Origin: Acidimicrobiales bacterium
GTDB taxonomy: Bacteria; Actinomycetota; Acidimicrobiia; Acidimicrobiales; Poriferisodalaceae
NCBI GenBank assembly: GCA_014239555.1
Contig: JAAZYR010000003.1
Span: 62,001 to 126,000 of the forward strand
DNA: 64,000 bases
Direction: 5' to 3'
A model generated the notes under the pieces. It searched no databases. It was not told where the DNA came from and saw only the letters and a program-made list of their open reading frames with translations. A program made the position numbers and the translations under genes. Shown piece after piece: positions 1 to 64,000 of this stretch. Each line of letters begins with the position of its first letter. Position 1 is the stretch's first letter.

Positions 1-13
1 CACGGAGAATCCA

Positions 14-343
14 ATGCTTGAGCTTCTAATTGAAACAGACGACGAATGGAACGTCGCTGGTCGCTGCAATGACAACAATGGAACTTTGACCCACCTGTTC
101 TTTTCCGATGACATAGGCCACCAAGCAAGAGCGAAGGCGATGTGTGCGAAGTGCCCCGTAAGTGTTGAGTGTCTCGACGCGGCAATTACGCGCCGAGAGT
201 TGTGGGGTATTTGGGGCGGCGAACTCATCGAAAATGGGCGCATCGTTTTAGGCAAGCGAGGACGAGGGCGTCCCCCCAAGACCCCACGGCCGTTGGTTGC
301 CGTCGATGAAGTTCCGGTACCACCGGAGCTCATCCCGGCTTAG
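14..343 (+). CDS. WhiB-family iron-sulfur transcriptional regulator, WhiB7-like
   Basis: Small actinobacterial regulator expected to hold a [4Fe-4S] cluster and act with the primary sigma factor. The 109-residue product has the four family cysteines (C18, C44, C47, C53, with a CxxC at 44-47), then the turn GIWGGE at 65-70 and a basic AT-hook-like stretch KRGRGRPPK near 80-88. The turn followed by an RGRP-type hook is the arrangement known in WhiB7, which controls intrinsic antibiotic resistance, so I favour a WhiB7-like protein over WhiB1 or WhiB2. An acidic, proline-rich tail follows. A GGAGA ribosome-binding site lies 5 bases before the ATG. The promoter region is outside the window, so the WhiB7-type leader ORF cannot be checked. 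Family certain, subgroup moderately sure. Confidence 0.93.
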   Translation: MLELLIETDDEWNVAGRCNDNNGTLTHLFFSDDIGHQARAKAMCAKCPVSVECLDAAITRRELWGIWGGELIENGRIVLGKRGRGRPPKTPRPLVAVDEVPVPPELIPA

Positions 344-458
344 CCGAGCGAAGGAGAAGCAACCCCTACTTCTCTCTGCCGACAGACCACTGGCACGATT
401 CCCGCTGAGGGCCTCCGAAACGGCCGCCCAACAGCATTCGAATCATCAGCTCGGTCGA

Positions 459-488
459 GGAGCCCCCAGGCCAATGCCTGGGGGCTCC
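459..488 (+). terminator. Strong hairpin downstream of whiB
   Basis: Perfect 13-bp inverted repeat (GGAGCCCCCAGGC and its complement) with a CAAT loop. There is no T-run after it, so it is a hairpin terminator of the kind often seen in actinobacteria rather than a classic U-tract terminator. It sits between whiB and the thioredoxin operon; nothing else is recognisable in 344-546. Confidence 0.7.
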
Positions 489-546
489 AACGCGATCCCG
501 ATACGGTGACCAAAACCAACTGTGACATCCAACCCGTGAGAGTGAC

Positions 547-1086
547 ATGCCCAACCAGTGGAGACGACCTTTAATTGGTGCACTCGCCATTTACGTCGTT
601 GCTGCGTCAGTGTTCCTAGTGACAGGTAGGGGAGGCTCCCAAGACCAGCTCGAACCAAAAAACACAGGACAAACATTTAACCAAGGTCTGTATTCGTTGG
701 AGTTCACGACATTAGACGGGGTAAAAACTTCTTTTGCCGACTACGCAGGGGCCCCACTTATTGTCAATTTTTTTGCCTCCTGGTGCACCCCATGTGTCAA
801 AGAGATGCCCGATTTCCAGCAGCTATACGAACGTCACGGTGAACGGTTCCAAATACTTGGACTTGCTGTTGAGGGCCAGCGTCCAGCACGTCAAATTGTT
901 GAGTTAACAGGCGTTACATACCCCGTAGGGTTGGACGACAGTGACCTCCTAGTAGAACTCGGCGGGGTGGCAATGCCAACTACCGTCTTTATCTCAAAAC
1001 AAGGTGAGCTCCTCGAAAGCCACAGTGGCGTACTCACTTATTCAAATCTGATCTCTCGTACAGAAAAACTTTTTAGTAATGAATGA
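547..1086 (+). CDS. Membrane-anchored thioredoxin-like protein (TlpA/ResA type)
   Basis: Extracytoplasmic thiol-disulfide oxidoreductase. Residues 8-26 form a hydrophobic N-terminal anchor. The redox motif WCTPC is at 79-83 inside the fold, followed by EMPDF typical of TlpA/ResA proteins, and a cis-proline segment AMPTTVFI lies near residue 140. The length of 179 residues fits the family. The stop overlaps the start of the CcdA gene by 8 bp, so the two are translated together: CcdA would carry electrons across the membrane to this protein. Likely roles are keeping apo-cytochrome c or copper-site cysteines reduced, which would suit the nearby oxidase genes, but the substrate is not shown by the sequence. 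Confidence 0.9.
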   Translation: MPNQWRRPLIGALAIYVVAASVFLVTGRGGSQDQLEPKNTGQTFNQGLYSLEFTTLDGVKTSFADYAGAPLIVNFFASWCTPCVKEMPDFQQLYERHGERFQILGLAVEGQRPARQIVELTGVTYPVGLDDSDLLVELGGVAMPTTVFISKQGELLESHSGVLTYSNLISRTEKLFSNE

Positions 1087-1936
1087 CGTCAACCTGGCTT
1101 TCGCCTTTACCGCAGGCATCGTCGCCACCATCAACCCTTGTGGCTTTGCGATGCTCCCTGCATACCTCTCCTACTTTCTGGGCATTGAGGCAAACTCCGA
1201 TGGGACTCGAGGGGCAAGCATTGCTCGCGCACTCACCACAGGGTCCACTGTTTCTCTGGGATTCTTGATGGTCTTTGGAGTCGCCGGCGTATTAATTTCG
1301 GCGGGTCTGACGGCTATCCGAGAAGTAATTCCTTGGGTCGCCGTTGCAGTAGGCCTGGCCTTGGTGATTTTAGGCACCGCCGTAACTGCTGGTAAACGTA
1401 TCGACTTAGCGATGCCAAAATTCCAAAGGGGGACTGGGAGCAAAGACCTGCGGTCTCTGCTCCTTTTTGGTGTTTCTTACGCTGTGGCATCAATCTCGTG
1501 CGGGCTTCCCACCTTTATCGTCGTGGTTTCCACCTCAGTTAACGGTTTCCGCTCTGGGTTGCTTGCGTTCCTCACTTATGCCTTAGGCATGGCGATCACA
1601 TTGCTCTCGTTGACCGTAAGTTTGGCCTTAGCGCGCTCTTCTTTCCTTGAAAAATTACGCTCCCTGGTTCGGTTCGTTGATCGAGCGTCCGGATTGTTAA
1701 TGGTTCTAGCTGGCATTTATCTAGTCATGTACTGGCTAACTGAACGCGCTGGCAGTCGAACAAATTGGTTCATCGACGCGATCGAAAACTGGAGCGCGAA
1801 TCTAAGTAACACGATCACTGATCTAGGAGGGGTACGCACCGGGGTTCTTCTTAGTGTGGTCCTAGCCCTTGGCCTCATCGTCTGGTTGATTCAATTTGAG
1901 CCTGCGTCATCAGATAGCTCACCTGAGAGACTGTAA
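1079..1936 (+). CDS. ccdA: CcdA/DsbD-family transmembrane electron carrier
   Basis: Polytopic membrane protein that moves reducing equivalents from cytoplasmic thioredoxin to the outside. The 285-residue product has the two membrane-embedded cysteines of the family: C21 in NPCGF in the first helix and C141 in SISCGLP in the middle. There are about six to seven hydrophobic helices, slightly longer than the minimal CcdA because of an extra C-terminal helix (about 255-272). It starts inside the end of the TlpA-like gene. Cytoplasmic thioredoxin and its reductase are encoded at the far end of this window. Confidence 0.88.
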   Translation: MNDVNLAFAFTAGIVATINPCGFAMLPAYLSYFLGIEANSDGTRGASIARALTTGSTVSLGFLMVFGVAGVLISAGLTAIREVIPWVAVAVGLALVILGTAVTAGKRIDLAMPKFQRGTGSKDLRSLLLFGVSYAVASISCGLPTFIVVVSTSVNGFRSGLLAFLTYALGMAITLLSLTVSLALARSSFLEKLRSLVRFVDRASGLLMVLAGIYLVMYWLTERAGSRTNWFIDAIENWSANLSNTITDLGGVRTGVLLSVVLALGLIVWLIQFEPASSDSSPERL

Positions 1937-1938
1937 AG

Positions 1939-2595
1939 ATGGCGTTGCACCTGGGCGATCACGACTTGTTACAAACAGAGCACCCTTTCCGATCCCTGCT
2001 ATCGCAACCTGGGGTTAGCGAAGTGCTACAGCTTGGCTCACAGTTCGGATTCATGGCTTTTCATGGTGGATGGCTCGAAGAAGTCACCGATGACATCGCG
2101 AGCGCTGCAGCAGAAAGATCGGGAGCTTCCTATTACGGAGTACTCCAGGGACCCGATGATCAGTGGCATATCCCTTCGCATTTAGTCAGCCCAGCAGAAT
2201 CTGAGGCACTAAATACTTTCCTCGGGCATGTGGAAGTCGTTGTTGCAATTCATGGGTTCGGTCGACCTGATTTGCTTCGGTCTGTTCTATTGGGCGGGCG
2301 TAACCGAGAGTTGGCTGAATTCGTTGCGTGCCGCCTCATTGCCCATTTACCTCATTACGAAATCGTGCACGACATAGGTTCGGTACCACCGGGTCTACGT
2401 GGGCAACATGCCCGAAATCCAGTGAATCTCCCCCGGCGTGGTGGCGTGCAAATCGAGCTACCGCCACGCATTCGCGGGAAGAGCCCTATGTGGACTGGTT
2501 TCAAAGGCCCTGGACGGGTCCCTCATCATGAAGCATTGATTGAGGGGTTGGCGACTGCGGCCACCGATTGGTGCCGTCTTCATAGCGAGTTTTAG
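1939..2595 (+). CDS. Poly-gamma-glutamate hydrolase family protein (PF05908-like)
   Basis: 218-residue protein resembling the phage-type poly-gamma-glutamate hydrolases, zinc peptidases with an M14-like fold. Visible signatures are FHGGWLEEVTDDIA at 41-54, matching the HGG...E...A start of that family, and a second histidine motif VAIHGFG at 102-108, with GGRNREL after it. No signal peptide or membrane segment is evident, so it seems cytoplasmic. The ATG lies 2 bp after the ccdA stop, placing it in the thioredoxin operon. Poly-gamma-glutamate is not an obvious partner of CcdA, so the true substrate may differ. The assignment rests on motif recall, not a search. Confidence 0.6.
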   Translation: MALHLGDHDLLQTEHPFRSLLSQPGVSEVLQLGSQFGFMAFHGGWLEEVTDDIASAAAERSGASYYGVLQGPDDQWHIPSHLVSPAESEALNTFLGHVEVVVAIHGFGRPDLLRSVLLGGRNRELAEFVACRLIAHLPHYEIVHDIGSVPPGLRGQHARNPVNLPRRGGVQIELPPRIRGKSPMWTGFKGPGRVPHHEALIEGLATAATDWCRLHSEF

Positions 2596-2598
2596 TCC

Positions 2599-3249
2599 TT
2601 ACGGGGCGAGACGCTCCAAGCTCCACGTTTCACCAATTCGTGTATAGAGCAGGCGGTCATGGAGGCGATGGGGGCGCCCTTGCCAAAATTCGACCGTGTC
2701 CGGTACCAGAATGTAACCGCCCCAGTTCACTGGGCGTTCCGGCGACTCACCTTCTAGTTCCGAGTCAAGTTGCTTCCATTTGTCTTCAAGTTCTCGACGG
2801 TCTCTCACCGGATAGCTCTGGTTTGATACGACAGCCGAAATTTGCGATGCGCGGTCTCGACGGGAGAAATACTGGTCGCTACTTTCGGGCGTCATTTTTT
2901 CTACCGTCCCCGTCAATCGTATTTGCCGCTCTAACTCCAACCAACCAAGCAGAGCAGCAGCGGTTTCTTTTTGTGCCAGGTCGCGGCCTTTGCGGCTTTC
3001 ATAGTTGGTGTAAAAAACAAAGCCCCCATCCGCATAACCGCGCAGTAACACATTACGAAGCGACGGTTCTGACTCTTCACTGACTGTTCCTAGTGTCATC
3101 GCATTTGCGTTGTGGAATTCAAGTTCTTCGGCGTAAGCCATCCAAGCGTCAAAGAGATACATCGGATCAGCGGGAGCGTCGGCTTTGGATAATCCGTGTG
3201 CCATCAAGGTTTCTCGGATCCTCTTCAACTCATTCGATTCTGGCATCAC
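2599..3249 (-). CDS. pdxH: Pyridoxamine 5'-phosphate oxidase
   Basis: FMN enzyme that oxidises pyridoxamine or pyridoxine 5'-phosphate to pyridoxal 5'-phosphate, the last step of B6 salvage. At 216 residues it is full length. RNVLLRG and the FYTNYESRKG segment form the FMN/substrate region, and the C-terminal signature RPHRLHDR...W...RLAP is intact. A GTG at the 5' end is followed directly by an ATG, so the start may be one codon later. It converges with the upstream operon, leaving only 3 bp between stops. Confidence 0.95.
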   Translation of the reverse strand: MMPESNELKRIRETLMAHGLSKADAPADPMYLFDAWMAYAEELEFHNANAMTLGTVSEESEPSLRNVLLRGYADGGFVFYTNYESRKGRDLAQKETAAALLGWLELERQIRLTGTVEKMTPESSDQYFSRRDRASQISAVVSNQSYPVRDRRELEDKWKQLDSELEGESPERPVNWGGYILVPDTVEFWQGRPHRLHDRLLYTRIGETWSLERLAP

Positions 3250-3284
3250 TGTGCGGGCCCCGCTTCTCTACTAGGCACTATGCC

Positions 3285-3632
3285 ATGACAACACGATCGG
3301 CGTCCGCTGTCATGGTTGCAGCAGCGGTCGGCGCAGGTTTTCGCTGGTTCCTCGGCATTTCAGTTGGCCAAGAGTGCGGGCTATTAGCAGCAAACATCGC
3401 CGGTTGTGCATTGATTGGATGGGCTTCTCACTCTCATGAACAGAAGTGGGATCAGGCGTGGTTAACCGCTGGGCTATGCGGATCATTCACCAGTTTTTCT
3501 GGCTTGGCGGTTCAACTTGCTACGGGACTCGAAAGCCAACGCTGGTCGTATGTTTCGGTCTGGGCCGCTGCATCGTTACTTGGTTGCGGTGTGGGTTTTG
3601 ACCTCGGTCGGTCATTCAGGGGCAGTCGATGA
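3285..3632 (+). CDS. crcB: Fluoride exporter CrcB/Fluc, first subunit
   Basis: Small four-helix membrane protein of the Fluc family, which exports fluoride. The ATG at 3285 gives 115 residues; the open frame extends upstream but only as an antisense shadow of pdxH. GAGFRWFLG near the start, the conserved Asn in AANIAG and the break-helix motif GSFTSFSG (GGFTTFSTF in the family) support the call. Its stop overlaps the next gene by 4 bp. Two adjacent unequal copies are typical of species whose channel is a heterodimer. Confidence 0.88.
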   Translation: MTTRSASAVMVAAAVGAGFRWFLGISVGQECGLLAANIAGCALIGWASHSHEQKWDQAWLTAGLCGSFTSFSGLAVQLATGLESQRWSYVSVWAAASLLGCGVGFDLGRSFRGSR

Positions 3633-3949
3633 CGATCGTGTTGTTCGTTCTCGCTGCAAGCTTCGGTGCAATAACCCGTTGGAAACTGACCGACCGTTGG
3701 GGACGTGTGGGCACCTGGGCGTTGAACATGGCCGGCGCATTGGGGTTGGGGTTTCTAACAGGATTGGGTGGGACGTTAGTCACCGTCGTGGGAACAGCGG
3801 GAATCGGCGCTCTCACCACGGTTTCAGGAGTAGCGCGCGAAGTCTCTGTCTTGGCTTCAGTTTCTCAGCTGCGCGCTGCCCTGTACCTTTTCGTGACTCT
3901 TGTGACCGGCATCTGTGCGGCGTGGATTGGTGTTCATTGGGGGATGTGA
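3629..3949 (+). CDS. crcB: Fluoride exporter CrcB/Fluc, second subunit
   Basis: 106-residue partner of the preceding CrcB, starting in its ATGA overlap. It keeps the early GAITRW motif, the helix-2 asparagine (LNMAG) and a diverged version of the central loop, GIGALTTVSGVAREV, in place of GGFTTFSTFSLE. Four hydrophobic helices span nearly the whole protein. The weaker phenylalanine-rich motif suggests the two subunits are specialised and work only together (inference). Confidence 0.85.
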   Translation: MTIVLFVLAASFGAITRWKLTDRWGRVGTWALNMAGALGLGFLTGLGGTLVTVVGTAGIGALTTVSGVAREVSVLASVSQLRAALYLFVTLVTGICAAWIGVHWGM

Positions 3950-3951
3950 GA

Positions 3952-5202
3952 TCAAGAGGGCCCGGGTATGGAATCGAAACCCGTGTAGGGCCTAAGCGCT
4001 TCTGGAATGGAAACTGAGCCATCGACTTGTTGTCCGTTTTCCATCAGGAAAACGAGCGTGCGGGAAATTGCGCAAGCGGTGCCGTTCAAAGTGTGGAGCA
4101 AGCCCGTGCCATCACCGCGATACCGGCTGCCCATACGTCGAGCTGAATAATCCGTGTAATTGGAACAAGACGTCACTTCGCGGTAGGCACCTTCAGACGG
4201 CAACCAAACTTCGAGATCATATTTTTTCGCCGCCGCCGCGCCAAGATCGCCAGCCGCGACATTAATTACGCGATATGGCAAATCGAGGGACGCAACAATT
4301 TCCTCCTGTATCGATCGGAGGGTTTCTAATTCATCCCAACTGCGTTCAGGGTCGCAGAAAGAGAACATTTCGACTTTGTCGAACTGGTGAACCCTGAAAA
4401 TGCCGCGTGTGTCTTTCCCATAGGTTCCTGCTTCGCGGCGAAAGCACGAAGAAAACCCTGCGTAGCGAATGGGCAAGGAGTCTCGTTCGAGGTGTTCACC
4501 CCGATGAAGGCCGGCGAGAGCAACTTCAGAAGTCCCAATGAGAAACAGATCGTCGCCCGCTATTTCGTAGACCTGGTGTCGATCTGTTGGGAAGAACCCG
4601 GCGTCAACCATCATCTCTTCGCGAACCAGTACCGGCGGGACTACCGGCACAAAGCTCTGTTTTTCTAGAAGATCAAAAGCGAATTGGACGAGTGCGAATT
4701 CAACTCGGACAGCGGGACCCATGAGATAGGCAAATCGGCTGCCGCTATTTCTGACAGCCCGCTCGCTGTCGACGATCCCCAAAAGTTCACCCAACTCTGC
4801 GTGATCATGGGTAGGCGCTGGCGTCCGCTCGCCAACCTCTCGTTCTGTCACGAAATTATTTTCGTCCCCTGGCGGCACAGAACTGTGTGCCGGATTGGGG
4901 ATCTGAAGTGCTAGTTCTTCAACCTCCGTGGAAGCCGTGTTCTCGGCGGCCTCGAGCTTATCTAGCTCCGTTTTCAATCGAGTCGCTTCGGCGATCTTGG
5001 ATTCACGTTCGTTAGGTTCTGCTCTACCTATTGCCTTAGAGGCAGCGTTTTGTGCCGCTCGAGCCTCTTCGGCATCGTGCATAGCTGATCTGCGACGTTC
5101 ATCTGCTTCTAAAACTGCGGTAATCAGCCCAGGGTCTGCGCCTTTTTTTGTTGCGCCGTCACGGTAATCAGCGTTTTCTCGTAAGCGGCGGAGGTCAATC
5201 AC
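3952..5202 (-). CDS. serS: Seryl-tRNA synthetase
   Basis: Class II aminoacyl-tRNA synthetase charging tRNA-Ser. The 416-residue length is normal. The N-terminal coiled-coil arm (about 30-100) is rich in Ala, Glu and Lys; class II motif 2 appears as CFRREAGTYGKDTRG and motif 3 as GLLHTLNGTACAISRTL, followed by the C-terminal IPEALRPY signature. Translation begins at a GTG. It ends 2 bp from the convergent crcB stop. Confidence 0.97.
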   Translation of the reverse strand: MIDLRRLRENADYRDGATKKGADPGLITAVLEADERRRSAMHDAEEARAAQNAASKAIGRAEPNERESKIAEATRLKTELDKLEAAENTASTEVEELALQIPNPAHSSVPPGDENNFVTEREVGERTPAPTHDHAELGELLGIVDSERAVRNSGSRFAYLMGPAVRVEFALVQFAFDLLEKQSFVPVVPPVLVREEMMVDAGFFPTDRHQVYEIAGDDLFLIGTSEVALAGLHRGEHLERDSLPIRYAGFSSCFRREAGTYGKDTRGIFRVHQFDKVEMFSFCDPERSWDELETLRSIQEEIVASLDLPYRVINVAAGDLGAAAAKKYDLEVWLPSEGAYREVTSCSNYTDYSARRMGSRYRGDGTGLLHTLNGTACAISRTLVFLMENGQQVDGSVSIPEALRPYTGFDSIPGPS

Positions 5203-5269
5203 AGCTACCGAAGCTACCGGGCGCGGGGCTCTTCATAACTTCTATATTTGCAGCCTTCGAGTGGGTGAC

Positions 5270-5623
5270 TCAACAGAACGCGCTTGCATCACATCCAGCG
5301 GGGTCCTGCCAGAAGGCCAGCGAAGTCCCCATAGCGGCGAACACAACTACTGCGAGTATCAATCCCGTCACGAACAGATAGCTAAATACCTTGCTGTCAA
5401 ACTTCAAATGCATGAAGTAGGAGACGACGATTTGGAACTTAACGACCATAAGTATGAGCAGTGACGGGATTTCCACAACTCCAAAATCGACGAAGTAGGT
5501 CGCTACTTCGACACCTGTAAGGATGGCAAGAATGAGAGCGACCTTGATATAGCCAACGTCACTCAAGCCATGATCAGAATGTTCTTGGTGCGTCTCGTCC
5601 TCGGAGACTGTGGCGGTGTTCAT
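5270..5623 (-). CDS. Cytochrome c oxidase subunit IV-type protein (COX4_pro family)
   Basis: 117-residue membrane protein with three helices, at about 27-46, 51-72 and 82-106. The segment ending helix 2, YFMHLKFDSK, is the hallmark of prokaryotic subunit IV (PF03626). It is the last gene of the oxidase operon, just after ctaE, with a TAGGAG ribosome-binding site 10 bases before the ATG. The N-terminus is charged and histidine-rich (HQEHSDH). Known role of the family: assembly or stability of the heme-copper oxidase, without cofactors. Confidence 0.82.
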   Translation of the reverse strand: MNTATVSEDETHQEHSDHGLSDVGYIKVALILAILTGVEVATYFVDFGVVEIPSLLILMVVKFQIVVSYFMHLKFDSKVFSYLFVTGLILAVVVFAAMGTSLAFWQDPAGCDASAFC

Positions 5624-5636
5624 ATGACCAATGCTC

Positions 5637-6281
5637 CTAAGGGATCAGATAGACGACCGCGAAGATAACAATCCACACGATGTCAACAAAGTGCCAATAA
5701 AGGCCGATTATTTCAATAGTTTCAGCGCGTTCGGGACCTAAGTTTCCCCGAGTGACAAGCACCCACATCGTCACGAGCATGACTATGCCCAGAGAAACGT
5801 GCACCCCATGAAAGCCGGTGAGGGTGAAGAAAGCAGACGAGGAGATGTTGGTCGTAAAACCAAGGCCTTCCCGATAAAACCCTGTGAATTCGTAGACCTG
5901 GCCGGCAATAAAAATGGAACCCAACGCGGCGGTGGTTAACAACCACAGCTTGCATCGCTCCATTTCGGCTCTTTGTATGGAAGTCACTGCTAGCACCATG
6001 GTCAACGAACTCATCAGAAGAACAAACGAGCTAACTGAGGTAAACGGAATGTCGAAAAGGTCTGCGGCTGTCGGACCTTTGGTTGCGGGACCAACTCGAT
6101 TCCGGCACAGCAAATAGGTCGAGATAAGGGCACCGAAAAGTAGACAATCTGAACCTAAGAAGGCCCACATCGTGACCTTTTCGTTGGTCAACCCAGTATT
6201 CGTCGGCAGGTGATGGTGGTCGTCCCAATCAGTTCGGCCGTACGCCAGTTCAGAGGTCTGGGTCTCAGCAGTATCAGCCAA
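5637..6281 (-). CDS. ctaE: Cytochrome c oxidase subunit III
   Basis: Membrane subunit III of the aa3 oxidase. The TTG at 6281 is the best start: a GAGGAGG ribosome-binding site lies 5-6 bases upstream and the TTG overlaps the ctaD stop by 8 bp. Earlier in-frame starts would extend the overlap and add unconserved sequence. The resulting 214 residues match the family. Conserved features are MWAFLGSDCLLFG in the first helix, GQVYEF, the FHGVHV motif and the terminal WHFVDIVWIVIF helix. Five helices are visible, the short actinobacterial form. Confidence 0.93.
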   Translation of the reverse strand: MADTAETQTSELAYGRTDWDDHHHLPTNTGLTNEKVTMWAFLGSDCLLFGALISTYLLCRNRVGPATKGPTAADLFDIPFTSVSSFVLLMSSLTMVLAVTSIQRAEMERCKLWLLTTAALGSIFIAGQVYEFTGFYREGLGFTTNISSSAFFTLTGFHGVHVSLGIVMLVTMWVLVTRGNLGPERAETIEIIGLYWHFVDIVWIVIFAVVYLIP

Positions 6282-8277
6282 CGGGGGCCTCCTCGGCTGT
6301 GTCGTTGTCACTGCCATCGGGTTCAGTTGTGTCCGGGTCCTGATGCTCTCCGTGCCCATCATGACCAGCGTCAGGATCAGTAGCCGGCTCGAGACTCCAG
6401 CCATACATAGAGCCAAGCATCAGCAACAACCCGATTCCAGACAGCCACAGGTTGTAGATCAACCCCAGGGCAATCAGCGGAAGCCCCGCCGCGAGCACGA
6501 TGGGCCAATACGAAGCTGAAGGTAAGTGGGGGTGTTGGTCTCCCTTTTGAGCAATGTCGTTGCCATCAGCAACTTTGCGGAGCTTGCCTGTTTCGTCTGT
6601 CTGGTACTTCTTGTGCCAGAAATCGTCAAGATCAGTGACCACAGGGACGTAATCAAAGTTGTGTTCAGGAGCGGGTGAAGGTATCGCCCATTCGAGGGTC
6701 CTCCCGTCCCACGGATCAGCTCCCTCTTGTGGGACTGTTCCCGCTTTATAACCGAGCCAGGTCCGAACAATGTTGATGGCGAAGATAATCATGCCCATCA
6801 AGATCACGAAAGCGCCGATGCTCACCACAGCGTTCCAAAAGTCGAACCCGTCTTCAGGTCCGTAGTTGCTGTGCCGACGCGCCATGCCTTGCAAGCCGAG
6901 TATGTGCATGGGACCGAAGGTCATGTTGAACCCGATGAGCACGAGCCAGAAGTGCCATTTCCCGAGAGCTTCGTTGAGTTTGTAGCCGAACGCTTTTGGC
7001 CACCAGTAGTACATCCCGGCGAACAACCCCATTAGTGCCCCACCAAAAAGTACATAGTGGAAGTGGGCGACAATGAAATAGGTGTCGGTTTGCTGGGTGT
7101 CAGCGGGCGCGACTGCATGCATCACACCAGACAACCCGCCGATTGTGAACATTGAAACCAGTGACACGGAGAACATCATTGGCACCGTAAATTTGATGTT
7201 GCCGCCCCACATTGTTGCGATCCAGTTCAAAATCTTGACACCAGTCGGCACTGCGATGAACATCGTTGTTGCAGAGAAAGCTGCCACTCCGACTGGTCCG
7301 AGGCCGGAAACGAACATGTGGTGTGCCCAAACCCCCCAGCCCATAAACCCGATCGCCGCGCCCGAAATTACAATGACCGAATAACCAAAAAGAGGTTTCC
7401 GTGAGAACACTGGCAATGTTTCGGAGACAATGCCAAATGACGGGAGAATGAGGATATACACCTCTGGGTGTCCAAAAATCCAAAAGAGGTGTTGCCAAAG
7501 CAACGGATCTGCGCCCATTGCAACGTTGAAAAAGTTGGCGTCAAATGTCCGGTCGAAGCTGAGGAGCACCAGAGCAACTGTGATGACTGGCAAGGCAAAG
7601 AGCAGCAAAAACTGGACTACCAGAATCATCCAAGTGAAGACCGGCATTCGAAGCATGGTCATCCCGGGTGCTCTCATATTGACGATCGTCACAATGAGAT
7701 TGATCGAACCCACCAGGGAGGCGATGCCCACTATTTGGAGTCCAAGTGCATAGAAATCCATGCCATTACCAGGTGAGTAGGTCATGCCGGTATTGGGGGC
7801 GTAAGCGAACCAACCACCGTCTGGGCCACCACCCAGGAACCAACTGAGATTCAGAAAAATTCCTCCGAAAATGAACAGCCAGAGACCCAAAGCGTTCATG
7901 CGTGGGAAGGCGACGTCTCGGGCTCCGATTTGCAGGGGCACCATGTAGTTCGCAAACGCTGCCGCGAGCGGCATGATGACGAGGAACACCATTGTTGTGC
8001 CATGCATCGTGAAAATCTGGTTGTACTGGTCTGCAGTCAGCACGCTGCCGTCTGGGGTAAATAGCTGCAACCTGATCAGAAGTGCTTCGATACCTCCCCA
8101 AAAGAACCAGAACATTGCAACAACGCCGTACATGATTCCGATTTTTTTGTGGTCAACGGTAAAGAACCACGCACGCCAACCGCTGGCGTGGGTGGGACGC
8201 GCGAACACCCCCGTTGTGGGGGCGATCTCGCCTGATTCAAGTTCGAGGATTTCGGGTGATTCCTCGGTCATGGCCAT
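6274..8277 (-). CDS. ctaD: Cytochrome c oxidase subunit I (catalytic, aa3 type)
   Basis: Catalytic subunit reducing O2 to water and pumping protons. All metal ligands are present: H92 and H407 for heme a, H405 for heme a3, and H270, H319 and H320 for CuB, with the cross-linked Tyr274 and the proton-channel Glu272 of GHPEVY. K348 fits the K channel. At 667 residues it is longer than the core enzyme; after about residue 580 there is a linker, two extra helices (SYWPIVLAAG to MLGSMYGWSLEP) and an acidic His/Asp-rich tail, resembling a fused actinobacterial subunit IV. AGGAGA lies 9 bases before the ATG. Same operon as ctaC. Confidence 0.97.
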   Translation of the reverse strand: MAMTEESPEILELESGEIAPTTGVFARPTHASGWRAWFFTVDHKKIGIMYGVVAMFWFFWGGIEALLIRLQLFTPDGSVLTADQYNQIFTMHGTTMVFLVIMPLAAAFANYMVPLQIGARDVAFPRMNALGLWLFIFGGIFLNLSWFLGGGPDGGWFAYAPNTGMTYSPGNGMDFYALGLQIVGIASLVGSINLIVTIVNMRAPGMTMLRMPVFTWMILVVQFLLLFALPVITVALVLLSFDRTFDANFFNVAMGADPLLWQHLFWIFGHPEVYILILPSFGIVSETLPVFSRKPLFGYSVIVISGAAIGFMGWGVWAHHMFVSGLGPVGVAAFSATTMFIAVPTGVKILNWIATMWGGNIKFTVPMMFSVSLVSMFTIGGLSGVMHAVAPADTQQTDTYFIVAHFHYVLFGGALMGLFAGMYYWWPKAFGYKLNEALGKWHFWLVLIGFNMTFGPMHILGLQGMARRHSNYGPEDGFDFWNAVVSIGAFVILMGMIIFAINIVRTWLGYKAGTVPQEGADPWDGRTLEWAIPSPAPEHNFDYVPVVTDLDDFWHKKYQTDETGKLRKVADGNDIAQKGDQHPHLPSASYWPIVLAAGLPLIALGLIYNLWLSGIGLLLMLGSMYGWSLEPATDPDAGHDGHGEHQDPDTTEPDGSDNDTAEEAPVG

Positions 8278-8311
8278 GGGTTTCGGTCTCCTGGAAGCCG
8301 CGACGGGCAGG

Positions 8312-9481
8312 TCAACTTGGCATCAGTGGCGGGGGGCCACCGAGGGTACTGAGGTATGTAACGATGTCATCAAGATCGGTCTCATTAAGAACCTCTGCAA
8401 ATGAGACCATGCCCTGACGGTTGTCAGGGCGAGCAGGCTTTTGATCGGGGGCATTTCGAACCCATTCACGCAAGTCTGCGATATTTACGGAACCATCATC
8501 GTTGTAAAGCTCAAATACTGAACCGGCAAACGATGTTCGGGTCATTAGATGTGTCAGATTAGGTGCATATCCAGAGGTCAGATTGGCGTTGCCATTTGCC
8601 GCAGCTTCATATACGCCGTTCACAACGTGGCAACTGACGCAATGTTGACCAAAAAGATCGTATCCGCGTTTCGCGGATGCAGCGGTCGGGACACTCGAGG
8701 CTTTCATTTGCTCTTCGACCCATGCATCGTAATCGTCTTGCTCTAGAGCTACAGCTCGCATCTGCATGTTTGCATGGCTAAGTCCACAGAATTCAGTGCA
8801 CTCTCCATAGAAGATTCCCGGCACTGGGGAACTAATCCGCCAATGATGAACACGTCCAGGGACGGCATCTTTTTTACCGTTCAATTGCGGAATCCAAAAA
8901 GAGTGGATGACGTCATTTGAGAGAATTTCGAGGTTGATTTCCTCTCCGATTGGGATCACGAGATCGTTCGCCGTCACTATGTCTGCGACGCCGTCTTCGT
9001 CGATGTCGTAGCTGAACTGCCACCACCACTGCTGACCTTCAACTTTGATGGTCCGCCCGTCGCTTTTCCCACTGAGGTCGAACACAGTGGGGATAGTGAC
9101 AACTGCAAGGAAGACCAACAGCAAGACCGGGATCACCGTCCAGGTAAGTTCAGCCTTTCTATTGCCATGGATTTGTTCTGGGAGGTCGTCGGGGTCGTCG
9201 TCAGGTCGAGCTCTGAACTTGACAATCACTGCGATCACTGCGATCGCTACGAAGATCCCTACCGCTGCGGCGAGGTATCCCGAGAGCCGCATAATCCCAT
9301 CGATTTGTTTGGCATTTTCGCCAACGGGATCAGTTGGGTCGATCCGCCCACTCGCGCATGCGGTCAGGCCTGTGATTAGGGCGAATAACGCGCTGAGCCG
9401 AACTGCTCGATACAAAATGGGGCGTTGCGTGGCCATTGAGTTGGTCGTTACCTCAGTTAGTTTCGTGTTTGTCGCGGTCAT
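8312..9481 (-). CDS. ctaC: Cytochrome c oxidase subunit II with fused cytochrome c domain
   Basis: Electron-entry subunit. A signal segment ends in the lipobox LTAC (C42), a second helix spans about 66-88 and another about 113-131. The CuA site is complete: H193, C228, E230, C232, H236 and M239. From about 265 a mono-heme cytochrome c domain follows with CVSCH at 281-285, so the donor heme is built into the oxidase (caa3-like). The ATG overlaps the upstream stop by 4 bp, which fixes the start. 389 residues. Confidence 0.95.
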   Translation of the reverse strand: MTATNTKLTEVTTNSMATQRPILYRAVRLSALFALITGLTACASGRIDPTDPVGENAKQIDGIMRLSGYLAAAVGIFVAIAVIAVIVKFRARPDDDPDDLPEQIHGNRKAELTWTVIPVLLLVFLAVVTIPTVFDLSGKSDGRTIKVEGQQWWWQFSYDIDEDGVADIVTANDLVIPIGEEINLEILSNDVIHSFWIPQLNGKKDAVPGRVHHWRISSPVPGIFYGECTEFCGLSHANMQMRAVALEQDDYDAWVEEQMKASSVPTAASAKRGYDLFGQHCVSCHVVNGVYEAAANGNANLTSGYAPNLTHLMTRTSFAGSVFELYNDDGSVNIADLREWVRNAPDQKPARPDNRQGMVSFAEVLNETDLDDIVTYLSTLGGPPPLMPS

Positions 9482-10266
9482 CGGATCACCACTGGCGCGT
9501 CAAGATCTGGCGACGAGTGCTCATCGGTGGAGTCGTGAGTGTCATCAGATTCGCTGTGATCTTCCTCTCCTCCGTGGTGGTGGAAGTCTCTTTCGCCTCG
9601 TGCAGTTGCCGCGATGCCACCAATAATGAGGGCGAGAGCTCCGACCACTAGGAAAGACGCAATGACTGATCGACGCAATTCCGGTTTTGCGTAGATAAGA
9701 AAAGCGAAGGCCAAGATAAGACTGGAAGCGATGATGGCGAAATAACTTGCACCGTTCTTGCTCGATGTCAGCAAGATTCGCGAGATGAGCAGCACCGGTA
9801 CAGCAATCGCGAGTGCACCGTAGAGGGGAATCTCAAACGGCGCTAAAATTCGGTCGCGTTCGACTGAATTGGCTTCCTGGTCTGTCGAAAGATGTTCAGC
9901 CCATGAACTGAAGGTCCACTCAACAGCGGAGATGAGCATCGCAGAGATACCAACGATGGCGATGAACCCGTCGGTGACGAGGCCAACCATCAGTATCCCG
10001 AGGCCCAGGGAACCCATGATTGGCCACCAAGCCGGAATGGCTGGATGGTTGTGAACTCGGTCACGGTCAATCGAATCGCCGTCTCCAACCGATACGGCAA
10101 GACTTGCTAAAAGAGCGAATGCTGCGGCTGCGGTCCCCAAAACAATCGTGCCGAACATGACGATATGTCCGTTGTTATCCATGCCTGTGACGAGGCCAAG
10201 AATCACCGCTGCTGCGGTGGCCAAGGCCACACGGCCGGCGAAGTATCTGGTTGCGATGCCGAGCAT
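9478..10266 (-). CDS. Polytopic membrane protein with His/Asp-rich tail, oxidase-operon linked
   Basis: I do not recognise a characterised family. The 262-residue protein has about seven hydrophobic segments, with an internal loop of conserved look (HNHPAIPAWWPIMGS near 72-87), and ends in a soluble tail very rich in His, Asp, Glu and Ser (HHHGGEEDHSESDDTHD, about 228-244). The tail could bind copper or another metal. It lies inside the oxidase operon, between the degenerate subunit III gene and ctaC, overlapping ctaC by 4 bp, with AGGAGA before its ATG. Best guess is an assembly or accessory subunit of the oxidase. Confidence 0.7.
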   Translation of the reverse strand: MLGIATRYFAGRVALATAAAVILGLVTGMDNNGHIVMFGTIVLGTAAAAFALLASLAVSVGDGDSIDRDRVHNHPAIPAWWPIMGSLGLGILMVGLVTDGFIAIVGISAMLISAVEWTFSSWAEHLSTDQEANSVERDRILAPFEIPLYGALAIAVPVLLISRILLTSSKNGASYFAIIASSLILAFAFLIYAKPELRRSVIASFLVVGALALIIGGIAATARGERDFHHHGGEEDHSESDDTHDSTDEHSSPDLDAPVVIR

Positions 10267-10273
10267 GGTTCTC

Positions 10274-10867
10274 CTACTTCACCACGTACACGGTGTACCA
10301 AGTCGCAGCCCATGCCAGCGCTGCAAAATCCCAAAAGAAGACTGCGGCTCCTAATGCCGTACTCCCCTGCTGTCCAACACTGCCCCCGAGGGAGCGGAGC
10401 CCCATCAGCCCCAAGTAAACGAGTCCCACAACAACAATCGCTAAAGCGAGCCCTGTCGTAGCGAAGGCAAGGTTTTGATATTCGCCAGCGCCAATTTCCA
10501 GACCCATACGGTTGAGGCTATACATCACCATGTTGATGAAACCCAGCCCCAACACAATCGTTGTGGCGATCGCCGTCCAGGCGTGTGCGTTGTCTCGTCG
10601 CCGGCTGGCCCACAGAGCCCAGTGCGCCGTCACCATAGATGCAACCAGAGTCAGCAAGGCATAAACCATCTGCGGATTCGGTACCGCTAACCCATTGAGC
10701 CAGTCATGGCCGGGGTGCGGACCAGAAGCGTGTCGTCGAGCCATGTAGAGCCCTAATGCTCCTGCCATCATCATTGAGCACGCAGCGCACGCAAAACCTG
10801 TTGCCACAAGTTGTGCCCGAGGTCGTTGCGGGCCGCCTGAAGCCAAAGTTGGAGCGGTGTCAGTCAT
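10274..10867 (-). CDS. Divergent cytochrome c oxidase subunit III-like protein
   Basis: 197-residue membrane protein with five helices, placed directly after the degenerate subunit I and sharing one base with its stop (TGATG). The overall pattern matches subunit III, with the charged AHWALWASRRRD loop where canonical ctaE has SIQRAEMER. The conserved FHGVHV motif is replaced by a plain hydrophobic run, and the final WHFVD by FWDFA. I read it as a relative of subunit III that no longer keeps the family's polar residues, co-evolved with its subunit I-like partner. A TTG one codon earlier is possible but less likely. Confidence 0.75.
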   Translation of the reverse strand: MTDTAPTLASGGPQRPRAQLVATGFACAACSMMMAGALGLYMARRHASGPHPGHDWLNGLAVPNPQMVYALLTLVASMVTAHWALWASRRRDNAHAWTAIATTIVLGLGFINMVMYSLNRMGLEIGAGEYQNLAFATTGLALAIVVVGLVYLGLMGLRSLGGSVGQQGSTALGAAVFFWDFAALAWAATWYTVYVVK

Positions 10868-12543
10868 CAAACTGATGCCTCCTCAGCTTCAGCTGCATCA
10901 AGCAACGGGGTCCCCGAAACAAGTGTTGGTAGCTCATCTGGTTCACCAATCGGCGGGGGTGAAGGGAGCATCCACTCAGGTGACTGTGCCGACCATGGGT
11001 CTTCACCAGCCGTGACACCTTTCTTCATACCCACCGAAATCAACAAATTAAGTAAAAGCAGGCCAACGCCTCCCAAAAGAATAACTACACCCGCCACACC
11101 AATCACACTGAAGGTCTCGGCTCCGTTGTCATCGACCCAACTTGCGTAGTTGGCAGTTGCGTTGGGGTCCGCGTAAACGAAGTCAGGTTGTTCGGTGAAG
11201 AGCCCCGACAGCGCTGGACCGAGGAATGCCAGTAGCGCTCCTGCGCCTATGACAAGGAAGCTGAGCATGCCCAGTAGATCATTTAACTGCCTGCCCCAAA
11301 TCTTGGGTGCCCACCAATGGACAGCTGCCAGAAGCCCAAGAAGTCCCGCACCGTAAATCAGAACGGATTGTTGTCCCGTCACCCAGGTCGTCATTCGCAG
11401 CTGCGGGTTCCCGTCATTTCCACGTCCGGCAATTTCTAACCAGTCAGCGGCTGCGCCAATCAGGCCGTATAGAGCTCCGAACAGGATTAATGTGCCAGCC
11501 CCTAAGGCCGCCAGAACTGAAGTGGTGATTTTAGGCATTTTGCGGTTTTGGATCAAAGCGAGTCCAAGAAGACCCAGAAGGCCGGCGGTACCGAGGAAAG
11601 CTCCCGCGTAGAGACCAACCAACACAACGCCTTCAAGACCATCAATGATGTCGGCGCCTTCGCCTGTAACCGAGAAGTTGGCCCACGCACCAAACCCAAA
11701 AAGACCGACAAGTCCAAGAGTGAAGTACATGGCAAGAGGTTCAAATACCCGGCGTTTTGCGGTAGCGAGAACAATCTCAGCAGTAACACCGAGTATTGGA
11801 ACTACGTAAATAAACAACTGAGGCGTGCGATGAATCCAGTCGATCCGTTCCCAAATCCCATAGTTGCCAGCTAGAAAAACTCGGCCATAGCGGTGATCGA
11901 TATAGAGAATCCCTATTTGGCCAAGCAGTACTGGCAAGCTCACAACCAACATTGACGCCGAAACCAAAGCTGACCACGCAAAGGGTGGAGTCGCGTCTAG
12001 GTAAAGCCCTGGCGACCGCATCGTCATCACCGTGGTTGCAACAGCGATCGATCCAAGTAAAAGCGAGACGACAAGGCCGCCCAACGCGAGCAAATGCAAA
12101 TCGACGCCATTTGCCCAACCCCCATACGGGCCACCATTACCGAGATACGCGCCAATTAGAACAACACCAGATACTTGCCACGACCAGAACGACGCTGTTG
12201 CGGCTCGAGGGAATGCGAGGTTCGGGGCGCCAATTTGCAAAGGCACCATATAGATGGCTACGCCAAGGAACGCCGGGATCAGGAAAAGAAGGGTCAGGGT
12301 TTCGCGAGAAAAGGTAAAGCCTTGAGCGAAACCGTCACTTCCAAGACTCACAAAATCCGTAGCTGATGTCAGATCCAATCTGACTAACAAGTCAAGAAAA
12401 ACACCTAAAACCAAATACAGCATGGAACTGATGATGAACAACCGCCCGGTTCGTTTGTGGTCCGCGGTTGTTAACCACCCAAACGGAGTCGGGTCTTCGA
12501 CGGGTACACCTCTAGACGTTGTTGCAGTGGTGTTTTCGCTCAT
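10867..12543 (-). CDS. Cytochrome oxidase subunit I homologue lacking all metal ligands
   Basis: 558-residue, 12-helix-like protein clearly derived from heme-copper oxidase subunit I: MVPLQIGAPNLAFPR (99-113), GNGGPYGGW, SPGL and APKIWGRQLND align with the catalytic ctaD of this window. Aligned by eye, every redox ligand is changed: heme a His to S79 and S393, heme a3 His to Q391, CuB His to T240, N289 and F290; Glu of HPEVY to Q242 and Tyr to F244. The open frame is intact, has a ribosome-binding site and heads the oxidase operon, so it is kept as a protein. It cannot bind heme or CuB in the usual way; a scaffold, assembly or quinone/cytochrome docking role is inference. Confidence 0.85.
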   Translation of the reverse strand: MSENTTATTSRGVPVEDPTPFGWLTTADHKRTGRLFIISSMLYLVLGVFLDLLVRLDLTSATDFVSLGSDGFAQGFTFSRETLTLLFLIPAFLGVAIYMVPLQIGAPNLAFPRAATASFWSWQVSGVVLIGAYLGNGGPYGGWANGVDLHLLALGGLVVSLLLGSIAVATTVMTMRSPGLYLDATPPFAWSALVSASMLVVSLPVLLGQIGILYIDHRYGRVFLAGNYGIWERIDWIHRTPQLFIYVVPILGVTAEIVLATAKRRVFEPLAMYFTLGLVGLFGFGAWANFSVTGEGADIIDGLEGVVLVGLYAGAFLGTAGLLGLLGLALIQNRKMPKITTSVLAALGAGTLILFGALYGLIGAAADWLEIAGRGNDGNPQLRMTTWVTGQQSVLIYGAGLLGLLAAVHWWAPKIWGRQLNDLLGMLSFLVIGAGALLAFLGPALSGLFTEQPDFVYADPNATANYASWVDDNGAETFSVIGVAGVVILLGGVGLLLLNLLISVGMKKGVTAGEDPWSAQSPEWMLPSPPPIGEPDELPTLVSGTPLLDAAEAEEASV

Positions 12544-12730
12544 CGTGTCCTGCTAGTTGGTGCCTCAATAACCGGGGTGGCGACTCGACCCGAAGATCGA
12601 CCGTACCCGAAAGCGCGGGGGGACCCGCACAGGTGCTGCGAGGGCACTTTACTCACCAGATTGCCAGTCGCGTAACTCCAAAGCAGGGTTCTATTGAGGT
12701 CTTTTGGGAACAACTTTGGCTCAAGGAACA

Positions 12731-13648
12731 TCAGCTGACAGCCCCAAAGGCCAACACGTCAATAGCGATAGCAATGAACAACGCCCCCAGGTAGACGATT
12801 GAGAAGGTAAATACCTTCATTGCTTGCACCGCGTCTGGACGGCGTAGCAGCCCAATCGTACGCCACAAGAACAACAAACCGAAGACCAGCGCGACGGCTA
12901 AATATAGAAAACTGGTTTCAGCCTCTAGGTGGAACCAGAGCGAGAAGGCAATTACAACGATCGAATAACCAAACATTTGGATCGCTGTTCCGCGAGTACT
13001 GACGACCACTGGCAACATCGGTACCGACGCGGCTTCATAGTCGTCTGCGTATTTGATAGCTAGTGCCCAAAAATGTGGTGGTGTCCAAAAAAATATGATC
13101 GCAAAAAGCAAAACCGGACTTAACGCCAGCGAACCTGTCACTGCGGCCCAACCGATAAGCGCTGGCGCGGCACCAGCAGCACCACCAATGACGATGTTTT
13201 GCTTTGAGGTTCGCTTGAGCCAGAGCGAGTACACGAAGACGTAAAAGAGGCAAGCCCCGACCGCTAGCAGCGCTGAAAGTAAATTCACCCAAGTCACAAA
13301 TAAAACAAAAGCTGCAATTTCGAGCGCGAATCCAAATAGGAGAGCGGCTCGAGGAGAAACCGCTCCCGTAACTAAGGGGCGTCCTTGAGTTCGTTTCATT
13401 AGCTGGTCGATATCACGGTCGATGAACATGTTGAACGTATTCGCACCACCAGCGGCAAGCGTCCCACCTACCACGGTCACAACAACAAGCCACAGATCAG
13501 GCATCCCGCCTTTTGCAACAATCATCGATGGGACAGTGGTGATCAATAACAGTTCAATAATTCGTGGCTTCGTGAGCATCACAAAAGCGGCCGCTGTTGC
13601 GGCCACACCTCTGTCGGTCTTTTCGATGGTCGTCGTGCTGTGCTCCAT
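12731..13648 (-). CDS. ctaB: Protoheme IX farnesyltransferase (heme O synthase)
   Basis: UbiA-family membrane enzyme adding a farnesyl group to heme b, making heme O for heme A synthesis. The first aspartate-rich motif is NMFIDRDID, followed by MKRTQGRPLVTG; the second region is YADDYEAA. About nine hydrophobic helices. The ATG at 13648 gives 305 residues; an in-frame TTG or GTG upstream would add an unconserved leader. It is divergent from ctaA with about 90 bp between them, and the 187 bp after it hold no recognisable gene before the oxidase operon. Confidence 0.94.
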   Translation of the reverse strand: MEHSTTTIEKTDRGVAATAAAFVMLTKPRIIELLLITTVPSMIVAKGGMPDLWLVVVTVVGGTLAAGGANTFNMFIDRDIDQLMKRTQGRPLVTGAVSPRAALLFGFALEIAAFVLFVTWVNLLSALLAVGACLFYVFVYSLWLKRTSKQNIVIGGAAGAAPALIGWAAVTGSLALSPVLLFAIIFFWTPPHFWALAIKYADDYEAASVPMLPVVVSTRGTAIQMFGYSIVVIAFSLWFHLEAETSFLYLAVALVFGLLFLWRTIGLLRRPDAVQAMKVFTFSIVYLGALFIAIAIDVLAFGAVS

Positions 13649-13739
13649 CGGGCGCCACGATACGGCCCCGAGCACCCGGTTACCCAACTACAGGCTGTTG
13701 ATTCGCTCAGAATGTTGTCCGGCACCTAACTTCAAGGGC

Positions 13740-14627
13740 GTGACATTCCCCCGGCTAACTCCTCAGCAATACCATTCGGTCACGCGTGTTGCCCTGTGGT
13801 CTCTTGCTGTCATAGTGGTTTCGGGGGCTGCGGTACGTCTCACTGGCAGCGGTCTCGGTTGCAGCGATTGGCCTAACTGTGAAGCTGGCCAGCTAGTCCC
13901 CGAAGCCGACTTTCACGCCTGGGTGGAGTTCGGAAATCGAATTATTACTGGTCTCGTATCTATCGCTGTGGTTTTGGCCGTTTCAGGATCAACCCTGCGC
14001 AGCCCACTCGTCAGCAAACTGACCAAATGGTCTTTGGGACTCGTAGCTGGAGTCGCAGCCCAGATTGCCCTAGGTGCGATAACCGTCATCACTCATTTAT
14101 CACCCCCGGTAGTTATCGGACACTTCTTGTTGTCGATGGTGCTCATCTGGAACGCCGTGGTCCTTGAAGATCTTGCTCGACCAAATGGCACTATGAGCCA
14201 AAACGGGCACCTTGCTCGGTCTCTACATCGACACATAAGTGTCGTGGTCGCGGCGACTGCGTTAGTTGTCATGACCGGGACGCTCGTGACTGGGAGTGGC
14301 CCCCACGGTGGTGATGAGAGCGTCGAGAGGTTGGGGTTACCTTTTGCGGAAATAGCCCAAGTCCATGGCGGGGCCGTCATTATTCTTTTGGTGCTCACCG
14401 GCACCCTTCGTTTTCGGATTCAGAATTCGCAGAACACACTGGTGAAACACCGGGTTAACGTCGTTCTCCTCGTGATGGTCCTTCAAGCGGTTATCGGTTA
14501 CACGCAATACTTCACACAGCTGCCAGTTTTACTGGTCGGGTTTCATGTGGCGGGTGCAACAATTCTGTGGGTGTCAGCAGTTCGATTAGCCCTGGCCGCG
14601 CGAACATCTTGCTTCAAGGTGGGTTGA
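13740..14627 (+). CDS. ctaA: Heme A synthase
   Basis: COX15/CtaA membrane protein oxidising heme O to heme A. The open frame runs far upstream over ctaB, but homology begins after the GTG at 13740, so I use that start (295 residues), preceded by AAGGG. The extracellular cysteine pair is in [13 protein letters not shown]. Histidines of the duplicated helix bundle are visible in [17 protein letters not shown] and GFHVAG. The first bundle has EFGNR where many bacteria have EFGHR; asparagine there is common in actinobacteria. Eight helices. Confidence 0.92.
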
Positions 14628-14664
14628 CTTGGTTTACCCATATTTCGTTTCAGGAAATGAGTCA

Positions 14665-14964
14665 ATGAGTGAGACCGAGAGTTCGCCTGTCGTTACTGAT
14701 GACGAAAGTCCGGGTTTCGTCACCGACGAAGACATTCCCTGGGTTGTTTTGGTGTGGAATGATCCAATAAACCTCATGAGCTACGTAGTTCACGTTCTTC
14801 AGAAACTTTTTGGTTATAGCTCTGAAAAAGCGACCCAATTAATGCTTGATGTTCATCACAAAGGCAGAGCTGTTGTATCGAATGGCAGCCGAGAAAAAGC
14901 CGAGTTAGATGTGTTCAGGCTCCATGAGTTCGGACTTTGGGCCACTATGCAGAAAGACCTTTGA
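14665..14964 (+). CDS. clpS: ATP-dependent Clp protease adaptor ClpS
   Basis: Adaptor delivering N-degron substrates to ClpAP/ClpCP. The core begins [21 protein letters not shown], close to the family's NDDYTPMEFVV region, and continues with [13 protein letters not shown] and a Lys/Glu stretch before the final helix. The ATG at 14665 follows AGGAAATGAG and gives 99 residues with a disordered acidic N-terminus; an upstream in-frame TTG start is less likely. DUF2017 follows one base after the stop, the usual actinobacterial pair. Confidence 0.93.
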
Positions 14965-14965
14965 C

Positions 14966-15448
14966 GTGTTTTTCAGATACCGCTTCCATCAACGAAAAGA
15001 CGGAATGATGGAAGTAAAGATTGGCGAGGAGGAACGTCAACTGATCGGCGATCTCATTGATCAGCTACGCGAATTGCTCTTGGCTACTTCTCCGGAAGGG
15101 AAGCTCGACCCATCACTGCGACGCCTCTACCCCACTGCCTACGTCGAAGATGTTCGCCATGAGCAGGAGTACCAACGTTCGGCGCGAGACCAACTGTTAG
15201 AACGACGGTTATCGCACCTCGACGTGGTCGAAGCCACACTCCACGATGCGGAATTAGATGCTGATTCGGTGACTGCTTGGATTACAACAGTGAACGATTT
15301 ACGACTGGTACTTGGCACTCACCTAGATGTGAGTGAAGACGACGAACCAAAAATTCTTGACTCTGACAACCCACAAGAACAGCAACAAGCGATCTACCAC
15401 TATCTCAGCCATCTTCTCGGAGAGTTTGTCGAGGCTGCTGGGCGCTAG
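14966..15448 (+). CDS. DUF2017 family protein
   Basis: Actinobacterial protein of unknown function, normally encoded beside clpS. The product from the GTG at 14966 has 160 residues and begins MFFRYRF, as members do; upstream residues in the open frame overlap clpS and look spurious. It is helical and charged, with LRRLYPTAYVED and a DLRLVLGTHLDV segment typical of the family. No signal peptide, helix or catalytic motif is seen. The conserved pairing suggests a role in Clp proteolysis, but this is unproven. Confidence 0.82.
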   Translation: MFFRYRFHQRKDGMMEVKIGEEERQLIGDLIDQLRELLLATSPEGKLDPSLRRLYPTAYVEDVRHEQEYQRSARDQLLERRLSHLDVVEATLHDAELDADSVTAWITTVNDLRLVLGTHLDVSEDDEPKILDSDNPQEQQQAIYHYLSHLLGEFVEAAGR

Positions 15449-15510
15449 GTAAACGCGTTGACTTGAACGGTGGTTTCCCTTTCTCGGAGGTCTAGTCTGG
15501 GCCTGCTAAA

Positions 15511-15586
15511 GCCCCCATCGTCTAGTGGCCTAGGACACCGGCCTTTCACGCCGGCAGCACGGGTTCGAATCCCGTTGGGGGTGCCA
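15511..15586 (+). tRNA. tRNA-Glu (UUC)
   Basis: Full cloverleaf: acceptor GCCCCCA pairs with TGGGGGT (one G-U), anticodon stem CCGGC/GCCGG encloses CTTTCAC with anticodon TTC, and the T-arm GGGTTCGAATCCC is standard. CCA is encoded at 15584-15586. Confidence 0.97.
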
Positions 15587-15620
15587 AATCATTTAAGACA
15601 AACTTGACCTGTTGCGAGAA

Positions 15621-16982
15621 TTATTCATCTAGTGGCGGGAAAGAAAGCTCAACAGCCGTGCCCGGCCCGCTCTGCGGAATCACGCGGGCGCTACCACCGA
15701 AACTTTCTGCGACATGGAGAACTATCGACAGCCCTAACCCTGAACCCGGGTAAGAACGGGCATCTTCAGTTCTGTAAAAGCGCTCAAAAACGTGTTCCCG
15801 TTCGTGGTCGGGTATTCCCGGGCCGTAGTCGCGAACGACCACCGAACCCGCTTTCACATCTACCTCGATGGTTTGATCGGGCGGACTCCACTTAACGGCG
15901 TTGTCAATCAAATTCGACACTGCCCTTTCGACCAGCGCTGGGACAGCTCGAACACGCGTCGGATTTGCTCGGTACTCGATCGGGCAAGAATTTCTGCGTC
16001 TGTGTCGTTGAACAACGGCGTCAACGATTTCATCCAATTCCATTTCGGTGGGTTCACCCATCTGATGTCGATCAGTAGCGAGTTCGACCAACTCGGTGAC
16101 AAGCTCGGTTAGCTGGTCCAATTCGAACAGGACGTCATCCAAAACTTCTCGGCGTTCGCTGATCTCTACTACCTCGGCACGTTGCATATATTCCAGGTTG
16201 GTCCGCAGACTTGTGAGCGGTGTTCGAAGTTCGTGGCTGGCGTCGGCTACGAGTCGGTGTTGTTGCTCTCTAGAAAGGCTCAGTGCGTTGAGCATCTCGT
16301 TAAAACTCTTTGCTAGCTGCCCGAATTCGTCGTCTCTTTCCTCGGGAATGGGTTGATCGACGTCTTGGGTGACTGCAATTTTAGATGCGGCCTGAGTTAG
16401 CCGTCGGATAGGTCGCACAACTCGTCCCGCGACAACAAAGCCAATAGCACCGGAGCTCACCACACCAAAGATGAACAATTGAAAACTGATACGCAGCAAA
16501 CCAGAAAGTTGGGCATCCACTTCATCCATTGGCCGAGCGACCATCAACGCTCGCCCATTTGCTTTTAATGGGGTAGTCAGTACCCGCATTCGGCGATCAT
16601 CTATATCGAGAGTGACCAAACGCGGGTTACGTCCGGTCGAACTTTTCCATCCCTTACGCGCGATTGAAAGGTCGGTCCGGTCGATGGGCAGGGGCTCAAC
16701 ATTGCTCGCCAAAATGCGGCCGTTGCCATCAAATACCTGAACCAAAACGTCATCGGGTGAGTACTGACCAAACAATCCGGAGAGTCGGGGGGTGACTCGA
16801 CCACCGGGTGTCCGGAGCACGTCCCCGAGTTGCGCGACTATTTTGGCACGCGAAATTAATTTCTCATCAAGGGTTTCAAGTGCTTTATCTCGCGCCAAGT
16901 ACAGAAAAGATCCCGCCACCCCTGCCACAACTACGGCAACAACAGCAGCAACCAATAGCGCAACGCGAGTCCGAAAACTCAC
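15621..16982 (-). CDS. Sensor histidine kinase, MprB/CutS-like
   Basis: Membrane sensor of a two-component system. Helices at about 7-29 and 163-185 flank a periplasmic sensor domain of about 130 residues; a HAMP domain follows (about 185-238). The dimerisation/phosphoacceptor motif DASHELRTPL has H250. ATP-binding boxes are NLIDNAVKWS (N), DYGPGIP (G1) and SGLGLSI (G2). 453 residues. It overlaps the response regulator by 4 bp and is co-transcribed after it. The sensed signal is unknown. Confidence 0.93.
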   Translation of the reverse strand: MSFRTRVALLVAAVVAVVVAGVAGSFLYLARDKALETLDEKLISRAKIVAQLGDVLRTPGGRVTPRLSGLFGQYSPDDVLVQVFDGNGRILASNVEPLPIDRTDLSIARKGWKSSTGRNPRLVTLDIDDRRMRVLTTPLKANGRALMVARPMDEVDAQLSGLLRISFQLFIFGVVSSGAIGFVVAGRVVRPIRRLTQAASKIAVTQDVDQPIPEERDDEFGQLAKSFNEMLNALSLSREQQHRLVADASHELRTPLTSLRTNLEYMQRAEVVEISERREVLDDVLFELDQLTELVTELVELATDRHQMGEPTEMELDEIVDAVVQRHRRRNSCPIEYRANPTRVRAVPALVERAVSNLIDNAVKWSPPDQTIEVDVKAGSVVVRDYGPGIPDHEREHVFERFYRTEDARSYPGSGLGLSIVLHVAESFGGSARVIPQSGPGTAVELSFPPLDE

Positions 16983-17695
16983 GACGACCGGAGGACGTAT
17001 CCGACACCTCTGACAGTGTGGATGACGCGTGTTCGCTGGCCTACTTCAGTTTTCCGGCGTAAATACCCGACATACACCTCAAGACTGTTCGATGCGAGAG
17101 CAGAGTCATATCCCCATACAGCTTCATAAATTTGATCGCGGGTCAGCACTTGGTTGGGGTGTTCGAGCAGAAGCTCGAGAAGCTCATACTCGGTTCGAGT
17201 GAGGTCTAAGAGTTGGTCTTCTCTGTGGACTTGTCGACCAACCTGGTCCATACATAGGTTCTCGAAACAAAGTGTGGTTGGTTGAGGTGGTGCACTCAAG
17301 GGATTGCGCCGCCTGAGCAACGCCCTCAATCGGGCAAGGAGCTCATCGAGGACGAAAGGTTTAGCAAGATAATCGTCAGCACCTGAGTCGAGCCCAACCA
17401 CTCGATCCTCGGTCCCGTGTCGTGCGGTGAGCAAAAGGATTGGGAGCTCTGAACCTTTTGCTCGCAGTCGATGACACACGTCCATCCCACCCAAATTTGG
17501 CATCGTGACATCCAGAATCATGACGTCAACCTTCTCAGATATCGCTAATGCTTGAACCCCGTCAGATGCTGTTATGACGTCATACCCCTCCGATTTGAGG
17601 GCCCGCTCTAATGCTTGACGGATTCTCTTGTCATCGTCGACTACTGCAACGACGGCGTTCGTTGATTGAGGCGAAGGCGGTTGAGATATATCCAT
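16979..17695 (-). CDS. OmpR-family response regulator
   Basis: 238-residue DNA-binding regulator partnered with the kinase it overlaps. Receiver domain about 14-128 has the acidic pair D20-D21, phosphoacceptor D62 in MILDVTMP and K112 in YLAKPF. The winged-helix effector (about 145-236) has the usual LTRTEYELLELLLEHPNQVLTRDQI and RTVIHTVRGVGYVL-like end. It resembles MprA/TcrA-type regulators. The divergent gene for a beta-propeller lipoprotein starts 90 bp away and is a possible target. Confidence 0.94.
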   Translation of the reverse strand: MDISQPPSPQSTNAVVAVVDDDKRIRQALERALKSEGYDVITASDGVQALAISEKVDVMILDVTMPNLGGMDVCHRLRAKGSELPILLLTARHGTEDRVVGLDSGADDYLAKPFVLDELLARLRALLRRRNPLSAPPQPTTLCFENLCMDQVGRQVHREDQLLDLTRTEYELLELLLEHPNQVLTRDQIYEAVWGYDSALASNSLEVYVGYLRRKTEVGQRTRVIHTVRGVGYVLRSS

Positions 17696-17785
17696 CAGAC
17701 ACAGATGTACTCCATGAACATGAACGTCGGGTAAGAATTCACCATCACGACGCGATGGTTACCCGCTAATAGGATCTCACTAATA

Positions 17786-19420
17786 ATGAGCAGGTCGTGC
17801 CACCAGTTTTGGCTCTCAGGTAAGACCGGCTCAACCGCGACCTCTTACCTAGTTGCAATCATTGCGCTAGTTCTTCTAACAACCGCTTGTATGGCCGAAG
17901 ATTCAGCTTCGTCGGTTAAGACAAACATCGTTTCAAATAGTCCGACGACGGTCACGTCTTCCATCTTTCAAAGTGCCACCCCAACTTCTACAAGTTCGCC
18001 GTCTCAACCATTGACAACGTCGGTACCGGCAATCACTCAACCTCGGATATCGCAGTCCACAACGACGACTGAACTCTATGAAGGATGGTGGAACCCAAAG
18101 GAAGTACAACGCCCTTGGGGTGAAGCTGTGCAAGGGGTTTTGACTTTTCGAGGGTCACCGACAAGATCGTGGTACGGACGCGGCCCCGTTCCTTTAATGC
18201 CTGAAGTTCTATGGCGATTCCCTGACAACGACAAACTGTGCTCGTTGTCAACGACACAGGGGCGAACCACCACCTGGTGCGGAATCGGCTGGACCGGCCA
18301 GCCTGCTGTGTGGGAAGTGGGCACCGAAACTTGGCTCGCTGTCGGCGCGTACGACCGTGGTATCCACATTCTTGATGGGTCAACGGGGCAACCACGACTA
18401 CCAACGTTCGTCACAGGCGACATCGTCAAAGGTTCCCTCACCGTTGACCCCGACGGTTTTCCGTTGATCTACAGCGGTTCACGAGACGGGAAACTAAGAA
18501 TTTTGGCGTTCGACCGCCCTGAGGAACTCGTAGAACTATGGAGCCTTTCCGGCAATGACGTCAACCCAGTGATGTGGAACGACGACTGGGACGGGGCCCC
18601 GCTAATCCTCAAAGATCATTTGATCACCGGAGGCGAAAACAGTTGGTTGCACATTGTCCGTCTGAACCGAGAGCTAAATGATTCAGGTTTAGTTTCGGTA
18701 GAGCCCGAAATAGTTTTCCAGACACCCGGTTGGGATGACGAACTGCTTAGGGCTCTAGGAGATAACAACGTTTCAATTGAAAACTCGGTGACAATCTCAG
18801 GCAACACCGTTTGGTTCGCAAATTCCGGGGGGCTCGTACAAGGGTGGGACCTGGAGCCTTTGCTCCGTGGAGAAATGCCAATTCGAAATTTTCGGTGGTG
18901 GATGGGGGACGACATCGACGCGACAATCGTCGTTGACAAGGACGGCTTTCTATACGTTGCAGCCGAATATGAACGCGGTACTTCGCGATCTCGCGAAGTT
19001 GGGCAGTTAGTCAAATTAGACCCAAGCACTCCAGAGACTCCTTTGGTTTGGTCCCTTCACGATCATCGAAAATCTCCAGGCGGTATTTGGGGTACCCCTG
19101 CGCTTCACAAAGATGTGCTTTATGTCACGACTAACGGTGGTCACTTGATGTCTGTGGACCGCGATTCCGGCCAGGTCCTGTGGTCTAAGCAACTCGAAGG
19201 CCCACTTTGGGGATCCCCGGTGGTTGTTGACGACATCTTGATCGTTGGCGACTGTGGTGGGTATCTGCGAGCTTTTGGGGTCCAAGACCCACGGGTTGAA
19301 CCAATAGAAATTTGGCGAATCGAAATCGGTGGGTGCATTGAAGCGACCCCTACCGTTTGGAACGGGCGGATATATATCGGCTCTCGCGAAGGTGGGTTAT
19401 TCGCTATCGGCGAGCGATGA
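17786..19420 (+). CDS. PQQ-like beta-propeller lipoprotein
   Basis: Secreted, lipid-anchored protein of 544 residues. The N-terminal hydrophobic segment ends in the lipobox LTTAC with C35, followed by a Ser/Thr-rich linker to about residue 95. The rest forms propeller blades with repeats such as GSRDGKLRI, PALHKDVLYVTTNGGHLMSVDRDSGQVLWSK and GSPVVVDDILIVGDCGGYL, typical of PQQ/BamB-type propellers. There are no obvious PQQ-binding catalytic residues, so a binding or scaffold role is likelier than a dehydrogenase. It is divergent from the two-component genes. Confidence 0.82.
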   Translation: MSRSCHQFWLSGKTGSTATSYLVAIIALVLLTTACMAEDSASSVKTNIVSNSPTTVTSSIFQSATPTSTSSPSQPLTTSVPAITQPRISQSTTTTELYEGWWNPKEVQRPWGEAVQGVLTFRGSPTRSWYGRGPVPLMPEVLWRFPDNDKLCSLSTTQGRTTTWCGIGWTGQPAVWEVGTETWLAVGAYDRGIHILDGSTGQPRLPTFVTGDIVKGSLTVDPDGFPLIYSGSRDGKLRILAFDRPEELVELWSLSGNDVNPVMWNDDWDGAPLILKDHLITGGENSWLHIVRLNRELNDSGLVSVEPEIVFQTPGWDDELLRALGDNNVSIENSVTISGNTVWFANSGGLVQGWDLEPLLRGEMPIRNFRWWMGDDIDATIVVDKDGFLYVAAEYERGTSRSREVGQLVKLDPSTPETPLVWSLHDHRKSPGGIWGTPALHKDVLYVTTNGGHLMSVDRDSGQVLWSKQLEGPLWGSPVVVDDILIVGDCGGYLRAFGVQDPRVEPIEIWRIEIGGCIEATPTVWNGRIYIGSREGGLFAIGER

Positions 19421-19443
19421 GGCTTCTGTTCTAGGGTTCCGAC

Positions 19444-20514
19444 ATGGATATAGGTGTTTGTGTTGCATCACACGTCGGTGACATTGGCTACGTGGTTCGA
19501 GCCGAAGAACTCGGGTATTCACATGCTTGGTTAGCGGATAGCCAAATGATCTGGTCCGATTGTTACGCCGCGCTTGCCTTAGCGGCAGATCGCACGTCAA
19601 CAATAAACATCGGAACTGGCGTTTCTGTCTCAGCCACTCGGCCCGCGCCGGTAACAGCGTCATCAATAGCGACCATTAATGCGTTAGCGCCTGGTCGCAC
19701 ATTCCTCGGGATCGGGACAGGGAATACGGCAATGAGGATTATGGGGCACAAACCTCAGAGAATCGCTGAGTTCGACCAATATTTAGACGCTCTTCGTCCA
19801 CTTCTGCGAGGTGAAGAGGCGCAACATCATTTTCAGGGTCAGACCAGCCCTATTCGACACATCATGCCCGACAAAGGTTTCGTTAATTTTGATGACCCAA
19901 TCCCACTTTACGTATCAGGTTTTGGTCCTAAATCACTGGCGTTAGCGGGTAAACACGGCGACGGCGCCGTTATGTCCATCCCCCCCGACGCTCAGGTCAT
20001 GGATCGTATGTGGGAGATGATCGAACGAGGAGCATCTGATTCAGGCAGAGAATTTGATCGCGATGACTACCTCACCTGCTCCCTCACCACCATCGTTGTG
20101 CTCGACGAAGGCGAAACCATCGAAAGCCCCCGGGTGAAAGCAGAGGCTGGCGCAATGGCAATGGCGTCAATCCACTATTCCTATGACCAGTATCGGCAAT
20201 ACGGACGTCCACCGGGAAGTCGTCTCACAGAAATCTGGGATGACTACACGTCCATGCTTTCCGACTACGACGCCGAACGAATCCATCAACGAATCCACGC
20301 CGGTCACAACTGTTGGGTCATCCCCGAGGAAGAAAGATTCGTAACCTCAAAACTTATCGACGCTACTTGCATAGTTGGCACGGCAAGTGAAGTCATTGAG
20401 CGCTTGCAACAACTCGAAGAACGTGGCCTTGACCAACTCATGATTCTTCCGAGTTTTGATCCTCGGTACCAGGTTCTTGAACGAGTCGGACAGGACATAA
20501 TTCCGCACGTCTAA
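19444..20514 (+). CDS. LLM-class F420-dependent oxidoreductase
   Basis: Luciferase-like TIM-barrel flavin/F420 enzyme of 356 residues. Features are the N-terminal strand [56 protein letters not shown] and the second-half [22 protein letters not shown], all usual in F420-dependent members such as those acting on hydride-acceptor substrates. AGGG lies 7 bases before the ATG. The substrate cannot be told from sequence. It follows the lipoprotein by 23 bp but is probably functionally separate. Confidence 0.9.
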
Positions 20515-20565
20515 CGGGCGACGGGATACATCCGACATGGGGATTAGCTGACCTCGCTGTTAGCC

Positions 20566-20593
20566 TTGAACCTCGTCATTCTCGTGACATATT
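20566..20593 (+). promoter_or_regulatory. Candidate promoter for rpmB-rpmG
   Basis: TTGAAC at 20566-20571 and CATATT at 20588-20593, separated by 16 bases, lie 28 bases before the rpmB ATG. Matches to the consensus are 4 of 6 at each box. I looked for a Zur-type palindrome here and saw none. Confidence 0.3.
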
Positions 20594-20621
20594 GCGTCAC
20601 TCCACCACCCCGAGATTTCTT

Positions 20622-20858
20622 ATGAGCAACATCTGTCAAGTAACCGGACGTAAGCCCACCAGTGGCTTCACCGTGTCTCATTCTCATCGTCGTAACAAAC
20701 GATGGTTTAAACCGAATATCCAGAAGAAAAAGTTTTATGTGCCCAACGAGAAACGTCACGTGACTTTGACTGTTAGTGCAAAGGGCATCAAGATCATTAA
20801 CAAGCGCGGGATCGAGTCAGTATTGGCAGATCTTCGCCGACGTGGGGAGAAAGTCTGA
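20622..20858 (+). CDS. rpmB: 50S ribosomal protein L28
   Basis: 78-residue ribosomal protein starting at the ATG at 20622; ten residues of the open frame upstream are not part of L28. The conserved opening [12 protein letters not shown] and [17 protein letters not shown] are clear. Only one cysteine is present (C5), so it is the zinc-free form. Its stop shares one base with the rpmG start. Confidence 0.95.
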
Positions 20859-21022
20859 TGGCAAAGAGCGACAAACGGCCAGTTATTAGACTTAAGTCGA
20901 CGGCCGACACCGGGTATACGTACTCAACGCGTAAGAATAAAACAAACACTCGCGAACGAATCGAACTCAAGAAATACGACCCAGTAATTCGTAAGCACGT
21001 AATCTTTAAAGAGGAACGCTGA
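20858..21022 (+). CDS. rpmG: 50S ribosomal protein L33
   Basis: 54-residue protein beginning [15 protein letters not shown] and ending VIFKEER, a full L33. The four zinc-binding cysteines of the C+ form are absent, so it does not need zinc. It begins in the TGATG junction with rpmB. Pairing of zinc-free L28 and L33 is known in actinobacteria as part of a zinc-starvation set; whether a second copy exists elsewhere cannot be seen. Confidence 0.95.
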
Positions 21023-21051
21023 TCCAAGTTCACTAGGTTCTTCACCCAGAT

Positions 21052-22269
21052 ATGGTGGCTGCGAGACCTATTGAAGTATCAGAGCAAGAGGCAAGATCTA
21101 TAGCAAGTGCTGCTCAGGGGCTCGGCCCGTTGAATGCGGCCACACGTCCCGATCGACGCCATCTACGCAAGGCGTTCCGAAATATGGGTGTGCTCCAAAT
21201 TGATGCTGTCAGCGCGGTAGCGCGTTCTCACCTACTCGTATTGAGATCTCGTGTCGGGGGGTCTCACGATGACTTGTCGTGCTTACTAGAAAGAAGCGCT
21301 TACAAGCACCGTGAGTTAGCTGAATATTGGGGCCACGAAGCAAGTTACCTGCCGATTCAAGATTGGCCGTTGTTCAGGTGGCGTATGCGTCGGGCGGAAC
21401 GAGGCGAGCTATGGAAAGGCATCCGAACGTTTGCCGCAGAGAATTCGGGGTTCATTTCAAAAGTCGAACGTCAGGTGGCTGCAGCTGGTCCAGTTAGCGC
21501 TGGACAGTTACAAAAAAGGGGACGTGGTTCTTCTTGGTGGGGGTGGTCAGAATCGAAGATTGCGCTCGAATGGCTCTTTTGGATTGGGAGACTTTCAGTC
21601 AGCAAACGAGATAATTTCACTCGTTACTATGACTTATCTGAGCGAGTGCTACCGCCGTCAGTCTTTGAACATGTCCCGGCCGAAAATGATGCCCATCTTG
21701 AGTTGTTGCGTCGCGCCGCGCACCATTTAGGGGTCGCTAGCAGTGAAGATCTCGTTGATTATCACCGCCTACCCAAGAAAGAGGGCAAGGAGCGGGTCAA
21801 GGAGTTAGTGGAGAATAAAGAGCTCGTATCTGTTGAAGTCCAAGGTTGGGATCGCCCCGCTTACATGGCCGCCGACGCCAAATCTGGTCATGTGGTTTCG
21901 CGCTCTATGCTCCTTAGCCCCTTCGATCCCGTCGTGTGGTTTCGCCCCAGAGCGGCTCGACTATTTGGCTTTGAATATCGATTAGAGATCTATGTCCCCG
22001 CCGAGAAACGCGTCCATGGTTACTACGTCATGCCGTTTCTGTACGAAAACAATTTATGCGCCAGGGTCGATGTGAGAGCAGAACTAAAAACAAAAGTGCT
22101 GCATGTTCCCGGCGCCTACGTCGAGTCGGAAGGTCTCAGCGATCATGGAGTTGAAGCTCTTGCTGACGAACTTCGTTCCCTTGCAATTTGGCGCGGGCTC
22201 GAACACGTTCGCGTGGGTCAGCGGGGCAATCTTGCGCGTCGGCTACGAAGGGCCCTTAGGGCAGCATGA
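21052..22269 (+). CDS. YcaQ-family winged-helix DNA glycosylase-like protein
   Basis: 405-residue member of the winged-helix HTH_42 family (PF06224), which includes E. coli YcaQ, a glycosylase that unhooks DNA interstrand crosslinks. The family's QxD motif is present as Q49-I-D51 in VLQIDAVSAVARSH, followed by the YEYWGHEASYLP-like segment at about 90-100. The C-terminal part has SPFDPVVWFRPRAARLFGF and a GYYVMPFLY strand typical of the family. It overlaps the DUF983 gene by 4 bp. Enzymatic activity is inferred from the motif. Confidence 0.86.
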   Translation: MVAARPIEVSEQEARSIASAAQGLGPLNAATRPDRRHLRKAFRNMGVLQIDAVSAVARSHLLVLRSRVGGSHDDLSCLLERSAYKHRELAEYWGHEASYLPIQDWPLFRWRMRRAERGELWKGIRTFAAENSGFISKVERQVAAAGPVSAGQLQKRGRGSSWWGWSESKIALEWLFWIGRLSVSKRDNFTRYYDLSERVLPPSVFEHVPAENDAHLELLRRAAHHLGVASSEDLVDYHRLPKKEGKERVKELVENKELVSVEVQGWDRPAYMAADAKSGHVVSRSMLLSPFDPVVWFRPRAARLFGFEYRLEIYVPAEKRVHGYYVMPFLYENNLCARVDVRAELKTKVLHVPGAYVESEGLSDHGVEALADELRSLAIWRGLEHVRVGQRGNLARRLRRALRAA

Positions 22270-22658
22270 AGGTCCTGTGTCGTGGGCTGACTCTCGCCTG
22301 TGGAGTGTGCGGTAGTCGAACGTTATTTCAGAAGTGGGGGATGTTCGCAATGGTTGAGAACTGTCCGCGCTGCGGTCTCCATTTTGAACGCATGGATGGG
22401 CACTCCCTAGGGGCGGTGGCTGTAAACACCATGACGAGTTCGGCGTTGGTGTTAACCGTGGTCACTCTGGCATTGCTGATACTTGGGACCGACGCTTCGA
22501 CCTCTACTCTTCTTCTGTTGGCAGCTCCAGCGGGTCTGATATTCCCAATCTTGTTTGACCCAGTGTCACGAACCCTATGGAACGCCATCGAGTTGTTGAT
22601 GCGACCCCCGCGAGCCGATGAAATCCGAGAAGAGTTCCACCACATCAAGGTTCGGTGA
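22266..22658 (+). CDS. DUF983 family membrane protein with zinc ribbon
   Basis: 130-residue protein with an N-terminal zinc-ribbon (CGVCG and CPRCG, about 12-37), then GHSLGAVAVNT and two hydrophobic helices at about 58-77 and 80-97. This matches DUF983 (PF06170). The function is unknown; members often sit near oxidase or membrane genes. It starts in the ATGA overlap with the YcaQ-like gene. Confidence 0.82.
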   Translation: MKVLCRGLTLACGVCGSRTLFQKWGMFAMVENCPRCGLHFERMDGHSLGAVAVNTMTSSALVLTVVTLALLILGTDASTSTLLLLAAPAGLIFPILFDPVSRTLWNAIELLMRPPRADEIREEFHHIKVR

Positions 22659-22742
22659 ATACGTCTGTCGGGTTGCAATACGACACTGCTCACGCCAGAC
22701 TTCAACTTCTTGCTCCACGGGTATCCGTTAGCAAGCACGGTT

Positions 22743-22817
22743 GGTCCCGTGGTGAAGTCTGGAGTTCACGCCGGCCTGTCAAGCCGGAGGTCGCGGGTTC
22801 AAATCCCGTCGGGACCG
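22743..22817 (+). tRNA. tRNA-Asp (GUC)
   Basis: Acceptor GGTCCCG/CGGGACC, anticodon stem CCGGC/GCCGG with loop CTGTCAA giving anticodon GTC, T-arm GGGTTCAAATCCC. CCA is not encoded. Only one base separates it from tRNA-Phe. Confidence 0.96.
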
Positions 22818-22818
22818 C

Positions 22819-22891
22819 GGTCGGGTAGCTCAGTTGGCAGAGCGCGCGCCTGAAAAGCGTGAGGTCACCGGATCGACGCCGGTCCCGACCA
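22819..22891 (+). tRNA. tRNA-Phe (GAA)
   Basis: Acceptor GGTCGGG/CCCGACC, D-arm GCTC/GAGC, anticodon stem CGCGC/GCGTG with loop CTGAAAA giving anticodon GAA. CCA is not encoded, so the tRNA needs the CCA-adding enzyme encoded at 52.7-54.0 kb. Confidence 0.96.
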
Positions 22892-22902
22892 CGCTAGGGA
22901 GT

Positions 22903-22937
22903 CAGGGGTTCATAGCCCCTGGCTTTCAGGCTTTTTG
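22903..22937 (+). terminator. Terminator after the tRNA-Asp/tRNA-Phe pair
   Basis: 6-bp stem CAGGGG/CCCCTG with a 7-base loop, followed about 9 bases later by TTTTT. A weaker 5-bp repeat AGGGC/GCCCT around 22965-22983 may end the convergent malic enzyme transcript. Confidence 0.55.
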
Positions 22938-23033
22938 GGGCACGGAGATGGCGCACACGGGGCTAGGGCGATTTAAATGCCCTCACGAATAAACCGGATG
23001 ACCCATTACAGACGTCATCTGCTCCGCACCCAT

Positions 23034-24434
23034 TTATTGGCGGGTGACACCATCTTCAATAGCTGCAGCGGCAACTGCCTGAGAAACCGCGGGCACTACT
23101 GACCGGTCAAAAGCGGTAGGAATGATGAGATCTGGACCCATGTCGTCGCTTGAAATAGCACCGGCGATTGCCCCAGCCGCAGCTATCTTCATATTTTCAG
23201 TGATATCGCTCGCTTTAGCGTCAAAGGCTCCGCGAAAAATCCCAGGGAAGGCCAACACGTTGTTGATCTGGTTTGGATAGTCGCTGCGGCCAGTGGCAAC
23301 AATCGCAGCGATGTCGGCAATTGCTTCGGGAAGAATTTCCGGGTCCGGATTCGCCATCGCAAAAACGATGGGTTTGTCCGCCATTGCCGCTACATCATCT
23401 CGTGTAACGAGTCCCGGGCCGCTCAATCCCATGAACACGTCCGCTCCAACCATCGCTTCAGCGACAGAGCCCGTAACTCCATCGGTGTTCGTATTGTGTG
23501 CCAACCATTCTTTCGCCGAGTTAAGCCCAGCACGACCGGGGTAAATAGCGCCTTGCCTGTCACATACGACGACGTCACCAATACCTCTTCCCAATAAGAT
23601 TTTCGCGCAGGCAACCCCCGCTGCTCCGGCACCCAAAATGACACACCGAAGATCGTTGAGGTCTTTGCCTGTGAGACGCACTGCGTTTTCCAAGGCCGCT
23701 AGGGCAACCACTGCTGTGCCGTGTTGGTCATCGTGAAACACAGGGATGTCGAGTGCCTCGCGCAGGGCTGCTTCAACTTCGAACGCGCCTGGCGCGGCAA
23801 TGTCTTCAAGGTTTATGCCGCCAAATGTGGGCGCTAATCGAACTACCGTCTCAATAATTTGTTCAGGTGTCTCAACGTCCAGGCAAATGGGGAACGCATC
23901 AACCCCTGCGAACTCCTTGAAAAGAAGCGCTTTACCTTCCATCACCGGCATGGCGGCGGCCGGTCCTATATCTCCAAGGCCAAGCACCGCTGTGCCGTCG
24001 CTAACAATGGCAACTGTGTTTTTTCTTATCGTGAGTTCGTGAGACAGGGCTTCATCAGCGTGAATGGCCATACATACCCGCGCTACACCAGGGGTGTACG
24101 CCATTGACAAGTCGTCTGTGTCACGCAGAGGAATACGGCTGATGGTCTCTAACTTGCCACCTTCGTGCATCTTGAAGGTTCTGTCGACAGCACTAATCAC
24201 TTTGACGCCATCTAATCCATCGACAGCCGCACATATTTCTTCAACGTGCGCTTCGCTAGCGGCATCTACGACGACTTCCTCGCGCAATGAACCAGCGGTC
24301 ACCGTGAACCCGCGCAAGCTGCGAATATTTCCGCCGACGTCACCAATGGCGGTGCACAGTCGACCAAGCGTGCCTGGTTCGTGAGCGAGCTCCACTTCCA
24401 ATGTGGCAGAAAAGGCAGCTGTTGGACGCGACAT
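23034..24434 (-). CDS. NAD(P)-dependent malic enzyme with N-terminal ACT domain
   Basis: Oxidative decarboxylation of malate to pyruvate. Residues about 8-80 form an ACT-like domain (EPGTLGRLCTAIGDVGGNIRSL), a likely amino-acid sensor. The catalytic part has AYTPGVARVC (catalytic Tyr), GDIGPAAAMPVMEGKALLFKEF (catalytic Lys), VFHDDQHGTAVV for metal binding and a nucleotide fold GAGAAGVACA. 466 residues, the short bacterial class. It lies 80 bp after pyrE on the same strand and may be read through from the purine operon. Confidence 0.95.
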   Translation of the reverse strand: MSRPTAAFSATLEVELAHEPGTLGRLCTAIGDVGGNIRSLRGFTVTAGSLREEVVVDAASEAHVEEICAAVDGLDGVKVISAVDRTFKMHEGGKLETISRIPLRDTDDLSMAYTPGVARVCMAIHADEALSHELTIRKNTVAIVSDGTAVLGLGDIGPAAAMPVMEGKALLFKEFAGVDAFPICLDVETPEQIIETVVRLAPTFGGINLEDIAAPGAFEVEAALREALDIPVFHDDQHGTAVVALAALENAVRLTGKDLNDLRCVILGAGAAGVACAKILLGRGIGDVVVCDRQGAIYPGRAGLNSAKEWLAHNTNTDGVTGSVAEAMVGADVFMGLSGPGLVTRDDVAAMADKPIVFAMANPDPEILPEAIADIAAIVATGRSDYPNQINNVLAFPGIFRGAFDAKASDITENMKIAAAGAIAGAISSDDMGPDLIIPTAFDRSVVPAVSQAVAAAAIEDGVTRQ

Positions 24435-24514
24435 TGAATCTCCTGGCGCAGGGGGGAGCGCTCTATTGTGGCGGGAGAGAGTGCTGGGACCAAATAGGGT
24501 TACGCCATTTATTT

Positions 24515-25075
24515 TTAAGGACCTTCGTATTCAAAACCCAAATCAGGTGCCGTTAGCAAGGGGAAGAACTTTAATCCGGCTTGTTTAGCCATCGCCTCGC
24601 AGGTTCCTCCGCGATCCACAATTGCGATAACCATGACAGGTTCAGCCCCGAAAGCTCGAACAACTTCAGCTGCCTCGAGTGGTGATACGCCACGCGTTAC
24701 AACGTCTTCCATAATTGCTACTCGGTCACCTTTGTACAAGGCGCCGGCGATTCTGCCTTCTACTCCGTGGTCTTTGGCTTCTTTACGAATACTGAACGAG
24801 CGGAGTGGCTGTCCCCGATCCGCTGCTATCGCCGCTACCCCGTATGCGACCGGATCAGCTCCCATTGTCAAACCACCAATGGCATCTATGTCCGCAATTT
24901 CACTAAGGATGATGTCGGCAACCAATTTGATTCCTTCCGGGTGACATGCCGTTTGTTTGCCGTCAATGAACCAATTGCTCTTGCGGCCCGACTTCAAAAC
25001 AAAGTCACCAGTGCGTACCGCGTGAGTGAGGAGATGATCTTTCAGATTTTTTCGGGATAGGTCAAGCTCTGTCAT
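24515..25075 (-). CDS. pyrE: Orotate phosphoribosyltransferase
   Basis: Makes orotidine 5'-monophosphate from orotate and PRPP. The PRPP loop is VAIMEDVVTRG; the ADPVAYGVAAI and RKEAKDHG segments are conserved. The ATG at 25075 forms an ATGA overlap with the purM stop and gives 186 residues; an ATG four codons earlier is less likely. Unusually for a pyrimidine gene it is the last member of the purine operon, suggesting joint control of nucleotide supply. Confidence 0.94.
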   Translation of the reverse strand: MTELDLSRKNLKDHLLTHAVRTGDFVLKSGRKSNWFIDGKQTACHPEGIKLVADIILSEIADIDAIGGLTMGADPVAYGVAAIAADRGQPLRSFSIRKEAKDHGVEGRIAGALYKGDRVAIMEDVVTRGVSPLEAAEVVRAFGAEPVMVIAIVDRGGTCEAMAKQAGLKFFPLLTAPDLGFEYEGP

Positions 25076-26106
25076 TCGTTGGACCATTTCACCTGGCCGG
25101 TACCTGCCATGACGTCTCCTATCACCCAGGCTTCATGCCCGTGTCGGGCAACAATTTCAATGGTCTCATTTGCTTGGTCAGATGGCACCACAAGGACCAT
25201 TCCGATTCCTAGATTAAATACTTTTCTCATTTCGCCTTCTGAGACCGGTCCTTCGATAGCGATCCGATCGAAAATCTCAGGTGTCCGCCATTTGGTGGGG
25301 TCGACGCGTATTGCAACGTTGGTTTCAATTACTCGCGCAAGGTTGCCGGGGAGACCTCCACCCGTTATGTGCGCTGCTGCGTGTACGTCTAGTTCGGCAA
25401 ACACCTCTAATACAGCGGGCGCGTAAATTACTGATGGTCGGAGCAGTTCTTCCCCAAGAGAGGTGTTGGCACCAGCCCAGGCAGGTTGATCAAGCGGGCG
25501 CCCATCTAAAAAAACTCTGCGAGCGAGGCTGTAGCCGTTGCATCGCAACCCAGGTGATGCGAGGCCTATTAGCACGTCACCTTTGCTGACAGAAGATTTA
25601 GAGGGGATGTGTGCTCGCTCGGCGACTCCGACCGCGAAGCCAGATAGATCAAATTCATCTTCGTCCATAATGTCTGGATGCTCAGCTATTTCTCCCCCAG
25701 TGAGAGCACATCCGGCTTGGCGACAGCCTTTGGCAAAGCCGATAACCAGTTGTTCAATTCGTTCAGGATCGACTTTCCCAACCGTGATCTGATCAAGGAA
25801 AAAGAGCGGTTCTGCGCCCGTGGTGACGATGTCGTCAACACACATGGCGACCACATCTATACCGATCGTGTCATATTGGTCCAACGCTGCCGCGATCAGC
25901 GGCTTTGTCCCGGCTCCGTCGTTCCCCGACACGAGCACAGGTTCTTGGTATCCGTTTGGTATCGCTACAACCGAACCAAACCCACCTATGTCGCTGAGAA
26001 CTTCGGGTCTAAAGGTTGAACGAACATGTGGGGTGAGGCGTCGCACAGCCTCGTCAGCTGAATCAATGTCGACACCTGCGCCTGAATAGGTGATCTCAGA
26101 AGTCAT
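25072..26106 (-). CDS. purM: Phosphoribosylformylglycinamidine cyclo-ligase (AIR synthetase)
   Basis: Fifth step of purine synthesis, ATP-dependent ring closure to AIR. 344 residues, normal length. Signatures: TYSGAGVDIDSADEAV at the N-terminus, VSGNDGAGTKPLIA, DDIVTTGAEPLFFLDQI, LTGGEIAEHPD and the AHITGGGLPGNLAR motif. It overlaps purF and pyrE by 4 bp each. Confidence 0.97.
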   Translation of the reverse strand: MTSEITYSGAGVDIDSADEAVRRLTPHVRSTFRPEVLSDIGGFGSVVAIPNGYQEPVLVSGNDGAGTKPLIAAALDQYDTIGIDVVAMCVDDIVTTGAEPLFFLDQITVGKVDPERIEQLVIGFAKGCRQAGCALTGGEIAEHPDIMDEDEFDLSGFAVGVAERAHIPSKSSVSKGDVLIGLASPGLRCNGYSLARRVFLDGRPLDQPAWAGANTSLGEELLRPSVIYAPAVLEVFAELDVHAAAHITGGGLPGNLARVIETNVAIRVDPTKWRTPEIFDRIAIEGPVSEGEMRKVFNLGIGMVLVVPSDQANETIEIVARHGHEAWVIGDVMAGTGQVKWSNE

Positions 26107-27593
26107 TGCCCTAGCTTCATTTGTGACACTGACACGAATGTTGACCCAGGTTCGTCGCGCCGTTCTCCCAGCACTTCTCTGTCGAGACCTTGAGGAATCG
26201 CTACTGGATATTGGCCGTCAAGGCAGGCTGTGCAGAACCCTGCTCCAGGAGCACCGGTTGCTTCGATAAGACGGTCCAGTTCTAAATAAGCGATGGAATT
26301 AACGCCGAGATACTCCCGTATTTCGTCCATGGTCAGGTTGGCTGCCAGTAGTTCTGCTTTGGTGCCTGTATCCATTCCGTAAAAGCACGGCCATCTATAT
26401 GGAGGCGAAGAGATTCGGAGGTGCACTTCAGCAGCTCCAGCGGCTCGTAACATTTCGACGATTGCTCGTGTGGTTGTGCCTCGGACAATCGAGTCATCAA
26501 CGACTATGAGCCGTTGGCCTTCAATGTTGTGGCGGATGGGGTTGAGTTTCATTTTTACTCCTAGGGCTCTCATTTCTTGAGAGGGAGCAATAAATGTTCG
26601 TCCGATGTAGCGATTCTTGACGAGTCCATCCCGATATGGGATGCCGCTAGCGCGAGCGAAACCCTGAGCGGCGGGTATCCCTGATTCTGGAACTGGCATT
26701 ACCAGGTCGGCAACCACCGGGGCCTGATCTGCAAGTTGTTCACCCATGCGTTGTCTAGCGGCATGAACATTTCGGCCGTAGAGGACAGTGTCGGGTCGCG
26801 AGAAATAGACGAATTCGAACATACAGAGCCGAGGGTTGGGATTCTTAAAAGGTCGTTCCGAGGTCCATCCGTCTCGGCTGATTACAACCATCTCCCCGGG
26901 ATCTACTTCTCGCACAAAATGTGCACCGACGGTATCTAGGGCGGGGCTTTCCGATGCGAGGACCCAACCGTTGTCAAGGCGTCCTAAACACAGCGGCCAA
27001 AATCCTTCGGGTCCTCGGGCGCCAACCAAATGGTGCCGATCCATGGCAACGAAAGAAAATCCACCGCTGAGACGCGGGAGTACGCGTGCCATAGCCCATG
27101 GCAGTTCGTTACCTTCGGGTGCTTCTCCGGTTGCCAATTCGATAGCAACCAGTTCTGCTACCAGATCGCTGTCACTCATTACCGTTCCGTCAAGCATCCC
27201 TGCGTCAGCCGCTAATGCCGCCGTGTTGACCAGGTTGCCGTTATGGGCAAGCGCGAATTCGAGATCACCGACATCACGATAGAAAGGCTGTGATGCACGC
27301 CAAGAGCTCGATCCTGTCGTTGAGTAGCGGGTATGGCCGATAGCAATATCGCCTTCTAGGACGGCGAGAACTCGATCATCAAAAGCGCCCGACACCAAAC
27401 CCATGTCTTTTACGACGGTCACGTTCGAACTATCGCTCACCGCTATGCCTGCCGATTCTTGGCCGCGATGCTGGAGCGCGTAGAGGCCAAGGTATGTCTG
27501 GTGTGCAACAGGGCTGCCAGGCGCCAGAACTCCAAAAACTCCGCACGCTTCACGGGGTTTAATGAGTTCGACTTCGTGGGTGTGGTTGGTCAT
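26103..27593 (-). CDS. purF: Amidophosphoribosyltransferase
   Basis: First committed step of purine synthesis: PRPP plus glutamine to phosphoribosylamine. The N-terminal propeptide of 16 residues precedes the nucleophile C17 in EACGVFGV. The PRPP loop is [10 protein letters not shown]. Four cysteines expected for the B. subtilis-type [4Fe-4S] cluster are visible ([19 protein letters not shown] and the pair CTAC), so it is the oxygen-sensitive iron-sulfur class. 496 residues. 4-bp overlaps on both sides. Confidence 0.97.
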
Positions 27594-29815
27594 CCGCTAA
27601 CAGTTCCCTGGCCGAGCGCTTGTGGGAGTTCGTCTCGAGCGGCACGGGTCAAGTCGTCTATTGAAAGATTAATAGTTGACCCTAAAACAAGAGAAGACCC
27701 GCCAGTGCTGCCGATCATCTGAGCGGGCACTGCGCGATTCGAAGTCTCTTTCAGGAAGGATTCCAGGTCAGCAGGACTGAGGGCAACGATCACACGTCCT
27801 CCTGATTCGTTGAATAGTGCTCTGTGGCCATCGAAACCACTTATGTGCATCCCGATCCCGTTATGAACAGCCATTTCGGCAAGAGCTACTGCAAGCCCGC
27901 CCTCGCCCACATCGTGCACTGCTTCAACCTGGTTCCTTTGAACGATCTCAGTTACATACGCGGCCGTTCGTACCGTTTGGAAAAGATCGAATTCGGGGAG
28001 GGTGCCGTCTTTACACCCGCCGATTTCCCATGCCCAACGACTTCCAGCCATCGAAACATCTTCATGCGGCTGCTGGCCAACCAACACAAGTGTCAAGTCA
28101 GGGACGAGGGTCATGCCGGGAGGTAGTTTTGACAACTTTGGGTGCATACCGATGACCCCCACGACAGGGGTTGGAGCGATGTCCACCGCGTTAGTTTCGT
28201 TGTACAGGCTGACGTTTCCTCCCACGACTGGGGCGTTGAAAGCTCGGCACGCTTCAGACATGCCATCGATAGCTTCGGATAATTGCCACATCACCTCAGG
28301 ATGTTCGGGGTTTCCAAAGTTCAGACAGTTAACGACGGCCATCGGCTCCGCACCCACGCACGCGATATTCATGACAGCTTCGGCAACCACCATTGTCGTG
28401 CCTTGGCGGGGATCTACATGGCACCAACGGTGATTCCCGTCCGTAGACATACCCAAGGCTCTGCCAGTTTCGCGACCTGTCTTTGGGTCACGAAGCCGAA
28501 GGAGTGCCCCATCGCTGCCGGGCCCAACCACTGTGTTAAGGAAAAGTTGATGGTCATATTGGCTGTACACCCAGGCGGGATCTCGTAACAAGGTGAGCAA
28601 ATTGGCAGCGCAGTCAACCGGACCGCCCGATGCATCAAGTGATTGACGCTCAATTAAATTTTCGGGGGGTGCCAAGGGGCGGTCGTATTCAGGAGCGTCA
28701 TCGTGCAAGGTGGACGCTGGAAGTTCCGCTAATACTTCACCATCGAAACCATCAAGAATTCTTAGTTGTCCGTCCCCGGTGACGCGTCCGATGACACTCG
28801 CTGATATTTCCCAACGTGAAGAGATTTCTAACACTCGGTCGAGGCTTGCAGGTTCAACGATTGCCAACATCCGCTCTTGTGACTCAGAAGTCATCAACTC
28901 AAAGGGTTCCATCCCCTCTTCTCGCGAATGGATAGCCGACACATCGACATCCATTCCTGCTCCACCGCGAGAAGCTGTCTCACTTGTAGCGCAGGTGATT
29001 CCTGCGCCTCCTAAGTCTTGGATACCTGTTACGAGTCCTTCATCTAATAACTCAAGGCATGCTTCCAATAGACGTTTCTCTTCGAAAGGGTCACCGACCT
29101 GAACGCTTGGCCGTTTATCAGCGTCTTCAGACCCCTCATCAAAGCCGGCGGAGGCCAACACACTTACCCCACCTATGCCGTCTCGGCCGGTTGAGGCGCC
29201 GAGAAGCACAGCGAGATTGCCAACTCCGCTTGCTTGCCCCAAAACAAGTCGTTCTACAGGGAGGACGCCCATGGCGAGAACGTTGACCAGAGGGTTACCT
29301 TTGTATGTTTCGTCGAAAACAACCTCTCCCCCGACAGTGGGCACTCCGACGCTGTTCCCATAGCCCGAAACTCCGCTAATCACGCCTTCGGCGATCCATC
29401 GACTTCGTGGATCATCCAGAGGCCCGAACCGGAGGGGATCCATCACTGCTATGGGGCGGGCACCCATGGTGAAGATATCTCGAAGAATTCCTCCAACGCC
29501 TGTTGCTGCTCCCTGGTAGGGCTCGATCGCCGATGGGTGGTTGTGACTTTCAATGCGGATCGCTACCGCTATTCCATCACCAACATCGATGACTCCTGCG
29601 TTTTCGCCTGGACCTACCAAAACCCATGGCGCTTCGGTGGGGAGCCTCTTGAGATGAATCTTTGATGACTTGTACGAACAGTGTTCCGACCACATGACCG
29701 AGTACATGGCCAATTCGAGGTGATTTGGGTGTCGCCCTAATAACTCGTGAATGATCTCGTACTCTTCGTCACTTAATCCAAGTGAGCGGTGGACCGATGC
29801 GTCTTCGGGAGCCAC
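27590..29815 (-). CDS. purL: Phosphoribosylformylglycinamidine synthase, large subunit (small-PurL type)
   Basis: Catalytic subunit of FGAM synthase, acting with PurS and PurQ encoded upstream. About 741 residues, the short PurL that needs PurS. Motifs: [35 protein letters not shown] and [21 protein letters not shown] site lies 7 bases before the GTG at 29815 but only 1 base before the GTG at 29821, so the third-codon GTG is preferred. A gap of about 150 bp separates it from purQ and holds no recognisable gene; an internal promoter is possible there. Confidence 0.96.
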
Positions 29816-29973
29816 ACTCACACTCCAAATCTAGTCGCGTGTCAGAAATATCAACGGATGCCTGATAACTAGCAAGAGAACAGAAACTAAGCCATCACAA
29901 GAGCCGTTGTTCTCGCCATCTAGCAACTTGTGAAAATTAGATCTGCTCTTCATGGGTACCTTCAGCATTCTCG

Positions 29974-30651
29974 TTATGTCGATGCGGCTCGTCCCGTGAA
30001 AAGTAAAGATTGGAGTAGCGAGGCCCCATCGTTGGATCCAAGGAGCATCGATGTGGCCCTCTCAGGATGAGGCATCATCCCCACGACGTTGCCGCTCTGG
30101 TTGGAAATTCCCGCTATGTCTCCCATCGAACCATTCGGGTTGTCGGTGTATCGGAAGACAATTCGGTTTTCTTCCTCAAGTTGATCCAAAGTTTCTTTTG
30201 CACACACATAGTTGCCCTCAAAATGATTGATGGGAATGTCTAAAAGATCGCCTTTTGATGCGCCGAGACCAACGACGTTGGCCGTCGACACGAACTGGAT
30301 TTGCTCCATGCGACAGAGGAACTTCAGCCCAACATTTTTTTGCAACGCGCCTGGGAGCAACCCTGCTTCGGTTAGGACCTGAAATCCATTGCAGATCCCT
30401 AATACTGGTCCGCCGTTTCGCGCGAATGTACTCACTGCATCCATAATCGGTGAGAAACGTGCGATTGCTCCGCAACGCAGATAATCGCCATGAGCGAAAC
30501 CGCCAGGTATGACGATCGCATCAACGTCTCCGAGATCCGTATCGCTGTGCCAAAGAATCTTTGCCTCGCCGCCAAGTTCATTTATTGCGTCACGGGTGTC
30601 GAATTCACAGTTCGTCCCTGGGAAACGAATGACACCGACGCGACGACTCAT
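29974..30651 (-). CDS. purQ: FGAM synthase glutaminase subunit
   Basis: Class I glutamine amidotransferase giving ammonia to PurL. Nucleophile C87 lies in LGICNGFQ, with the His-Glu pair in MMPHPERA near the C-terminus and the substrate segment RFPGTNCEFDT at the start. 225 residues. Overlaps purS by 4 bp. Confidence 0.97.
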   Translation of the reverse strand: MSRRVGVIRFPGTNCEFDTRDAINELGGEAKILWHSDTDLGDVDAIVIPGGFAHGDYLRCGAIARFSPIMDAVSTFARNGGPVLGICNGFQVLTEAGLLPGALQKNVGLKFLCRMEQIQFVSTANVVGLGASKGDLLDIPINHFEGNYVCAKETLDQLEEENRIVFRYTDNPNGSMGDIAGISNQSGNVVGMMPHPERATSMLLGSNDGASLLQSLLFTGRAAST

Positions 30652-30899
30652 GTGGTGAGTACTTCCACGATCGCGTCTTCAATAACTGGGTTGGACAAAA
30701 ACCGGTTGCACATGTCTTCCACAGTTGCTTTGGCGGCATCGGCCGAGTCAGCTTCGACCTGCAGTCGAATAATCTTCCCTACTCGCACGTCACCAGTGGT
30801 TTCGAAACCTAAGGCGGGAAGCGTTCGTTCGATAGTGGAACCTTCGGGGTTCGCGATTCCTTCCCGTGGCAAAACTTCGATCTTCACTTCGAAGCGCAT
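30648..30899 (-). CDS. purS: FGAM synthase subunit PurS
   Basis: 83-residue structural subunit bridging PurL and PurQ. The ATG at 30899 shares one base with the purC stop (TAATG) and has GGAGAAAG upstream; an earlier start in the open frame is not needed. Typical features are the strand MRFEVKIEVLPREGIANPEG and the segment VRVGKIIRLQVEA. Confidence 0.94.
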   Translation of the reverse strand: MRFEVKIEVLPREGIANPEGSTIERTLPALGFETTGDVRVGKIIRLQVEADSADAAKATVEDMCNRFLSNPVIEDAIVEVLTT

Positions 30900-31777
30900 T
30901 AGCTTTCTCCAATCCATGTGCGGAAAGACTCACCTGTAATGCGCTCGTAAGCAGTTACATAGCGATCGCGCGTCATCTGGATTGTTTCTGCTGATAGTTG
31001 CGGTGGGGGCGGCGATTTGTCCCACCCAGTTGCCTCGGTGGCGTCTCGAACGGGTTGTTTGTCCAAGGAAACCGGCGTGGCCCCTGGGGCCCAATCTTCA
31101 GCTGGCCAAAATCGTGACGAATCAGGTGTCAACAATTCGTCAGCGATCACCATCTTGCCGTCAACCAGTCCAAGTTCGAACTTAGTGTCAGCGATGATGA
31201 CACCATTTTCTGCAGCATGTTCGGAAGCACGCCGGTATGCCTCTATTGAAAGATCCCGGGCTTGGCTTGCGAAATCAGCTCCAACAATGTCCACCGCTTC
31301 CTGGTAGCTGATGTTGATGTCGTGACCTTCGGTGGCTTTCGTTGACGGAGTGAAAACTGCCTCAGGGAGTTGTTGGGCTTCCAGCAAGCCCGATGGCAAA
31401 AGAGAGCCATGCATAGTTCCCGATTGTTGATATTCCTTCCAAGCTGAGCCGGTTATATAGCCCCGAACGATGCATTCGAGAGGCAACATGTTTGCTTTTC
31501 GAACCAAGAGCGCCCGGCCGGCCCAGTCGGGGCGTTGTGCTGCCGTCGGGAAATCGGCCGGGTCGGCTGATACCAGATGGGTAGAGGCAACCGAAGCGAG
31601 GTGCTTGGACCACCAAACGGTCATCGCCGTTAAAACTCGTCCTTTGTCTGGAATCGGTTCGTTAAAGACAACGTCAAACGCTGATATTCGATCACTTGCG
31701 ACCATGAGGAGATGTTGATCGTCGACGACGTACATCTCGCGGACTTTGCCACGATGGAGTAACTCAAGCTCGTTCAC
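30899..31777 (-). CDS. purC: SAICAR synthase
   Basis: Joins aspartate to CAIR. 292 residues, the longer eukaryote/actinobacterial-type form. Signatures: HRGKVREMY at the start, VASDRISAFDVVF, PLECIVRGYITGSAWKEY, DTKFELGLVDG and ADELLTPDSSRFWPA. It starts 12 bp after the purB stop. Confidence 0.97.
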   Translation of the reverse strand: MNELELLHRGKVREMYVVDDQHLLMVASDRISAFDVVFNEPIPDKGRVLTAMTVWWSKHLASVASTHLVSADPADFPTAAQRPDWAGRALLVRKANMLPLECIVRGYITGSAWKEYQQSGTMHGSLLPSGLLEAQQLPEAVFTPSTKATEGHDINISYQEAVDIVGADFASQARDLSIEAYRRASEHAAENGVIIADTKFELGLVDGKMVIADELLTPDSSRFWPAEDWAPGATPVSLDKQPVRDATEATGWDKSPPPPQLSAETIQMTRDRYVTAYERITGESFRTWIGES

Positions 31778-31789
31778 ACCTCTTCTCTA

Positions 31790-33226
31790 CTAGAGAATGG
31801 GGGACGGGCGATAGGACCCTCCCTCAGGATGTTGCGAATTGATGGTCGCTGCTGCGCCAACAAACTCTGCCACCTGTAAATCAGCGAGACCGATGAACGC
31901 GTTGTGATCGCTTACTGCTTCGGTGATCGAGGTGGCATCCAAAGGCAGCGTCGGATCATTAACGATTCTTTCGAACAAGTCATTCTGACCGGAGTCACCC
32001 TCTCGGATTTCGAGTGCGGCAGCAACTGCATGTTCCTTGATTGCTTCGTGAGCTTGTTCGCGACCCGCACCGGCTTTTACCGCTGCCATTAGCAGGCGTG
32101 TAGTGACGAGAAACGGCAGGTATCGCTCTAGTTCTCGATCAATGACACGGGGATAGGCACCGAACCCGTCAAGCACGGTGAGGATCGTTTCTATTGCTCC
32201 ATCAAGCGCAAGAAAGGCGTCTGGGAGAACCACACGGCGCACTACAGAACAACTGACGTCTCCCTCATTCCACTGATCGCCGGCAATTGATGCGGCCATG
32301 GTCAAATGGCCACGCAGTATCGCGACGAAACCGCTGACTCGCTCAGCAGATCGAGTATTCATTTTGTGCGGCATGGCTGAAGAACCAACTTGTCCGTCGC
32401 TGAATCCTTCCGTCACTAGATCCAACCCAGCCATGAGGCGAATTTGCAGGGCGGTGTTGCCTAACGGGCTCGCGGCTTGGGTAAGACCACTAATGACGTC
32501 AAGATCGAGAGATCGAGGATATATCTGGCCTACTGCGTTTAGGGTGCGCTCAAAACCCAAACGATCGGCAACTAGTCGCTCTAATTCGTTGACCTTGGAG
32601 GAGTCCCCTTCAAATAGATCCAGCAGGTCCTGTTGTGTACCTACCGGACCTTTCAGACCGCGCAGCGGGTAACGCTGCAAGAGTTCCTCGAGCCGTTCAA
32701 ATGCAAGAATGGTTTCCTGCCCTAAGTTGGCAAATCGTTTACCTAGGGTCGTGGTTTGTGCCGGCACGTTGTGGGAACGACCAGTGACAGCGGTGCTTTG
32801 GTGCTCGATTGCCAGTTCCGCTAACCGAGAAATTACCGCGACGAGGCGCTGTTGAATCAAAATCATCGCTCGCTTGATCTGTAATTGCTCAACATTTTCT
32901 GTCAAGTCACGCGACGTCAGTCCTTTATGGATGTCTTCGTGGCCAGCTAACGAACAGAACTCTTCGATCCGGGCTTTGACGTCATGGAGGGTTATGCGTT
33001 CGCGCCGTTCAATAGATTCGAGATCTACTTCCCCGATCACAGATCGGTAAGCCTCGACCGTGGAGTCTTCAATATCGAGACCGAGGTCTCGTTGTCCTTC
33101 AAGGACCGCTACCCACAATTCACGCTCTAAAACGATTTTCTCCTCGGACGACCAAATTTTGGCCATTTCTGGCGACGCGTAACGGGTTGCTAAGACATTG
33201 GGGACGTGAGCTTTTTCGGTAGTCAC
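31790..33226 (-). CDS. purB: Adenylosuccinate lyase
   Basis: Acts twice in purine synthesis, cleaving SAICAR and adenylosuccinate. 478 residues. The fumarase-superfamily signature [17 protein letters not shown] includes the catalytic flexible loop; [18 protein letters not shown] and the early [13 protein letters not shown] are also conserved. Overlaps purE by 4 bp. Confidence 0.97.
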
Positions 33227-33665
33227 CGCGCTCCCTCATCTCTGAAAGTTGCGAGTCGTTCGGCAAGTTCAGGGTTGCTCACTGACAAAATTTCTACAGC
33301 TAACACTCCTGCGTTTGCTGATCCATCCACTGCGACTGTCGCTACTGGTATCCCGCGCGGCATTTGTACAGTTGAAAGAAGCGCGTCCATGCCCCCGCTA
33401 ACTCCACCTGACAATGGGACACCGATCACTGGCAGCGTTGTGTGAGCAGAAACGGCACCCGCAAGGTGGGCTGCCATTCCGGCACCACAAATTATTACTC
33501 CGTAACCATTGGCCCGAGCATTAGTCGCTAGTTCAGTGACCTGCGCTGGAGACCGATGCGCGGACATGACGTGAACTTCATGTTCCACATTGAAGCGATC
33601 AAGCATTTCGGAAGCACCCAACATCTTTTCGGCGTCACGGGGAGAACCCATCAGAATCGCTACCT

Positions 33666-33669
<4 letters not shown>
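33223..33669 (-). CDS. purE: N5-carboxyaminoimidazole ribonucleotide mutase
   Basis: Converts N5-CAIR to CAIR in bacteria that have PurK. 148 residues. Motifs [36 protein letters not shown] and [10 protein letters not shown] are the class I PurE set. No purK is beside it, so PurK must be elsewhere or absent. Overlaps purD and purB by 4 bp. Confidence 0.97.
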
Positions 33670-36211
<2,542 letters not shown>

Positions 36212-36377
36212 TCATGTGTTGACGTTGTCTGATCCTAATTGTTGAACTTGCATTAACCAGGGTGGATTAACAACGTCTTTTATTCTCAACCAAAAATGCA
36301 CCAGTGGATCAGTGGAAATTTTTAGCTGTCCTTCGGGTCCGGTACGTCCAGATTCTCGAAATTAGTAAAAGTTCAGG

Positions 36378-36779
36378 TCAACGCCGTCTTCTTCGCGGGT
36401 CCAACCAAGGGACCACAGCTTGTTGCAGAGGTACAAGATCTCTTCTGTATTGACGATGAGTCTCAATAACCGTTGCTGCAGCGGTGGCTTGGAGTTCGCG
36501 CATCTCCAATTCGAGTTGAGCGACACGATGTTCGAGAGCAAGAACTCGCTTCACCCCGGCCAAGTTCAAACCTTCGTTAGTCAGCTCTTGGATTCGTCGT
36601 AAAAGAGCAATGTCGATTTCGCTGTATCTGCGACTACCACCAGGCGTACGTGCCGGCTCAACGAGTCCTTTACGCTCATAGATCCGGAGCGTTTGGGCAT
36701 GAACGCCAGCTAGTTCAGCGGCAACCGAAATCACATAGACGGCCCGGGTTGGATCAGGCGGTGCGGCTATTGGATCCAC
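36378..36779 (-). CDS. hspR: MerR-type heat shock repressor HspR
   Basis: 133-residue repressor of the dnaK operon. The MerR helix-turn-helix is at about 14-60: VISVAAELAGVHAQTLRIYERKGLV then GGSRRYSEIDIALL, the usual HspR pattern. A coiled coil and an arginine-rich end (RRRRR) follow. It is the last gene of dnaK-grpE-dnaJ-hspR, 2 bp after dnaJ, as in Streptomyces and mycobacteria, where HspR with DnaK as co-repressor binds the HAIR operator. Confidence 0.92.
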   Translation of the reverse strand: MDPIAAPPDPTRAVYVISVAAELAGVHAQTLRIYERKGLVEPARTPGGSRRYSEIDIALLRRIQELTNEGLNLAGVKRVLALEHRVAQLELEMRELQATAAATVIETHRQYRRDLVPLQQAVVPWLDPRRRRR

Positions 36780-36781
36780 GA

Positions 36782-37699
36782 TCAGTCCTCCTGTTGTTCT
36801 TCATTTCGAGGTGACCAGTCGGTTACCTCATTTAGCGCTTCAATTGCGGCTCTTTCTTTGGGGTTCAACTCACTGGGGACAGCTATTTCCACTGTGACTA
36901 ACAGATCACCCATGGCTTTCTGGGTGTCAATACCTCGACCTTTTACCCGGAAAGTGGTGCCCGATTTAGTCCCGGGTGGAACCTTCAACGTCACCGTTGA
37001 GTGGTCGTAGGTTGGAATCTTAATCTCAGAACCTAATGCTGCTTCGGGGAACGTGACTGGCACCGAGAGAGTGAGGTGCTGACCTTTTCGACCGAACATG
37101 TCATCATCTGCTACTTCAACAACAACGAAAAGATCCCCGTTGGGTCCACCATTGCGACCTCTCCCCCCTTTACCTGCAACCCGTATGCGTTGTCCGTTAT
37201 CAACGCCTGCAGGAATTCGCACTTTGGCTTGTCGGCGTTCCCCTTCGGCGTTCGTGCCTAGGCCCACAGTGGTGGTGACCCCATCGATAGCGTCGCGAAA
37301 TCCGAGATGTATTCGTGTCTCTTGGTCGACCCCACGCATAGGGACAGGCCCTCGAGCCCCCCTGTTCTTGCCAAAAAGATTCCCAAACATGCCACTGAGG
37401 TCGTCAAAATCTTCAAAATGTACGTTGAACCCATCGGGGCCAGACGCAAAGCCACCCGTGGCGGAGGGCCCTAGACGCCGAGCTTCGTCGTAGTCCGTAC
37501 GTTTGGTCTGATCCCCAAGAACGTCATAGGCAGCCGATACCTCTTTGAAGCGATCTTCGTTCCCCCCAGATGCATCAGGGTGATGGGTCCGCGCCAGTTT
37601 TCGATAAGCCTTAGTTATTTCTTTCGAGGAAGCGCTCGATGACACCCCAAGCACTGCGTAATAGTCCTTTTCAAACCATTCCCGCTGGACAGTCACCAT
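36782..37699 (-). CDS. DnaJ/CbpA-type co-chaperone without zinc finger
   Basis: Hsp40 partner of DnaK. J domain about 10-75 with HPD at 40-42, then a Gly/Phe-rich linker (GGFASGPDGF...GNLFGKNRG), then the two C-terminal beta domains (IRVAGKGGRGRNGGPNGDL and KVPPGTKSGTTFRVKGRG). The CxxCxGxG zinc-finger repeats of classical DnaJ are absent, so this is the CbpA-like class at the position normally held by DnaJ1. 305 residues. Both neighbours are part of the same heat shock operon. Confidence 0.92.
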   Translation of the reverse strand: MVTVQREWFEKDYYAVLGVSSSASSKEITKAYRKLARTHHPDASGGNEDRFKEVSAAYDVLGDQTKRTDYDEARRLGPSATGGFASGPDGFNVHFEDFDDLSGMFGNLFGKNRGARGPVPMRGVDQETRIHLGFRDAIDGVTTTVGLGTNAEGERRQAKVRIPAGVDNGQRIRVAGKGGRGRNGGPNGDLFVVVEVADDDMFGRKGQHLTLSVPVTFPEAALGSEIKIPTYDHSTVTLKVPPGTKSGTTFRVKGRGIDTQKAMGDLLVTVEIAVPSELNPKERAAIEALNEVTDWSPRNEEQQED

Positions 37700-37726
37700 T
37701 CACCCACTCGTCATCAAACCCAGTTA

Positions 37727-38293
37727 TTAGTCACGCACTTTGACCATGGCCGCACGTAAAACTCGCTCACCCCACCAAAACCCGGGACGGAGTTCTTCAA
37801 CAACCAATTGCTCGCTGCCGTCCCCCGTTTCGTGGAGCACCGCCTCGTGTTGGTTGGGGTCGAACGGAGCTCCCACAGCTTCGATACGTCTCAACCCGCC
37901 TTTTTGTAGTGCACCTTCTAACGAGGATTTGATCGGCGCTACTTCTTCCAGACCTTGGGTCTCAGCGGCATCGCATGCATCCAAAACAGGCAGCAATGAT
38001 TCCACAAGTCGCGATATACCGATCGCAATTCGCTGATCGACCTCACCCGAACTTCGTCTACGGAAGTTTTCAAATTCCGCCTGAAGTCGCTGCAGAGAAT
38101 CTCGATAATCGTCGCGTTCAGTTATGACGTTTTCGAGTGACTCAACTAGGGCTTCAACTGAAAGAGGTTCTAAGGGTTCGTCAGCCAACGGTTGGGGATT
38201 CTCGATGTTGGAGTCAGCTGCGGAATCGACAGGCTGATCGACCTCAAGATCTAATTCAGTCTGTTCAGGATCGTCGATATCTTCGTCTGTCAC
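37727..38293 (-). CDS. grpE: Nucleotide exchange factor GrpE
   Basis: 188-residue partner of DnaK that releases ADP. An acidic disordered N-terminus (to about 50) precedes the long coiled-coil [22 protein letters not shown] and the beta-domain with EAVLHETG and [17 protein letters not shown]. It overlaps dnaK by 4 bp. Confidence 0.94.
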
Positions 38294-40110
38294 TGGTCCT
38301 CGTCAATGATTTCCGCGTCGACAACGTCGTCTGCGTCGTCCGTGCTGGGGGTCGAAGTGTCGCTGGCTGTTTCGGCTGCAGACTCGTAAAGTTTTTGGCT
38401 GAACGATTGGCTAGCCGCTGTGAGCTCCTCCGTTGCCTTACCAATCGCATCTGCATCTTCACCTTCCAAAGCTTCTTTTAGCGTTGTTAACGCCGCTTCG
38501 ACTTCAGCTTTATCGTCGTCGGAAACTTGATCTCCTTGATCGGTTAGTACCTTTTCGATCTGGTACACGAGTGAGTCCGCATTGTTTCGAACTTCAGCTA
38601 CTTCTCGGCGCTGCCGGTCTTCTTCGGCGTGGCTCTCGGCGTCTTGAACCATCTTGTCGATGTCATCATCGCTCAAGTTTGACTGGCCGCTGATAGTGAT
38701 GGATTGTTCTTTATCAGTGGCTCGATCTTTTGCCGAGACATTGACTATTCCGTTGGCGTCAATGTCGAACGTGACTTCAATTTGCGGCACACCTCTTGGT
38801 GCAGGTGGCAGATCCACTAGCTGAAATTTTCCAAGAGTTTTATTACCTGAAGCCATTTCACGTTCACCTTGCAGAACGTGGATTTCGACTGATGGCTGCA
38901 TGTCATCAGCGGTAGTAAACACTTCCGTCCGTTTTGTGGGGATCGTGGTATTGCGTTCAATTAATTTCGTCATCACTCCCCCTTTGGTCTCGATACCGAG
39001 GCTCAGTGGTGTGACATCAAGAAGTAGGACATCTTTCACGTCACCTTTTAAAACACCTGCTTGGACAGCGGCACCAACGGCGACTACCTCGTCGGGGTTT
39101 ACACCTTTATGAGCTTCTTTCCCCGTCATTTCGAGAACGAGATCTTGCACCGCCGGCATTCGCGTCGATCCACCAACCATGATGACGTGGTCAATATCGC
39201 TCGGACTTAAATTTGCGTCCTCTATCGCTTGTTTAAAGGGAGCTTTGCATCGGTCGACAAGGTCAGTAGTGATGTCCTGGAACTTGGCTCTGGTCAACTC
39301 ATAGTCGAGATGCAATGGTCCACTGTCAGTCGCAGTAATGAACGGCAAGTTGATTTGAGTTGTTTGTTTCGAGGACAAATCTTTTTTCGCCTGCTCACCG
39401 GCTTCTTTCAGACGTTGGAGCGCCATCGCGTCTGACTTGAGATCGACACCATGGTCACCTTTGAAAGAATCAGATAACCAATCGATGACCCGTTCGTCCC
39501 AGTCGTCTCCTCCGAGGCGAGTGTCGCCCGCTGTGGACTTCACTTCAAAGACTCCGTCACCAATCTCAAGCACTGAGACGTCAAAGGTGCCTCCACCGAG
39601 GTCGAAAACTAAAATTGTTTGATCTGAAGTTTCTTTGTCTAAACCGTATGCGAGCGCGGCGGCCGTCGGTTCATTGATGATTCGCAAAACGTCGAGTCCC
39701 GCTATCTGCCCTGCTTCTTTAGTGGCCGTTCGTTGCGCATCGTCGAAGTAAGCAGGAACGGTGATTACTGCCTCATTGACTTCTTCCCCGAGGTACTCCT
39801 CGGCGTCACGTTTGAGTTTCTGCAGAACTCTGGCTGCGATCTCTTGCGGGGTGTAGGACTTGTCATCAATTTCGACTGTCCAATTAGTGCCAACGTGACG
39901 CTTAACCGACGCTAACGTCCGATCCGGATTAGTTACCGCTTGTCGTTTAGCCACCTCACCTGTCAGCACTTCACCGCTTTTGGAAAATCCGACGATCGAG
40001 GGCGTCGTCCGGTCACCTTCAGCATTTGCAATAACGGTGGGCTCTCCACCTTCCATTGTCGATACCACCGAGTTAGTGGTTCCAAGATCGATGCCAACTG
40101 CCTTAGACAT
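38290..40110 (-). CDS. dnaK: Chaperone DnaK (Hsp70)
   Basis: 606-residue Hsp70. Nucleotide domain: [38 protein letters not shown] and [11 protein letters not shown]. Substrate domain after the linker [16 protein letters not shown]; helical lid and the acidic end AEIIDED typical of bacterial DnaK. First gene of the heat shock operon, behind a GGAGGAG site and a candidate HspR-controlled promoter. Confidence 0.98.
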
Positions 40111-40205
40111 GTGATTTCTCCTCCTATGGGGGGTGGGTGAGGGAGCAACTCGGGCGCTTAGAACAGCATGTACACCAGGTGTGTTGTCGTTCCCGAATAC
40201 CTACC

Positions 40206-40239
40206 ATCATAAAAGTTGAGTGTGACATTTACAACTTTT
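40206..40239 (-). promoter_or_regulatory. dnaK promoter with HAIR-like HspR operator
   Basis: Read on the minus strand, TTGTAA (40234-40229) and TATGAT (40211-40206) are spaced by exactly 17 bases. Overlapping the spacer is GTTGTAA-N7-ACTCAAC (40235-40215). The HAIR consensus known for HspR is CTTGAGT-N7-ACTCAAG; the right half matches 6 of 7, the left only 3 of 7, with the correct 7-base spacing. A flanking 8-bp inverted repeat AAAAGTTG/CAACTTTT spans 40211-40239. Confidence 0.5.
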
Positions 40240-40293
40240 TTGTTGGCTTTCTTTAACACCCTGTTTCAGTCTCAGCCCGGTAGGGTGCGACGT

Positions 40294-41010
40294 ATGGTCA
40301 GCAAGGCCACGCGGCTCGTCCTCCTTCGACATGGTCAAAGCCAGTGGAATCTGGAAAATCGATTTACCGGTTGGTTTGACGTTGATTTGACTGAAAAAGG
40401 GGTTGCTGAGGCATCCAGGGCGGGGGAATTACTTAGCGCAGCAGGCATCAGACCCGATGTCGTTCATACTTCACTTCAAACACGCGCTATTGCGACGGCC
40501 AATTTAACTTTGGCGAGTGCCGATCGGCTCTGGGTGCCCGTTCGGCGAAGCTGGCGACTCAATGAGCGACACTACGGCAGCCTCACTGGCTTGAACAAAG
40601 AAGAAACTGTCGCTATTCATGGCGCTGAGCAGGTACACCTATGGCGTCGGAGCTATTCCACCGCACCACCTGAAATGCCCTCGAATCACCCTTATAACCC
40701 TAACGACGACCTCCGCTACGCATCTGTTCCCAATAATTTGTTGCCTCGAAGCGAGTGTCTCGCTGATGTCCTGCAACGTTTAATCCCATATTGGGAAGGA
40801 CCGTTGTCAGAAGATCTGAGGCATTCAGAAACGGTTCTTGTCGCAGCCCACGGAAACAGTCTGCGGGGACTGGTGAAACATCTCGAAGCGATCCCTGACG
40901 ACAAAATCAGTGACCTCGAGATTCCTACTGGCGCGCCACTTGTCTATGACCTCGACATCAATCTAGAACCGGTCGAATCGTTACCAATTGCGGATCGTTA
41001 TTTGAGTTAA
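40294..41010 (+). CDS. gpmA: 2,3-bisphosphoglycerate-dependent phosphoglycerate mutase
   Basis: Glycolytic enzyme interconverting 3- and 2-phosphoglycerate. The ATG at 40294 gives 238 residues; the open frame upstream runs into the dnaK promoter and is not coding. The phosphohistidine motif LLRHGQSQWNLENRFTGW is at 9-26 (H13), with RSWRLNERHYGSLTGLNKEE and the second histidine in VAAHGNSLRGL. Divergent from dnaK. Confidence 0.95.
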   Translation: MVSKATRLVLLRHGQSQWNLENRFTGWFDVDLTEKGVAEASRAGELLSAAGIRPDVVHTSLQTRAIATANLTLASADRLWVPVRRSWRLNERHYGSLTGLNKEETVAIHGAEQVHLWRRSYSTAPPEMPSNHPYNPNDDLRYASVPNNLLPRSECLADVLQRLIPYWEGPLSEDLRHSETVLVAAHGNSLRGLVKHLEAIPDDKISDLEIPTGAPLVYDLDINLEPVESLPIADRYLS

Positions 41011-41041
41011 ATCCGTCTCTTCGGGTGACAACGTTCCACTG

Positions 41042-41383
41042 CTACAGAGCGTCTACCCCACGTTCCCCAGTTCGTATACGAGTGACGCTTTCCACTTCAG
41101 TGACCCACACTTTTCCATCACCGATTTTTTCGGTCCGCGCCGCCTGGACAATGCAGTCGACTACTCGATCGGTGTCTGCGGCATCTACCAGTATTTCAAC
41201 CCGGACCTTGGGGATGAAATCCACGTGATATTCGGTTCCGCGGTACGTCTCGGTGTGGCCTCCCTGACGACCGAATCCTCGTACCTCAGATGCCGTGAGC
41301 CCTTGAACGTTGGTGTCTTGCAAAGCTTCAACAACAGCCTCAAGGCGATGGGGCTTAATTACGGCGATAACCAAACGGACCAT
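41042..41383 (-). CDS. Nitrogen regulatory protein P-II
   Basis: 113-residue trimeric signal protein sensing ATP/ADP and 2-oxoglutarate. Start MVRLVIAVIKPHRLEAV, T-loop EVRGFGRQGGHTETYRGTEYHVDF with the modifiable tyrosine at 52, and C-terminal GDGKVWVTEVESVTRIRTGE are typical. A strong GAGGAGGT site precedes the ATG by 6 bases. No amtB or glnD is beside it, unlike the usual amtB-glnK-glnD cluster of actinobacteria, so it is an orphan; the target is unclear. Confidence 0.94.
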   Translation of the reverse strand: MVRLVIAVIKPHRLEAVVEALQDTNVQGLTASEVRGFGRQGGHTETYRGTEYHVDFIPKVRVEILVDAADTDRVVDCIVQAARTEKIGDGKVWVTEVESVTRIRTGERGVDAL

Positions 41384-41588
41384 ATTCGCACCTCCTCACG
41401 GCTGCTTTCCCTATCAACCTTGTCACGCCAGCAAGGATCGAGCCAACGTCGAGGAGATAAAGATTGCGGCTTCATGCTTCTCGTCCTCAGTCCGGCTAAG
41501 AAACACGTCCTCCATTTGGGTCTGTGTCGCCGGCGCAGGAACTGGTCTGTTCTCCGCTAATAAATGACGCGAAGCTTTCAGACCCTTA

Positions 41589-43847
41589 GTGCGGTCCCTT
41601 GACATTGTGTCCGGTAACTTGACCTACGTGAAAGCACGAGTCAAGCCCCATCATCTCGCGCTCGCGATTGGCGTCGCGTTCGCTTCAGTGACTGCGGGTT
41701 CTGGAATCGCAGCAACCGCGTTTAAGTTCCACAACTACAACCCGGTGCACCGAGAGGTATTTGGCAACATCCCTGGGGCCTTGCAGGTTGCCTTCTATGT
41801 AATAACTCCTTTCCTTATTGTTTTAGGAGCGTGGAATTTCGCTCAACGTGTCAAAAATTGGGAGCGCGGAGCACCTGATCACAGGGCGACAAACGCGACA
41901 AACATCCGACGAAGGGTCCGCGACTACAGAGCGGGGGTGATGATGCAAACCCTGCTTCGTGATCCCGCGGCAGGGATTATGCATGCGCTTCTGTACTACG
42001 GGTTCCTCGTGCTACTGGCGGTCACCACCACTCTTGAAATTGACCATCAACTTCCGGAAAGATTGAAGTTCTTGCATGGTGGCACCTATCAGGGATTCAG
42101 TTTTGTAGGTGACCTCGCTGGTCTCGCTTTCACTGTTGGAATGCTTTGGGCAGTAGTTCGCCGTTATGTACAAAGGCCGTATCGGATCCGTATCAAAACA
42201 AGACCCGAACATGCCCTCATTCTCGGGGTCCTGTTGGCACTCGGGGTAACTGGCTTCGCCGCGGAAGCATTCCGTATCGCGCTGGAAGGTCGCCCAAGCT
42301 ACGAACAATGGTCGTTCGTTGGTTACCCCCTTTCTGCTTTAGTCACCGGTGTTGACGCTGTGGCTGGCTGGCACCAGGCAATGTGGATTAGCCACGTGTT
42401 CTGTTTCATGGCGTTTCTCGTCATGTTGCCAGTGACAATGCTTCGTCACATGTTCACTTCTCCTCTGAATATGTACCTCAAGGACCGCGAACGCCCTAAG
42501 GGTGCTATGCGAGCCTTGCCCGATCTCATGGAAGCAGAGGACATTGAGACCATTGGAGCGTCGGTTGTTGAAGATTTCACCTGGAAGCAGCTATTGGATA
42601 CTGACAGCTGCACTATGTGCGGCCGTTGCACCGCGGTATGTCCCGCTCACGCGACCGGCAAACCACTTGACCCAAGAGAAATCGTCCTAAAGACGGGCGA
42701 AGTAATGGCGGCAACTGGGGAGCACGGGCAAGTTTCTCCACCAATTGGCACAGATACCGAGATAACCGTAAGCGCCAACAACTTATTTGAACGCATTAGC
42801 ACTGAGGAACTTTGGGCTTGCACCACTTGCAGAGCTTGCGATGAAAACTGCCCCGTTAACATCGAAATTCTCGACAAAATTCTCGATATGCGCCGCTATC
42901 TCACACTCATGGAAAGTGATTTTCCAAGTGAGCTCGGTAGCGCTTTCCGGGGCATGGAAAACAATGCCAACCCTTGGAATATGAACAACGGCGAACGTGC
43001 TGATTGGGCGAGCGAATTAGATATCGAAGTTGTTGATCCGTCAGATCCCTTCGACCACGAATATCTGTACTGGGTCGGTTGCGCTGGCTCTTTTGATGAT
43101 AAAAACCAAAAAGTTTCGGAGGCCACAGCCAAATTACTTCGCCGCGCGGGCGTTGATTTCGCGATTCTCGGCCCTTCAGAAATGTGCACGGGCGACAGTG
43201 CCCGTCGCTCAGGCAACGAGTACCTCTTTCAAATGCTTGCATCTGAAAACATCAACAGTCTCAACGAAATGGGAGTTCGTAAGATTGTCACTCAATGCCC
43301 TCATTGTTTCAACACATTGAAGAACGAATACCCCCAGTACGGCGGTAACTGGGAAGTCCTTCACCACACGCAGTTCTTAGAAGAACTCGTGGAATCGGGT
43401 GCGCTTGATCTAAGCGAAGCACGATTAGAAGAGCGGATCGTGTACCACGACTCCTGTTATTTGGGGCGTCACAACGACGTGTACATGTCGCCCCGAAACG
43501 TCATCGGCAACCTTGGTGGTGTCGAAATAGTTGAAGCCCCAAGAAATGGAACCGAAGGGATGTGCTGCGGTGCCGGAGGGGCACGCATGTGGATGGAAGA
43601 AACCATCGGCACAAAAGTGAACGATGAGCGTTCCCAAGAACTCGTAAACACGGGAGCGAGCCGCATAGCGACAGCTTGTCCCTTCTGCTACGTCATGATC
43701 GACGACGGCGTAAAAGCTCAAGGTTTGGAAGAAAACGAGGTCAAAGTCGCTGATATCTCAATCCACTTGATTGAAGCGTTAGAAGCAACGGAAGCGCAAA
43801 ACCAGAGCGATCAGGACGATCAAGCGAACGCTGTCAATACCGATTAA
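41589..43847 (+). CDS. Membrane-bound heterodisulfide-reductase-like Fe-S oxidoreductase (Rv0338c type)
   Basis: 752-residue electron-transfer protein. The N-terminal third has about five to six helices resembling the cytochrome b-like NarI domain. Two [4Fe-4S] motifs follow: CTMCGRCTAVCP and CTTCRACDENCP (about residues 338-420). Two CCG domains complete it, with CPHCFNT, HDSCYLGRHNDVY and MCCGAGGARMWMEE then CPFCYVM. It matches the mycobacterial Rv0338c group, whose physiological partner is not settled. The start is uncertain: GTG at 41589, or GTG at 41628 (MKARVKPHHL); neither has a clear ribosome-binding site. Confidence 0.88.
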   Translation: MRSLDIVSGNLTYVKARVKPHHLALAIGVAFASVTAGSGIAATAFKFHNYNPVHREVFGNIPGALQVAFYVITPFLIVLGAWNFAQRVKNWERGAPDHRATNATNIRRRVRDYRAGVMMQTLLRDPAAGIMHALLYYGFLVLLAVTTTLEIDHQLPERLKFLHGGTYQGFSFVGDLAGLAFTVGMLWAVVRRYVQRPYRIRIKTRPEHALILGVLLALGVTGFAAEAFRIALEGRPSYEQWSFVGYPLSALVTGVDAVAGWHQAMWISHVFCFMAFLVMLPVTMLRHMFTSPLNMYLKDRERPKGAMRALPDLMEAEDIETIGASVVEDFTWKQLLDTDSCTMCGRCTAVCPAHATGKPLDPREIVLKTGEVMAATGEHGQVSPPIGTDTEITVSANNLFERISTEELWACTTCRACDENCPVNIEILDKILDMRRYLTLMESDFPSELGSAFRGMENNANPWNMNNGERADWASELDIEVVDPSDPFDHEYLYWVGCAGSFDDKNQKVSEATAKLLRRAGVDFAILGPSEMCTGDSARRSGNEYLFQMLASENINSLNEMGVRKIVTQCPHCFNTLKNEYPQYGGNWEVLHHTQFLEELVESGALDLSEARLEERIVYHDSCYLGRHNDVYMSPRNVIGNLGGVEIVEAPRNGTEGMCCGAGGARMWMEETIGTKVNDERSQELVNTGASRIATACPFCYVMIDDGVKAQGLEENEVKVADISIHLIEALEATEAQNQSDQDDQANAVNTD

Positions 43848-43861
43848 ACGATTAGCTGTGA

Positions 43862-44422
43862 TTAAAAGTTTTCGTGGAATCGGCTAGGTGTCGGGCCTCG
43901 CTGACCTAGGTATTTCGAACCTAGCGACGACGCCCCATATGGAACATCTGCAGATGTCGTCATCTGGATGAAACTAATCTGACCAATTTTCATACCCGGG
44001 TAAAGGGTGATTGGCAGGTTGGCAACATTAGAAAGTTCAAGGGTGAGATGGCCATCCCAGCCCGCGTCAACAAACCCTGCGGTCGTGTGAATAAGTAGGC
44101 CCAATCGACCAAGAGAAGATTTACCTTCGATGCGCCCTACGAGGTCATCGGGGATAGCGACCCGCTCCAGCGTTGATCCAAGCGCGAATTCACCAGGGTG
44201 AAGGATGAAAGCGTTGTCGTTCTTAACCAGTACCTCTTCAGTTAGGTCAGTCTGGTCTTCTTTGACGTCAATGATTCTTCGCGTGTGATTAAGAAAGACT
44301 CGAAATCTGTTATCAAGGTGAAGATCGACTGAAGACGGCTGGATATCTGCCGGATCGAGAGGGTCGATCACGATACGCCCGTCCGACAGGAACTCACGGA
44401 TTGTGCGATCGGAGAGGATCAT
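43862..44422 (-). CDS. dcd: dCTP deaminase (probably bifunctional dCTP deaminase/dUTPase)
   Basis: 186-residue trimeric enzyme making dUTP, or dUMP directly, from dCTP. Motifs: [61 protein letters not shown] and [13 protein letters not shown]. Actinobacterial members are known to be bifunctional, and no separate dut is seen here. Convergent with the Fe-S gene, 14 bp between stops. Confidence 0.95.
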
Positions 44423-44544
44423 GAGAAATGCAGCCTAGCGGCGAGCGATACCGGGGCTGACCCTGTAATGAGAGGTTCGCCGTCCGGTCAGTTGGAGAGT
44501 CCACGGCCTCGTTAGACTTCACTTTCCACACGACAGTGGATAAT

Positions 44545-44618
44545 GCGGGTGTAGTTCAATGGCAGAACGTCAGCTTCCCAAGCTGAGAACGCGGGTTCGA
44601 TTCCCGTCACCCGCTCCA
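44545..44618 (+). tRNA. tRNA-Gly (CCC)
   Basis: Acceptor GCGGGTG/CACCCGC, anticodon stem TCAGC/GCTGA with loop TTCCCAA giving anticodon CCC, T-arm GGGTTCGATTCCC. CCA is encoded at 44616-44618. The 122 bp before it hold no recognisable gene. Confidence 0.96.
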
Positions 44619-44668
44619 ACTCTACGCAGTTGTCTTTTTATCTTTTACCCCAGTGGTTGAAGCCGGCG

Positions 44669-44875
44669 TTAACCCAAAAGAGTTCCTAGCGCCCATATGG
44701 CAGCCACAAGCCCCACGACCAGCATGAGCGTGCTACGCCCAATCGGAGCCCGCTGTAGCTCATTTTCCTCTCGGGGTGCACTGCGCGGACGAAGCATGGC
44801 TAACCCGTTGCCCACAAAGAGCGCCGCGCCGAGGGCAAGCATCAGAAAAGCAATAAGGTCAGGACCAAGGAACAC
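44669..44875 (-). CDS. Small two-helix membrane protein downstream of dnaB
   Basis: 68-residue protein with helices at about 7-27 and 48-67 joined by a charged loop (RPRSAPREENELQRAPIGRS). The start lies 12 bp after the dnaB stop on the same strand, suggesting co-transcription. Similar small membrane proteins occur in many actinobacteria; I know no function. Confidence 0.7.
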   Translation of the reverse strand: MFLGPDLIAFLMLALGAALFVGNGLAMLRPRSAPREENELQRAPIGRSTLMLVVGLVAAIWALGTLLG

Positions 44876-44887
44876 GATCGCAACTCC

Positions 44888-46261
44888 TTATGCCTGGTCT
44901 TGATAGCGGCTCATATTCGCGAATCTTGTGTAATTGCTGAGCCAAGCAAGTCGAACTGTGCCGGTAGGCCCATTGCGGTGTTTCGCAACAATGACTTCAG
45001 CCGACCCGATGTCAGGTGACTCAGGGTTATACACCTCGTCTCGATATAGAAAAGCAACGACATCAGCGTCTTGTTCTATAGACCCAGACTCTCGGAGATC
45101 TGCAAGCATGGGCCGTTTATCGGTTCGCGATTCGAGCCCGCGGCTGAGCTGCGATAAAGCGACTATGGGTGTCTCAAGTTCGCGAGCGAGGATCTTTAAG
45201 CCACGAGACATTTCCGAAACCTCAACCTGACGATTTTCAGCGTTCCCCCTACCACTCATTAGTTGCAGGTAGTCAACGACGATCAACCCAAGATCTCCTA
45301 GGCGACTCTTCAGCCTCCGGGCTTTCGCTCGGATTTCCATTACCGTCAAGTTTGGATTGTCGTCAATCCATATGGGAGCTTCACCAAGTTTCCCAACTGC
45401 TCGCGTTATTTTGGGCCAGTCATCTTCGGAAAGATTGCCGTTTCGCATTCTCTGCGAGTCAACTCGAGCGTCCGAACAGAGAAGCCTCTGGGTTAATTCA
45501 AGATGACCCATTTCCAGAGAGAAGAACAAAACAGGGCGTTGTGCCTCGAGCGCAGCGTTTGCGGCCATTCCGAGGGCGAATGCTGTCTTGCCCATAGAAG
45601 GGCGAGCACCAACGACAACGAGGTTGCTGGGTTGCAACCCAGAAAGAAGTTCGTCGAAGTCGACATAACCGGTGGGAAGCCCCGTGATCGCGTTGCCCTG
45701 TTCGTATAACTCCTCTAGACGATCAAGATTGGCGTCAAGTAGTTCGCGAATAGGTTTGGTGGTATCCACCACACGGCGTTCCGCGATTTGGAACATCATC
45801 GCTTCAGCTTCATCGATGGTTTTGATTACATCTTCTGGTCGGCTGTACCCCAATTCGACTATGTCTCCAGCTACTCCAATGAGACGACGAAGCATCGAAT
45901 GTTCTTCCACAATAAGTGCGTAACGAGCGGCATTCGATGCAGCGGGTGTGGACATTTGTAATTCGAGCAGGCGCTGAGGGCCGCCAACCTGTTCGAGGAG
46001 ACCTGCCCTAGTGAGTTCTTCGGCAACTGTCACCGGGTCGGCTGGCTCTCCCGCACCATATAGCGAAGCAATTGCGTCGAATACGTAGCCGTGTGCCGGC
46101 ACATAGAACTGGTCACCGCTGAGAGTTTCGACTGCAGGCCCAATGGCGTCACGGGAGAGGAGCATTGCTCCCAGCAAAGAGGCCTCCGCGTCAACATTAT
46201 GGGGCGGTACTCGCTCATTCGAGTTAGATGGCGGTGAATTAAAAGAAGGATCGTTGCTCAT
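44888..46261 (-). CDS. dnaB: Replicative DNA helicase
   Basis: 457 residues from the ATG at 46261, which has GAGGG 3 bases upstream; longer in-frame starts run into the DnaA-box region and add unconserved residues. N-terminal domain VPPHNVDAEASLLGAMLLS; RecA-like domain with Walker A GARPSMGKTAFA (218-229), DYLQLMSG (Walker B) and the DnaB-conserved LSQLSRGLESR and LRESGSIEQDADVV. No intein is present. It unwinds the fork ahead of the polymerase. Confidence 0.97.
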   Translation of the reverse strand: MSNDPSFNSPPSNSNERVPPHNVDAEASLLGAMLLSRDAIGPAVETLSGDQFYVPAHGYVFDAIASLYGAGEPADPVTVAEELTRAGLLEQVGGPQRLLELQMSTPAASNAARYALIVEEHSMLRRLIGVAGDIVELGYSRPEDVIKTIDEAEAMMFQIAERRVVDTTKPIRELLDANLDRLEELYEQGNAITGLPTGYVDFDELLSGLQPSNLVVVGARPSMGKTAFALGMAANAALEAQRPVLFFSLEMGHLELTQRLLCSDARVDSQRMRNGNLSEDDWPKITRAVGKLGEAPIWIDDNPNLTVMEIRAKARRLKSRLGDLGLIVVDYLQLMSGRGNAENRQVEVSEMSRGLKILARELETPIVALSQLSRGLESRTDKRPMLADLRESGSIEQDADVVAFLYRDEVYNPESPDIGSAEVIVAKHRNGPTGTVRLAWLSNYTRFANMSRYQDQA

Positions 46262-46331
46262 TGCCCTCAGTCTCTCAGATGACTCATGTGTAGAACTAGG
46301 GGCAGACATTGGGGATTTAACTACCATTTTC

Positions 46332-46358
46332 TGTGGAAAACTACTCTTGTTATCCACA
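46332..46358. promoter_or_regulatory. Pair of DnaA boxes upstream of dnaB
   Basis: TTATCCACA at 46350-46358 matches the DnaA consensus exactly. A second, inverted site at 46332-46340 reads TTTTCCACA on the minus strand, one mismatch. They lie 71-97 bases before the dnaB start. The rest of 46262-46461 shows no gene. Confidence 0.7.
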
Positions 46359-46461
46359 GAACATGACAGCTATGTGACGGACTGCATGGGCGGGGTCATC
46401 AAGGCCCGTCGGTCCTAAACTCCGCGCGTTGTGCAGAATCCAATCCTGAAATGAGCTTCTA

Positions 46462-47703
46462 TCAGAACCGAGAAGCGCTTTCTCGCGCATCCGAATGATC
46501 CAAATACCGTTCGGGAATTGGGATTTTAAAGATTTCAGCTGCGTTTAATCCCAAGATTTTGGCTCGGCTAGCGTCGTCTAACTCGCCCATCGTACGCTCA
46601 ATCGCTTCCGCGGAATGCGGCCACGACCCTTCGTGATGCGGATAGTCGTTCGCCCACATGAAATTAGGAACCAAATCATGGCGGAGAGCTAAATCAAGTC
46701 CTGCTGCGTCTTCTTGAAAAGTCGCGAATCCTTGGCGCTTGAAGTATTCGCTGGGTAGCAGCTCCAGCTTGGGCCGTACAGCCCAATGATGCTTAAGGTA
46801 GGCCTCGTCCATAGCTTGGATGGCCCATGGGACCCACCCAATACCGGCCTCAACGCTTCCAAATCGTAGTGTTGGGAATTGCTCAGCTACTCCGGAAGCG
46901 CAGAGATTAGCGATCGGTTCGATGTTTTGGGCGAGTGAGTGCACCGCGTAATTGATGACTGCACCACCTCTGCTACGAGCCGTTCGAGGATCTCGCCCAG
47001 TGGAGATATGGAAGGTAACCGGTAAATCGACTTCCACTATTGCCGCCCACAAGGGATCAAACTCTTTGAGGTTGTAGTTCAAAGCCTCATGGTCTGGGGC
47101 ACCCCAGATGGGTTTACTCGGCAGTTGTAGCCCCTTAAACCCAAGTTCTGCGCAGCGTTGAATTTCGCTGATCGCGTTGTCAAGACCAGCCGGGGCAATG
47201 CAAGCCATGGCGAGTAACTGATCGTTGTGGGCGCCAAAAGTTTCCCACGCCCAGTCGTTATAGACGCGACACATCGCATGGCTGAACTCGGGGTCACTGG
47301 TAGCCCACATAGTGAGGCCTTTATTAGGGAACATGATCTCTGCATCAGTCCCATCGGCAGCAAGATCAGCGAGTCGTCCTTCTGGTGTGTAGCCCGCTTT
47401 ATTGCGAAGCAAATCCTGTCCCTCAAACTGAATGGTGTTGAGTTTTAAAGGACTACGAAACCCTTCGGTTTTCTGGAACTTTTCACCTTTCATTCCAATA
47501 ATCACTCCGGGCAAACGTTCCTGAAACTTTTTATCGATTCGGGTCGCCCAGAGATCCTTGGGTTCTTGAACATGCCCATCCGTCGACACCATGAAGTATT
47601 TGTCTGGTGACTCCGGACGTGGCGAACGCTTCCACCCCGATGACCCAGGGGTGTCGAGCCGCCATTCGTTGTTTGCGTCAGGTGCTGGGATAACAGTCGT
47701 CAT
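46462..47703 (-). CDS. Amidohydrolase-2 family metal-dependent hydrolase/decarboxylase
   Basis: 413-residue TIM-barrel protein of PF04909, related to ACMSD and gamma-resorcylate decarboxylase. Metal motifs: STDGHV near 40-45 (DxH type), TFHIS in mid-protein and the catalytic Asp in WANDYPHHEGSWP. A characteristic TDAEIMFPNKG and LGFKGLQLPS are seen. The substrate is unknown; such proteins often act on aromatic or heterocyclic compounds. It follows the SMP-30 gene on the same strand by about 63 bp. Confidence 0.88.
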   Translation of the reverse strand: MTTVIPAPDANNEWRLDTPGSSGWKRSPRPESPDKYFMVSTDGHVQEPKDLWATRIDKKFQERLPGVIIGMKGEKFQKTEGFRSPLKLNTIQFEGQDLLRNKAGYTPEGRLADLAADGTDAEIMFPNKGLTMWATSDPEFSHAMCRVYNDWAWETFGAHNDQLLAMACIAPAGLDNAISEIQRCAELGFKGLQLPSKPIWGAPDHEALNYNLKEFDPLWAAIVEVDLPVTFHISTGRDPRTARSRGGAVINYAVHSLAQNIEPIANLCASGVAEQFPTLRFGSVEAGIGWVPWAIQAMDEAYLKHHWAVRPKLELLPSEYFKRQGFATFQEDAAGLDLALRHDLVPNFMWANDYPHHEGSWPHSAEAIERTMGELDDASRAKILGLNAAEIFKIPIPERYLDHSDARESASRF

Positions 47704-47766
47704 AATTTCTTTCTCCGCCTACAGCATCGCGCATCTTGGTGTCTCGCTTCACACAAGTTAAGTTGC

Positions 47767-48684
47767 TCAACGCGCCGCGCGAGTGTTCAGATACGTCGAA
47801 TAGAGACCAGTTGTAGCGCATATATAGAGCCGGTTTCTCTTGAGACCACCGAACTCGACATTTGCGACGACTTCAGGGATCCTGATTTTCCCAATCAACT
47901 CGCCATCATCTGCGAAACAGTGCACCCCATCACCAGCTGACGTCCAAACGTTTCCTTTGTGATCGACACGAAAACCGTCAAATACACCAACGGTGCACGT
48001 CGCGAACGTCGAATAGGTGCCGGTTAACGTTCGCCCATCAGCGGACACGTCATATGCGCGGATATCGGGCGGGCAGCTTGCTCCAACATGTGAGATCCCT
48101 GTATCAGCAACATAAAGAGTTTCTTCGTCTGGCGAAAACGCCAGCCCGTTGGGCCGAACCATGTCGGAAACCGCTACCTCTAATGTGCCGTCAGGGTCAT
48201 ACCGATACACATACGAGGCACCAATTTCGGATTCTGCTGCATTACCTTCGTAATCACTATCGATGCCGTAGGTGGGGTCACTGAACCAAATACTGCCGTC
48301 TGATTTGACTACTACATCGTTCGGTGAATTCAGCCTCTTATCTGTGTATTGCTCAACGAGTACTTGGCGAATTCCATCATGGTTAATCCTGCTTACAGAT
48401 CGCCCGCCGTGTTCGGCAGTGATTATTCGACCTTGAAGATCTAGACAATGCCCATTGGCGTTGAAGGCGGGTTGGTCGAATATGTCGACGAGACCCGTTC
48501 GTTCGTCGTACCGAAGAGTTCGGTTGTTGGGGATGTCCGAAAAGATAATTTGGCGCGAACTAGGCACATACACAGGTCCCTCTGCCCAGCGAGCGCCTGC
48601 CCATAAGTGCTCAACATGCGCATTATGAATCACTAGCCCGTAGAACCGCGGATCCAATACTTCGATGGCGGAATCAAGTGCCAT
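47767..48684 (-). CDS. SMP-30/gluconolactonase family protein
   Basis: 305-residue six-bladed propeller, a likely sugar or organic lactonase. The ATG at 48684 follows AAGGAGG by 6 bases, so the first seven residues of the open frame are dropped. Metal-binding positions fit WAEGPVYVP (Glu), LNSPNDVVV (Asn) and RPNGLAFSPDEETLYVAD (Asn, Asp). It lies between rplI and dnaB, with the amidohydrolase, as a catabolic pair inside a housekeeping cluster. Confidence 0.9.
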   Translation of the reverse strand: MALDSAIEVLDPRFYGLVIHNAHVEHLWAGARWAEGPVYVPSSRQIIFSDIPNNRTLRYDERTGLVDIFDQPAFNANGHCLDLQGRIITAEHGGRSVSRINHDGIRQVLVEQYTDKRLNSPNDVVVKSDGSIWFSDPTYGIDSDYEGNAAESEIGASYVYRYDPDGTLEVAVSDMVRPNGLAFSPDEETLYVADTGISHVGASCPPDIRAYDVSADGRTLTGTYSTFATCTVGVFDGFRVDHKGNVWTSAGDGVHCFADDGELIGKIRIPEVVANVEFGGLKRNRLYICATTGLYSTYLNTRAAR

Positions 48685-48756
48685 GGTTCCTCCTTCGTGG
48701 ACCATGTCAATGAATCTGTTGTCTCGCCGACAACAGCCTCAACCATTAGAGCTCCG

Positions 48757-49206
48757 CTAATCGAGGGGGCTAACTTCCACTGTGAGATGCAGCCGGAGGT
48801 CTGAATGTAACCGGACCTCGACGCTGTGAACCCCAACTCGTCTGATGGGTTCCTCAAGCGACATGTCTCTGCGGTCGAGTTCAACTCCGGTCTGAGCTTT
48901 GACCGCTTCCGCTATTTCGCTTGTAGTCACCGAGCCATACAATTGATCGTCTTGACCAACGCGTGCTTGCACTGCAATTGTTTGAGATTCCAATTCTTGG
49001 GCGAGTCTTTCAGCGCTTTCCCGCTCTTTGATGTTTCGCAGGTCACGAGATCGTTGCATCGCCTGGGCTTGACTGGCTGCACCTTGGGTAGCTCTCATCG
49101 CTAGCCCTTTTGGCATAAGGAAATTCTGCGCATACCCGCTGGCGACTTCAACAACGTCGCCAGTATTCCCCACGCCTTCTACATCGGATCGAAGAATTAC
49201 CTTCAC
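48757..49206 (-). CDS. rplI: 50S ribosomal protein L9
   Basis: 149 residues, normal. N-terminal rRNA-binding part [26 protein letters not shown] and NFLMPKGLA; long connecting helix and C-terminal domain with [18 protein letters not shown]. Overlaps rpsR by 4 bp. Confidence 0.97.
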
Positions 49207-49664
49207 TCGCTGCTCACCTCCGCAGGCATCTCTTCAGACACCTCGGCGGACTCAACAAATTCATCAGTTGGCACGTCGGAAATTTTTTGTTCTGCAAATT
49301 CTTCGCTGCGCTGTTCCCGGTCATCGCTGCGCTGTTCCCGGTCATCGCTGCGCGGGTCCCGATCAGAACGGCCGCGACGGCGGTCCCCTTTCCGTTGTGT
49401 GACGACCCGTTGGGCATAGGGAATCAATGCCATTTCGCGAGCCACTTTTATGGCTTTTGCAACGTCACGTTGCTGATGGCGGTTATTGCCAGACACACGT
49501 TGGCCTCTGATTTTCGCCCGATCTGAGATAAAGGCACGGAGAAGGTTCACGTCCTTGTAATCGATGTACTCGATTTTGTCTTTGACAATCGGACTGACCT
49601 TTTTTTTACGAGGTTTGCGCAAATCTTTAGCTTTTGCGCGGGGTGGTTTTTTCTTACCTGCCAC
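49203..49664 (-). CDS. rpsR: 30S ribosomal protein S18 with long C-terminal extension
   Basis: Core S18 occupies about 25-95 ([44 protein letters not shown]), and is normal. The protein has 153 residues instead of the usual 75-90, with an Arg/Asp-rich repetitive tail ([13 protein letters not shown]) and an acidic end. The frame stays open and the stop overlaps rplI by 4 bp, so the tail is translated. It starts at a GTG sharing one base with the ssb stop (TAGTG). Confidence 0.93.
49303..49365. repeat. Three tandem 21-bp repeats inside rpsR
   Basis: Units at 49303-49323 and 49324-49344 are identical; 49345-49365 is a diverged third copy. Each encodes seven residues of the S18 tail (D-R-E-Q-R-S-D type), so the frame is kept when copies are gained or lost. 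Confidence 0.9.
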
Positions 49665-50110
49665 TAGAACGGCTCCTCATCAGGAATTTCATACCCAGCT
49701 CCGAAGTCGGAACCGGTGTTAGACGTATTGGATTGATCGGAACGAGGGGCCCCACCTTCGCCTCGTTCGTTACGACTGATCTGTGCAGTGGCCCAACGGA
49801 TACTTGGGCTTACTTCATCTGCAACAATCTGCACAGCTGATCGTTTCTCGCCGTTCTGACCTTCCCAATTACGGTAATCAAGCCGGCCATAAATCACGAC
49901 CCGCATGCCTTTCGTAACGGATTCAGCCACGTTTTCAGCCAGATCGCGCCAGCACGAAACATCAAAAAAATGGGCTTTGTCTTCACCCTGGTTAGATCGC
50001 TGATTCCATGCGATACCAAACCCACATACCGCTGCACCGCTTTGTGTGAAACGAAGTTCTGGATCGCGGGTCACGTTTCCTACGAGCACAATGTTGTTGT
50101 CAAAAGCCAT
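49664..50110 (-). CDS. ssb: Single-stranded DNA-binding protein
   Basis: 148 residues. OB-fold about 1-105: [44 protein letters not shown] and [13 protein letters not shown] glycine/asparagine-rich linker leads to the acidic tip DEEPF that recruits partners. Part of rpsF-ssb-rpsR-rplI. Confidence 0.96.
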
Positions 50111-50125
50111 TTCAGTTCCCCCAAA

Positions 50126-50467
50126 TCAGTCAGCGTCTGTCGCTGAAGTGGCCCCGGCAAGTAAGCCACGCTTCGCAGCTTCACTATCGGGTAGGCGGAT
50201 AAGTTTATGTCGAACGACGTTGTCGGCTATGCGCAGTCCTCGTTCGACAGGGTCCATCGCTCCACCCTCAGCAACTAATTCAATGACTGAGTAGTAACCC
50301 TCGGTTTTGTGGTCAATCTCGTAGGCAAATTTTCGTCGACCCCAAAAATCAACGCCAGCGATAGTTGCAACATCTTCGATGCGCGTACGCAACTCTTTCA
50401 GGGCATCTTGGACTTCTGCGTCGTCAAGATCACTATCGTGAATGACCATTAACTCATAAGCACGCAT
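50126..50467 (-). CDS. rpsF: 30S ribosomal protein S6
   Basis: 113 residues from the ATG at 50467, which follows GGAGGAAACGGC; the 13 residues before it in the open frame come from the leader. MRAYELMVIHDSDLDD, DFWGRRKFAYEIDHKTEGYY and the C-terminal VVRHKLIR are conserved. First gene of the S6-SSB-S18-L9 operon. Confidence 0.95.
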   Translation of the reverse strand: MRAYELMVIHDSDLDDAEVQDALKELRTRIEDVATIAGVDFWGRRKFAYEIDHKTEGYYSVIELVAEGGAMDPVERGLRIADNVVRHKLIRLPDSEAAKRGLLAGATSATDAD

Positions 50468-50485
50468 GCCGTTTCCTCCTTCGGA

Positions 50486-50515
50486 CCCGGCGAGCCGGGG
50501 CCCCAATCACGGGGC
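50486..50515 (-). promoter_or_regulatory. rpsF leader hairpins, possible S6:S18 autoregulatory element
   Basis: Two consecutive hairpins in the rpsF leader, GCCCC/GGGGC (loop 6) at 50500-50515 and CCCGG/CCGGG (loop CUCG) at 50486-50499, end 3-4 bases before the ribosome-binding region. S6:S18 leaders at this position are known in many bacteria, but I could not match the conserved CCG bulge with confidence. Confidence 0.3.
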
Positions 50516-50659
50516 AGGGGTTAAAGATTTCTGAGCGGCGTAGAACACTGTCGCGTTCAGCTGTGTCCGCTTCCGCGACCCACCGTATTGACTAAAACGC
50601 GGAAACACACCAAAAACGAGAACGAAGCACGGTCACTAATCCGCTTAGGGCAAGACTTC

Positions 50660-52213
50660 TTATCCATCACGGTGCAACTCTTCTAACACTTCGCCTGCCA
50701 GTCGAGCTGCCTCAGTTTCGTCTACACCGAATTGACCGTTTTCTGCATCTGGGTCAAGAGCATCAATCAGCGCTGTGCTCAGCCATAGGCCTATGGAAAA
50801 ACGAGCGGTAGAACCACCGAACCAGGCGAGGTCTTGGTCAGCGTTGACACCAGGGCTACCAATGACTACGACGTCGTCAAGGTGCGCACCAAACCCGAGA
50901 CCGCCCTCCACTACCTCGGTAAGAAGTTCTGTTATCTGATCTGCTGTTTGCGCGTCCATCGACACTTCGGTTTGATTGTTACGGCGATCAATTCGCGTAC
51001 CATCGGCATCTCTTATTTCGAGGATCGTTTGGGTCTCGTACCTCCGGCCGCCCCGAGCTACCAAAGCGTGCCCTTGCGCAAGTTCGAGAGCCGTTATCTG
51101 GTTAAACCAATTGAGGGATTTTTCGAAACTTTCCCAGCGCCGAAAAGGCTTGAGCACTTCTTCGCTGTAAATCCGGGCATCTTCAGCAACTAAACCATCG
51201 GTTGCATACATCACACGCACCTGGCTGCGATCATCTAACACAACGACGATTACTTCCGATAGGCCCCGCTTTGCAGCAGCTTTTTCGACAATGGTTGCAA
51301 CTATTTGTTGGGCACCCAAATCCAAGGTCGAATCCACTTCTATTTGCCCTTTAGCTACTGGCCCACTTCCGTACTGTTCAACCAGCTGACGATAAATCCT
51401 CTCCAAATAGGGCCCCAAGCCCACATCGGGGATAAGGCCGTTAATCGGCGTCTTTTCGCGGGCGGGTATCAACAAGTTTTCCAGAGGAATCGCCCGTTCA
51501 AGAAGTAATTCCTTTTGGGTGATCAACCCCGCTGTATAGAGCCGGGCAAGAATTTGATTACGCCCCTGCTCAGAATTGCTTGCTCCGCCACCTTCAAGCA
51601 TCAATCCTGCTAAATGGGCAGCCTGCCCTATCCCCAGAACCGAGGCGCTTTGCCCATACCAAGCAAGCGAAGCGGCTTCGACCCCATAAGTGGATCTCCC
51701 GAGTGGTACCTGAGATAAAAATTGTTCTAAGAGAGCTTCTCGAGGTTCTGTTCGCTCGAGGTTGATGATTACTGACGCTTCTCGCAGCAACGCCAACCGT
51801 GTTGTAGCTGTTCCGTTAACTGATCTCACTAGACGTTGGGTGATTGTCGGCTGTCTACTGGGGCCGGTGGGCCGCAAAACAGCAGCAAAAAGCGGCCACG
51901 GTTCAACTTTTGTTTCGTCAAGGTATTTGGGGTCAAGCGCTACCAATACCGCGTCAAGCAGGATGGGCGACATTTCTTCCAATGTCACGGGGACCATGTT
52001 GTTTTCAGGGTGGAGTTCAGCTAATTGAGTCCCGAAGCGATCATAAATCGCCGTGTCCCTGTCGAAGGTCGCCGCGAACGAGCGCGGTGAGGCTCCCATG
52101 GTTCGCACCGATATACCGACCCCTAAGACGGCAAGAACCAGTAACAGGTATAAAATCAACCACGACGGTGGTGCCTTATTTAGTTTGTTCTCTAGTAAAG
52201 CTGGATCAGACAT
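50660..52213 (-). CDS. Degenerate class A penicillin-binding protein (PonA-like pseudoenzyme)
   Basis: 517-residue membrane protein with a helix at about 19-37 and a GT51 transglycosylase fold. Motif 2 (PTITQRLVR, 122-130) and LLREASVIINLE, FLSQVPLGRSTYGVEAASLAWYGQSA (165-190) align well with PonA. The catalytic AxEDxxF motif is V91-A-L-D-P-K-Y, so the essential Glu is Leu93. In the transpeptidase region the segment holding SxxK and SxN is largely missing, and KTG is replaced by VIGSPGV. Position next to DUF5318 and rpsF matches ponA1 of mycobacteria. Probably a scaffold or regulator of wall synthesis. Confidence 0.8.
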   Translation of the reverse strand: MSDPALLENKLNKAPPSWLILYLLLVLAVLGVGISVRTMGASPRSFAATFDRDTAIYDRFGTQLAELHPENNMVPVTLEEMSPILLDAVLVALDPKYLDETKVEPWPLFAAVLRPTGPSRQPTITQRLVRSVNGTATTRLALLREASVIINLERTEPREALLEQFLSQVPLGRSTYGVEAASLAWYGQSASVLGIGQAAHLAGLMLEGGGASNSEQGRNQILARLYTAGLITQKELLLERAIPLENLLIPAREKTPINGLIPDVGLGPYLERIYRQLVEQYGSGPVAKGQIEVDSTLDLGAQQIVATIVEKAAAKRGLSEVIVVVLDDRSQVRVMYATDGLVAEDARIYSEEVLKPFRRWESFEKSLNWFNQITALELAQGHALVARGGRRYETQTILEIRDADGTRIDRRNNQTEVSMDAQTADQITELLTEVVEGGLGFGAHLDDVVVIGSPGVNADQDLAWFGGSTARFSIGLWLSTALIDALDPDAENGQFGVDETEAARLAGEVLEELHRDG

Positions 52214-52317
52214 CTGTCCAGAAATCGCTTCGTCAATAAGTTGTTCAGCTGGAACCCTTAGCTACTGGAGAGTACCCAAGGGCACGTGCCGAACAACTAC
52301 ACGAACACGCGCTGCAA

Positions 52318-52707
52318 TTAGCGAAGTGGATATCGGCGAAGGAGAAAATTCCATCCACATTTGGCGCACACTTCAACTTCGTATGAAACGAAGTGGCCTT
52401 GACGGCGCGCGATTCTCTGAAGTTCATGGTCCGACACAACGCACTTGCCTCCTGGCCCTAAGCGTGGGCCAAAAACATAGGCAACCAGACGCAACTCGTC
52501 TTCGTCACACAAAGGGCAGCTACCACCCATGTGCGGTGCAGCATTTCGAGCAGCCCGAAGTAACTCGGGGTGGATTTCACATGCTTCGTCTCGGTCAACT
52601 ATCCCGCGCGCAATATCGCGAACCAACCGCCGGCGTTGAAGTCGGTAGTCAACCTCGCCGAAGCCTGCCTCGGCGTCTTCGCTCGCAATGCCCGGGTGAT
52701 ACGGCAC
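52318..52707 (-). CDS. DUF5318 family zinc-ribbon protein
   Basis: 129 residues from a GTG at 52707, 13 bases after the pcnA stop; a longer form starting at 52767 would overlap pcnA by 47 bp. VDYRLQRRRLVRDI, HPELLRAARNAAP, CPLCDEDELRLVAYVFG and CAKCGWNFLLRRY match the actinobacterial DUF5318 proteins, such as the one beside ponA1 in M. tuberculosis. Four cysteines probably bind zinc. Function unknown; start uncertain. Confidence 0.82.
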   Translation of the reverse strand: MPYHPGIASEDAEAGFGEVDYRLQRRRLVRDIARGIVDRDEACEIHPELLRAARNAAPHMGGSCPLCDEDELRLVAYVFGPRLGPGGKCVVSDHELQRIARRQGHFVSYEVEVCAKCGWNFLLRRYPLR

Positions 52708-52720
52708 CCGTGCAGCGTAG

Positions 52721-53965
52721 TCAGAACTCGGAGCTGTTTCGCCAACCCTGTACAAAAGCAGTTGCATCTTCCTTAGACAGCGGACCGGTCCGCAGACGCT
52801 GTTCCATCAATCGGTCGAGCATCTGGCCAACGAGTGGGCCTTCTCCACCGATGAGTTCAGCGACTTCGTTGCCATCTAAAGGAACCTGAAATTCCTCGTT
52901 TCCTTCTAGTTCCTGGACTTGGTCGATCGCTGAAAGAACCGATGGCAGTGGTGGTTGCTCGTAGGCGTTCAATAATTCGATCGCTGGCTCAAGAGTGCGG
53001 CGCGTCTGATGGAGCAACCGTCGAGCTGTCGCCTGGTCATTTTGATTCGCTTCGGTCAAAGCCTGAGCGGTATCGATGATCGCTCCAACCCGTGAAGCTG
53101 TCGCGTTTGACGCTCTCAACCCAGCGAGTGCTTGTCGGACAAGAGTTCCTTCTTGCAAAACTGGCCAAAGAAGACACGCCCATCGTAATTCCAAGTTCGG
53201 ACTTACCAGATCGATGGCCTGTGCTTGCGGGTTTTCGTCTTTCGAGATGTTGGGGAAAAGTCGTTCCATTAACCCAGTTCGGTGCAGTAGTCGCACACCG
53301 CTGCCCGGACGTTCAACTAACAGAAACTTTGAAAATTCTTCACTGATTCGTTCCTTCGACACAACGTCAAGACGCTCAGCCATAACACTCATAGCGGTTT
53401 CGAGTTCTCTCGGCGGCGTCAGCTGATAGCCCGACAGGAAGCGGGCAGCTCTTAACATTCTCAAGGGATCATCAGAAAAAGCTATTTCTGGCGTTAACGG
53501 TGTTCTCAACACACGGTTCGCCAAATCAGCCCGTCCATCAAACGGGTCAACCAGCCGCCAGCTAGGCAATTGAATTGCCATGGCGTTGATGGTGAAGTCT
53601 CGTCGAGCAAGGTCATCATCAATCTTGCTCGAAAACTCAACCTCCGGTTTACGTGAGTCGGCATGATATTTCTCTGACCGGTGAGTTGTGATTTCAACTA
53701 TGACATCGCCTTTGCGCGCTCCGACGGTGCCAAAGCGAGCACCTTGATCCCAGGTCGTGTCCGCCCACCCAGCCAAGATTGATGATGTGTCTGCTGGCGT
53801 GGCGTCCGTGGTGATGTCGATATCTCCGCTCTGTCGTCCAAGAAACAAGTCCCGAACGACGCCCCCAACGATAAAGAACCCCCACCCGGCGGAAACAAAC
53901 AGCTCCGCTAGACCCCCTACGCGTCGATCAACGTCATCGCTATCAGCTTGTGCGATGCCGTCCAT
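52721..53965 (-). CDS. CCA tRNA nucleotidyltransferase
   Basis: 414-residue enzyme adding or repairing the tRNA 3' CCA. Nucleotidyltransferase motif VGGVVRDLFLGRQSGDIDITTDA with the metal aspartates, RRDFTINAMA, and DDPLRMLRAARFLSGY. The C-terminal half is helical. It is needed for the two tRNAs here (Asp, Phe) that lack an encoded CCA. It corresponds to pcnA of mycobacteria, whose neighbours are the DUF6049 and murJ genes found next in this window. Confidence 0.95.
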   Translation of the reverse strand: MDGIAQADSDDVDRRVGGLAELFVSAGWGFFIVGGVVRDLFLGRQSGDIDITTDATPADTSSILAGWADTTWDQGARFGTVGARKGDVIVEITTHRSEKYHADSRKPEVEFSSKIDDDLARRDFTINAMAIQLPSWRLVDPFDGRADLANRVLRTPLTPEIAFSDDPLRMLRAARFLSGYQLTPPRELETAMSVMAERLDVVSKERISEEFSKFLLVERPGSGVRLLHRTGLMERLFPNISKDENPQAQAIDLVSPNLELRWACLLWPVLQEGTLVRQALAGLRASNATASRVGAIIDTAQALTEANQNDQATARRLLHQTRRTLEPAIELLNAYEQPPLPSVLSAIDQVQELEGNEEFQVPLDGNEVAELIGGEGPLVGQMLDRLMEQRLRTGPLSKEDATAFVQGWRNSSEF

Positions 53966-54137
53966 ACAACGAAACGGTACCTTCGGATTGACACAAATTT
54001 TGCAAGATTAATAGAGCTACTCCTCAAGAACGACCAGTTATCTTGCCCAACAAGTTGGAGTTCCAGGTCAGTCCTGGCAACCTAAGAGGCCCGGATTCCA
54101 TTGTGGAGCCGGAAATCGGAAGTTTGATGGAGTGGGC

Positions 54138-54620
54138 ATGAAGTTCGACCTCGGCGACCGCGTGATCTATCCACACCACGGGGCAGCTCTGATTACCGCA
54201 AGGGAAAAGAGAAAGGCGTTCGGCGAAGAACGCGAATACTTAATTCTTCAAACAGCGCACGGTGATCTGACCCTGTCTGTCCCGGCGGATATGGCGGACT
54301 CCGTGGGGATGAGACCCCCAATTGATGAAGACGACGTCGAAGACCTTTTTGAACTTTTAGCCAAAAAAGATATACGTGAGCCGGCGAACTGGAGTCGCCG
54401 GTTTAAAAATCACCAAGAGAAGCTGAAGTCTGGTGATATCTACCAAGTGGCAGAAGTGGTGAGAAACCTCGCGTTACGCGAATCTGCAAAAGGTTTGTCA
54501 GCTGGTGAGAAATCCATGCTTGACAAGTCCCGCCAAATCCTGATTTCTGAGCTTTCAATAAGTATGGATGTCAGTGAAGACGAAGCGCTAGACCAAGTAG
54601 AAACACGACTCGCTAGCTAA
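54138..54620 (+). CDS. carD: CarD-family transcriptional regulator
   Basis: 160-residue RNA polymerase-binding factor that stabilises open complexes. The N-terminal RNAP-interaction domain starts MKFDLGDRVIYPHHGAALI and continues EYLILQT; the helical C-terminal DNA-binding part has PANWSRRFKNHQEKLKSGDIYQVAEVVRNLALRE. GGAG lies 5-6 bases before the ATG at 54138; a GTG two codons earlier is less likely. Divergent from pcnA, across a 172-bp gap with small inverted repeats (e.g. CCAGG/CCTGG at 54063-54077). Confidence 0.93.
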   Translation: MKFDLGDRVIYPHHGAALITAREKRKAFGEEREYLILQTAHGDLTLSVPADMADSVGMRPPIDEDDVEDLFELLAKKDIREPANWSRRFKNHQEKLKSGDIYQVAEVVRNLALRESAKGLSAGEKSMLDKSRQILISELSISMDVSEDEALDQVETRLAS

Positions 54621-54684
54621 ATCGTTAACTAAGGCGACCAACTCTGCTTGGCTCCTCCCTATAACTTCATGTGGGGAGGGTCCA

Positions 54685-55389
54685 GTGTCGACAGACCAAC
54701 CGCTCCACCGGAGTTCCAGTGGCGTACGCATTCGAACAGACTCTCAATGTCAGTCCGACGCTCACCTCAGGCCAACGCTCCCTGCTGGAAAACTGCGATC
54801 TGACGAAATCAAAACCACTCTGCAATTACTCGCACAGAACGGTGTACAGCGCGTTTTCACTTCAGCAATAACATCACAAGAGCAAGATTTTTTTAGAGAT
54901 ATTGGATTCGAGCTACATGAAGAGTTGATTTTGCTCAGCCACGATTTATCAGCGCAAATCCCACCCCCTACTCGTCCGACGAGACGCGCTCGGCGTTTCG
55001 ACTGGCCACATATTCTCGACATCGATGCATCCGCATTTTCGCAGTTCTGGCAATTTGACGCGATAGCGCTAACGGAGGCCATTAAGGCAACCCCCAAAAG
55101 CAGAGTTCGCGTTAACACTGGCCCTTCGCCACAAGGTTTCGCCATAACGGGTCGGTCCGGGCGACAAGGTTTTCTCCAAAGGCTCGCAGTACACCCAACA
55201 CACCAAGGGAATGGCCTAGGCCGTTCCTTGGTGGCTGATGCTCTTCGTTGGCTTCAGAAACGACGGGTCTATGAAGTACTGGTAAATACACAAATCGAAA
55301 ATGCCACAGCATTAGAACTCTACGAGTCCACCGGATTCACCCAGAAAAACGATGGCCTAGCAGTCTTGCGATGGGACGCAAAAAGATGA
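54685..55389 (+). CDS. GNAT-family N-acetyltransferase
   Basis: 234-residue protein with a two-part layout: a weak first half (to about 120) and a good GNAT domain in the second half, with LQRLAVHPTHQGNGLGRSLVADAL as the acetyl-CoA loop and NATALELYESTGF near the end. The GTG start follows GGAGGG. It overlaps the DUF6049 gene by 4 bp, so it belongs to the wall-associated operon. The acceptor is unknown; mycothiol synthase-like organisation is possible but not shown. Confidence 0.78.
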   Translation: MSTDQPLHRSSSGVRIRTDSQCQSDAHLRPTLPAGKLRSDEIKTTLQLLAQNGVQRVFTSAITSQEQDFFRDIGFELHEELILLSHDLSAQIPPPTRPTRRARRFDWPHILDIDASAFSQFWQFDAIALTEAIKATPKSRVRVNTGPSPQGFAITGRSGRQGFLQRLAVHPTHQGNGLGRSLVADALRWLQKRRVYEVLVNTQIENATALELYESTGFTQKNDGLAVLRWDAKR

Positions 55390-57269
55390 ACCTGCTGAAG
55401 TGGGTCCGTGGAATTCCAATTTTTCTTTGTCTTCTCATTGGTTTTCCTGATCTGGTCAACGCAGTCGAAGTTGGATCTGGCGGGATACAAATCACTCATC
55501 AATCTCCAATCGCTCAAGCAGGCGGGTCCCTGGATTTCACACTTCGCCTACCCGGGGTAGTTGCAAACGACGACCAGATCATCGTTACGGTTCATGAACC
55601 AGTCATCAATGAGACGGGATTTCTTCAATCGGTTAACGGTCAAGGGTTAGGCGGCGTTCTCGCTTCTCGAACAATCGATGTGTCAGATCTTGACCTTGAT
55701 GCGTGGGGCTTAGCAGCCATCAAATTTCCGCTTACAAACAATGGCGATGAAGCTATCCGTGTCGCAAGAGTTGGGGTGTACCCAATAACGATAGAAATGC
55801 GGACTGCGAGTCAGGAACTTGTCGGCCGAGTCGTAACCCATCTCATCCGAATTGGTGACGCCCCTTCTCAAAGGTTGGCGTTGGCACTCGTAGCTAAAAT
55901 CCCGCACACAACAGGCCACGCTGACTCAAAGGAAAATTTTAATACCCCTTCAGCCTGGTTCGATTTGTTAGTCCGCCATTTCGACATCCCAGTGAGTGTC
56001 ACCTTTCAGCCCAACCGAATTGACCACTCGGTAGATGAAACTACGGCAGAAAAATTTCACACCACGAAAACACAGCATGAGCTTGTACGCGGCTCTTTCA
56101 TTCCAATTGACGAAGCAGCACTAATGGATGCTGGACTTTCCGGTGAAGTATCCACACTCCTCAAAATTGGTTCAGAAAAACTGAGAACTTTGGGAACTCT
56201 GGCGCCGCCAACTCTTTGGGTCGGACACGGAATGGCTGATACCGCTCAAGTGGATCGTCGATGGCAACGAGGTATCCGGGAGGTAATTGTCGAACCTTCT
56301 TCGCTCTTCCCACTACCCGCTACTGCGCCACGCGGCCCCGTGGAAATACTGGGCGTCGATTCAAATGTCAGGGCACTTGTCGTGGATCATCTCTCCTCAC
56401 GAAAGGAATACGACACGGCAGCTAGCGAAGCCCACCGCGTCTTGACACACCTTGCGGTCATTGCCTTCACCCAACAACCAACACCATTACTCGTTTTAGA
56501 TCTCGGGGCAGGAACCCGCGATGTTGATTTTGCGACGGCATTTCTAAAAGGTCTCACGTATTTGGATTGGGTGGAACCAGTATCGGCCAGTGCTGCTATC
56601 ACCAAGTCGCTGTTGCTTAAGGACGGGAAACTCCAGCAGTATCGGCTTAGAAGCCACCCCAGTTCCACAACTGAAAACTTCACGGGTTACCGCGATGCCC
56701 AAAGGTACTTAACCTCGTTCCGTTCAATGATCCGCGATGAAGATGCCTCTGAGCATGACCAACTGTCTCAGAAATTACTGTTCAGTTTGTCGAGCGATTC
56801 GTCGAAACTCGACCGAGAAACACTTTGGGAATCAATCGTCAGCCGAATCCGGGTGCAGACGAGTTTGATCGACATTCCCCCAGACGAATCAATCCAGTTG
56901 ACGTCGCAGAAAGCATCTGTCCCGTTCAGCTTTCAGAACCGAGCCGATATTCCCCTTCGAGTGGAATTGCGAATCATTGGAGAAAAACTCACGGTCGAGG
57001 ATTTCGACGACGGAGAGAGCACCACATTGGTTTTGGAACCTGGTGTTACAACTCATCGTTTTCAACTCCGCGCCCTCGGGTCCGGGTCTTTCCCCGTAAC
57101 GATCGAACTCCACTCCCCTGACGGTGGGCTGCTAGTTGGGAAAGCCCAAGCTGCCATCCGCGCTACCACCCCCACAGGGGTGGGTCTTGGGCTAACCATC
57201 GGAGCTGCAGTTTTCTTATTGGTCTGGTGGGTGGTTGACACCAAAAGAAAGAAAGCCCCCCATCAATGA
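55386..57269 (+). CDS. DUF6049-type secreted membrane-anchored protein (Rv3909-like)
   Basis: 627 residues from the ATG at 55386, which makes an ATGA overlap with the GNAT gene. A signal peptide (about 8-26), a long extracytoplasmic region with beta-rich domains, and a C-terminal helix (about 596-617) with a short basic tail give a type I membrane layout. Size, topology and position before murJ match the large secreted protein upstream of mviN in mycobacteria. Its function is unknown; a role in peptidoglycan export or wall assembly fits the context. It overlaps murJ by 4 bp. Confidence 0.78.
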   Translation: MNLLKWVRGIPIFLCLLIGFPDLVNAVEVGSGGIQITHQSPIAQAGGSLDFTLRLPGVVANDDQIIVTVHEPVINETGFLQSVNGQGLGGVLASRTIDVSDLDLDAWGLAAIKFPLTNNGDEAIRVARVGVYPITIEMRTASQELVGRVVTHLIRIGDAPSQRLALALVAKIPHTTGHADSKENFNTPSAWFDLLVRHFDIPVSVTFQPNRIDHSVDETTAEKFHTTKTQHELVRGSFIPIDEAALMDAGLSGEVSTLLKIGSEKLRTLGTLAPPTLWVGHGMADTAQVDRRWQRGIREVIVEPSSLFPLPATAPRGPVEILGVDSNVRALVVDHLSSRKEYDTAASEAHRVLTHLAVIAFTQQPTPLLVLDLGAGTRDVDFATAFLKGLTYLDWVEPVSASAAITKSLLLKDGKLQQYRLRSHPSSTTENFTGYRDAQRYLTSFRSMIRDEDASEHDQLSQKLLFSLSSDSSKLDRETLWESIVSRIRVQTSLIDIPPDESIQLTSQKASVPFSFQNRADIPLRVELRIIGEKLTVEDFDDGESTTLVLEPGVTTHRFQLRALGSGSFPVTIELHSPDGGLLVGKAQAAIRATTPTGVGLGLTIGAAVFLLVWWVVDTKRKKAPHQ

Positions 57270-58933
57270 CCCGCTTCGGGGCGAGCGCAGCCGCAAGCGG
57301 CATCGGATTGTCACGGTTCACCGGCGTGGTGCGCACCGCTCTCATCACCAATATTCTCGGCATAGGCCTCGTCGGAGACGCTTTTGCCGCTGCGCAGCGA
57401 ATTCCCAACGTGCTGCAGAACCTTTTTGGCGAGGGCTCTCTCTCTGCGGCATTGGTTCCTGAGTACAGCCGCTTATCCGAGGACGACCCCGAAAAGGCCG
57501 GTCGGCTAGCAGGAGGAGTCGCTTCGTTCCTGCTGTGCCTAGTTGTTTGCTTAGTAGCTCTTGGTTTTCTGGCAGCAGAGCCTCTTACGCGAGGAATCGC
57601 TTGGGGGTTTACGGGTGCCCGTTTTGACCTCACGGTTCGTTTAGTCCGAATCATTTTGATCGGAGCTGGCGTCTTAGTAATGAGCGCCTGGTGTTTGGCT
57701 TTGCTCACTAGCCACCGCCGACTTTTTCTTGGATACTCAGCTCCAATTATTTGGAACGCGACACAGATCGCAGTTCTTATTGCGATAGCGGTATCGGAGT
57801 TCAGTGGCACCTCCGCGGCAGAAACTCTGGCATGGGCACTCGTGGCAGGATCCGTCCTGCAAGTGGGTGTCCAACTGCCCACAGTCTTAAAGGCGAACCG
57901 CCATATCAAGTTTAATTTCCTTTGGAAAGACCCTGCGACCGCTGCTGTGCTCAAGCGATTTGGGCCTGCCGTGCTCGGCAGGGGAGCTTTGCAACTCTCA
58001 TCGTTCATTGACCTCGCATTGGCATCATTGTTGTCAGTTGGGGCTGCTTCTTCGCTCGGAGCTGCTCAAGCTCTCTATCTACTTCCCATAGCTCTGATAG
58101 CGACAAGCATTGTTGCCGCTGACTTACCTGAACTCAGTCGCATGAATGATTTTGATGAAGTTGCTGCTCGGCTTTCAAAAAGATTGCTCCAAATGCTTTG
58201 GCTAGTCGGCCCAATCCTCGCGTTGTATTTAGCAGCGGGCCCACAAATCGCTGATGCTTTGTTCAATCTGGGCGGATTTCGAAACCGAGTGAGCCACGAT
58301 GATTTAACTGTCATCGGGTTAACGCTCGGAGGATACGCCCTTGGCGTGCCTGCCCTAATGGGATCTCGCTTACTGCAAAATGTCTGTTACAGCGTTGGTG
58401 ATACTCGCACTCCGGCTCGGATCGCTGGTCGCCGGGTGATCATCTCCATGGTCGTTGGGGCGGTGTTGATGTTCCAGTTCGAACAAATTTTGGTTGTGGA
58501 TCAGAGGCTCGTCGGCTTTGGTGACGGGAACTTTGTTTGGGGACCGCTGTCGGATTCTGTGCGAAACGCGGCGCACCTTCCAGCTCGTTTAGGGCCCGTA
58601 GGCCTCGCGCTTGGGTCTGCTGTTGGGGCTTGGATCGAGTTTTGGCAACTTCGAAAACAAGTTTTGAATCGCTGGCACTTGAACGGTCTGACACAGTCAG
58701 GGTTCTCGAAACACACATTGCCCGCTTTGGCCGCTTTCGGCGCGGCTGTTGCGTTGAACCGCCTTAAGATTGACCAAGCATTGCTGCGGGTATCTCTTGT
58801 TGGTGTCGGGGTGCTAATTGTGCATCTCGTGACTTCACTTCTCTTAGGTACTCGAGCGCTGTCAGAACTAGTTTCGGGCCTCCGAGGCGATTCCTCAATC
58901 CGGTCAACACCAACAAAGGACGAAACATCATGA
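57266..58933 (+). CDS. murJ: Lipid II flippase MurJ (MviN)
   Basis: 555-residue polytopic protein, about 14 helices, moving lipid II across the membrane. Signatures: GIGLSRFTGVVRTALIT, FAAAQRIPNVLQNLFGEGSLSAALVPEYS near the N-terminus. Mycobacterial MviN is much longer because it carries a pseudokinase and an extracellular domain; here these are encoded separately two genes downstream. The stop overlaps degV by 4 bp. Confidence 0.94.
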   Translation: MTRFGASAAASGIGLSRFTGVVRTALITNILGIGLVGDAFAAAQRIPNVLQNLFGEGSLSAALVPEYSRLSEDDPEKAGRLAGGVASFLLCLVVCLVALGFLAAEPLTRGIAWGFTGARFDLTVRLVRIILIGAGVLVMSAWCLALLTSHRRLFLGYSAPIIWNATQIAVLIAIAVSEFSGTSAAETLAWALVAGSVLQVGVQLPTVLKANRHIKFNFLWKDPATAAVLKRFGPAVLGRGALQLSSFIDLALASLLSVGAASSLGAAQALYLLPIALIATSIVAADLPELSRMNDFDEVAARLSKRLLQMLWLVGPILALYLAAGPQIADALFNLGGFRNRVSHDDLTVIGLTLGGYALGVPALMGSRLLQNVCYSVGDTRTPARIAGRRVIISMVVGAVLMFQFEQILVVDQRLVGFGDGNFVWGPLSDSVRNAAHLPARLGPVGLALGSAVGAWIEFWQLRKQVLNRWHLNGLTQSGFSKHTLPALAAFGAAVALNRLKIDQALLRVSLVGVGVLIVHLVTSLLLGTRALSELVSGLRGDSSIRSTPTKDETS

Positions 58934-59772
58934 ACTCTGTTCAGATCGTCACTGATAGTTCCTGCGATCTACCTGAGGATCTCATAAACCAATTTGGGAT
59001 TGGCATCGTGCCTCTCAAAATTCGATTCGGGCAAACAGAGTTCGTTGATCGGCTTGAACTCACTACAGACCAATTTTGGGAAAAGTGCCGTGAGACAGAC
59101 GAATTACCGTCAACTGCCGCCCCAGCACCCGGCGCATTCATCGCTGAATTTCAACGTGCAGCCGATGAGGGTGCATCCGGCGTGGTTGCCATAGTGCTCA
59201 GTGGAGAACTTTCAGCAACTATCGAAGCTGCGCAACAAGCTGCGCGTGAGGTTGAGGGCAACATAGATGTCAGAGTCGTCGATAGCCGAACCGTAACCCT
59301 TGGCCTTGGCGCAGTAGTAGTGGCAGCCGCACAAGCAGCAAAAGGAGGCGCGGACATAGACGAGGTCTCAAACATCGCGACTGACAGTGCAGCTCGCACC
59401 CACGTTCATGCTGCTTTAGACACTCTCGAAAATTTGCGAAAAGGTGGGCGAATCGGTGCAGCAGGATCTCTTCTTGGGTCAATGCTCTCGATCAAACCTC
59501 TGATCGAAGTACGAGATGGTGTTGTTGAACCGGCAGGAAAACAACGAACAAGAACCAAGGCACTTAGCTATCTCGTCAAAGTGGTGGAAGAGCACGCTCA
59601 GCAAATTGAAAGCATCTACGTCACCCATGCAGCATGTGACGACGTGGATTCTTTTGTGGAACGAATCCAATCGTTAGTCCAAACCGACGTGTTAGTCGGA
59701 CAGGTTGGGCCAGTAGTAGGCGCCCACGCGGGTATCGGAACAATCGGTGTCGCTTTTCAAACCACTAGCTAA
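58930..59772 (+). CDS. DegV family fatty-acid-binding protein
   Basis: 280-residue protein resembling FakB, which holds fatty acids for phosphorylation by FakA. TDSSCDLP at 9-16 is the family start; ELPSTAAPAPGAF, SRTVTLGLGAVV and ENLRKGGRIG are conserved. It lies between murJ and the pseudokinase, overlapping murJ by 4 bp. No FakA gene is in the window. Confidence 0.92.
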   Translation: MNSVQIVTDSSCDLPEDLINQFGIGIVPLKIRFGQTEFVDRLELTTDQFWEKCRETDELPSTAAPAPGAFIAEFQRAADEGASGVVAIVLSGELSATIEAAQQAAREVEGNIDVRVVDSRTVTLGLGAVVVAAAQAAKGGADIDEVSNIATDSAARTHVHAALDTLENLRKGGRIGAAGSLLGSMLSIKPLIEVRDGVVEPAGKQRTRTKALSYLVKVVEEHAQQIESIYVTHAACDDVDSFVERIQSLVQTDVLVGQVGPVVGAHAGIGTIGVAFQTTS

Positions 59773-59791
59773 CTGAACCCTTAAAAAAATA

Positions 59792-61213
59792 ATGGACGCC
59801 GGAGATCACCAGAGGTACAGAATTGATGATCGCGTCAGCACAGGCCCTGTCGAATCGTGGAACGGCTTAGATCGGACCCTAGATCGACCGGTAACGATCA
59901 GAGTTCTAGATCCCTCGACTGAAATTGGGAAACGTGTCCAACTACAGGCACGATCTCTTACTCGAGTTGAGCATCCTGCGTTGTTACATGTTCTCGACAC
60001 CATTGATCTTGAAGATCACTTTGGGGTAGTTACGGAGTTACTGCCCGAAGAGACTCTCGAAGACCGTCTCTCTCAACAAAGCCGCTTTTCTCCTCAAGAG
60101 GCAATCACCATTGGCATCCAGCTCGGCGAAGCTTTGGCGACCCTCCACAACGCTGGCTTCGCGCTTGGCGGACTCCAAGCTAAAGATGTCGGACAACGAA
60201 AAGACGGGACAGTTGTCATTGTTGAAGGTCCTCCAACCAGTGATGCCATCGGTATCCCTGCTCGCCCGAGCGATGACATAGGCGCACTAGGCGAGCTACT
60301 TCATTACCTATTAGTTGGTTTCAGGCCACAAATCGATCACCAAGGGCGCTACGAACTCCACCCCGCGCTACCCGCGCCGTTACAGCAACTCATCAGGCGG
60401 TCGGTCGACCGGGACAGCCAGTGGTCTGACGCCACCGCTCTGGTTCTGTCTTTAAGGTCACTCCAACAGGATTTCGATCGACTCCCTTACGGTGTGGAGA
60501 CAACTCAAAGCGATTATTTGCGGGCTGAGCGCACATGGTTCGCCCCGGTAGCAATCATTGCGGTGTTAGCTGGGTTGGTCATCATCACGGGACTTTTTGT
60601 GACCCGAACCGAAACCACTCCCTCACTTGCTGGGGGTGTCAGCGAAGTAGTGCGCTTAGAACCTGAGCAAACCATTCTCATGGATAATGTCTCAGATCCT
60701 TTAGCAGACGTGGCCCCAGTCACTTCGCGTCCTTCTTCTCCTTCATCGCGACTTGTAATTGTTCGCATCGTTGATTTTGATCCCGCTGGTGACAATGACC
60801 GAAAAGAACATACTGAAAAGCTCGATCTGATCAACAACGGCGACAGCAGCAACGGTTGGTACACGGAGCGTTACACCACAAGCGATTTTGGCAAACTGAA
60901 AGACGGCGTGGGCCTCATCATTGAGCTTGGGCCAACGCCCCAGCTCATTGATCAGCTCCGAATTAGTTCTCCAACTATTGATTGGTCGTTTGAGATTTTT
61001 GCGTCCCAGGACAGCAGCGGAGCCATGCAGAAATGGGGCGAGGCAGTCACCAGCCGAAACGAAATCAGCGGAACGATCACGGTTCCTTTAGATGGAGCAC
61101 CCGCGGCCACCCTTTTGTTATGGATAACAGATCTTGGGAAAAGACTGCCTGCTGGAGGGCATCGAGTAACGATCAGCGAACTGAAGGTCAGTGGGCGTCC
61201 ACTATTTGGCTAG
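59792..61213 (+). CDS. Membrane-anchored pseudokinase (MviN-associated domain encoded separately)
   Basis: 473 residues in three parts: a protein-kinase-like domain (about 8-230), one helix (about 249-270) and an extracellular domain (about 320-470) with a beta-sandwich, carbohydrate-binding look. Key kinase residues are missing: VAIK is VTIRV with R37, HRD is L125-G-G, the magnesium Asn is D132, and DFG is V144-E-G. It therefore should not phosphorylate. In mycobacteria the same module is the C-terminus of MviN and binds FhaA when phosphorylated by PknB; here it is split off. Confidence 0.82.
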   Translation: MDAGDHQRYRIDDRVSTGPVESWNGLDRTLDRPVTIRVLDPSTEIGKRVQLQARSLTRVEHPALLHVLDTIDLEDHFGVVTELLPEETLEDRLSQQSRFSPQEAITIGIQLGEALATLHNAGFALGGLQAKDVGQRKDGTVVIVEGPPTSDAIGIPARPSDDIGALGELLHYLLVGFRPQIDHQGRYELHPALPAPLQQLIRRSVDRDSQWSDATALVLSLRSLQQDFDRLPYGVETTQSDYLRAERTWFAPVAIIAVLAGLVIITGLFVTRTETTPSLAGGVSEVVRLEPEQTILMDNVSDPLADVAPVTSRPSSPSSRLVIVRIVDFDPAGDNDRKEHTEKLDLINNGDSSNGWYTERYTTSDFGKLKDGVGLIIELGPTPQLIDQLRISSPTIDWSFEIFASQDSSGAMQKWGEAVTSRNEISGTITVPLDGAPAATLLLWITDLGKRLPAGGHRVTISELKVSGRPLFG

Positions 61214-61263
61214 ATCTGTTGACAAGATTCATTTGCCCAAAGTGTCCTAGATAGGATCATTCT

Positions 61264-61569
61264 GTGACGTCTCCAGCCTTTGAAAAGTCAACGGACACGA
61301 GTTTGGCTAATCGCGCCACCAAGATCGTCGTTGACTTCGTTGAATTACTGCGGGGAAGAACCACGGGTCCTCTCCTTCTCATCGCTCGCGTCATCGTTTA
61401 TGGCATTGTGCTTTGTGTCGCAGCAGCAGCTGTTGCAACTCTTGTAGTTATTGCTGCGGTGAAAGCTACGAATAACTTTTTGCCAGGTGGCGTCTGGAGC
61501 ACCCATCTTCTCTTGGGGACTTTGTTCGCAGCAGCTGGTGGCCTTCTCTGGTCAAAACGCCTCGCTTAA
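61264..61569 (+). CDS. Small membrane protein upstream of trxB
   Basis: 101-residue protein with a basic N-terminus and two helices at about 40-63 and 78-95. It resembles the small actinobacterial membrane proteins of holin-superfamily type, but I do not recognise a defined function. It starts at a GTG, 34 bp before trxB. The sigM gene often found at this place is absent. Confidence 0.65.
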   Translation: MTSPAFEKSTDTSLANRATKIVVDFVELLRGRTTGPLLLIARVIVYGIVLCVAAAAVATLVVIAAVKATNNFLPGGVWSTHLLLGTLFAAAGGLLWSKRLA

Positions 61570-61603
61570 ATCCGACAAGTAACCACCCCCAACGGGAGAC
61601 AAT

Positions 61604-62551
61604 GTGAACGACATCCGTGACACCTTGATCATCGGGAGTGGTCCTGCTGGCCTCACAGCGGCAATTTATGCAGCAAGAGCGAACATGGCACCGTTGGTGA
61701 TTGAAGGCGAACCGTCTTCGACCAGCGATCAACCAGGTGGTCAACTTATGTTGACAACAGACGTCGAAAATTTTCCCGGTTTCCCTGAAGGAATCATGGG
61801 CCCTGAATTAATGACGAACTTCAGGTCACAAGCATCACGATTCGGGGCAGAGTTCATTACAAGCAAAGTCACGCGCGTCGATTTCAGCGCGCGCCCATTC
61901 ACGGTTTGGGTCGGAGAAGATTCTTACCAAGCACGAACCGTCATTGTCTCAACCGGAGCGCAAAGCCTGATGTTGGGACTACCGAATGAAGACCGTCTCC
62001 TTGGACATGGACTTTCCACTTGCGCCACCTGCGACGGATTTTTCTTTCGAGATCAAGAGATTGCCGTAGTGGGGGGCGGAGATAGTGCAGTCGAAGAAGC
62101 AACTTTCCTCACTCGGTTTGCGTCAAAGGTGTATTTAGTCCACCGTCGCGATGAACTACGGGCTTCCAAAATTATGCGCGACCGAGCCCTTTCGAACCCC
62201 AAATTAGAGATCCTCTGGAACAGCCAGGTCGTTGAAATCCAAGGCGACGAGAAATTGTCAGGGGTAGTGCTTGAAGACACCATCACAAAGGCGCAAAACC
62301 CTTTGAGTGTTCAAGGCCTCTTCATTGCGATCGGGCATCGCCCCAACACTGATCTTTTTCGAGATCACCTAGAACTCAAGGAAAATGGATACCTGGTGAC
62401 GGAGCCCAACAGCAGCAAAACCCAGATAGCTGGGATTTTTGCTTGCGGAGACGTCCAAGACGATTACTACCGCCAAGCGATAACAGCAGCTGGCTCGGGA
62501 TGCATGGCAGCCATTGATGCTGAGAGATGGTTAGAGGAACACTCCACCTAG
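61604..62551 (+). CDS. trxB: Thioredoxin reductase
   Basis: 315-residue FAD/NADPH enzyme. FAD site IIGSGPAGLTAA, redox pair CATC in LSTCATCDGFFFR, NADPH site VVGGGDSAVEEA, and the C-terminal FACGDVQDDYYRQAITAAGSG. It reduces the thioredoxin encoded next, which in turn could supply CcdA at the other end of the window. Confidence 0.97.
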   Translation: MNDIRDTLIIGSGPAGLTAAIYAARANMAPLVIEGEPSSTSDQPGGQLMLTTDVENFPGFPEGIMGPELMTNFRSQASRFGAEFITSKVTRVDFSARPFTVWVGEDSYQARTVIVSTGAQSLMLGLPNEDRLLGHGLSTCATCDGFFFRDQEIAVVGGGDSAVEEATFLTRFASKVYLVHRRDELRASKIMRDRALSNPKLEILWNSQVVEIQGDEKLSGVVLEDTITKAQNPLSVQGLFIAIGHRPNTDLFRDHLELKENGYLVTEPNSSKTQIAGIFACGDVQDDYYRQAITAAGSGCMAAIDAERWLEEHST

Positions 62552-62633
62552 CTAAGTGACTGCAGGTAGAGGTAAGCCGATTAACTATCGATGAATGCCA
62601 CTAGAGTGCCTTCACCCGAGATGAGGACACAAA

Positions 62634-62957
62634 ATGGCTGAGGGCATTACCGACCTTGATATGAATTCTTTTGACGAAGCGATCAATTCTTCGGATACTC
62701 CGGTCCTTGTTGATTTCTGGGCGGAGTGGTGCGGCCCTTGCAAAATGATTGCTCCAATTCTTGAGGAGATCGCTTCAGAACAAGAAGGAATCAAAATAGC
62801 AAAAGTTAATGTTGACGAAAGCCCTGATCTAGCTCGCCGTTACGAAATTATGAGCATCCCAGCTCTAATAGTTTTTGAAAACGGGTCACCCGCTAAAAAG
62901 CTCATCGGGGCTAAGCCCAAGGGTGCTCTGCTCGAGGAGATCGGCGAATTCCTATAG
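62634..62957 (+). CDS. trxA: Thioredoxin
   Basis: 107 residues with the active site WCGPC in VDFWAEWCGPCKMIAP, followed by VNVDESPDLARRYEIMSIPALIVFENG with the cis-proline. 82 bp after trxB. Its 3' end probably overlaps the start of the CwlM-like gene. Confidence 0.97.
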   Translation: MAEGITDLDMNSFDEAINSSDTPVLVDFWAEWCGPCKMIAPILEEIASEQEGIKIAKVNVDESPDLARRYEIMSIPALIVFENGSPAKKLIGAKPKGALLEEIGEFL

Positions 62958-63928
62958 AGCCGACAGCGATTCGCCCGTTCGGAATCGGCGCTCAAGGCGC
63001 CCATGTTCGCGATCTTCAGGGCCGTCTGATTTCTCTTGGGCATTCCTCTGGTTTGGTTGATGGAACCTTTGGTGAATCAACGAAAGCAGCTCTGGAGCGT
63101 TTCCAAACTCAGCGAGCCATTGACGTGGACGGCATTTGCGGACCTCAAACATGGAGTCAGCTTGTGGAAGCCGGTCATCGGCTTGGCTCGCGCCTCTTAT
63201 ACCTGCAGGTACCAGCACTGAGGGGTGACGATGTTGCGGAACTCCAGCGCCTATTGACGACGCTCGGGTTCCCCATGGGTCATATAGACGGAATCCATGG
63301 CGAACTAACCGCTTCTGCAATGGTGGATTTTCAGTTGAATGCCGGGCTGGTGCCAGACGGTGTTTGTGGATCCGTCACCATTGAGGTTTTGCAACGAGTA
63401 GCAACTCGGTTTGGGGGATCCACGGAGATCACCCGACTTCGAGAGCAACATAAGTTTTCTATTGTTGGCCATCGGTTAAATGGATACAAAATCCTTGTAG
63501 CTGAAACTGGAGGATTAGATGCCATCGTTGCATCCCTCCGACGAAACCTTACGGACGCAGGGGCAGAGGTTCTCACGGCTCACCATCCCGATTGGAGTAG
63601 CCACGCCCGCCAAGCAAATAGTTTTGGAGCTGATTTTTGTATAGGAGTCGAGATCCGCGAAGGAATCCCCTCTATTTGTCATTTTCTCGGGGATCATTTC
63701 GAAAGCCCAACCGGCAAACAAATTGGAAACGCCGTTTCCTCCAATCTCCAGGATCTGTTCCCTGGGATCACATCGATAGGGATGCGACTCCCCTTGTTGA
63801 GGGAAACTCAAATGCCCGCTCTGCTGTTTCGACTGAGCGATGTAAACGCGTTGGTTCGCAGCCACCAAATGATGGCAAAGATAATTACCCGGGAAGTTCG
63901 TGGATTTGTTCAAAAAGGTCTTGAATAG
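62948..63928 (+). CDS. CwlM-like peptidoglycan-binding pseudoamidase
   Basis: Two PG_binding_1 repeats then an amidase_3-like domain. Only TTG at 63053 is a standard start, but it would cut the first repeat, whose beginning (GAQGAHVRDLQGRLISLG) is encoded upstream in the same frame. I suggest a rare ATT at 62948, 8 bases after GAGGAG, or ATA at 62954, overlapping the trxA stop; 326 residues. In the amidase domain the DPGHGG motif is absent, ISIH is replaced by IGVEI and the late LVE by LFR, so zinc ligands are missing. Mycobacterial CwlM at this place activates MurA without hydrolysing wall. Confidence 0.75.
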   Translation: MPIEPTAIRPFGIGAQGAHVRDLQGRLISLGHSSGLVDGTFGESTKAALERFQTQRAIDVDGICGPQTWSQLVEAGHRLGSRLLYLQVPALRGDDVAELQRLLTTLGFPMGHIDGIHGELTASAMVDFQLNAGLVPDGVCGSVTIEVLQRVATRFGGSTEITRLREQHKFSIVGHRLNGYKILVAETGGLDAIVASLRRNLTDAGAEVLTAHHPDWSSHARQANSFGADFCIGVEIREGIPSICHFLGDHFESPTGKQIGNAVSSNLQDLFPGITSIGMRLPLLRETQMPALLFRLSDVNALVRSHQMMAKIITREVRGFVQKGLE

Positions 63929-63941
63929 TACGCCAAGGCAG

Positions 63942-63950
63942 TTATCCACA
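63942..63950 (+). promoter_or_regulatory. Perfect DnaA box near the window end
   Basis: TTATCCACA, exact consensus, 14 bases after the cwlM-like stop. A weaker site TTATGAACA (7 of 9) follows at 63953-63961. No gene is visible from 63929 to the end. Confidence 0.65.
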
Positions 63951-64000
63951 GGTTATGAACATCGGATATTTAGTCGATTCAGTTCCGTTGGCAAATAATG

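Follow-up and report, generated by a model that had tools for sequence, protein, structure and literature searches.

A ligand-free homologue of oxidase subunit I, accompanied by homologues of subunits III and IV, in the caa3 oxidase operon of Acidimicrobiales: a candidate structural partner of the active enzyme

The closest described systems to the locus studied here are the A-family oxidases (aa3, caa3 and bo3) with their catalytic subunit I, CtaD/CoxA; cytochrome bd, where the CydAA' of archaea was reportedly the subject of work by Murali, Gennis and Hemp in 2021 (ISME J; cited by PMC8951039); and the actinobacterial bcc-aa3 supercomplex (CtaC, CtaD, CtaE, CtaF), in which we know of no second, ligand-free subunit I. 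Membership of the heme-copper superfamily is taken to be defined by six ligands. An oxygen-reductase classifier used the six His ligands as an inclusion filter and discarded sequences without them (PMC3084760), so that ligand-free members would be filtered out, and this filter may account for the family described below having gone unremarked. The sequence-only reading of this DNA knew of no description of such a protein, and a literature search of open-access papers likewise found no earlier account of a ligand-free subunit I.

The window analysed was a 64,000-nucleotide stretch of an Acidimicrobiales genome (contig JAAZYR010000003.1, positions 62,001 to 126,000). On its minus strand, positions 10867..12543 encode a subunit I homologue, termed I' (pseudo-CtaD), which starts with ATG and runs for 558 amino acids with zero internal stops, the frame thus being intact as had been claimed. 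Pfam COX1 matched residues 32–458 (E=2.8e-45), and BLASTP gave 26% identity to the CtaD of its own operon. In a multiple alignment none of the six heme and copper ligand columns held His in I' (bovine numbering H61S, H240T, H290N, H291F, H376Q and H378S) and the heme-propionate Arg was also gone, the states at H290, H291 and this Arg being dependent on the alignment, as they fall in poorly conserved stretches. Further substitutions were found at the CuB-linked Tyr (Y244F), at the proton-channel Glu (E242Q) and at the D- and K-channel residues (D91N, N98A and K319L). In the BLASTP alignment of I' with CtaD the final two ligand positions were displaced by one column, still without His. Misalignment as the cause of the missing ligands was ruled out: I' holds just five His (29, 150, 217, 238 and 409) and no Cys, so realignment cannot bring the heme and copper sites back. 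The sole I' His common to CtaD is H29, in the N-terminal DHK motif. The sequence-only reading had claimed that all six His of heme a, heme a3 and CuB were changed, together with the CuB-linked Tyr and the proton-channel Glu, and had named a proper alignment beforehand as a possible refutation; that alignment agreed with it throughout. Among homologues, isolated single His at the H290, H291 and propionate-Arg stretches were seen in two loci (L036, L057), likely by chance.

The fold, whose defining motifs had been said to be kept, was recovered when the structure of I' alone was predicted. An AlphaFold2 model built on a 25-row alignment adopted a subunit I fold (pLDDT 85, pTM 0.91), and Foldseek with this model returned subunit I of bo3 and aa3 oxidases as top matches, with probability 1.00 and TM ~0.8. 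Against the NCBIfam CtaD_CoxA equivalog, I' scored 197.6 bits, below the cut-off of 670.75. The window's I' has the fold and homology of subunit I but lacks the ligands, channels and equivalog score of a catalytic one.

A view of I' as a lone oddity was rejected, since its neighbours III' and IV' are duplicated as well. III' (10274..10867, minus strand) is a subunit III homologue of 197 amino acids counted from the ATG at 10867, the listed open reading frame (10274–10870) including an upstream TTG, and its start overlaps the I' stop as TGATG. Pfam COX3 matched it with E=1.7e-8 and 35.1 bits, above the gathering score of 23.8, and also matched 21 of the 22 members of alignment A3, in which CtaE is included. 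IV' (9478..10266, minus strand; P0003) is a 262-amino-acid membrane protein whose N-terminal half is homologous to actinobacterial CtaF (subunit IV), followed by more transmembrane helices and a His-rich acidic tail. Within its first ~130 positions the IV' family profile (A2) matched cytochrome c oxidase polypeptide 4 (CtaF) of mycobacteria and corynebacteria, PDB 8hcr_H being matched at positions 6–132 with E=1.4e-5. No Pfam family, Cyt_c_ox_IV included, matched the window's IV' above cut-off; among its homologues the best Cyt_c_ox_IV score was 24.6 bits (L060), below the gathering score of 26.9. The predicted fold of IV' had a low pTM (0.53), and a PDB search gave no match. The tail itself (9478–9590) is strongly His-rich and acidic in the window's family (HHHGGEEDHSESDDTHDS...) and possibly binds metal.

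The catalytic set follows on the same strand. CtaC (8312..9481), which overlaps IV' by 4 nt, is a subunit II with an intact CuA motif (CTEFCGLSHANM) and a fused cytochrome c (CVSCH); CtaD (6274..8277) retains 6/6 ligands and intact D- and K-channel residues, its C terminus being a fused subunit-IV-like part; CtaE, the catalytic subunit III, has ORF limits of 5637..6416, its true start probably being an ATG near 6320; and COX4_pro, the caa3 subunit IV, lies at 5270..5623. The genome holds two COX1 genes, I' and CtaD. The gene overlaps suggest translational coupling, and by homology and gene content I'-III'-IV' reads as a repeat of the oxidase core minus subunit II. I' had been described as heading the operon: it is the first of the structural genes, but its place as first of the transcript is uncertain, since a ctaB-type UbiA prenyltransferase gene (12731..13687) precedes it by 187 bp in the same orientation. 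The ctaA gene (COX15-CtaA; 13422–15448, plus strand) diverges from ctaB, which places genes for heme A synthesis at the flank of the I' operon; clpS and a DUF2017 gene come after ctaA. Elsewhere on the contig (L107, genome G000, contig C33), ~22 kb before the window, lies a cytochrome bc cluster in which cytochrome b is split into N- and C-terminal genes. The cluster also includes a Rieske protein, a ferredoxin-like gene and a c-type cytochrome in which two stretches were matched; complex I genes adjoin it.

At least 25 family-level groups of Acidimicrobiales have I' homologues, as tallied over the sampled genomes and loci; the relatives that carry names are Ilumatobacter and Acidimicrobiia/Acidimicrobiaceae MAGs. 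I' was present in 5/5 same-genus genomes searched and in all but one of the same-family genomes. The single exception, G007 (6.2 Mb, 960 contigs), gave zero COX1 matches of either kind and is possibly a chimeric bin; its genus mate G015 has them. The order I'-III'-IV'-CtaC-CtaD-CtaE-Cox4 was seen in every sampled locus spanning both I' and the canonical set, among them 31 loci from 17 families. Where a genome has two oxidases, as G094 does (L050, L069), I' stood beside one CtaD clade only. I' was absent from the genomes read for some families of the order (L043, L044, L045, L065, L067). In other orders and classes the top matches retrieved were all canonical CtaD, although the scores of I' and CtaD overlap and a low-scoring I' could escape. 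H240 was absent, and the CuB site gone, in every I' checked.

Selection was then compared across the operon. Against same-genus genomes, dN/dS was 0.036–0.056 for I', 0.031–0.067 for III', 0.050–0.082 for IV' and 0.038–0.083 for CtaD, the last range omitting G005, in which CtaD is split. I' is thus under strong purifying selection, like the catalytic CtaD. At the deeper level, distances were ~4.6-fold longer for I' than for CtaD, and the matrices of the two proteins were correlated (r=0.85, Mantel p=0.0002), a result that shared history in one operon could alone yield. As I' evolves several-fold faster than CtaD between families, any interface would be loosely constrained. It could be argued from this fast divergence that I' is a decaying pseudogene or an assembly artefact. 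The chance of that is negligible, and the conservation and selection data refute it: frames were intact in dozens of independent genomes, with dN/dS ~0.05. Random decay in homologues was the other refutation named in advance, and the data point the opposite way; the idea of a retained inactive subunit I gains from the purifying selection, the order-wide conservation and the single origin.

That origin was examined by phylogeny, both I' and CtaD being placed in the tree for 31 loci from 17 families. In the careful tree, which omits later loci (the tree holding them is a quick one), I' was separated from all catalytic subunits by one branch with support of 100/100 and one change, indicating a single origin, and the derived I' clade that includes the window had support of 95/89. 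When the tree was rooted on catalytic CtaD, His-bearing I' lineages diverged first and the fully stripped clade with the window was nested. The first-branching lineages still have both axial ligands of low-spin heme a, H61 and H378, and H376 persists in some of them as well. H240, a CuB ligand, was lost once, at the base of I'. In the early lineages the tail of IV' is a cupredoxin with type-1 (T1) copper ligands, for example YHN...CDFHPNM. Pfam Cupredoxin_1 matched these tails above cut-off in L037, L038, L039, L040 and L046 (best 1.6e-11) and below it in L035; the C-x2-H-x2/3-M motif was present in the IV' tails of 25 loci and missing from the window's family. Among 56 I' rows, the heme pair and the T1 site were both present in 23 and both absent in 30; two had the pair only (L027, L047) and one the T1 site only (L119), so that 23/25 rows with the heme pair carry a T1 cupredoxin fused to IV'. 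The association is strong with few independent events, and an independent-pairs test was not significant. On this phylogeny the CuB ligands were lost at the base and the bis-His heme site and T1 cupredoxin later; the window's clade has none of them, and its inactive state is the end point of a stepwise loss.

Two further features of IV' and its surroundings were recorded. In the Ilumatobacter-like family f7 (L059 7226–8353, L066 7344–8477, L060 and L103), IV' carries an extra conserved C-terminal domain of ~110–150 amino acids with a conserved Cys, in the position of the cupredoxin of other lineages; profile similarity was negligible, and a degenerate cupredoxin, though suspected, is not claimed, as profile comparison gave just 7% probability. 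In L038, a lineage with the T1 cupredoxin, an ORF that is thioredoxin/TlpA-like by its CxxC sequence lies between IV' and CtaC (7091–7732).

It could be that the window's I' binds heme or another ligand through unrecognised residues and has an unrecognised activity. Polar residues recur at the old sites (Q/T240, Q242, Q/N290), and an Arg directly after the old H61 position (I' residue 80, window ~12304–12306) occurs in 26/34 I' rows without the heme pair and 0/7 with it (Fisher p=0.0003, the rows not being phylogenetically independent). This Arg may fill the emptied heme pocket, although that idea was not upheld, as the p value is not independent of phylogeny. With five His in the protein, none in a ligand column, no Cys, and the propionate Arg and proton-channel residues lost too, an activity of this kind is very unlikely.

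Another interpretation is that the module acts as a docking bridge through which the oxidase is joined to the bc complex or to an electron donor. A T1 cupredoxin on early IV' would suit electron delivery, and a cytochrome bc complex with a split cytochrome b is encoded on the same contig. Note, however, that the module's redox centres are gone in the window's clade and that every lineage checked already has a cytochrome c fused to CtaC; a loss of this cytochrome c was looked for in the T1 lineages and not found. A bridge appears distinctly improbable.

The module could also be a dedicated assembly factor, transiently holding nascent CtaC, CtaD and CtaE (or heme, or copper) and not present in the mature enzyme. 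The I' gene sits between ctaB and the structural genes, its fast evolution would suit a chaperone, and the TlpA/thioredoxin-like ORF of L038 is of a type tied to CuA assembly (PMC8239418). A chaperone would not need duplicated subunits III and IV, however, the window's I' lacks any heme or copper ligand that could serve in cofactor handling, and tight gene packing favours comparable amounts of product. An assembly factor is an unlikely reading of the locus. Given the tight packing, the III/IV duplication and the exclusive tie to a single CtaD clade, a lasting place beside the oxidase is favoured over a transient chaperone role.

Indirectly, from gene order, overlaps, co-occurrence and selection, we infer that the module probably associates with the oxidase. 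The reading we prefer, and hold to be somewhat better than evenly supported, is that I'-III'-IV' is a pseudo-oxidase module, a duplicated A-family core without subunit II, assembled with the catalytic caa3 enzyme (CtaC-CtaD-CtaE-Cox4) into one asymmetric complex. Among the three roles first offered (structural half of a heterodimeric complex, docking subunit, assembly factor), the structural half appears to fit best, since III and IV are duplicated with I' and the genes are tightly packed. Against a joint complex counts the lack of a duplicate subunit II, as contacts mediated by II would be missing. The module would be produced together with the caa3 oxidase and joined to it. In the early form, electrons would pass from the T1 copper to the low-spin heme of a module riding on the caa3 oxidase, and this module, its CuB being gone, would be incapable of O2 reduction, and likewise of pumping through D or K channels. 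In the window's clade the module would have a structural role only: it would hold, protect or position the active half, in the manner of heme-free CydB beside CydA; with no redox centre left, selection must act on structure. We give even weight to the broader proposal that across most of the order the oxidase is an asymmetric double complex of a caa3 core and a pseudo-core, the latter a T1-copper/low-spin-heme module at first and, in the window's clade, stripped yet indispensable.

What makes the family of interest is that selection has kept a ligand-free subunit I over much of an order, along with a III and IV of its own. Because intermediates survive (first without CuB but with the heme pair and T1 site, then without any of these), it can be tested directly whether a redox subunit can turn into a scaffold, and what an additional, inactive core contributes to a proton-pumping oxidase. 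If the proposal is true, the intermediates show in nature the passage from redox enzyme to scaffold inside the heme-copper superfamily.

Compared with the systems named at the outset, I' is most like the A-family subunit I, with which it shares the fold, the COX1 match, the N-terminal DHK, a C-terminal DPW..LEW and the type of operon; it differs in that the CuB site is missing from every member checked and that the window's clade has also lost the heme ligand pair, the D and K channels and the propionate Arg. The early IV' C-terminal domain, with its H...C-x2-H-x2-M, resembles the small blue copper proteins (plastocyanin/amicyanin type, Cupredoxin_1), but is here fused to a subunit-IV-like membrane protein in an oxidase operon, and the window's family is without it. 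The bcc-aa3 supercomplex is similar in that the N-terminal half of IV' is homologous to its CtaF, whereas CtaC here carries a fused cytochrome c. Finally, cytochrome bd (CydB/CydA and archaeal CydAA') offers the likeness of a catalytic-subunit paralogue without heme ligands, there a partner in a heterodimer and here a candidate one; its fold and superfamily are unrelated, and in the present case subunits III and IV are also duplicated and intermediates with heme and T1-copper sites survive.
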